Source: Acidobacteriota bacterium (lineage in GTDB: Bacteria; Acidobacteriota; Vicinamibacteria; Vicinamibacterales; UBA2999). From it: 32,666 bases of DNA. Position 1 is the first letter of the stretch. The number at the start of each line of letters is the position of its first letter. Below are positions 1-32,666 of this stretch, one piece after another. The stretch is from positions 1-32,666 of the forward strand of contig JAQBVV010000022.1 in NCBI GenBank assembly GCA_027622905.1. The letters run 5' to 3'. A model generated the notes under the pieces. That model worked only from the letters and a program-made list of their open reading frames with translations, did no database searches and was not told the DNA's origin. The position numbers were made by a program, and so were the translations under genes.

Positions 1-115
1 CGCACCGGCATCCCGAGCTATCTTATAGACCGCATAGGGGATACTGTCTAACGACGCGGGGAACTTCAGTCTAGGGCTTCTCGCAGGGTCAGGCCTTTTC
101 GAAAAGCGCTTTCCC

Positions 116-148
116 GCGTTTTTCGGTTTCCACCGAATCGAAAAACGC
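116..148 (-). terminator. Hairpin immediately downstream of the 150..2717 gene (10-bp perfect stem)
   Basis: gcgtttttcg (116-125) pairs with cgaaaaacgc (139-148), directly after the TAG stop on the minus strand. Confidence 0.5.
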
Positions 149-149
149 T

Positions 150-2717
150 CTAGAGTTGCCGCACGGCTTCCTCCACCTGCCGCGCCAGATCCGCGTAGTG
201 CTCTCCTCGTAGTTGCAGCGGAGCGCCGAACGCGACGCGGACACGCCCTGGTCTCGCCATCCGCCACGTCGTGTGGAGCACGCGGTCGAGGCCGTCGAGC
301 CGGACAGGCACGACCGGCACGTCCAGTCGCGATGCGATCATGCCCACGCCTCCTCGAAACGGCTTGATGTCACCGGTGGCCGCTCTGACACCTTCTGGAA
401 AAATCAGGATCGACCAGCCGTCGCTCGCCATGTCGCCCATGTAATGGAGCGTATGGCGGGCGCCAGCCTCGCGCTGGGGTATCGGAAATGCGTTGAAGTA
501 GAAGCACGCGAGATAGTAGTTCAGCGAGTTGGTCAGCCATTGCCGCCGCGTGTGGTCCTGCGGATGAAAGTGGGCCGTGAAGAACTCTTTCAACATGGCA
601 GGCGCCAGTCTGGCGCGCCAGCGCCCGGGCAGCGCGGACAGGATCACCGGCACATCCATGTGGCTTTGATGGTTGGACGCGAAGATGACCGGACCGGTCA
701 TCCTGGCGAGATGCTCGAGTCCCTCGACACGCGTGTGCGCGAACAGCCTGGTCAGCGGGAGAATCCATGTGGCCAGCGACAGACGGCGGACGACGCGCAC
801 CGGCCAGGCTCGCGTCCATGTCGGAAAATCGACGACCGGTTCCACCTGCTCCGATGGCGAGTCCTGTTCGACCAGTTCCTTCAATTGCCGCAGGTCGTGT
901 ACGTCGGCGAAACGTGCCTCGTCTATGCGCGTCTGGAACTTGTCCTCGAGCGCAACCATCAATTCAACGCGCTCGAGTGAACTCAAACCAAGGTCGTCGA
1001 GTGTGGTCGTCGCGCTCACGTCCCGGTCTCCGGCGAATCGAGCGATCAGTGCGTCGAGCGGGTCGCCGCCCTGGGTGTCGACAGGCTGCTCGCCGGCCGT
1101 GACCCACTCGCGGATCGCGGTACGCTTGAGCTTTCTCGTGCCGTCCGTCCGTGGCAGTGCGTCGGTCGGCCACACAGACGCACCGCGGACGCGCTGATGA
1201 TTCTGTACGCGCGCGTTGACCTGTCTGATGATCGCGTCCGGATCGGTGCCGGCGTCCAGAACGAGTACCGCGTGCACGCGCTCCTCACCGGCGCCGGAGA
1301 CACCCACGACCGCGGACTCGCGCACGCCCGGTAGATCGTTCAATACCCGTTCGACATCCTCGGGGTAGACGTTCAGGCCGTCGGCCGTGACGATCATTTC
1401 TTTCTTGCGGCCTTTGATGAACAGGCGGCCTTCCGAGTCGCGCTCTCCGATGTCGCCGGTGTGTAGCCATCCGCCGGCGTCGAAGAGATCGTTGCCGGTG
1501 CCCGGTTGCGCATCAGGGGAGGGCGGGCGCGCCGGGTCGACGTAGTAGCCCGATGTGACGTTCTCCCCGCGCACGAGGATTTCGCCATCCTCGGCAATGC
1601 GGACCTCGACTCCGGCGAGCGGCTTCCCGACAGATCCTTCCTTGTTCTTTCTGAAGGGGTGATTCAGCGTCACGATGGGGGCGGTCTCGGTCAGTCCGTA
1701 TCCCTGAATGACGGCGAAGCCCATGCGTCGCCAGAACTCCTCGAGATCCGTGGGCAGTGCGGCCGCACCGACGATGAATGCCCAGAACTTGACACCGAAT
1801 GCGGTATGCACACGCCGGTACTTCCACCAGCGGCCGGGAATGGAGATACCACTGGCTGGCGGTTCCATCGACTCGGGGAAGGTATGCGCCACGTGGTCGC
1901 GGAGGACGTCGAGGATCTTCGGCACGCACACCAGCACCGACACCCGCCGCGCGCGAATCAGCCGCAGCAGGTCGTGTGGGTTGAAGCTGTTGGTGAAAAT
2001 GACCGTGCCGCGCACCATCGGAGGAATGGTCGTGGCCATTGACTGGCCGAACATGTGGCTCAGTGGCAGCAGGTTCAGAAAGCGGAGCGGATGAAAGGGT
2101 CGGATGTATCGGCGGTATTTCGCGATCTCGTGCTCCACGGGCACAACGTTGGCGAGCACGTTGCGGTGGCGGATCACCACGCCTTTCGGTTCCGACGTTG
2201 CGCCCGACGTGAAGATGATCTGGACGATGTCGTCGCGGGATGCCGTGATAGCCGGCATCGCGCCGTCGGCGTCCCAATCCAGGTCTGAGAAATACCACCG
2301 CTCGGCGCCGTCCGCATCCACGCCGTCGTGGCGAGGCTGTGCGCCGTCGCCGCACAGCACCAGGCGCGCCTGCACCAGCGTGCGGACCGTGGCCACAAAC
2401 GCGGCCGAAGATCGAAAGTCTATCGGCACGATCACGATGCCCGCGATGAGGCAACCCCAATAGCACGCGAGCCATTCGGGCCTGTTGTCTCCCCAGAAAA
2501 TAACCGCGTCGCCCTTCCGGAGACCGTGCTCGCTCAGTTTCCGGGCGAATCCGCGCGCTGCCCGTCCCACGTCGGCGTAGGTATACCCACGACGTCGGTA
2601 CCCATCGTCGTAGACGAGAAACGTCGCTCGAATCGTCGTGAGATCCCTGAAGAAGTCGATCAGCGTCTCGCGCGGCACGTTCGGATTATCACGCGCTTTT
2701 CGAATTGGGCATTTCAC
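150..2717 (-). CDS. Fused acyl-CoA/acyl-ACP synthetase (AMP-binding) - acyl carrier domain - 1-acyl-glycerol-3-phosphate acyltransferase (PlsC-like)
   Basis: 855 aa ORF. AMP-binding motif IIFTSGATSEPKGVVIRHRN and YGLTETAP; carrier-type DDLGLSSLERVELMVALEDKF; PlsC motifs NHQSHMDVP and FPEGVRAATGD at the C-terminus. GTG start at 2717. Confidence 0.9.
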   Translation of the reverse strand: MKCPIRKARDNPNVPRETLIDFFRDLTTIRATFLVYDDGYRRRGYTYADVGRAARGFARKLSEHGLRKGDAVIFWGDNRPEWLACYWGCLIAGIVIVPIDFRSSAAFVATVRTLVQARLVLCGDGAQPRHDGVDADGAERWYFSDLDWDADGAMPAITASRDDIVQIIFTSGATSEPKGVVIRHRNVLANVVPVEHEIAKYRRYIRPFHPLRFLNLLPLSHMFGQSMATTIPPMVRGTVIFTNSFNPHDLLRLIRARRVSVLVCVPKILDVLRDHVAHTFPESMEPPASGISIPGRWWKYRRVHTAFGVKFWAFIVGAAALPTDLEEFWRRMGFAVIQGYGLTETAPIVTLNHPFRKNKEGSVGKPLAGVEVRIAEDGEILVRGENVTSGYYVDPARPPSPDAQPGTGNDLFDAGGWLHTGDIGERDSEGRLFIKGRKKEMIVTADGLNVYPEDVERVLNDLPGVRESAVVGVSGAGEERVHAVLVLDAGTDPDAIIRQVNARVQNHQRVRGASVWPTDALPRTDGTRKLKRTAIREWVTAGEQPVDTQGGDPLDALIARFAGDRDVSATTTLDDLGLSSLERVELMVALEDKFQTRIDEARFADVHDLRQLKELVEQDSPSEQVEPVVDFPTWTRAWPVRVVRRLSLATWILPLTRLFAHTRVEGLEHLARMTGPVIFASNHQSHMDVPVILSALPGRWRARLAPAMLKEFFTAHFHPQDHTRRQWLTNSLNYYLACFYFNAFPIPQREAGARHTLHYMGDMASDGWSILIFPEGVRAATGDIKPFRGGVGMIASRLDVPVVPVRLDGLDRVLHTTWRMARPGRVRVAFGAPLQLRGEHYADLARQVEEAVRQL

Positions 2718-2811
2718 CGACCCGCTATTCGTGGCGACAGAATAAAAAATTTGTTGAGTGCTGGCACTGAGTGCGCGTTAGGGCGGTCAGACCGACTACA
2801 ATCTGGTCGCG

Positions 2812-3729
2812 ATGAGAATCTTCCTGACGGGCGCGACCGGCTACGTCGGTTCCACCGTCCTTGATGCGTTGCTCCGTGGTTCTCATGATGTGACGGCCCT
2901 TGTTCGCGATCCCGAAAAGGCTGAGCGACTGTCGTTGCGCGGCGTACATCCGATCCTTGGCGACCTGTCAGCGCCGGCCTCGTACGCAGAGGCGGCCGAA
3001 GCGTGTGACGCCATCGTTCACACTGCGTACGAATCATCGAAGCGCGGACCCCAGATCGATCGTCAGGCAGTGGACGTGTTGCTCGGAGCGGCGATTCGGC
3101 ATGCGTCTCGTGGGCAGGATGTCAGCTTCGTTTACACCTCTGACGCGTGGGTCCTTGGGAACACGACCGGGAAGGCCGCCGAAGACGCTCCAGTTCGTCC
3201 AACGGGGCTCGTGGACTGGCGGCCGGAGCATGAGGAGATCGTCCTGAATGCTGGCCGGGGCCGGATGCTTCGAACGGCTGTCATACGGCCGGGTATTGTC
3301 TACGGAGGGGGTCGCGGGATCATCGCTGACATGCTGAAGAACGCCGCTGATGGCTTGGTCAGGGTCATCGGAGAGGGCCTGAATCATTGGGCCTGCGTGT
3401 ACGACCGGGATCTCGCCGACCTCTACGTCCGGGTGACCACAAGCCCCGACGGATCTGGCGTCTACCACGCTAACGATGAGGCTGACGAGCGGGTCATGGA
3501 CATCGTCGAAGCGATCTCGCGGCAGGCAAAGGTCGAGCCCGACGTGCGGCACGTGCCGATAGAAGAGGCAAGAGCCAAGATGGGGCCCTATGCCGACGCG
3601 CTCGCCTTGAACCAGATCGTGCGCGGGCCTCGGGCACGGGCGCTCGGATGGGCGCCGACGCTTCACTCGGTTGTCGGGAGCGTGTCCCGCCTGCTCGAGG
3701 AGTTCCGTTCCAAACGTGCAGCTGCGTAA
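2812..3729 (+). CDS. NAD-dependent epimerase/dehydratase family protein
   Basis: 305 aa; N-terminal Rossmann motif MRIFLTGATGYVGSTVLDALL; extended-SDR-like composition. Confidence 0.85.
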   Translation: MRIFLTGATGYVGSTVLDALLRGSHDVTALVRDPEKAERLSLRGVHPILGDLSAPASYAEAAEACDAIVHTAYESSKRGPQIDRQAVDVLLGAAIRHASRGQDVSFVYTSDAWVLGNTTGKAAEDAPVRPTGLVDWRPEHEEIVLNAGRGRMLRTAVIRPGIVYGGGRGIIADMLKNAADGLVRVIGEGLNHWACVYDRDLADLYVRVTTSPDGSGVYHANDEADERVMDIVEAISRQAKVEPDVRHVPIEEARAKMGPYADALALNQIVRGPRARALGWAPTLHSVVGSVSRLLEEFRSKRAAA

Positions 3730-3961
3730 GTCGCCTCCCCGTGCCCGTCAAGCGAGTAACCGCCCGCTTGTTTTCCTGGTCGATGACGTCCGCGCCGCCT
3801 CGTGACGCTCCTCCATGTCCCTCGGGTCGCCGGTGGCACGACCAATTCGGTCGCAGTACGTTTTGCCGTCCTGCACGCTAGAATTAGCGCTACTGATAAT
3901 GGTGACCAGGGAATCCTGGATTCACTGGACTGATTGAGTATCGGAGCGGAGGGAGACAGGT

Positions 3962-5116
3962 ATGAACGTCGGATGGAGGCGGGCAATATGGGGTGCGACG
4001 GCAGCGCTGTGCGTCTGCGCGCTGAGCGTGGTGTCGGTTCGGAGCCAGGCTGCGCCGCCGGGGGCGGAGATGGCCGAGACCGTGTTCCAGAACGTCCAGG
4101 TCCTGAAGGGTATTCCCGTGGACGAGTTCATGGACACCATGGGCATGTTTGCTGCCGCCACGACGAAAGACTGCACCGGGTGTCATTCGCCGCAGGTGCT
4201 CACCGACAGCCGGGATGCGTTCGCGGTGGTCACGCCGATGATTCAGCGCGCCCGGCAGATGGTGGTGATGATGAACACCATCAACCGCACCTATTTCGGA
4301 GGGGAGACGAGGGTGACGTGTTACACGTGCCACGCCGCGAAGGACATTCCCGAGTGGGTACCCAATCTCGAAATCCAGTACGGCACTCCTCCGCTTCCGA
4401 ATCCAGACACATTGAGGTTCGTGTCGTTTCCGGACGACGCGGATCAAGTTAACGAACTGTTCGCCAGCTACATCCAGGCACTCGGCGGCGCCCAGGCGGT
4501 GGCGGGCATGACGAGTCTGGTTGCGAGAGGTACATACTCCGGCTGGGACACCTCTCGTTCCCCAGTGCCGGTCGAAATCTTCGCCAGGGCTCCAGGGCAG
4601 ATGACCACGCTGGTCGAGCGTACCGAGGGAACGAACTCCTATGTCTTCGACGGTACCAACTTCTGGTTCGCCGGTGTCGATGCCGCCGTTCCGAACTACA
4701 CGCTGACCTACACGGGCGGGAACCTGTCCGGAGCCCGCGTCGATTCGCAGGTGCTGGTCGCGCCGTCGTTGATTCAGGCGTCCTACGATAGCTGGCAGGT
4801 CAGCGAGGATTTCGTGAACGACGAGCTCGTCACCATTCTGCAGGGGACCAAGGAGGGCGAGACGCCCGTGAACCTGTTCTTCAACGAGGCAGGGCTGCTG
4901 GTTCGGTTGATTCGCTGGGCTGATACGTCTGTCGGCCCGGTACCGACGCAGTTCGATTTTTCTGACTACAGAGCGGTGTCCGGGGTCCAGCGGCCGTACC
5001 GCTGGGTCAAGTCGTGGACGAACAATCAGGCCACGTTCGTGATTGAAGAGTACCAGATGAATGCTGCGGTGCCTGATGCGAGGTTCGCGAGGCCGGAGCC
5101 GGTTGCTCTCAGGTAA
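3962..5116 (+). CDS. Secreted di-heme c-type cytochrome (photosynthetic-reaction-centre cytochrome-like N-terminus) with C-terminal LolA-like domain
   Basis: Signal peptide; two CXXCH motifs (CTGCH, CYTCH); Shine-Dalgarno ggaggg upstream; approx. 250 aa non-heme C-terminal domain. Confidence 0.85.
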   Translation: MNVGWRRAIWGATAALCVCALSVVSVRSQAAPPGAEMAETVFQNVQVLKGIPVDEFMDTMGMFAAATTKDCTGCHSPQVLTDSRDAFAVVTPMIQRARQMVVMMNTINRTYFGGETRVTCYTCHAAKDIPEWVPNLEIQYGTPPLPNPDTLRFVSFPDDADQVNELFASYIQALGGAQAVAGMTSLVARGTYSGWDTSRSPVPVEIFARAPGQMTTLVERTEGTNSYVFDGTNFWFAGVDAAVPNYTLTYTGGNLSGARVDSQVLVAPSLIQASYDSWQVSEDFVNDELVTILQGTKEGETPVNLFFNEAGLLVRLIRWADTSVGPVPTQFDFSDYRAVSGVQRPYRWVKSWTNNQATFVIEEYQMNAAVPDARFARPEPVALR

Positions 5117-5262
5117 TTCTCAGACGAGGACCGCTGGTTTTAGGGCTGGCCTTGGTAGAATCGGGTGGTAGCGACGGTTGGTGACGGAGCTATCGGATGC
5201 GCTTGACTCAGGTGGTGACATTTAGGTAACGTCGCCGCGTATTTGTTGGAGGGTTCGAAATC

Positions 5263-5673
5263 ATGAAGTTCAAAATCGGCGGAGCAGTCGTGTTGTGCGC
5301 GGTGTTCCTGTGGGCAGGTTCGGTGTCTGCGCACCACGCGTTGCAGGCCCAGTTTGATACCGAGAACACCTTGACGTTGGAAGGCACGCTCTCGCGTATC
5401 GAGTGGATCAATCCTCACGCGTATTTCTGGTTTGACGTGACGGACGGATCCGGCGAGACGAAGCAGTGGGGCGCCGAAACGGTTGGTCCCAACGCACTCC
5501 GCTCGGCAGGGTTCCTGCGAGGTCCAGCGTCGTTCAGAATTGGTGAGACGTATACGTTCGAGGGCTTCGCCGCCAGGGACGGCGGGGAGCGAATCTTCAC
5601 CACCGCGATCTCATTCGCCGACGGTCGGAGGATCGACATCTGGATCGGTGAAGAGGGCAACGCCAAGAAGTAA
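5263..5673 (+). CDS. DUF6152-like small secreted protein
   Basis: 136 aa; signal peptide ending SVSAHHALQAQFD; motif LEGTLSRIEWINPHAYFWFDV; SD ggaggg 5' of ATG. Confidence 0.75.
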   Translation: MKFKIGGAVVLCAVFLWAGSVSAHHALQAQFDTENTLTLEGTLSRIEWINPHAYFWFDVTDGSGETKQWGAETVGPNALRSAGFLRGPASFRIGETYTFEGFAARDGGERIFTTAISFADGRRIDIWIGEEGNAKK

Positions 5674-5700
5674 GGCGAAAGCAGTCACGTCGGTATAACG

Positions 5701-5751
5701 CCATCCCATCTCTAGCCCTTGCTGCGAGGGCTAGGGGTACGGGATGGTTTT
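5701..5751 (+). terminator. Long hairpin followed by TTTT (intrinsic terminator or attenuator)
   Basis: ccatccc (5701-5707)/gggatgg (5741-5747) outer stem and ctagccct (5712-5719)/agggctag (5727-5734) inner stem, then tttt. Confidence 0.7.
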
Positions 5752-5789
5752 GCGCGTCGAGCGAGAGTGTCGCGAGGAGTAGTCGAGCC

Positions 5790-6638
5790 ATGAAGCTGAG
5801 GTTCATCGTTGGAAGTGTGTGTGCAGTCACGGCGGCACTCGGGCTTCTGTCTGCGCCCCTTGTCGCCCAGGGTGGAGGCCAGCCGGCCGCTGCTCAGGTT
5901 GAAACGCCACGGGATGCCAACGGGCACCCGGTGCTTACGGGTGTCTGGGCCGGTGGCGGAGGGCTTGGAGCGACGAGAGACGCCTCTGGAAACGCGAACA
6001 TTACGCTGCGCGGCCGGAAAGGCAGCCCGGTGAACTTCGAGCGCGACTCCGGTATCGGGCAGAGGGTGACACCACGGGACGAGCGGCCGTGGTACAGACC
6101 TGAATACTGGGACCGTGTCCAGTTCAACGATGTGCACGGGCACAACAGGCTGGCGCCCGATCCGACGTTCCAGTGCATGCCAGATGGCGTGCCGCGCATC
6201 GGCTTTCCTCGCGAGATCGCGCAGACGAACGAGAACACGCTCGTGTTCCTCTATAACCTGCATCAGCGGCGCATCTACATCGACGGGCGACCCCATCCTC
6301 CGGTCGAAGAGTGGATCGGCACCTGGTTCGGCCACTCGGTCGGGCACTGGGAGGGCGACACGCTGGTTATTTCAACGGTCGATTTCAACGGGCAGGAGTG
6401 GATTGGCTGGCCCGGCTGGTACACCAGTCCGGACAAAGAGGTCATCGAGCGGATCACGCGGGTTGGCAATACGGTGACGTGGGAAGCGACCGTGAACGAC
6501 CCCTCGATGTTCCTGAAGCCCTGGAAGACAGGCCCAATCGTCAGGCAGTTCAACACGGATCCGACGTTTGAGCTCGAGGAGCCCCTGCCGTGTCTGGAGC
6601 GCGACCTGGACAACATGGCCACAAGGGAACGCGGCTAG
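5790..6638 (+). CDS. Secreted conserved protein of unknown function
   Basis: 282 aa; signal peptide; motifs FQCMPDGVPRIGFPREIAQ and PCLERDLDN; SD gagg. Confidence 0.75.
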   Translation: MKLRFIVGSVCAVTAALGLLSAPLVAQGGGQPAAAQVETPRDANGHPVLTGVWAGGGGLGATRDASGNANITLRGRKGSPVNFERDSGIGQRVTPRDERPWYRPEYWDRVQFNDVHGHNRLAPDPTFQCMPDGVPRIGFPREIAQTNENTLVFLYNLHQRRIYIDGRPHPPVEEWIGTWFGHSVGHWEGDTLVISTVDFNGQEWIGWPGWYTSPDKEVIERITRVGNTVTWEATVNDPSMFLKPWKTGPIVRQFNTDPTFELEEPLPCLERDLDNMATRERG

Positions 6639-6671
6639 GTCTGCGTACTTCGAGTTCGAGAGTGTGAGGAG

Positions 6672-7541
6672 ATGAGAATGTACGCAAAGGTGAAGACGCG
6701 CGTTGGAACAATTGGCGTGGTAGCGACGCTGGCTTTGGCGCTCAGCGTGCCGGCGGTGACCGTGCCAACCCTGCAGGCGCAGCAGGCGCCGACGTTGGAA
6801 GAAGCGATGTACAACATGTTCGACAGCATGGGCATGCTCCGTTCCCTGCGTGAAGTGGACATGTTGATGTCGCTGCAGGTGTGGGGCACCGGGACGAGGG
6901 CCGGTGCACCGATGGAGAGCTATTACGCCGAATACTCCTACGAGTTCCCGGCGATGCGCGTTGACGTCACGATGGCCTCCGGTGAGCGCACCATTGAGGT
7001 CGTGAGTGGTGATCAAGGTCTCCATGCGTGGAACGAGATCGGCGAGAGAGGCGGCGGGCTGGTAGATGGCTATGGCAGCGCCGAGCCTGCGATGGACCAG
7101 TTGACAGAGCGATTGTTGGCGTTGTGGCTGAGCCCTGCGGGTGTCGCGAAGGCCGCGGCCGCTGCTGGCGCTCAGACCAACGTGACGATGGAGAACGGTG
7201 CGGTTGTCCTGACCTTTCCGCTGACCGATGGAGAGCCTGAGAACGCAGCATACGTGCAGGTGGGCGACCTGGCCGGGACGACGGTGAAGCTGACCCTCGA
7301 CAACGACAACCGACCGGCGAGAGCCGAGGTGACCTACGGCGGGCAGGCTCACGTGGTGACCTATGCCGAGTATGGCGATCTGAACTGGGACGACTATCAG
7401 GCTGACGTCATCCTGCCGAGGCGCATCGTGGCGACCGTCGGTGGGCAGACTGTGATGGATCTGACCGTCGAGAACACGAACACCTATAATCCGTACGTGC
7501 TGATGCCCGTGCCGGATTCGATCGTGAGCGCGGCGCAGTAA
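6672..7541 (+). CDS. Secreted conserved protein, LolA-like fold suspected
   Basis: 289 aa; signal peptide ending LQAQQAP; C-terminus ILPRRIVATVGGQTVMDLTVENTNTYNPYVLMPVPDSI resembles that of the 3962..5116 protein. Confidence 0.7.
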   Translation: MRMYAKVKTRVGTIGVVATLALALSVPAVTVPTLQAQQAPTLEEAMYNMFDSMGMLRSLREVDMLMSLQVWGTGTRAGAPMESYYAEYSYEFPAMRVDVTMASGERTIEVVSGDQGLHAWNEIGERGGGLVDGYGSAEPAMDQLTERLLALWLSPAGVAKAAAAAGAQTNVTMENGAVVLTFPLTDGEPENAAYVQVGDLAGTTVKLTLDNDNRPARAEVTYGGQAHVVTYAEYGDLNWDDYQADVILPRRIVATVGGQTVMDLTVENTNTYNPYVLMPVPDSIVSAAQ

Positions 7542-7559
7542 GCGCGTTTCGGAGTTTTG

Positions 7560-7600
7560 AAAAGCCGGACAACGACTGCCGAAGTCGTTATCCGGCTTTT
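7560..7600 (+). terminator. Rho-independent terminator ending the 3962..7541 cluster
   Basis: aaaagccgga-c-aacgac [tgccgaa] gtcgtt-a-tccggctttt: 16 bp with a single C/A mismatch, ending in TTTT. Confidence 0.9.
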
Positions 7601-7792
7601 CATTTTGGGCTCATTGTGCCCAGCGCCGCTCGAGTGAGGTCCGCCGTTGAAGTGGGGCCTTGCAGTGTTTCTTCGTCTTTCTGTCGAGCGCCGAGCACGG
7701 GTTTCGGCGCTTTCAGGTTTCGTGTGCTCTGAACCCAGTCTAGAATACGTTCCATTGCCTTCCGGGACACGTCACCTTAGGAGATCGCGACC

Positions 7793-8998
7793 ATGAATCG
7801 ATGGCTACCCGTTGTTGGTGGAGTCAGCATGAACCTGGCGCTCGGCTCGCTGTACGCCTGGAGCGTGTTTGTGGCGCCGCTCGAGCAGGAGTTTGGATGG
7901 AGCAGAACCCAGACCTCGTGGACGTTCACGATTGCCGTGCTGACCTTTGCCGCGTCGTTCATCCTGGCGGGTCGTATCCAAGATATGAGGGGGCCGCGGA
8001 TCTGCGCGACGGTCGGCGGCGTCCTCGTGGGCGTAGGCTTCATTCTTTCGAGCTTCACCACGTCGCTCTGGCAGCTGTACATCTTTTTCGGGCTCATCGT
8101 CGGCCTTGGCAACGGCTTTGGCTACGCCACGCCGGTACCGGTCGCGTCGAAGTGGTTCCCGGACAAGAGGGGACTGGTGGTCGGAATCATGGTCGGCGGC
8201 TACGGCGCCGGCTCGGCGATCTTTGGTCCCGTCGCTGGGTCACTCATCGAGAGTGTGGGATGGCGACCGACGTTTCAGATTCTTGGTGTCCTGTTCTTCA
8301 TCATGGGCATGATTGGCGCGTGGTTGCAGGTGAACCCGCCGGCGGGCTACGTTCCTGATGGTTGGACGCCGCCGCAGACCGGAGCGGCAGCACAGGTGGG
8401 GAAACGCGACTTCCTGCCCTCCGAGATGGTGCGTACCAGCACGTTCGCGTTCCTGTGGGTGGCCTACTGCCTTGGCGTGACCGCCGGATTGATGGTGATC
8501 AGTCAGCTGGTGCCGTTCGCGGGCGAGGCCGGTTTGAGTGCCGCGGCGATTGCGGCACTCTTCACGATTACCGCCGTTGGCAACGGAGGGGGGCGCATCC
8601 TCTCGGGCTGGTTGTCCGACACGCTCGGCCGACTGACGACGCTGCGCGTCATGGTGCTGGTCTCGGCCATCGCGATGCCAGCGCTGTACGCATCCCAGGG
8701 CAGCGTGCTGTTGTTCTACCTGCTCGCGATGCTCGTGTACGCGTGCTACGGCACACAGCTGTCCGTCTTCGCGTCGACGACGGCCGATTTCTTCGGGACA
8801 CGCAACCTGGGCATGAACTACGGGTTGCTGTTCAGTGCCTGGGGTGTCGCTGGTTTTCTTGGTCCCTGGATCGGCGGCCAGGTGTTCGACGCATTCGGCG
8901 ACTACCGTTACGCCTTCTACGCGGGAGCCGCGTTGGCGCTGGTGTCGCTGGGGTCGCTCTCGCTGGCGCGCCCGCCTGCCGAGCCGGCCAAGGCGTAG
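7793..8998 (+). CDS. MFS transporter, OFA (oxalate/formate antiporter) family-like
   Basis: 401 aa, approx. 12 TM segments; MNLALGSLYAWSVFVAPLEQEFGWSRTQTSWTFTI; SD aggag 5' of ATG. Confidence 0.88.
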   Translation: MNRWLPVVGGVSMNLALGSLYAWSVFVAPLEQEFGWSRTQTSWTFTIAVLTFAASFILAGRIQDMRGPRICATVGGVLVGVGFILSSFTTSLWQLYIFFGLIVGLGNGFGYATPVPVASKWFPDKRGLVVGIMVGGYGAGSAIFGPVAGSLIESVGWRPTFQILGVLFFIMGMIGAWLQVNPPAGYVPDGWTPPQTGAAAQVGKRDFLPSEMVRTSTFAFLWVAYCLGVTAGLMVISQLVPFAGEAGLSAAAIAALFTITAVGNGGGRILSGWLSDTLGRLTTLRVMVLVSAIAMPALYASQGSVLLFYLLAMLVYACYGTQLSVFASTTADFFGTRNLGMNYGLLFSAWGVAGFLGPWIGGQVFDAFGDYRYAFYAGAALALVSLGSLSLARPPAEPAKA

Positions 8999-9335
8999 CT
9001 GATCGGTTTCGGGCGGCTCGTCCGGTGCTTGATGGCGCTGGGCGGGCCGCCTGCGCTGTCCTTCGTCCCCGCACGCCGCCCGGTCCTCGGGCGGTCCCGA
9101 ACCCGCTCCCACTCGATTTCGACGGTGGCGACGGGCCTCTGCGCCTTCTCGCGCGTCCAACCAAGCTGCGGAGGGCGTGTGCTGGGAGGTCGGCGCCGGA
9201 ACGGCGCCGATGCCACCGCCCACCGAGAGACGAGCGGTTCTTGGCAGATCCCCCCTCGACGGTGACCCGTCGAGAGGGCAATGGCTATCTGCCGCGGAAA
9301 GGTGACGCGAGGATCCGCGCGCCTGGCGGCCGCGG

Positions 9336-10259
9336 CTACGGTGTCTGGGTCTTTGCCCTGTCGGCTTCCATCCGTCGGCGGAAGTTCGCCTCGCCAGCTT
9401 CCAGGCCACGCGCCCAGTCCCCGGGTGTCTCCAACAGCGGATGCGGGCGCACACCAGCCTTCATCGCGTCGATCTTGCCTTCGAACGCCCCCTGCGGATG
9501 GCCGGGCAGCAGGATGTCTGGATTCAGCAGGCGCAGCTTGCTGAACGTCTCAAGCGTGATTTCTGCAACATCAGGGAAATCGGGATTGCCGACGACGAGT
9601 GGGCCGCCGTTGGGCGTACGGCCTCCCGGGAAGACCACGTTGTAGAAGCGCCCGCCGTCCTCGACGTTGGTGACCCATGTCGTTGCCCCCGGGGTATGAC
9701 CTGCTGTCAACATCGCGCGGAGCGTCGTGCCGCCCAGCGAGACGGTGTCGCCGTCTTCGAGCACGCGCGCCACGGGCGCGGCGGGCCAGTCGTGATACTG
9801 GACCGGCGAGATGTCCATGCCGGATTCGATCGCCTGGGCATCGAGACCCATCGCCATGATGCTGGCGCCCGTCGCCCTCTGCATCTCCGCGTGCCCACCG
9901 ACGTGATCCACATGGGCGTGGCTGGAAATGATGATTTCGATGTCACTGAGCTGGAATCCGAGCGTTTCGATGTTGGTTCGCACGACGTCATGCATCTGAG
10001 GCATGCCCGTGTCGAACAGGATGTGCCCTTCCGGCGTCGTGATCAGATACGACGAGATGTTCTGAGCACCCACGTAGTAAATATTGCCCAGAATCTTGAA
10101 CGGCTCGGCGGGCTCGCTGTACGGTCCCTTGATCGCTGCGTCCTGCTCCGCGCCGACGAATCCTGAGGTTTCGCCGCCGAGATATCCAGGGGTTTGCGCC
10201 GACACCCCGACCACTATCGCTACCGCCGCCACACTCACAACACTTGCCAGTCTTCGCAT
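9336..10259 (-). CDS. Subclass B3-like metallo-beta-lactamase-fold hydrolase
   Basis: Start chosen at MRRLASVVSV (10259), behind SD agggaggg; signal peptide; HAHVDH, GHTPG and LPGHPQG metal ligand motifs. Confidence 0.85.
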   Translation of the reverse strand: MRRLASVVSVAAVAIVVGVSAQTPGYLGGETSGFVGAEQDAAIKGPYSEPAEPFKILGNIYYVGAQNISSYLITTPEGHILFDTGMPQMHDVVRTNIETLGFQLSDIEIIISSHAHVDHVGGHAEMQRATGASIMAMGLDAQAIESGMDISPVQYHDWPAAPVARVLEDGDTVSLGGTTLRAMLTAGHTPGATTWVTNVEDGGRFYNVVFPGGRTPNGGPLVVGNPDFPDVAEITLETFSKLRLLNPDILLPGHPQGAFEGKIDAMKAGVRPHPLLETPGDWARGLEAGEANFRRRMEADRAKTQTP

Positions 10260-10347
10260 GATCCCTCCCTGCTGGACTCTAGCTCGAACCGGGCGCGCGA
10301 TCAACGCCCGGACGCGAGAGGCGCGCCCACACTACAATATCGGCCCT

Positions 10348-11919
10348 ATGGAAATCCCACTGACCCCGATGGAGTTCGCGCACCGAGCCCGGCGCCTGTA
10401 CGCTGACCGCGAGGCTGTCATCGACGGAACGCTCAGGCTGACCTACGGCCAGTTCTTCGATCGCTGTGACCGCTGGTCCGCCGTGCTGCAAAGCCTTGGC
10501 GTGCAGCCTCGAGACCGCGTCGTCTATATCGCGCCGAATACGCACGCGCAACTGGAGTCGTTCTACGCTGTGCCCCAAATCGGGGCGGTACTGGTGCCGC
10601 TGAACTATCGGCTGACGCCAGACGATTTCGCGTACATGATCGAGCACAGTGGCGCGTGCGTCGTCTGCGTCCACGAAGACTACCTGGATGCCGTCGACGG
10701 GATTCGCGATCGGCTGACGGGCGTGCAGCACTTCGTGGCGCTGGAAGGTTCCCGATCCGGCTGGCTCGATTACGAAGCGACGCTCGCCGCGGCGGAGCCG
10801 ACGTTCACTGCGGCGGAGATCAGCGAGCGTGACCTGCTCACGATCAACTACACAAGTGGAACGACGTCGCGGCCGAAGGGCGTGATGATCACCCACCGGA
10901 ACGCGTACATGAACGCGGTCGGGACGCTGATCCATCTGCCGATGACACCGGGCGACCGCTATTTGTGGACGTTGCCGATGTTTCATGCCAACGGGTGGAC
11001 GTTCACCTGGATCGTCACGGCGGTCGGCGCGGCCCACGTGTGCGTGCGAAAGATCGATCCGGTCGCGACGATCCAGCTCATGGCCACGGAATCCGCGACG
11101 ATGCTGTGCGCCGCGCCAACCGTGCTGATCGCACTGGCCAACGCACCTGAAGAGGCCCGGCGACAGGCGCCATCTGGATTGCGAGTGGTGACGGCCGGGG
11201 CGCCGCCTGCCGCGGCGACCATCCAGCGGCTGGAAGGAGACCTTGGCTGGACCGTCACCCAGGTCTACGGCCTCACCGAAACGGCGCCGTTCATCACCGT
11301 CTGCGAGCCGAGACCTGAGCACTCCGCGCTGTCTGTTGAAGCGCGCGCAGGTATCAAGGCGCGACAGGGCGTCGAACTGGTCACGTCCGGCGAACTCCGG
11401 GTCGTGGATGATGAGGGGCGCGACGTGCCGCACGATGGCCAGGCCCTCGGCGAGATCATCGTCCGTGGCAACGTCGTCATGGAGGGTTACTACAACGACC
11501 CACAGGCGACGGCCGCCGCCATTCGGGACGGGTGGTTTCATTCCGGCGACGCGGCCGTCGTGCACGCTGATGGTTACGCGGAGATCCGCGACCGCTTCAA
11601 GGATGTCATTATCAGCGGCGGCGAGAACATCTCATCCGTGGAAGTGGAGGGCGCCCTCATGCGCCACCCGGCGGTGCAGGAGGTTGGCGTGGTCGGCGTG
11701 CCTCACGAGCGCTGGGGTGAGGCCCCTCACGCGTTTGTCGTGCTGAAGCAGGGCGAGACGGCGACCGGGCAAGAGCTGATCGACTTCGCCCGAGACAGCC
11801 TCGCGCATTTCAAGGCGCCCCATGCGGTCACGTTCATCAAGGAATTGCCGAAAACCGCGACCGGGAAGATACAGAAGTACGTTCTCAGAGCTGGCAAAGC
11901 CGCTATCGCTGCGCAGTAG
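10348..11919 (+). CDS. Acyl-CoA synthetase (AMP-forming; fatty-acid/long-chain type)
   Basis: LTINYTSGTTSRPKGVMITHRN, QVYGLTETAP, GWFHSGDAAVVHADGYAEIRDRFKDVIISGGENISSVEVE, KTATGKIQK. ORF track start 10084 rejected; MEIPLTPMEFA at 10348 preferred. Confidence 0.92.
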   Translation: MEIPLTPMEFAHRARRLYADREAVIDGTLRLTYGQFFDRCDRWSAVLQSLGVQPRDRVVYIAPNTHAQLESFYAVPQIGAVLVPLNYRLTPDDFAYMIEHSGACVVCVHEDYLDAVDGIRDRLTGVQHFVALEGSRSGWLDYEATLAAAEPTFTAAEISERDLLTINYTSGTTSRPKGVMITHRNAYMNAVGTLIHLPMTPGDRYLWTLPMFHANGWTFTWIVTAVGAAHVCVRKIDPVATIQLMATESATMLCAAPTVLIALANAPEEARRQAPSGLRVVTAGAPPAAATIQRLEGDLGWTVTQVYGLTETAPFITVCEPRPEHSALSVEARAGIKARQGVELVTSGELRVVDDEGRDVPHDGQALGEIIVRGNVVMEGYYNDPQATAAAIRDGWFHSGDAAVVHADGYAEIRDRFKDVIISGGENISSVEVEGALMRHPAVQEVGVVGVPHERWGEAPHAFVVLKQGETATGQELIDFARDSLAHFKAPHAVTFIKELPKTATGKIQKYVLRAGKAAIAAQ

Positions 11920-11958
11920 TCGATCCCTGGATGCTCCCCAGGACGGCCGTCACGCTGA

Positions 11959-12735
11959 CTACCCGGCTACGAGCGCTGGCAGGTCCGTCACCGCGCGAAT
12001 GATGTGAGCCGCCGGGAAGCCCAGTTCCTCCTGCGGTTCAGCGGCATTTCGCTGGATCCAGAACGTCGTCAAGCCGGCAGATCCGGCGCCCGCGATGTCC
12101 CACGAATTGGACGAAACGAAGCCGATGCCGCTCTGTGGTCCAGGCAGGTGCTTCTGGATGAGGCCGTAGACTTCCGGCTTCGGCTTGAAGACCTTGATGT
12201 CCTCGATGCTGATGATGTCGTCCAGAATCGTGTCGATACCCGCGCTTGCGGCGGCAGCCTGGAGCATCTTGGGCTCGCCGTTTGACATGATGGCGACCCG
12301 GAGCCCTGCCTGTTTCAGCGCCTCAAGTCCTGGCTTGACGTCAGGGAACGCCGTGAGGGTCAGATAGGCGTCCATGAGCCGCTGACGCTTGGCTGTCGTC
12401 AAGTCCAGTCCAAGGCTCTTGGCGGCGTAGACAAGGCCGTCCTCGGTCACTTGCCAGAATGTGGCGTGCCGACCCATCAAGCTGCGCAGGGTGCTGTATT
12501 GCAGCTGCTTGGCGCGCCAAAGTTGTGTCAGCGGCGCCCCCTGCCCAGGGAAGAGCTCTTCAGACAGCGCGCCCACCGAGTACACGTCGAACAGGGTTCC
12601 GTAGGCGTCAAATGCCAGCGTCGTGATGCCAGTTGGTCGCGCCGACTGTGCCCCGAGGCCGAGCGGAGAGGCGATTCTGGCTGCGGCCGCCGCACCGCCC
12701 ACTACTTTCACGAATTCCCGTCGAGTTGTCATCAT
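11959..12735 (-). CDS. Haloacid dehalogenase type II-like (HAD superfamily) with Tat-type signal
   Basis: MMTTRREFVKVVGGAAAAA leader; LAFDAYGTLFDVYSV, IMSNGEPKML, KVFKPKPEVY, FVSSNSWDIAGA motifs; start at 12735. Confidence 0.85.
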   Translation of the reverse strand: MMTTRREFVKVVGGAAAAARIASPLGLGAQSARPTGITTLAFDAYGTLFDVYSVGALSEELFPGQGAPLTQLWRAKQLQYSTLRSLMGRHATFWQVTEDGLVYAAKSLGLDLTTAKRQRLMDAYLTLTAFPDVKPGLEALKQAGLRVAIMSNGEPKMLQAAAASAGIDTILDDIISIEDIKVFKPKPEVYGLIQKHLPGPQSGIGFVSSNSWDIAGAGSAGLTTFWIQRNAAEPQEELGFPAAHIIRAVTDLPALVAG

Positions 12736-12901
12736 GCGGTCCCCTGAGGTGATTGGTGGCGAGCCCAAAAGCTATCACAGGCCGACGTGGTGGACCAGGC
12801 TGGCTCTGGCGGCAGACCGGAGCCGCCGGGACCGCTCCACATGTAAACACTCCTGCGGCCGCTGACGTAGGATTTACTGTTGGGCGGCGGACCGATCTTC
12901 A

Positions 12902-15163
12902 GTGGGTCCTCGCTCCCTCACGCTACTTTTCACGCTGCTTTTACTGAGAATCTTCTTTCATGCCGAATTCCCGATTGATGCCGTTTGGGCGGTGATCTGC
13001 ACCACATTATTATTATTCCTGGTCGCCGGAATGGCGCCCTCTGTTCTGGCGCAGGAGCCTGATGGTGAGCGTCCCACATTTGGTGAGCGGCCCATAGGGA
13101 CTGCCGGCCGGGTCGCCGACGCCCCCGTCATCGACGGCGTGCTCGACGATCGCGCCTGGGAGGGCGCAGAGGTGCTCAGTGGCTTCACGCAGTCCGAGCC
13201 GTTCCAGGGCCAGCCTGCTTCCCTGAACACCGACGTGCGGATCGTGTACGACGACGAAGCGCTGTATGTCTCAGCCGTGATGCACGACAGCGACCCGTCC
13301 CGGATCGTCACAACCGACACGCGGCGGGATTCCAGTCTGAACGACATGGATTCGTTCCAGATCATTCTGGACACGTACCACGACCAGCAGAATGGCTCCG
13401 TGTTCGGCACCAACGCTGCCGGCGTCCAGTACGACGCGCAGGTACGCAATCAGGGCAGAGCCGAAGACAGCTGGGACGGCAGCTGGGACGTGATGACCAG
13501 CGTCACCGAGACGGGATGGTCTGCCGAGTTTCGGATTCCCCTGCGCACGCTGCGCTACGGCCCGGCGCCGCAGACCTGGGGCGTGAACTTCCAGCGAAAC
13601 ATCCAGCGCACCCGCGAGCGGACTTACTGGGCGCCCATCCCGCAGGTATTCGATCTTGAACGCTTGTCCTCGGCCGGCGAGCTGCGCAATCTCGCGCTGC
13701 AGGCCCCGCGAAATTTCAAGGTCCTGCCCTACGTGGTCAGTTCCGCGAACCGCAGCTTCGGTCAGGGAGCTACGACGGGGTATAACGGCGACATCGGCTT
13801 CGACGCCAAGTTCGGCATCACGCCCAGCCTCAACCTGGATGCGACCTACAACACCGACTTCGCCCAGGTCGAGGTGGATAACGAGCAGATCAATCTCACG
13901 CGGTTCAATTTGCGCTTTCCAGAGAAGCGGCCGTTCTTCCTGGAGAACTCTGGTCTGTTCAGGGTCGGCAAGGGCAATGAGCTGGATCTCTTCTTCAGCC
14001 GCAGAATCGGTATCAGCGACGGCGGCCTCGTGCCGATCATCGGCGGCGGCCGTCTGAGCGGCAAGGTCAGCGGCGTGAATGTGGGTGTCCTCAACATGCA
14101 GACCGATGCGGTCGGCAGCACGCCGGGCAACAACTACTCGGTGCTGCGGGCGAGTCGCGAGGTACGGGGCCGGTCGGGGTTCGGGTTCATGTTCGTCAAC
14201 CGCGCGGGGACCGGATCGTTCGCTCAGTCGGACGATTGGAACCGGACGTGGGCCGGCGACGCGCGACTTGGGCTCGGCGAGGCTTTCACGACATCGGGTT
14301 TCATCGCGCGCACGGAAACGCCGGGGCGTGCGGGACGTGCCTACGCCTACAACATTGATACGGGCTGGGACGACGGCCAGCACAGCGCGCGGGTTGAGTA
14401 TGGCGTGACGGGTGAGGCGTTCAATCCCGAGGTGGGCTTCGTACAAAAGACCGGCGGCTATCGTCGCTACGCGATTCGACTCCAGGAGACGATGAGACAG
14501 GACGCCATCCGGGCGCTCGGCTTCCGGGAGTTTCTTCCGCACGTCAACTACACTCGCTACGAGAACATTGACGGTGGTCTGCTCACCGCCGATCTGCACG
14601 TGGACAATCACTGGGACTGGGAGAACGGCAACTTCTTTTCGGTGGCGCTGAACGGTTCCTGGGAGGGTGTGAGCGAGCCGTTCGAGGTGTATCCAGGCAT
14701 CATCGTACCTGTGGGCGACCACGGCGGCCTGAGCGCCGGGATACGGCTGAACAGCGACGTACGCAAGCCGGTCTCCGGCCGTGTGCAGTGGGACATCGGC
14801 CGGTTCCTCAACGGCGATGAGAGTAGTCCCCGGTTGACGGTGCTGCTCCGCGACAGCGGGCGGCTGTCGGTCGACACGACCTGGACGCACAGGTCGATCA
14901 CGCTTCCACAGGGGGCGTTTCGCACGAACCTTGGAAACATGCGCGTGACCTACAATTTCACGCCGTCCGTGTTCGTCCAGAGCTTGCTGCAGTACAACGA
15001 TCGGTCGGAGCGATGGTCGACGAATCTGCGATTCCACTGGCTGGAGACCGCCGGGACTGGCCTGTTCGTGGTCTACAACGATACGGAAAGCCTGAACGGG
15101 CTCGGTCCCGTCAACCGCGTGTTCGTCGTGAAGTATGTCAGGCAGTTCGACCTGCTGAACTAG
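12902..15163 (+). CDS. CBM9-like N-domain plus DUF5916-type outer-membrane beta-barrel protein
   Basis: APVIDGVLDDRAWEGAEVLSGFTQSEPFQGQPASLNTDVRIVYDDEALYVSA; barrel-like C-terminus (FVVKYVRQFDLLN). Exact start uncertain. Confidence 0.85.
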   Translation: MGPRSLTLLFTLLLLRIFFHAEFPIDAVWAVICTTLLLFLVAGMAPSVLAQEPDGERPTFGERPIGTAGRVADAPVIDGVLDDRAWEGAEVLSGFTQSEPFQGQPASLNTDVRIVYDDEALYVSAVMHDSDPSRIVTTDTRRDSSLNDMDSFQIILDTYHDQQNGSVFGTNAAGVQYDAQVRNQGRAEDSWDGSWDVMTSVTETGWSAEFRIPLRTLRYGPAPQTWGVNFQRNIQRTRERTYWAPIPQVFDLERLSSAGELRNLALQAPRNFKVLPYVVSSANRSFGQGATTGYNGDIGFDAKFGITPSLNLDATYNTDFAQVEVDNEQINLTRFNLRFPEKRPFFLENSGLFRVGKGNELDLFFSRRIGISDGGLVPIIGGGRLSGKVSGVNVGVLNMQTDAVGSTPGNNYSVLRASREVRGRSGFGFMFVNRAGTGSFAQSDDWNRTWAGDARLGLGEAFTTSGFIARTETPGRAGRAYAYNIDTGWDDGQHSARVEYGVTGEAFNPEVGFVQKTGGYRRYAIRLQETMRQDAIRALGFREFLPHVNYTRYENIDGGLLTADLHVDNHWDWENGNFFSVALNGSWEGVSEPFEVYPGIIVPVGDHGGLSAGIRLNSDVRKPVSGRVQWDIGRFLNGDESSPRLTVLLRDSGRLSVDTTWTHRSITLPQGAFRTNLGNMRVTYNFTPSVFVQSLLQYNDRSERWSTNLRFHWLETAGTGLFVVYNDTESLNGLGPVNRVFVVKYVRQFDLLN

Positions 15164-15199
15164 ACTACAGGACTAACGCGAGCTGGGTGCGAGCGTGTC

Positions 15200-15203
15200 C
15201 TAG
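15200..15203. repeat. Left target-site duplication CTAG
   Basis: CTAG abuts the left IR; identical CTAG abuts the right IR at 16883-16886. Confidence 0.75.
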
Positions 15204-16882
15204 CCTGCATTATTCACAAGCGCGCGTGAATCGGTAGAAACACAAACGCCTCCACGTGGTACAAAGCCGTTACCACACCACGAGCTTTTTTCCACGGGAG
15301 GCGCCTGCGTTGAACGAGCCGACGATAACACAGACTGTTCTGTTTCCAGACCTGGCGGATCGCCCCCTGCTCGCCAGCTTTGAGCAGCCCCACGCCAGCT
15401 CGGACGGCGGGGCGATCTTGCTCAAAGCCGCCGACCGCCAACTGGGTCTGCTGGCCGCCTTGACCGCGACAGTCCCCGATGCGCGCGCGGCGGCGCGCGT
15501 GACGCACGGTGTCGGCGATCTGATCGCGCAGCGCGTCTTTGCGATCGCCTGTGGGCATCCCGACGGCAATGATGCGGACCGCCTGGCGGACGATCCGATC
15601 CACAAACTGCTGCTGGGGCGCGACCCGATCGCCGGCGGCCGCTTGGCGTCGCAGCCGACGATCTCGCGCTTCGAGCACACGGCCGCCCCGCGGAGGCTGC
15701 TCGCCATGAGCCACGCGCTCGCCGACACGGTCATTGCCCGGCATCGCCGCCGGCGACGCGGCGTCCGCCGCATCACGATTGATCTCGATGTCACCGAGGA
15801 CCAGACGCATGGGGCACAGCAGCTCACCTTCTTCAATGGCTTCTACGATCACTGGTGCTATCTGCCGCTCGTGGCGACGCTGACCTTTGACGACGAAGCG
15901 CGGCAATACCTCGTCGCCGCGATCCTCCGTCCCGGCAACGCGGCGGGGACGGCCGGCGCGGTGAGCCTGCTGCAGCGGCTGCTCCCGAAACTCCGGCGCG
16001 CGTTTTCGGGCGCCCGGCTCCGCGTCCGGCTCGATGGCGGCTTTGCCACTCCGGCCGTCTTCGCCTTCTTGGAGGCCGCCGGAGTCGAGTATGTCGTCGC
16101 CATGGCGGGGAACGCGGTCCTCGCGCGACATGCCGAGCCGTCGCTGGCGCCGCTCCGCGCGGTCGTCGCGACCACGCAGGAGACGGCGACGACCTATGCG
16201 GAGGGGGTCTATCAAGCGGGCACCTGGGCGGCGCCTCGGCGCACAATCATCAAAGCCGAAGTGGTGTGGCACCACGGGCGGGCGCCCCGGGATAACCCGC
16301 GCTTTGTCATCACGAATCTGCGCCAGACGCCCCAATGGATCTACACCCACGTCTACTGTCCCCGTGGTGACAGTGAGAATCGCCTCAAGGAACTGAAACT
16401 CGCCCTGGCCTTTGGGCGCACCAGTTGCACGCGCTTCTGGGCCAATCAATTGCGCATCACCTTGACGGCGGCGGCGTTCATCCTGTTTCAAGAGCTGCAA
16501 CTACGTGCGGACCGGACCGCCCTCCGCGGCGCGCAGGTCCCGCGGCTGCGGCAGGCGCTGATCACGATCGGAGTGCAGGTCGTGCGCTCCGTCCGCCGGA
16601 TCGTCCTGCATCTCCCGCGATCCCATCCCGACGCCGTCCCGTGGGCGCGCCTAGCCCGCGCGCTCGGCGCCGTGTCCGCGTAACGCACTCGCACGCGTCC
16701 CCCACGAGTCCTCGCGCCGGAGGTGTCGCCGCCGACGTGCCGATCCCATCCCACGCGTCCGTGGCCTGACGCGTCAGGCCGTCAGACCGCCGCCGTCGTC
16801 AGTCAGCCACCGCCCATCAGCGGCGCAGACACTCGGGGCCGCCGCCAGGATCAGAAACTCGCTCACTCGTGAATAATGCAGG
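15204..16882 (+). mobile_element. Complete IS1380-family insertion sequence, approx. 1679 bp
   Basis: Perfect terminal IRs CCTGCATTATTCAC (15204-15217) and GTGAATAATGCAGG (16869-16882), flanked by CTAG on both sides (15200-15203, 16883-16886), enclosing an intact transposase. Confidence 0.92.
15310..16683 (+). CDS. IS1380-family transposase (apparently intact)
   Basis: TTG start behind gggagg SD (GTG at 15256 is the alternative); IDLDVTEDQTHGAQ, VRLDGGFATPAVFAFLEAAGVEYVVAMAGN, CPRGDSENRLKELKLALAFGRTSCTRFWANQLR. Confidence 0.93.
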   Translation: MNEPTITQTVLFPDLADRPLLASFEQPHASSDGGAILLKAADRQLGLLAALTATVPDARAAARVTHGVGDLIAQRVFAIACGHPDGNDADRLADDPIHKLLLGRDPIAGGRLASQPTISRFEHTAAPRRLLAMSHALADTVIARHRRRRRGVRRITIDLDVTEDQTHGAQQLTFFNGFYDHWCYLPLVATLTFDDEARQYLVAAILRPGNAAGTAGAVSLLQRLLPKLRRAFSGARLRVRLDGGFATPAVFAFLEAAGVEYVVAMAGNAVLARHAEPSLAPLRAVVATTQETATTYAEGVYQAGTWAAPRRTIIKAEVVWHHGRAPRDNPRFVITNLRQTPQWIYTHVYCPRGDSENRLKELKLALAFGRTSCTRFWANQLRITLTAAAFILFQELQLRADRTALRGAQVPRLRQALITIGVQVVRSVRRIVLHLPRSHPDAVPWARLARALGAVSA

Positions 16883-18262
16883 CTAGGCCTCCGATGCCAG
16901 GACGCGCTTCGCCGCCCCGATCGCATCCTCCACGCTTCGCACCTCGCCATCCAGCTGCTGTTCGTAGACGGCTTTCAGGACTTCGCCGACTCGTGGCCCA
17001 GGGGAAAGGCCCAGCGCCAGCAGATGCCGACCCATCAGGAGCGGGGCAGGCGGCCGGTGCTCCACACCTAGCGCGCGCGCCCGGGTCACGAACCAGTCCA
17101 TCGCGGCGCAGTCGAACTCGCCAGAGCGGCCGAGGCAGTCAGCCCTGGCCAGCCGCGCCAGGAGTTCCATGTCGACTTTCTGCGCCAGCCGACGGAACGC
17201 CCCGTCTCCAACGTGTGGCGCCTGGTAGAACATGCCAGGCTTGAGATGGTGGGCTACGAGGCCGATGACCTGGCTACGGGCGTCAAACCCGTCGATGGTG
17301 TGGATATTGAAGCGGTCGAGCAGCGCGATCGTGGGAGCCACGCCGGCCTCTTCATGGTTGAGGGAACGGATGCGACCCTCGATGAGTGCCGTGGTCGCCG
17401 GCTTCCCCAGATCGTGGCACACCGCGCCCAGCATCACGGTGATGAGTCGGGGGCGGTCGAGGTCAGCGTTCAGCCGGCGGGCCTGATCGATCACCAGCAG
17501 CGTGTGGGTCCAGACATCGCCTTCGGGATGCCACTCCGGCTCCTGCGGGCACCCAACCAGTGGCTTCAACTCCGGCAGGAGCCGGTCCACGACACCCAGG
17601 TCGAGCGCCAGCGCGAACCCGACGGACGGCCGCTCTGCCGCGAGGAGGAGTTTCTCCATCTCGCTCCAGACGCGCTCGGCCGGCAGGTCGTCGAGGGGAA
17701 TGCCGCGGCAGAGCGTGGCGGTCGCCGCGTCGAGGCTGAACTCGAAACGCGCCGAGAACTGCACCGCTCGAAGCACGCGAAGGCTGTCGTCGCCGAACGT
17801 CGCCGGATCCACGGCGCGAAGCACACCCTGGCCAAGGTCCGCGCGGCCGTCAAAAGGGTCTTCGTACACGTCCTCCAGTGGGTCCCACGCCATGGCATTG
17901 ACCGTGAAGTCGCGTCGCCTCGCAGCGTCCGCAACCGTCATCGTCGGGTCGCCAACGACATCGAAGCCCTTGTGGCCTCGGCCGGCCTTCGATTCACGGC
18001 GGGGGAGGGCGACATCGATTCCATCATTGCCATCCTTGCCGACGACCTTGTAGACCGGGAAGCTGTGTCCGACGGCCTCCACGCGACCGAACGGCGCGAG
18101 AAGGCCGGGGAGGCGTTCCTGCGCGAGGCCGAAGATTTCCAGATCGATGTCCTTGGAGGGATATCCTCGCAGCCGGTCACGTACCCAGCCGCCAACGATC
18201 AGCGCTCGACCACCGGCGGCCCTGGCGGCTTCAGCGATTGCGTTGGCGAGGTCCAGTGACAT
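16883..18262 (-). CDS. cca: CCA tRNA nucleotidyltransferase / poly(A) polymerase family with HD domain
   Basis: ALIVGGWVRDRLRGYPSKDIDLEIFG; RRDFTVNAMAWDP; HD motif CHDLGKP. Start MSLDLANAIAEAARAAGG at 18262; the TAG stop lies within the IS target duplication. Confidence 0.9.
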   Translation of the reverse strand: MSLDLANAIAEAARAAGGRALIVGGWVRDRLRGYPSKDIDLEIFGLAQERLPGLLAPFGRVEAVGHSFPVYKVVGKDGNDGIDVALPRRESKAGRGHKGFDVVGDPTMTVADAARRRDFTVNAMAWDPLEDVYEDPFDGRADLGQGVLRAVDPATFGDDSLRVLRAVQFSARFEFSLDAATATLCRGIPLDDLPAERVWSEMEKLLLAAERPSVGFALALDLGVVDRLLPELKPLVGCPQEPEWHPEGDVWTHTLLVIDQARRLNADLDRPRLITVMLGAVCHDLGKPATTALIEGRIRSLNHEEAGVAPTIALLDRFNIHTIDGFDARSQVIGLVAHHLKPGMFYQAPHVGDGAFRRLAQKVDMELLARLARADCLGRSGEFDCAAMDWFVTRARALGVEHRPPAPLLMGRHLLALGLSPGPRVGEVLKAVYEQQLDGEVRSVEDAIGAAKRVLASEA

Positions 18263-18305
18263 CCTGCAGCGATTGTGCTTCGATCGGTGGTGCAATAGGA
18301 ACAGG

Positions 18306-19460
18306 ATGACCGTACAGACAGACCCGACGCTGCGGCTACTAGAGGACCTCGTCTCGATCGATTCGGTGAACCCGTCGTTGGTCCCCGGTGCCCGCGGAGA
18401 GGCAGAGATCGCTCGACGGGTCGCCTCGGAATGCGCCGCCTCCGGTCTCGTGGTCCACGTGACCGAGGTGACACCGGGTCGCCCCAACGTTGTGGGCGTG
18501 TTGGAAGGCCGGTCCCCTGGGCCGACGCTGATGTTGAGCGGTCACCTTGACACGGTGGGCGTCGCCGGGATGGCCGCGCCCTTCGACCCGGTGCAGAAGG
18601 ACGGCCGCCTGTATGGCCGCGGCTCTCACGACATGAAGGGCGGCATCGCGGCGATGCTCGGCGCCGCTCGCGTGCTGGCCGAGGGGGGTGGGCTGACCAG
18701 CGGCACACTGATCGTCGCTGCTGTCGTCGACGAGGAGCATGCCAGTCTCGGTGCGGAGGCTCTTGTGCGCACGTACCGCGCCGATGCCGCTGTCGTGACC
18801 GAGCCCACCGATCTCGACGTGGGGATCGCGCACAAGGGCTTCGAATGGCTGGAGATCGAGGTGCGCGGTCGGCGTGCGCACGGCAGCCGACCGGAGGACG
18901 GCCGTGATGCCATCCTGCGCATGGGCAGGGTGCTCGGCCGGCTTGAGTCGCTCAACCGGCGACTGCAGGCCCGGCCCGTGCATCCCCTTCTCGGCACCCC
19001 GTCGTTACACGCGTCGACGATCACCGCCGATGGTGAGCTCAGCAGCTATCCGGCTCACTGCCTCCTGCAGATGGAGCGGCGGACGTTGCCCGGAGAGCCT
19101 CGGGGCACCGGGCTACAGGAGGTCGAAGCGATTCTGGATCGGCTTCGCAACGACGACTGGGAGTTCGACGGTCGCGCACGGCTGCTGTCGGGCAGGGAGC
19201 CATACGAGATCGAGCGGACGCACCCGCTCCCGATTGCGCTCGGGCGCGCGGCGACCTCGGTGGGGTTTCACGCCCGTCGCGTGGGTCTGACCTATTGGAG
19301 CGACGCGGCGGTGCTCGGGGCCGCCGGTATTCCGACCGTGCTCTTCGGGCCTGGTGGCGCGGGCCTGCACAGCCAGGAGGAGTACGTGCGCATGAAGGAT
19401 GTCTGTGCGTGCCGGGAGACGCTGGTGGCGCTCGCCCGTGAGTTCACGCGCGGACATTGA
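18306..19460 (+). CDS. M20 family metallopeptidase (ArgE/DapE/acetylornithine deacetylase type)
   Basis: LMLSGHLDTVGV, GRGSHDMKGGIAAML, VVDEEHASLG; ATG 18306 preferred over ORF-track start 18147. Confidence 0.9.
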   Translation: MTVQTDPTLRLLEDLVSIDSVNPSLVPGARGEAEIARRVASECAASGLVVHVTEVTPGRPNVVGVLEGRSPGPTLMLSGHLDTVGVAGMAAPFDPVQKDGRLYGRGSHDMKGGIAAMLGAARVLAEGGGLTSGTLIVAAVVDEEHASLGAEALVRTYRADAAVVTEPTDLDVGIAHKGFEWLEIEVRGRRAHGSRPEDGRDAILRMGRVLGRLESLNRRLQARPVHPLLGTPSLHASTITADGELSSYPAHCLLQMERRTLPGEPRGTGLQEVEAILDRLRNDDWEFDGRARLLSGREPYEIERTHPLPIALGRAATSVGFHARRVGLTYWSDAAVLGAAGIPTVLFGPGGAGLHSQEEYVRMKDVCACRETLVALAREFTRGH

Positions 19461-20397
19461 TGCTACCGCGCGCGTACGCGCGCGGCTTCAGGGCCAAGCC
19501 CACGTTCAACGGCCGTTCGCCCATCCGCCGCATGAAATACGGAAACCACCCTGAGCCGAAGGGCACGTACACGCGGACGCGGTAGCCCGCAGACACGAGC
19601 GATGCCTGGAGATCGTGCCTGATGCCGTAGAGCATCTGGAATTCCCACCGGTCCTTCGCCAGGCCTCGCGCGTCGGCGTACGTGCGCACCTGTTCGATGA
19701 TATTCGGGTCATGGGTGGCGATGGCTGGGTAGGTGCCCGAGTCCAGTAACAGGTGCGCCTGCCGGACAAACGCCCTGTCGCGATCGTCTTTGTGTCGGAG
19801 CGCCGCGGATGACGGTTCCTTGTAGGCGCCCTTGACGAGCCGGACGCGCGCCCCCAGTTCGTTCATGCGCCGTAGATCGGCTTCGGTCCGATGCAAATAC
19901 GACTGGAGCGCCACGCCGACGTTGCGATACTCGTAGTGCCACAGCGTCTCGAAGATGTCGATCGTTTGCTCGATGTAGGGCGAGTGCTCCATGTTGATGC
20001 GGATGAAGAACCCCTGACGCGCCGCCGGCTCAAGGATGCGCCGCAAGTTGTCGAGACAGGTTGCGCGGTCCACGTCGAGGCCGAGCTGCGTCAGTTTCAG
20101 CGAGATGTTCCGCTCGATCCCTGCGCGCATGATGACGTCAATCAGGCGGATGTACTCGGTGGTGGCAGCGGTGGACTCATCCAGCGTCGTCACACGTTTG
20201 TCAAGATGGTCGAGCGTGACGAGCCGGCCTTGCGACTGGAGCCGTCGCGACATATCGATGGCGGCCTCCACGGTCTCGCCTGCGACGAACCGGCCGGCAA
20301 GACTGTCGGGGGTTCCCGGGCCGTGCTGCGAGGCAAAGCGCGTCAGGGTAGCGCTACGGGACAGAGCGAAGAAGAGAGCCTTTGGTCTTGGGTACAT
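19444..20397 (-). CDS. Proline dehydrogenase
   Basis: SLKLTQLGLDVD, FIRINMEHSPYIEQTIDIFE, ARVRLVKGAYKEP, ATHDPNIIEQV, EFQMLYGIR. Confidence 0.9.
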   Translation of the reverse strand: MYPRPKALFFALSRSATLTRFASQHGPGTPDSLAGRFVAGETVEAAIDMSRRLQSQGRLVTLDHLDKRVTTLDESTAATTEYIRLIDVIMRAGIERNISLKLTQLGLDVDRATCLDNLRRILEPAARQGFFIRINMEHSPYIEQTIDIFETLWHYEYRNVGVALQSYLHRTEADLRRMNELGARVRLVKGAYKEPSSAALRHKDDRDRAFVRQAHLLLDSGTYPAIATHDPNIIEQVRTYADARGLAKDRWEFQMLYGIRHDLQASLVSAGYRVRVYVPFGSGWFPYFMRRMGERPLNVGLALKPRAYARGSINVRA

Positions 20398-20748
20398 CTA
20401 GCAGACCCAGGTGAAGGACCGGCGTCGCACAGAGCCGGGCGAGGCGCCTCGCCCGGAGTCGGCTCGGCCGTGGCATGCCCGCGGAATCCGCGCTCGTGGA
20501 CAAAGCGTGACAACTGAGAAAACCGTCTTTCCTTGAAGGAGGAGCAGCGCAGGCCAAAAGAAGGCCTCAGTGGTCGATGGCAGGTGAAGTGTCGCCACGA
20601 GCCGCTAATACTACATTGTTATGTCCCGAGAGGGATCTGATTTTGAGAATATTGCACGGATCGTGCGATCTCGGTACGACCGGCGGTGCCCGATCTCAGG
20701 CAATCTCGCAGCTGTGTCGACGGATGAGGTGGCTTGCGGCGAGTAGTA

Positions 20749-21876
20749 CTAGTGCGTACGGCGAGACGGGGACGCGAGCAAGTGATCGAGGGAGTGCGCG
20801 TAGTAGCGGAGGAGGTGGCGGTCGCGCACGCGTACACGGCCGCGATCGATGACCAGCACCCCGCGTGATTCGAGGGGCCCCAGCGCGGCGTCGACCGCCT
20901 CGGCACCGGTCTCGACGCCGAGGTTCGCCCCGCCCGCCCGGAGCGTGTCAATGATGGCGTCGGCGCGCGCCTCGAGGTCGCGAGACGAAATGGACGGCCG
21001 CATCGCGTTGGTGATGACCGCCGTCGGAAGCACCTTGTACAGCCGACCGATGGCGGCCATGACCGCACGCGAGAAGTCCAGGACTTCGCTGCGCGACCTC
21101 GGATCGATGGTTACCGCGATGGGCGTGCCGAATGTCACGAAGGCCCGCGACTTGTACCCGACGGCGTAGCGCACCATTTCCGCCACTTCGCGACGGAAAG
21201 GCTTCTGCGTGCGCTTCACGCCCTGTCGGGCAAGGATGTGATCCTCGAGCACCAGGTCGTAAGCGACGGCTGTGGGCAACACCGACATCCGTGCGCCCTC
21301 GGCCTGCAACGCGGCGTGCATCAGACCGGTCTTCGGGTTCTTGATCTCGCCGCTGTAGCTTCGGCCTCCCTCAGGATAAAAAAAGAGGTCGTGCGTACGG
21401 AGCACCTCGGCGACGTAGGCTTTCAGGGTGACCAGGTATGCGGGGTCCCTGGTGTTGCGACGGATCGGAATGGCTCCGGTCACATGCTTGTGCAGCAACC
21501 CCAGCGGACCGCCGAAGAGATTGATGCCGGCAGCGACAATCGGCGGCCGCACGCCGTGATCGTCGAGCACGAGTAACTCGACCAGATAGTCGGTATGGCT
21601 CTTATGGTTCGAGGCGTAGATCACGCGTCCATTGGCGGTGGCCGCTCGCGCCGCATCCACGTGCTCGGCGATGCGCTCGATCTTGCGCAGGATCGGGTAG
21701 AGCGGATGTTTCAGCGTGCGGTAGATCTGGTAGCGCTGCGTGGTCCGCAGTTCTTCAAGATAGCCCTGGATGCGCAGGCGCGCGGCCGCTGCGCCCTCGC
21801 CCTGACTCCCGTCGAGATACCGAGCGATGTCAGCCCTGGAGAGTACGGCTTCCGAGATTGCATCGGGGATCGGCAC
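20749..21876 (-). CDS. PlsB-like glycerol-3-phosphate acyltransferase family protein
   Basis: YASNHKSHTDYLVE, GAIPIRRNTRDPAY, FFYPEGGRSYSGE motifs; GTG start at 21876 (MPIPDAISEAV) preferred over 22014, which overlaps the upstream gene. Confidence 0.8.
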   Translation of the reverse strand: MPIPDAISEAVLSRADIARYLDGSQGEGAAAARLRIQGYLEELRTTQRYQIYRTLKHPLYPILRKIERIAEHVDAARAATANGRVIYASNHKSHTDYLVELLVLDDHGVRPPIVAAGINLFGGPLGLLHKHVTGAIPIRRNTRDPAYLVTLKAYVAEVLRTHDLFFYPEGGRSYSGEIKNPKTGLMHAALQAEGARMSVLPTAVAYDLVLEDHILARQGVKRTQKPFRREVAEMVRYAVGYKSRAFVTFGTPIAVTIDPRSRSEVLDFSRAVMAAIGRLYKVLPTAVITNAMRPSISSRDLEARADAIIDTLRAGGANLGVETGAEAVDAALGPLESRGVLVIDRGRVRVRDRHLLRYYAHSLDHLLASPSRRTH

Positions 21877-21958
21877 GGCTTCGACTATAGCACCAGCCTT
21901 CGGTCGGCGCCGGGGTGCCCAGAGCCGGTCCACGAGCCGAAGTCCCTGAACGCCGGGC

Positions 21959-22966
21959 TCATGCGGCGACGGCTTTTCGTGCGATGGCGTCGGCAAACGC
22001 CGAGGTCGTGGCACTGCCGCCGAGGTCTCGCGTTCGGACTCGGCCCTCGCTCAACACCTGGCCGAGCGCGCTGACAATACGGTCGGCAATCGTGCCTTCT
22101 CCGATGTGTCGGAGCATGAGCACCGCCGACAGGAGGAGCGCCATCGGATTGGCCACGTTCTGACCGGCGATGTCGGGCGCACTGCCGTGTACGGCCTCGA
22201 ACACGCCGATGTCGGTACCGAGATTCGCCGCCGGCACAACGCCCAGACCACCGACCAGTCCCGCGCAGAGGTCGGAGACGATATCGCCATACAGGTTCGG
22301 GAGGAGCAGGACATCGAACTGGGTGGGGTCCATGACCAGGTGCATGCAGGCGGCATCGACGATGCGATCGTCACAGGTGATGTCCGGATACTTCGCAGCC
22401 ACGTTCCGGACGGACTCGAGGAACAGGCCGTCGCTCAGCTTCATGATGTTGGCCTTGTGCACGGCCGTCACGCGCGCTCGACCATGCTCCCGCGCGTAGT
22501 CGAACGCGAAGCGCGCGACGCGCGTCGACGCCACCGACGTAATGATCTTCAGGCTTTCGACGACTCCAGGGACCACCTCGTGCTCAAGGCCGGCGTACAG
22601 GTCCTCGGTGTTCTCGCGGACGATGACCAGGTCGACACCCTCGTATCGCGACGTGATGGAGGGCACGCTCGAGACCGGGCGGAGATTGACGAACAGATCC
22701 AGCGCTTTTCGCAGGCCGACGTTCACGCTGGTGAACCCGCTGCCGACCGGGGTCGTCAGGGGACCTTTCAACGCAATCTTGTTCCTCTTGATCGAATCAA
22801 GCAACGGCACGGGCAGGGTATCGCCATGCCGCTCGAGCGACGCCGCGCCGGCGAGGTGCGCGTCCCACTCGACATCGAGTCCGGACCGTTCGAGCACCGT
22901 GACGACCGCGGCTGTGACTTCAGGGCCGATGCCGTCGCCCAGGATGAGCGTGATGGTGTGCTTCAC
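21959..22966 (-). CDS. Isocitrate/isopropylmalate dehydrogenase family protein (NAD-IDH-like)
   Basis: ITLILGDGIGPEV, LVIVRENTEDLYAGLEH, NLYGDIVSDLCAGLVGGLGVVPAANLG, FEAVHGSAPDIAGQNVANP. Confidence 0.92.
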   Translation of the reverse strand: MKHTITLILGDGIGPEVTAAVVTVLERSGLDVEWDAHLAGAASLERHGDTLPVPLLDSIKRNKIALKGPLTTPVGSGFTSVNVGLRKALDLFVNLRPVSSVPSITSRYEGVDLVIVRENTEDLYAGLEHEVVPGVVESLKIITSVASTRVARFAFDYAREHGRARVTAVHKANIMKLSDGLFLESVRNVAAKYPDITCDDRIVDAACMHLVMDPTQFDVLLLPNLYGDIVSDLCAGLVGGLGVVPAANLGTDIGVFEAVHGSAPDIAGQNVANPMALLLSAVLMLRHIGEGTIADRIVSALGQVLSEGRVRTRDLGGSATTSAFADAIARKAVAA

Positions 22967-22994
22967 GTGATGCGACCTTCAACAGTGCGGTTGT

Positions 22995-23495
22995 TCACGC
23001 CGATGGCCGTTCTTTGGCTTCCCAGTACAGCAGGGCAAGCCCACCGGCCAGATTGAGCATCATGAGTCTCGTGGACAGCAGGTGCAGCGCGTCGAACTCC
23101 AGACGCCGTGCGTCGTCGGCCGGCAGATTCGACGCCAGGCCGCCCGCGTCCCGCTGGATCGCGTCAATGCGGCTGAGGACGACGAGGCCTGAGTACAGTG
23201 CCACGGCGAGCATGGAGGCGACCAGGACTCCCCGCAGCCCATAGCCCGCCGGGCGACGGGCGAGGCGGGCCATGGCCATCAGCGTCACGAGCAGGAGACT
23301 TCCGGCCCCGTACGCGATGTAGTGAAAACGGGCGATGGTCGCGCCAAAGACCTCGCCGGCCAGCGCTCGACCTGTGGACGGCTCGATCGACTGCAGTACC
23401 TGGAACGTCGTGGGCGCGACCAGGGTCCCGAGGATCACTATTCCACCCAGCCACACAACCAGCGCCAAGACATATACGTACCGCAGGGCGACCAT
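22995..23495 (-). CDS. DUF4149-like membrane protein
   Basis: 166 aa, four hydrophobic segments; MVALRYVYVLALVVWLGGIVILGTLVAPTTFQVLQ. Confidence 0.75.
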   Translation of the reverse strand: MVALRYVYVLALVVWLGGIVILGTLVAPTTFQVLQSIEPSTGRALAGEVFGATIARFHYIAYGAGSLLLVTLMAMARLARRPAGYGLRGVLVASMLAVALYSGLVVLSRIDAIQRDAGGLASNLPADDARRLEFDALHLLSTRLMMLNLAGGLALLYWEAKERPSA

Positions 23496-23501
23496 CAGGG
23501 C

Positions 23502-23509
23502 ATTATAAT
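23502..23509. promoter_or_regulatory. Symmetric ATTATAAT box: candidate shared -10 for divergent transcription
   Basis: TATAAT on + at 23504-23509 and TATAAT on - at 23507-23502, between DUF4149 (-) and transketolase (+). Confidence 0.5.
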
Positions 23510-23528
23510 TCCGGCCGGAGGTTACTCG

Positions 23529-25391
23529 TTGCCATTAGAGACGTCCCTACACGTGTCAGCACTGCGGAACATTGCGACTCGCCTGCGTATCGATTCACTA
23601 CGCGCGACAAGCGAGTCAGGAAATGGTCATCCCAGCACGTGCTGTTCGGCTGCTGAGATCGTGGCCGCGCTGTTCTTTGAAGAAATGCGGTACGACCCGC
23701 GCGACCCGCAGAATCCCGACAACGATCGCTTCGTGCTGTCGAAGGGGCACGCGGCTCCATTGCTGTACGCCGCCTGGGCCGAGGTCGGGTTCCTCAAGCG
23801 CGAGGATCTCCTGACGCTCCGGCGGATCGATTCCGACCTCGAAGGACATCCGACACCGAGACTCCCATTTGCCGACGTGGCGACGGGATCGCTGGGCCAG
23901 GGTTTATGTGCTGGTGTCGGTATCGCCCTGAACGCTCGCCGGATCCGGTCGGACTATCGCACGTACGTGCTCATGGGTGACGGCGAGACAGCTGAAGGTT
24001 CGGTGTGGGAGGCGGCGGACATGGCCGCGTACCATGCGCTGGATTCGTTGTGCGGCATTACCGACGTCAATGGCCTCGGCCAGAGCGGTCCGACGCAATG
24101 GCTGCACGATCTGGATGCGCTGGCGGCACGATGGAGTGCGTTTGGATGGAACGCGCTCATCGTCGACGGTCACGACCTCCCAGACGTGCTTGGGGCGCTG
24201 GACACGGCACGGCAGATCAAGGGCCGGCCCACGATGATCCTGGCGAGAACGTTCAAGGGGAAGGGCGTGTCGCTGATGGAGGGAAAGGCGGGGTGGCACG
24301 GCAAGGCGCTGAAGAAGGGGGCCGAGCTGGACGCGGCCCTCGCCGAGCTGACGGCACAGCTGGTGACTGACGACGGCCCGGCACCGCAGCCGCAACCGCC
24401 CCGGACGGTTCCGGGCGCGGGTCAGCGAACGCCAGGATCGGCCGGCACCGTCGGCGCGTCGGCCTACGCGCTCGGAGACAGCGTGGCGACCCGTGAGGCC
24501 TTCGGCGCCGCGATTGCCGCCCTCGCGACGACCGACGACCGGATCGTCGCGCTCGACGCGGATGTGAAGAATTCGACGTTCAGCGAAAAATTTGAACAGC
24601 AGCATCCCGAGCGGTTCTACCAGTCCTTTATTGCTGAGCAGGCCATGCTCGGTGCGGCGATGGGGCTTGCCAGCCGCGGCGCGATTCCGTTTCCCTCGAC
24701 GTTTGCGGCGTTCCTGTCCCGCGCCTACGATTTCATTCGGATGGCGGCGATCAGCAACCTGAACGTCAAGATCGCCGGTTCGCACGCCGGAGTGTCAATT
24801 GGCGAAGACGGTCCGTCACAAATGGCGCTTGAGGATCTGGCGATGATGCGGGCCCAGCCGAACATCGCGGTGCTGTATCCCTGCGACGGTGTCAGCACCG
24901 AACGGCTGGTCGAGGCAGCGGCATATCATCAGGGGCCGGTCTACATGCGGACGTCGCGTCCCAAGACGCCGGTGATCTACGGCCCCGACGAGGTGTTCAC
25001 CGTCGGCGGGCTGAAGGTGTTGCGCCAGAGTGGAAAGGACGTCGCCACGGTCGTTGGAGCGGGAGTGACCGTCTTCGAGGCGCTGAAGGCCTACGACGAA
25101 CTGGAGACGCGGGGCATCAAGATTCGCGTCGTCGATCTGTACTCGTTGCAGCCGATCGATGCGGCTGCGTTGGTCCGTTGCGCGCGTGAGACGCAAGGCC
25201 AGGTCATCACCGTCGAGGATCACTACGCCAATGGCGGGATCGGTGACGCCGTCGCCGGGGCGATTGCTCCGGAAGGATTTACCGTGCGCCGTCTGGCCGT
25301 ACGCGAGATTCCTCGGAGCGGGACACCCGACCAGTTGCTCGACCGGTACGGGATTTCCGCCAGTCACATCGTGGCAGCCGTCCGATCCTGA
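23529..25391 (+). CDS. tkt: Transketolase (full length)
   Basis: LRNIATRLRIDSLRATSESGNGHPSTCCSAAEIVAALFF; MGDGETAEGSVWEAADMAAY; SHAGVSIGEDGPSQMALEDLAMMRAQPN. TTG start 23529 preceded by GGAGG (23517-23521). Confidence 0.93.
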   Translation: MPLETSLHVSALRNIATRLRIDSLRATSESGNGHPSTCCSAAEIVAALFFEEMRYDPRDPQNPDNDRFVLSKGHAAPLLYAAWAEVGFLKREDLLTLRRIDSDLEGHPTPRLPFADVATGSLGQGLCAGVGIALNARRIRSDYRTYVLMGDGETAEGSVWEAADMAAYHALDSLCGITDVNGLGQSGPTQWLHDLDALAARWSAFGWNALIVDGHDLPDVLGALDTARQIKGRPTMILARTFKGKGVSLMEGKAGWHGKALKKGAELDAALAELTAQLVTDDGPAPQPQPPRTVPGAGQRTPGSAGTVGASAYALGDSVATREAFGAAIAALATTDDRIVALDADVKNSTFSEKFEQQHPERFYQSFIAEQAMLGAAMGLASRGAIPFPSTFAAFLSRAYDFIRMAAISNLNVKIAGSHAGVSIGEDGPSQMALEDLAMMRAQPNIAVLYPCDGVSTERLVEAAAYHQGPVYMRTSRPKTPVIYGPDEVFTVGGLKVLRQSGKDVATVVGAGVTVFEALKAYDELETRGIKIRVVDLYSLQPIDAAALVRCARETQGQVITVEDHYANGGIGDAVAGAIAPEGFTVRRLAVREIPRSGTPDQLLDRYGISASHIVAAVRS

Positions 25392-25426
25392 CGCGGGCCA
25401 CACTCCCTGGTTTTCGCGCGGGTATG

Positions 25427-26008
25427 TCAGAGCGGAAACCCCTGCGCCGAGATGACCCGCCGCGCCTGCGCAAGGTGGCGGCGTTCGTGAGCCAGCATCG
25501 CGGCGAAGCTCGACCCGAGCGGCATCCTGACCCATCGCATGACCGGCGATGTGACTCGGGCCCGTGCCAGATCGAGACCGTTGGCCTGATGCAGCCGATC
25601 GATGTACTGCACCTGGTACGCGCGAAAGGCCGCCATCACGTCGTGGCGTGACCGGCCCGGCGTCGGCCGGAAGGCGATGGGCGCGCGTGTACGTGGTGTC
25701 GAGGCGGGCTGCACGAAATAGACCATCATCTTGCCAATCCAGTTGTACGAGTACGGTCCATGGCCGTACAAGCCACGCCGCACGGCTTCGGCGATCCCAT
25801 CGTCCATCGCCGGCAGGTACTGGCGAGCCGTGGCATTGAGGTGATCGAGGCACAGCGACACCGACCAGACATCGGGCCCAGGTTGCCACGTGAACTGCTG
25901 ATCGCTGAGCGGCTCCACGAGCGCGTCCGCCTCTGCCGACATGTGTTCAAACTGTGCGCGGAAGGCGTCGAGTTCCGGGCCGAGCGTCGCGACTCCCTGG
26001 GAGGCCAT
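25427..26008 (-). CDS. DinB-like family protein
   Basis: 193 aa; WSVSLCLDHLNATARQYLPAM and LAHERRHLAQARRV, typical DinB-superfamily His placement. Confidence 0.8.
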   Translation of the reverse strand: MASQGVATLGPELDAFRAQFEHMSAEADALVEPLSDQQFTWQPGPDVWSVSLCLDHLNATARQYLPAMDDGIAEAVRRGLYGHGPYSYNWIGKMMVYFVQPASTPRTRAPIAFRPTPGRSRHDVMAAFRAYQVQYIDRLHQANGLDLARARVTSPVMRWVRMPLGSSFAAMLAHERRHLAQARRVISAQGFPL

Positions 26009-26025
26009 CGTGCAGCGATCCTAGT

Positions 26026-27054
26026 TCACGGGAGGTACGACGGCCGCAGCGGCCCACCGACGATCGCTTCCGCCGCTGGCGACTCCGGCCACATCGGCTC
26101 CGGGGCGGCGGCGTAGGTCGCATGTGCCTGGGACCGCTGATAGAGCGCCGTCTGGGACGCGATGAACTGCAGCTTCAACAGCAGTCGCGCGAGCAGGAAG
26201 AGCTGGGTCGCGACGACCGCAAGCCACATCGATGGCCCCATGCCCGTTGTGCCAGGCGCCAGGAACGCCCATGTGGTGAGCAACAACATGAACACCAGTC
26301 CGTTCAGCGCGTACAGGCCACAGACGCGCCCGCCGTGTCGGCCGATGAACGTGACGGTCGCCGCGAGTCCGCCGATCACGCTGCGCCGATCGTCCACGAC
26401 CATTCGGATCCTCGCGTAGTCGGCGACAAGATTGACGACGACCAGCGCCGCGCCGAACCACGCGTAGAGCACAGCGCGCCAGAGGAACGCGGCCCGTTCG
26501 GTGGTGATGTCCCGGGTCAGCCGGGTATAGGCGTCGTCAAACAGCCACGGATGGACGTAGGAGAACAGCCACCAGTACGCCGCGCCCACGACGAATCCGA
26601 GTCGAAGGAAGCGCCAGAACACGGCGCCGGCGACGGCGAAGAAGCCATGCGCTCGGGTCGGTCGTTGTCGTGCATAGCGGTCGATGATGCCCCCGGACAG
26701 AAACGTCCAGGCCAGCAGGTACACCGCGATTGCACCGGCGACCGGGAAGACCTCTTGCTGCGCGTCAAGCAGGCCGCTGATGTTGCCGAGCGTGGAGGCG
26801 AAGCCGATGATGACCGGCGAAAAGCTGCCGCTCAGTCCGGATGTCTGCGCCGTGAACTCCTGCCACCAGTCGTAGTCCATGCCGTCAGCGACGGCACCGG
26901 CAACCAGACTGCGACCCAGGTGGTCCTCGATCATCCCGCGTAGCGACATCGCCAGCGGCAGCGCAATCAGGACCGTCGTGGCGAATACGCCGGCGAGCAG
27001 AGCCGGCGCTCGGAACACGCGTCCGAACCCGTCTCGCCACGCTGCAACGATCAA
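26026..27054 (-). CDS. Multi-pass membrane protein of unknown function
   Basis: 342 aa with several hydrophobic segments; TTG start behind GAGGG. Confidence 0.7.
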   Translation of the reverse strand: MIVAAWRDGFGRVFRAPALLAGVFATTVLIALPLAMSLRGMIEDHLGRSLVAGAVADGMDYDWWQEFTAQTSGLSGSFSPVIIGFASTLGNISGLLDAQQEVFPVAGAIAVYLLAWTFLSGGIIDRYARQRPTRAHGFFAVAGAVFWRFLRLGFVVGAAYWWLFSYVHPWLFDDAYTRLTRDITTERAAFLWRAVLYAWFGAALVVVNLVADYARIRMVVDDRRSVIGGLAATVTFIGRHGGRVCGLYALNGLVFMLLLTTWAFLAPGTTGMGPSMWLAVVATQLFLLARLLLKLQFIASQTALYQRSQAHATYAAAPEPMWPESPAAEAIVGGPLRPSYLP

Positions 27055-27107
27055 CGGAGGGCCCTCATGTCGTACGGCTCCGGGATGGTGGCGTCGTGGT
27101 CATGCGT

Positions 27108-29192
27108 CTATACAAAGAAGGCGTAGGTCAGCATCAGATCCTGGAGCCACGCCAGCCACGTCAGGCTCCATTTGAGGCCCGCCTCGTCCGCGCGCGGGCT
27201 GAGCGTGGCGCTGTTGTTCGTATAGTCCACGTCGAGGAGGAGCACGCGATCGGGGTCCACCTGCACCGACGCAGCCTGCGACGGTCGCTCGTACGTGTAG
27301 ATGACGCGTCGGTCGTGTCCATCCCAGCGCTCCGCGATCTGCTCACCGTCACGCAGCGTCGTCACGATGTCGACAGGAAACGTGGCTTCTCCGAGCCGCT
27401 GCACGACGACGGTCGTGCGGTAGAGCGTTGCGCTCGCATCGGTATCAGCCGTCGAGTCTGGTGCTGCACGGGGTGCCGCGCCTGACATATCGCCAGAGGC
27501 GGCGTCGGTGTCCGCGTTGCGGGCAGGGCGCACCGAGGTGCTGGTGAAGCGCTGCACGCCGTAGTCGAAGGTGTTGGAGCTGCGGTAGACCTGGTCGAAA
27601 AACCACGTCATGTCCTGTCCGGTCACCTCGTTGACGACGGCGAAGAAGTCGGCCGGCTGCGGGTGCCCGAACTTCCAGCGGTCGAAGTAGGTGGACATGA
27701 TGCGCTGCAGGACGGGCCACCCGCGATGACGTTCGAGCGTGTGCAACCAGAGAGCCGTCTTGGCATAGGGCACGACCGTCCACGTGCCGGGCCAGTACTG
27801 ATACGTCGGTGTTGACGGCACGTCCGCTTCCGCATTGCGGCGATACGTGGGCAACCGATTGCCATCCGTGGCACGTGCCAACGAAATGTCCTCGAACACC
27901 CATGGCACGAATCCGCCGAAGAACCGGGCGGTCAGATGGTTGGCGAATCCAGCCTCGTCATTGGCGCGCGCCTCCGAGAAGCTGTTCAAGCCCTCGTCCA
28001 TCCACGCGTGTTCGAACTCGTTGCTACCGACGATGCCGTACCAGAACTGGTGGCCCGCCTCGTGGATCGTGACCCGCTCGGGGTCTGCCACGCGCGCCGG
28101 GGCAAGCCATCGTGAGCCCGCAGTGAAGAGCGTCGGGTACTCCATGCCGCCGCTGCCACTCCGGTACGCCGGGTCGACGATGGTGATGTGGTCGTAGGGA
28201 TAGGCGCCAAACCATTCGCCGTAGTACTTGAGCGCTGCGGCAGTGGCGTTGAAGTGGCGCGACTCCTGTCCGATGTGCTCCGGCTGAAGCAACAGCCGCA
28301 TGTTCACATGCGGCAGCGTCGGGTGCTCGAACGGCTGGAAGTGCTCGAGAAAATCAGGGCTCGTCGTCCACGCGAAGTCGTGGATGTCTTCGGCGCTGTA
28401 TCGGTGCGTCACCGTGCCATCGGCGTTGTCCGTGCGTGCGACTTCGCGGCCCGATGCGCCAACGACGAAGCCCTGCGGCAGGGTCATGCGGACGTCGTAG
28501 ACGCCGTAGTCCGAGTAGAACTCGGTAGGGGCGTGAAACTGGTGGGTGTTCCAGCCCGCGTCTTCGAGCACGCCGAGCTTCGGGAACCACTGCGCGATGA
28601 AGTAGTAGTCGCCCCGGTACCCGGTACGCGCGAATGGGCGCGGTACCTTCGCGTCCCATTCGACGTCGATCTCGACCGTATCGCCCGGTAGCACCTCCCA
28701 TGGCAGGTCCGTCGCCATCACGGTCCGGTCCTCCGTATTCCCGTCATCCGGCGCGATGAAGGCCTGCTCTTGCGTGAAGTCGACCCATTCGCCGGCAGGG
28801 CCGCCATCATCGTCTCCTGCATGGCGCACACGAAGGCGTGTCACGTCGATCGAACTCCAGGCATCGTCCCGTGGCGACGTGAAGGTGCCCCCGAGCTGCC
28901 GTTCGCGGAGCCAGGTTGATTCGACGTTTCGCCAAGCGTTCCAGTAGAGGTGAAACTGCAGCTCGCTGGTGGGATTGGCGGTGATGTTGCGCCAGCGGAT
29001 GGTTTCGCGCCCCTTCAGCGTGCGTGCGGCATGATCGAGCTGCACGTCGATGTCGTAGTTGGCATTGCGCGGCGAGAGCCCTGCTCGCCTGACCGGTTCG
29101 ACACCCGGCTCGCCCGCCTGCTGTCCATCGACGGTGACAAGGCCAAGCAGCAGTAGCGCGGCCGAAGCAACGGCGATTGCGCGGGAACGCAT
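27108..29192 (-). CDS. M1 family metallopeptidase (secreted)
   Basis: HEAGHQFWYG zinc motif plus EHAWMDEGLNSFSE; signal peptide MRSRAIAVASAALLLLGLVTVDG. Confidence 0.92.
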   Translation of the reverse strand: MRSRAIAVASAALLLLGLVTVDGQQAGEPGVEPVRRAGLSPRNANYDIDVQLDHAARTLKGRETIRWRNITANPTSELQFHLYWNAWRNVESTWLRERQLGGTFTSPRDDAWSSIDVTRLRVRHAGDDDGGPAGEWVDFTQEQAFIAPDDGNTEDRTVMATDLPWEVLPGDTVEIDVEWDAKVPRPFARTGYRGDYYFIAQWFPKLGVLEDAGWNTHQFHAPTEFYSDYGVYDVRMTLPQGFVVGASGREVARTDNADGTVTHRYSAEDIHDFAWTTSPDFLEHFQPFEHPTLPHVNMRLLLQPEHIGQESRHFNATAAALKYYGEWFGAYPYDHITIVDPAYRSGSGGMEYPTLFTAGSRWLAPARVADPERVTIHEAGHQFWYGIVGSNEFEHAWMDEGLNSFSEARANDEAGFANHLTARFFGGFVPWVFEDISLARATDGNRLPTYRRNAEADVPSTPTYQYWPGTWTVVPYAKTALWLHTLERHRGWPVLQRIMSTYFDRWKFGHPQPADFFAVVNEVTGQDMTWFFDQVYRSSNTFDYGVQRFTSTSVRPARNADTDAASGDMSGAAPRAAPDSTADTDASATLYRTTVVVQRLGEATFPVDIVTTLRDGEQIAERWDGHDRRVIYTYERPSQAASVQVDPDRVLLLDVDYTNNSATLSPRADEAGLKWSLTWLAWLQDLMLTYAFFV

Positions 29193-29241
29193 GATGCGCA
29201 TTCTACCGTTGGTTCGGTAGCCTGGCATCGCCGGAGTCCCG

Positions 29242-31980
29242 TCAGGTCAGGCGGGCATCGCCGGTACTGGCGGGTGCGGCCAGTCCGTAGCGTCGACGCT
29301 TCAGATACAGGCCCTTTCGCGAAAGCCCCAGCATCTCCGCGGCTTCTTCGACGCGCCCGCCAGAACGGCGGAGCGCGTAGTGCATCATTGTGCGCTCCAG
29401 ATGCTGGACAGCTGCGGCTACTGGTTGATCGATGCGGACGACGGTTTCAGTGGGATCAAGGACGCGTTCGGAAGCCGGGATGGTCCGCCGTGAGGCTGCG
29501 ATGTCCGGCGACAGGTGCTCCGGCATGAGGATGGCGCCGGGTTCGGCCAGCACCGCCAACCGGCGCATCTCGTTCGCGAGTTGGCGGACATTCCCCGGCC
29601 ATCGGTACAGCACCAGGTACTCCATCGTCTCCTCAGCCAGCCGCAGGTTGCCCTTGCGATATTCTTGCGCGTGTTTCCGCAAGAAGTGGTCGGCGAATGC
29701 CGGAATCTCCATTCGACGCTCGCGCAACGGTGGGAGGTGCAGGCGGACGACGCTGAGCCGGTAGAAGAGGTCCTCGCGGAACCTCCCGTTGGCCACCAGG
29801 GTATCGAGATCGGCGTTGGTCGCGGCAATCACGCGGACATCGGCCTCGATCGGCTGCAATTCACCGATCGGATGAACCTCGTGAGACTCAAGGAAGCGAA
29901 GGAGCTTGGGCTGCACCTCCAGAGTGGTGTCGCCGATCTCATCCAGGAACAGCGTTCCTCCAGTGGCCGCACGGATGACGCCAGGAAAATGGTCGGTGGC
30001 GCCGGTGAACGATCCTTTGCGGTGGCCGAACAGCTGCGAGTCGAGCATGTCCGGTGGGACTCCGCTGCAGTTGAAGGGGAGGAAGGTCGTCTTCGACCGG
30101 TCGGAGTAGGCGTGGATCGTGCGCGCCAGCACCTCCTTGCCAGTGCCGGTTTCTCCGGTCAGCAACACGGGCACCGACGTTGCCGCGATCCTGCGGGCCA
30201 CGGCCAGAAGGGTCTGCATCTCGTCGGCAAGGAACAGCGCGCCGGCCTGTTCCTCCGCCGGGCTGGCCGGCCAGACCGCTGCCCGACTGCGCTCGGCTTG
30301 CCGCGCGCGCTCAAGTTCCAACGATGCGCGGCCGAGACGAAGCACGTTGGCGAGCAGAATCGCCTTCTCCGGATCGGAGGGGACCGCGCAGACGAGAGCC
30401 AGCTCCTTGTCTTGCTCGGTGCCGAGGGCGAGGACCGCGTGTGTCGGCGAGGCGGTCGGAGGGGGCGACGCTTCGGTGGTTTCCGCGATGACGACTTTCG
30501 GCGAACAACCAAGCGCTTTGATCACCGACACCATCTCATCGCCAAGAAGCCTGGGCCTGTGAGCCAGGTCGCCCAAGGCCGCCAGCGAATCTGTGACACA
30601 CTCGACGCCCAGCGACCTGGAGTCAGGGCCTGGCTCTTCGCGCGCTGATTCAGTCGGGGCGGGGGAATCGGCATCGTCCATTTCCATTTGGACGGACACG
30701 ATGCCCTGCGCTGCCCACAATCGAAGCGCCCTGTCACGAAGATGTTCGCTCAGGACCGGCGAGCGCGCTCCCAGGATCTGTGCTGAGGCGTAGTAGTACT
30801 GGGCCTGTAGTTCACGGATTCCGGTAATGCCCAGCTCGCTCGCTTGGGTGAGGCACCGTGCCGTTTCGTCGCCGATCGCCGCTCGCGAGAATGCGTGTGC
30901 CTTCACAAGGCGACTCACAGCAGCCAGAGGCGTGTCGCCAGTCTCAGTGGCCTGCTCCTCAGCGATCTTGAGACGCTCGATCGCGGCTTCAGGGGAGCCT
31001 CGCTTTATCAAGAGTCGGGCCTCTGTGATTGTGGCCCATCGGGCGTGGTAGATCGCCGCCGGACGTTCGTATCGGTTCACACGCGTGTGCAGTTCATGGA
31101 GGACACGTTCGACATCGTCAAGCTGATTCAACGCCAAGTGGATCCGAGCAAGGCCGTCAACTGCTCCGAGCTGTGACGTCACGTCTGATTGTTCGTCGTC
31201 AAGGACTGCCGTGAGACTTCTCTCCGCCGTGGCGAACTCACCCGTAAGCAACAGCACATGCCCACCGGAGGCGTCGGCTGCTCGCGTCAGGGTTGCGTGT
31301 CCGCTCTTCTGTGCAACGGTTCGCGCAGAGCGAAGGAGCGACGTGGCGACTGCAAACTCGCAGTTGAGGCACGCTACACATCCGCGATTAAGAAGGGATG
31401 CGGCCGTAAGCCAGGTGTTCGGCGAGTGCTCGAGCAGCGAATCCGCGATGTCACAATGGCGTCGCGCTTCATCGGGGTGACCGATCTGGCCTTCAAGCAC
31501 CGATACGCACGTATGCAGGTAGGCGCTTAGGTGGCTCATTCCCGCGTTAGCAACTGAGCGCCTTAGCTTCGGAAGGGCTACGAGCACTTCATCGATTGGG
31601 CCGACTTCGATCAGCAATCGGAAGACGTGAAGGTGTGCCCGAGCGATGTGTTCGTGGACGCCAGATTCTTCTGCCAAAGACGCCGCGGCCTTTGCGTGCC
31701 GTACGGCCGACGCATGGTCCCCGCGCTGTCGACTAACCAGTGCCAGCGTCAATTCGGCCTGGGACCGAACCGCTGCCGGCGAAGCAGAATGCGCATCTAC
31801 ATCTGCTAGTTGTCTGGCCGCGTCAATTTGTCCGACAAGCGCGAGTGCGCTGGCAACGATTACCCTGTGGTGGGGTTCCAGCGCCCTGCGTTCTTCAGAC
31901 GTCTTTCCCGAAGCGCCTACGAGCTGAAGAAAAGCGCCCTTGTCGAAAAGCTGTCTTGCCGCGTCGTAACCGAGGCCCAA
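29242..31980 (-). CDS. Sigma-54-dependent transcriptional activator with long TPR-like N-terminus
   Basis: GETGTGKEVLARTIH (Walker A), GSFTGA (GAFTGA loop variant), GGTLFLDEIGD (Walker B), Fis-type HTH GGRVEEAAEMLGLSRKGLYLKRRRYG; TTG start behind GGAGG. Confidence 0.92.
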   Translation of the reverse strand: MGLGYDAARQLFDKGAFLQLVGASGKTSEERRALEPHHRVIVASALALVGQIDAARQLADVDAHSASPAAVRSQAELTLALVSRQRGDHASAVRHAKAAASLAEESGVHEHIARAHLHVFRLLIEVGPIDEVLVALPKLRRSVANAGMSHLSAYLHTCVSVLEGQIGHPDEARRHCDIADSLLEHSPNTWLTAASLLNRGCVACLNCEFAVATSLLRSARTVAQKSGHATLTRAADASGGHVLLLTGEFATAERSLTAVLDDEQSDVTSQLGAVDGLARIHLALNQLDDVERVLHELHTRVNRYERPAAIYHARWATITEARLLIKRGSPEAAIERLKIAEEQATETGDTPLAAVSRLVKAHAFSRAAIGDETARCLTQASELGITGIRELQAQYYYASAQILGARSPVLSEHLRDRALRLWAAQGIVSVQMEMDDADSPAPTESAREEPGPDSRSLGVECVTDSLAALGDLAHRPRLLGDEMVSVIKALGCSPKVVIAETTEASPPPTASPTHAVLALGTEQDKELALVCAVPSDPEKAILLANVLRLGRASLELERARQAERSRAAVWPASPAEEQAGALFLADEMQTLLAVARRIAATSVPVLLTGETGTGKEVLARTIHAYSDRSKTTFLPFNCSGVPPDMLDSQLFGHRKGSFTGATDHFPGVIRAATGGTLFLDEIGDTTLEVQPKLLRFLESHEVHPIGELQPIEADVRVIAATNADLDTLVANGRFREDLFYRLSVVRLHLPPLRERRMEIPAFADHFLRKHAQEYRKGNLRLAEETMEYLVLYRWPGNVRQLANEMRRLAVLAEPGAILMPEHLSPDIAASRRTIPASERVLDPTETVVRIDQPVAAAVQHLERTMMHYALRRSGGRVEEAAEMLGLSRKGLYLKRRRYGLAAPASTGDARLT

Positions 31981-32016
31981 GGCTGCACCTCCGATGAGTT
32001 CTGGAATCCAGTTGGA

Positions 32017-32666
32017 CTAGCCGCGGACGGGAAAAGAAACGACGTTCAGGCCCGTCTTCGACTTCAGCGAACTTAGCCGGTCTGCGAGAGCCGAAGAAAG
32101 TTGCTCGAAGGCACAGCTGTGAAGATCTCCAAAAGCGTTCTCCGTCGGGGAGTACGCCGTGAGCTCTCCGAGGAGCAGCTCCCCGTCAGCAAGCGGCGTA
32201 CTAATCGTGGCACGCATATGGGGCGTGAAGAACGTTGCGATTTGCGCTAGGTCCAAGGAAGCGTCCGAGTTGACCGAAGTTTGGCGATTAGCTGCAGACC
32301 AACCCGTCACCCGTTCGCCCATGTTTATGACCAACCCATCAAGGAATCTCTGGTCGTCTCCGCTCGTAATCCGGCATATCAATCTATCGGCGCTGGCGTC
32401 GTATTCAAAAAGAGCGTACACAGTTGCTGGCGTGACGTGGCGGAGAGCGTGCGCTGCGGCGTGCAGCGCTTCTGCGGCGGAGGTGGCCTTCGCTACCTCC
32501 CTGGCTCCTGCCTCCAATAGCTCGGCTTCAGATGCGCTAGCGCGAATCCTCTTAAGCGCGGCGGGTCCGCGGCTGTCGGAAGACTCGATAAGCCCTCTAG
32601 CGTCGATCAGGCTTCGAGCCTCATGGCGGGGATGTCCCGTGCGCTGTTGAAACTCGGCGGCGGCTC
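32017..32666 (-). CDS. GAF-domain-containing protein, 5' end truncated by the window edge
   Basis: ORF track starts at a TTG (32517), but the frame stays open to 32666 (AAAEFQQRTGHPRHEARSLIDARGLIESS...ASEAELLEAGAREVAK); GAF-like VYALFEYDASADRLICRITSGDDQRFLDGLVINMGERVTGW. Confidence 0.7.
   Translation of the reverse strand, partial: AAAEFQQRTGHPRHEARSLIDARGLIESSDSRGPAALKRIRASASEAELLEAGAREVAKATSAAEALHAAAHALRHVTPATVYALFEYDASADRLICRITSGDDQRFLDGLVINMGERVTGWSAANRQTSVNSDASLDLAQIATFFTPHMRATISTPLADGELLLGELTAYSPTENAFGDLHSCAFEQLSSALADRLSSLKSKTGLNVVSFPVRG

Follow-up and report, generated by a model that had tools for sequence, protein, structure and literature searches.

The window, meaning the whole stretch of 32,666 nucleotides of acidobacterial DNA that was analysed, contains four + strand open reading frames (ORFs) in a row, CYT-DUF6152-P3-P4, all of which are predicted to be exported (Table 1). 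The first-pass annotation had described four consecutive genes with signal peptides and SD sites, closed by a strong terminator, and this description holds: the ORFs were all recovered, each protein has a basic, hydrophobic, Ala-rich leader that, judged by eye, looks like a signal peptide, a purine-rich SD-like stretch lies 5' of each gene, and the terminator hairpin behind P4 is real. The start of P4 was revised. The ORF previously given as 6672..7541 and its end stand, but translation most likely starts at ATG 6678: the GAGGAG motif (6666-6671) directly touches ATG 6672, whereas 6 nt separate it from ATG 6678. Transcription of genes 1-4 as one unit is no more than plausible, because a strong hairpin followed by TTTT separates genes 2 and 3; this hairpin is single-copy in the genome.

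Table 1. Features of the cassette and its flanks, with further cassette copies of the same genome.
Feature	Position	Strand	Detail or basis
SDR/epimerase-family gene, upstream	2812..3729	+	PF01370
CYT (secreted di-heme c-type cytochrome)	3962..5116	+	384 aa; ORF
Heme site 1, CTGCH, residues 71-75	4172..4186	+	sequence, alignments
Heme site 2, CYTCH, residues 120-124	4319..4333	+	sequence, alignments
Predicted LolA-fold domain of CYT, residues 160-378	4439..5095	+	pLDDT blocks and Foldseek
DUF6152 protein	5263..5673	+	136 aa; PF19649, 67.7 bits
His24-His25 codons, right after predicted signal-peptidase site (VSA/HH)	5332..5337	+	conservation, 80 sequences
His52 codon, (N)PH motif	5416..5418	+	conservation, 80 sequences
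Hairpin between genes 2 and 3	5700..5748	+	-36.2 kcal/mol, z -4.46; TTTT after
P3 (secreted, unnamed family)	5790..6638	+	282 aa; P4::P3 fusions in related genomes
P4 (secreted, predicted LolA-fold protein)	6678..7541	+	ORF; fold via homologous fusion protein L040
Terminator-type hairpin at cassette end	7559..7601	+	-35 kcal/mol, z -6.57
MFS transporter, L-lactate/oxalate-formate type, downstream	7793..8998	+	NF049980, 433 bits, cut-off 320
Cassette copy C219, order P4-DUF6152-P3-CYT			
Cassette copy C231, order P4-DUF6152-P3-CYT-CYT			
Cassette copies C84 and C52, order P4-DUF6152-P3			
Cassette copy C18, order P3-P4			

CYT contains two CXXCH sites and matches PF02276 (Pfam) over residues 23-132 with 54.5 bits, in agreement with its earlier reading as a di-heme cytochrome; its sequence matches in the PDB are reaction-centre cytochrome subunits without exception (7c9r_C, E 9.9e-14). 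Met60, ahead of heme site 1, is invariant among paralogues and aligns with the 'TM' position of PufC; Met100, ahead of heme site 2, is likewise invariant among paralogues. PufC is a tetraheme protein with four CXXCH sites, and residues 23-132 of CYT align with its first heme pair, the Met that precedes heme 1 being matched as well; however, CYT has two hemes in place of four, and the predicted LolA-fold domain stands where PufC has its second half. The scores against NF040706 (PufC, NCBIfam; 57.3 bits, cut-off 150) and NF033196 ('c-type cytochrome', c_type_nonphoto; 49.0 bits, cut-off 70) are both under the cut-offs; with two CXXCH sites and this NF040706 score, CYT does not qualify as PufC proper. 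The AlphaFold model of the heme half is poor (pLDDT < 50), while residues 160-378 are well modelled, with pLDDT blocks mostly at 76-95. Foldseek returned 51 matches at E <= 0.001 for this C-terminal domain, the top ones being the LolA-superfamily protein NE2245, LolA and LolB (prob 1.00); a LolA-like domain within the cytochrome had been proposed from the sequence, and the predicted structure agrees. By sequence comparison and structural model, CYT combines one half of a reaction-centre cytochrome of the PufC type with a LolA-type domain, which would make it a new cytochrome architecture.

P4 has no meaningful match in Pfam, NCBIfam, PHROG or PDB sequences, and its fold is read from the P4 half of a related fusion protein, L040; P4 of the window is ~36-41% identical to the fusion halves. 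The P4 half of L040 gives a good model, for which Foldseek finds LprG and LolB (prob 1.00), which fits the earlier suggestion that the fourth protein is LolA-like. A direct profile comparison of P4 with CYT, using shallow sets of six and eight sequences, gave an uninformative 2% probability; the bridge between them is the N-terminal domain of ~500-residue metallo-beta-lactamase (MBL)-fold proteins (e.g. L024:998-2530). With deeper alignments hhalign gives 100% probability for P4 against this MBL N-domain and 97% for the MBL N-domain against the C-terminal half of CYT; a pooled P4 and MBL profile reaches 94% against the latter, with one reversed and five column-shuffled decoys reaching at most 0.8%. 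P4 differs from the MBL-fold proteins in being stand-alone, without a hydrolase domain. The C-terminal half of CYT and P4 are both of LolA-type fold in the predicted structures, and profile comparison indicates that they are homologous, linked through the MBL-protein N-domain. The first-pass annotation had suggested a common fold from the resembling ends of the two proteins and had asked for a structural check; the models came out as LolA-type on both sides and the deeper profiles concur, although the end-to-end resemblance is weak when matched directly.

LolA ferries lipoproteins between LolCDE and LolB, and LprG and LolB bind lipids or lipoproteins; P4 is presumably, judging by the modelled fold, a LolA-fold carrier with a hydrophobic ligand pocket. 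The likeness to LolA, LolB and LppX-LprG is one of predicted fold; the CYT domain and P4 are only about 8-14% identical to these proteins, neither has a Pfam LolA match, and the fold is found here within a cytochrome and in a gene next to P3 and DUF6152. It could be argued that P4 and the CYT domain are specialised carriers of the Lol/LppX type, serving a lipid, hopanoid, quinone or lipoprotein of the envelope, with the heme unit serving as a redox sensor or acting on a lipid quinone; the best fold matches (LolA, LolB, LprG) suit such a role. However, the presence of multiple diverged copies near genes for substrate uptake points to nutrient use more than to housekeeping lipid transport, and lipid-synthesis genes were not seen to recur beside the cassettes, so that envelope lipid or lipoprotein handling is considered improbable. 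Lol partners were likewise not recognised among the genes recurring beside the cassettes.

P3 has no meaningful match in Pfam, NCBIfam, PHROG or PDB, and neither its fold nor catalytic residues were recognised; the P3 half of the L040 fusion is modelled partly at low confidence and has no significant Foldseek match. A relationship of P3 to either LolA-type domain was rejected by profile comparison (0.1%). P4 and P3 form a single ORF in three loci (L032, L040 and L069), the L040 fusion being a 601 aa protein with a signal peptide followed by P4 and then P3.

The host genome of 3.4 Mb encodes eight full-length CYT genes including that of the window, plus a weak match confined to the heme part; P3-type matches and DUF6152 genes number 25 each; P4 is found in full length at six places, plus fragments. 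Besides the window there are five cassette copies, complete or partial (Table 1); the window's own order is shared with L029 and L030. Each of the six full-length P4 genes adjoins a close P3 relative, five have DUF6152 and three CYT; an estimate from the 25 P3-type copies and the genome size gives ~0.065 P3 neighbours expected by chance in the 4 kb around any one P4 gene, against the 6/6 found. Acidobacteriota are abundant in soil, yet a large share of their secreted catabolism carries the label 'hypothetical protein'; the ~25 DUF6152 and ~25 P3-type genes of this genome now partly resolve into repeated, testable cassettes.

Among 84,980 species genomes scanned, 12 loci were found, all in MAGs of Acidobacteria or Candidatus Sulfopaludibacter: eight with all four genes, three with three genes and one with P4 alone. 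The P4 model matches 27 of 59 whole genomes of relatives, many merely through the related MBL-protein domain. Within 4 kb of 32 distinct P4 genes, P3 and DUF6152 are each present in 28 cases, DUF6152 always on the same strand, which answers the co-occurrence check that the first-pass annotation had called for; CYT (again always on the same strand) and a TonB-dependent receptor each accompany 14 of the 32, DUF6351 six, an SDF carrier five and a DUF6644 pair four. The proposed four-gene module stands as one form of a variable cassette, in which gene order differs and content changes: over half of the copies lack CYT, therefore the DUF6152-P3-P4 core must work without it, and other copies have a TonB receptor and tannase-like esterases in addition.

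Divergence is correlated between P4 and P3 (r = 0.82) and between P4 and CYT (r = 0.72), with 0 of 2000 permutations as high; among within-genome paralogues the P4/P3 correlation is r = 0.70 (14 of 2000 permutations). The cassette is a duplicated, co-inherited functional unit and not a product of chance, because of this correlated divergence, the P4::P3 single ORFs and the recurrent neighbourhood. That the genes are chance neighbours, or keep a purely lineage-inherited order without joint function, might be read from the restriction of the gene set (P4 at E <= 1e-20 in 5 of 297 genomes sampled across the phylum); against this are the same parts in differing orders, the several copies per genome in differing surroundings, the three in-frame fusions and the correlated divergence of within-genome paralogues, making that explanation extremely unlikely. 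No earlier description of the cassette was found.

The second gene had been noted as DUF6152-like, and its score against PF19649 exceeds the Pfam gathering cut-off of 27. In an alignment of 80 sequences His24 is conserved in 80, His25 in 79, Ala23 in 77, and Pro51 and His52 in 79 each. The -3/-1 signal-peptidase rule is satisfied ahead of the His, behind a hydrophobic stretch, in all 78 scorable DUF6152 proteins, and therefore cleavage is predicted to leave histidine as the first mature residue. Seven Sphingomonadales copies display the same His pattern, one of them with a Tat-like RRAFLK leader. In histidine-brace proteins the amine and imidazole of an N-terminal His, plus a second His, bind copper (PMC10952591), and a comparable His pattern is what led to YcnI (DUF1775) being identified as a copper protein (PMC8424229). 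DUF6152 resembles the histidine-brace copper proteins CopC, YcnI/DUF1775 and LPMO in having a His at the predicted mature N-terminus and a second conserved His, a candidate ligand; however, its sequence likeness to CopC is confined to the signal peptide. A histidine-brace-like metal site is therefore offered by analogy as a predicted function, and membership of the family is not claimed. A curated family without a function thereby acquires a specific prediction, an N-terminal His metal site; the papers searched include none on DUF6152 or DUF6644 and one that mentions DUF6351 in passing. As a candidate homologue of CopC (PF04234), DUF6152 was rejected, since the hhalign match of 62% runs through the signal peptide only and there is no Pfam CopC match.

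Genes that recur beside the cassettes encode TonB-dependent receptors that carry a carboxypeptidase-regulatory domain, tannase-like DUF6351 proteins, SDF, MatC/CitMHS and DASS carriers, DUF6644 membrane pairs and GlcE/GlcF-type proteins; a true Tannase adjoins L011, and the copy in the window has no TonB receptor or esterase adjacent. In Novosphingobium, Croceibacterium and Sphingobium, DUF6152 and P3-like genes sit alongside DUF6644 pairs and/or TonB receptors; these Sphingomonadales plasmid loci of DUF6152 (PF19649) and DUF6644 (PF20349) share the DUF6152-P3-like core but lack P4 and CYT. The simplest reading is that an old secreted DUF6152-P3 core was extended in this acidobacterial line by LolA-fold carriers, one of them on half a reaction-centre cytochrome. 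DUF6644 has one invariant His close to its N-terminal hydrophobic stretch; a link to CopD was discarded, the match having E = 0.4.

The main rival to substrate processing is copper acquisition, in which the TonB receptor would import the metal or a metallophore complex, DUF6152 would carry copper in the periplasm at an N-terminal histidine site, as CopC or YcnI do, the DUF6644 pair would be the inner-membrane partner, the cytochrome would reduce the metal, and P4 and P3 would bind the complex. The His-His and Pro-His residues kept in 79-80 of 80 DUF6152 proteins and also in the Sphingomonadales copies, their likeness to the pattern behind copper-binding YcnI/DUF1775, the association with DUF6644 pairs and/or TonB receptors in the three Sphingomonadales genera, and the invariant DUF6644 His are all consistent with this proposal. 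However, ~25 DUF6152 and ~25 P3-like genes in 3.4 Mb far exceed the needs of metal uptake, the adjoining genes encode esterases, organic-acid carriers and catabolic proteins of the CoA-ligase type, and the profile matches of DUF6152 to CopC and of DUF6644 to CopD are of the limited kind given above; copper acquisition is thus regarded as doubtful, though still the strongest of the alternatives.

The preferred reading, to which a probability of roughly one in three is assigned, is a TonB-linked periplasmic system that would bind and oxidatively process a lipophilic or ester substrate, with electrons going to the di-heme unit. The periplasmic redox or lipophilic-substrate system suggested in the first-pass annotation likewise stays a hypothesis. 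The substrate, lipophilic or ester-linked, would enter through the TonB-dependent receptor that is adjacent in other copies, and tannase-like esterases may trim it; P4 and P3, sometimes encoded as a single polypeptide, would hold it and could pass it on to the LolA domain of CYT. Electrons from its periplasmic oxidation would exit via the two hemes in the direction of the respiratory chain. The exposed N-terminal histidine of DUF6152 may provide or retain a metal, probably copper, and organic-acid products would be imported by the transporters beside the cassettes. The analysis itself shows the cassette with its duplication and co-inheritance, the P4::P3 fusion, the predicted LolA folds, the half-PufC module and the conserved N-terminal His pattern, whereas we infer the hydrophobic ligand, the direction of electrons, the metal and the substrate of this mechanism. 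A more far-reaching proposal, which is speculative and should be taken as unlikely, makes DUF6152 a new histidine-brace copper family within a copper-heme periplasmic machine: LolA-fold carriers would deliver lipophilic substrates to a copper/P3 site and the half-reaction-centre cytochrome would move the electrons, with one duplicated copy per substrate.

The cassette-adjacent esterases, organic-acid carriers and GlcE/GlcF-type genes, together with the L-lactate-type MFS carrier of the window, were counted in favour of the substrate-processing reading. On the other side of the cassette, a homologue of the upstream SDR/epimerase-family gene also flanks a cassette locus in L072.

P4, the LolA-fold protein of the cassette, and P3, a family without a Pfam match, are joined as in-frame natural fusions at L032, L040 and L069, at least two of which are clearly divergent from one another. 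A LolA-like P4 homologue is also the N-terminal domain of ~500 aa proteins with a metallo-beta-lactamase (MBL) fold; Pfam names the hydrolase half alone.

Copies of P4 (with an in-frame TAA) and P3 that are broken or partial may represent cassette-copy turnover or assembly edges. Six P3-type and two DUF6152 genes are clustered on one contig; neither P4 nor CYT, the di-heme cytochrome, is present in this cluster. The DUF6152 protein from Novosphingobium sp. PP1Y plasmid Mpl has a twin-arginine-like leader (RRAFLK) ahead of the conserved HH, whereas the leaders of the remaining DUF6152 proteins are Sec-type.

A highly stable hairpin (-36 kcal/mol), followed by TTTT, lies between DUF6152 and P3; it is single copy in the genome and is therefore not a dispersed repeat, and is possibly an attenuator or processing site. 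Judged by eye, the Tat-type leader TRREFVKVVGGAAAAA of a haloacid-dehalogenase-like protein suggests that it is probably exported, and an ORF resembling an IS1380-type transposase indicates that this window has been accessible to inserting elements.

Coordinates of fusions, relatives and neighbouring features
Locus	Position	Feature
L032	1225-2970	P4/P3 fusion
L040	3987-5789	P4/P3 fusion
L069		P4/P3 fusion, second P4/P3 ORF
L024	998-2530	MBL-fold protein
L051-L068		MBL-fold proteins
L021 (G000:C191)	3019-3466	P4 copy
L009	9998-10222	P3 copy
L016 (G000:C234)	6215-13759	P3/DUF6152 cluster
L147	11611-12339	DUF6152
Window	5700-5748	Hairpin
Window	11959-12768	Haloacid-dehalogenase-like
Window	15256-16683	IS1380-type transposase-like
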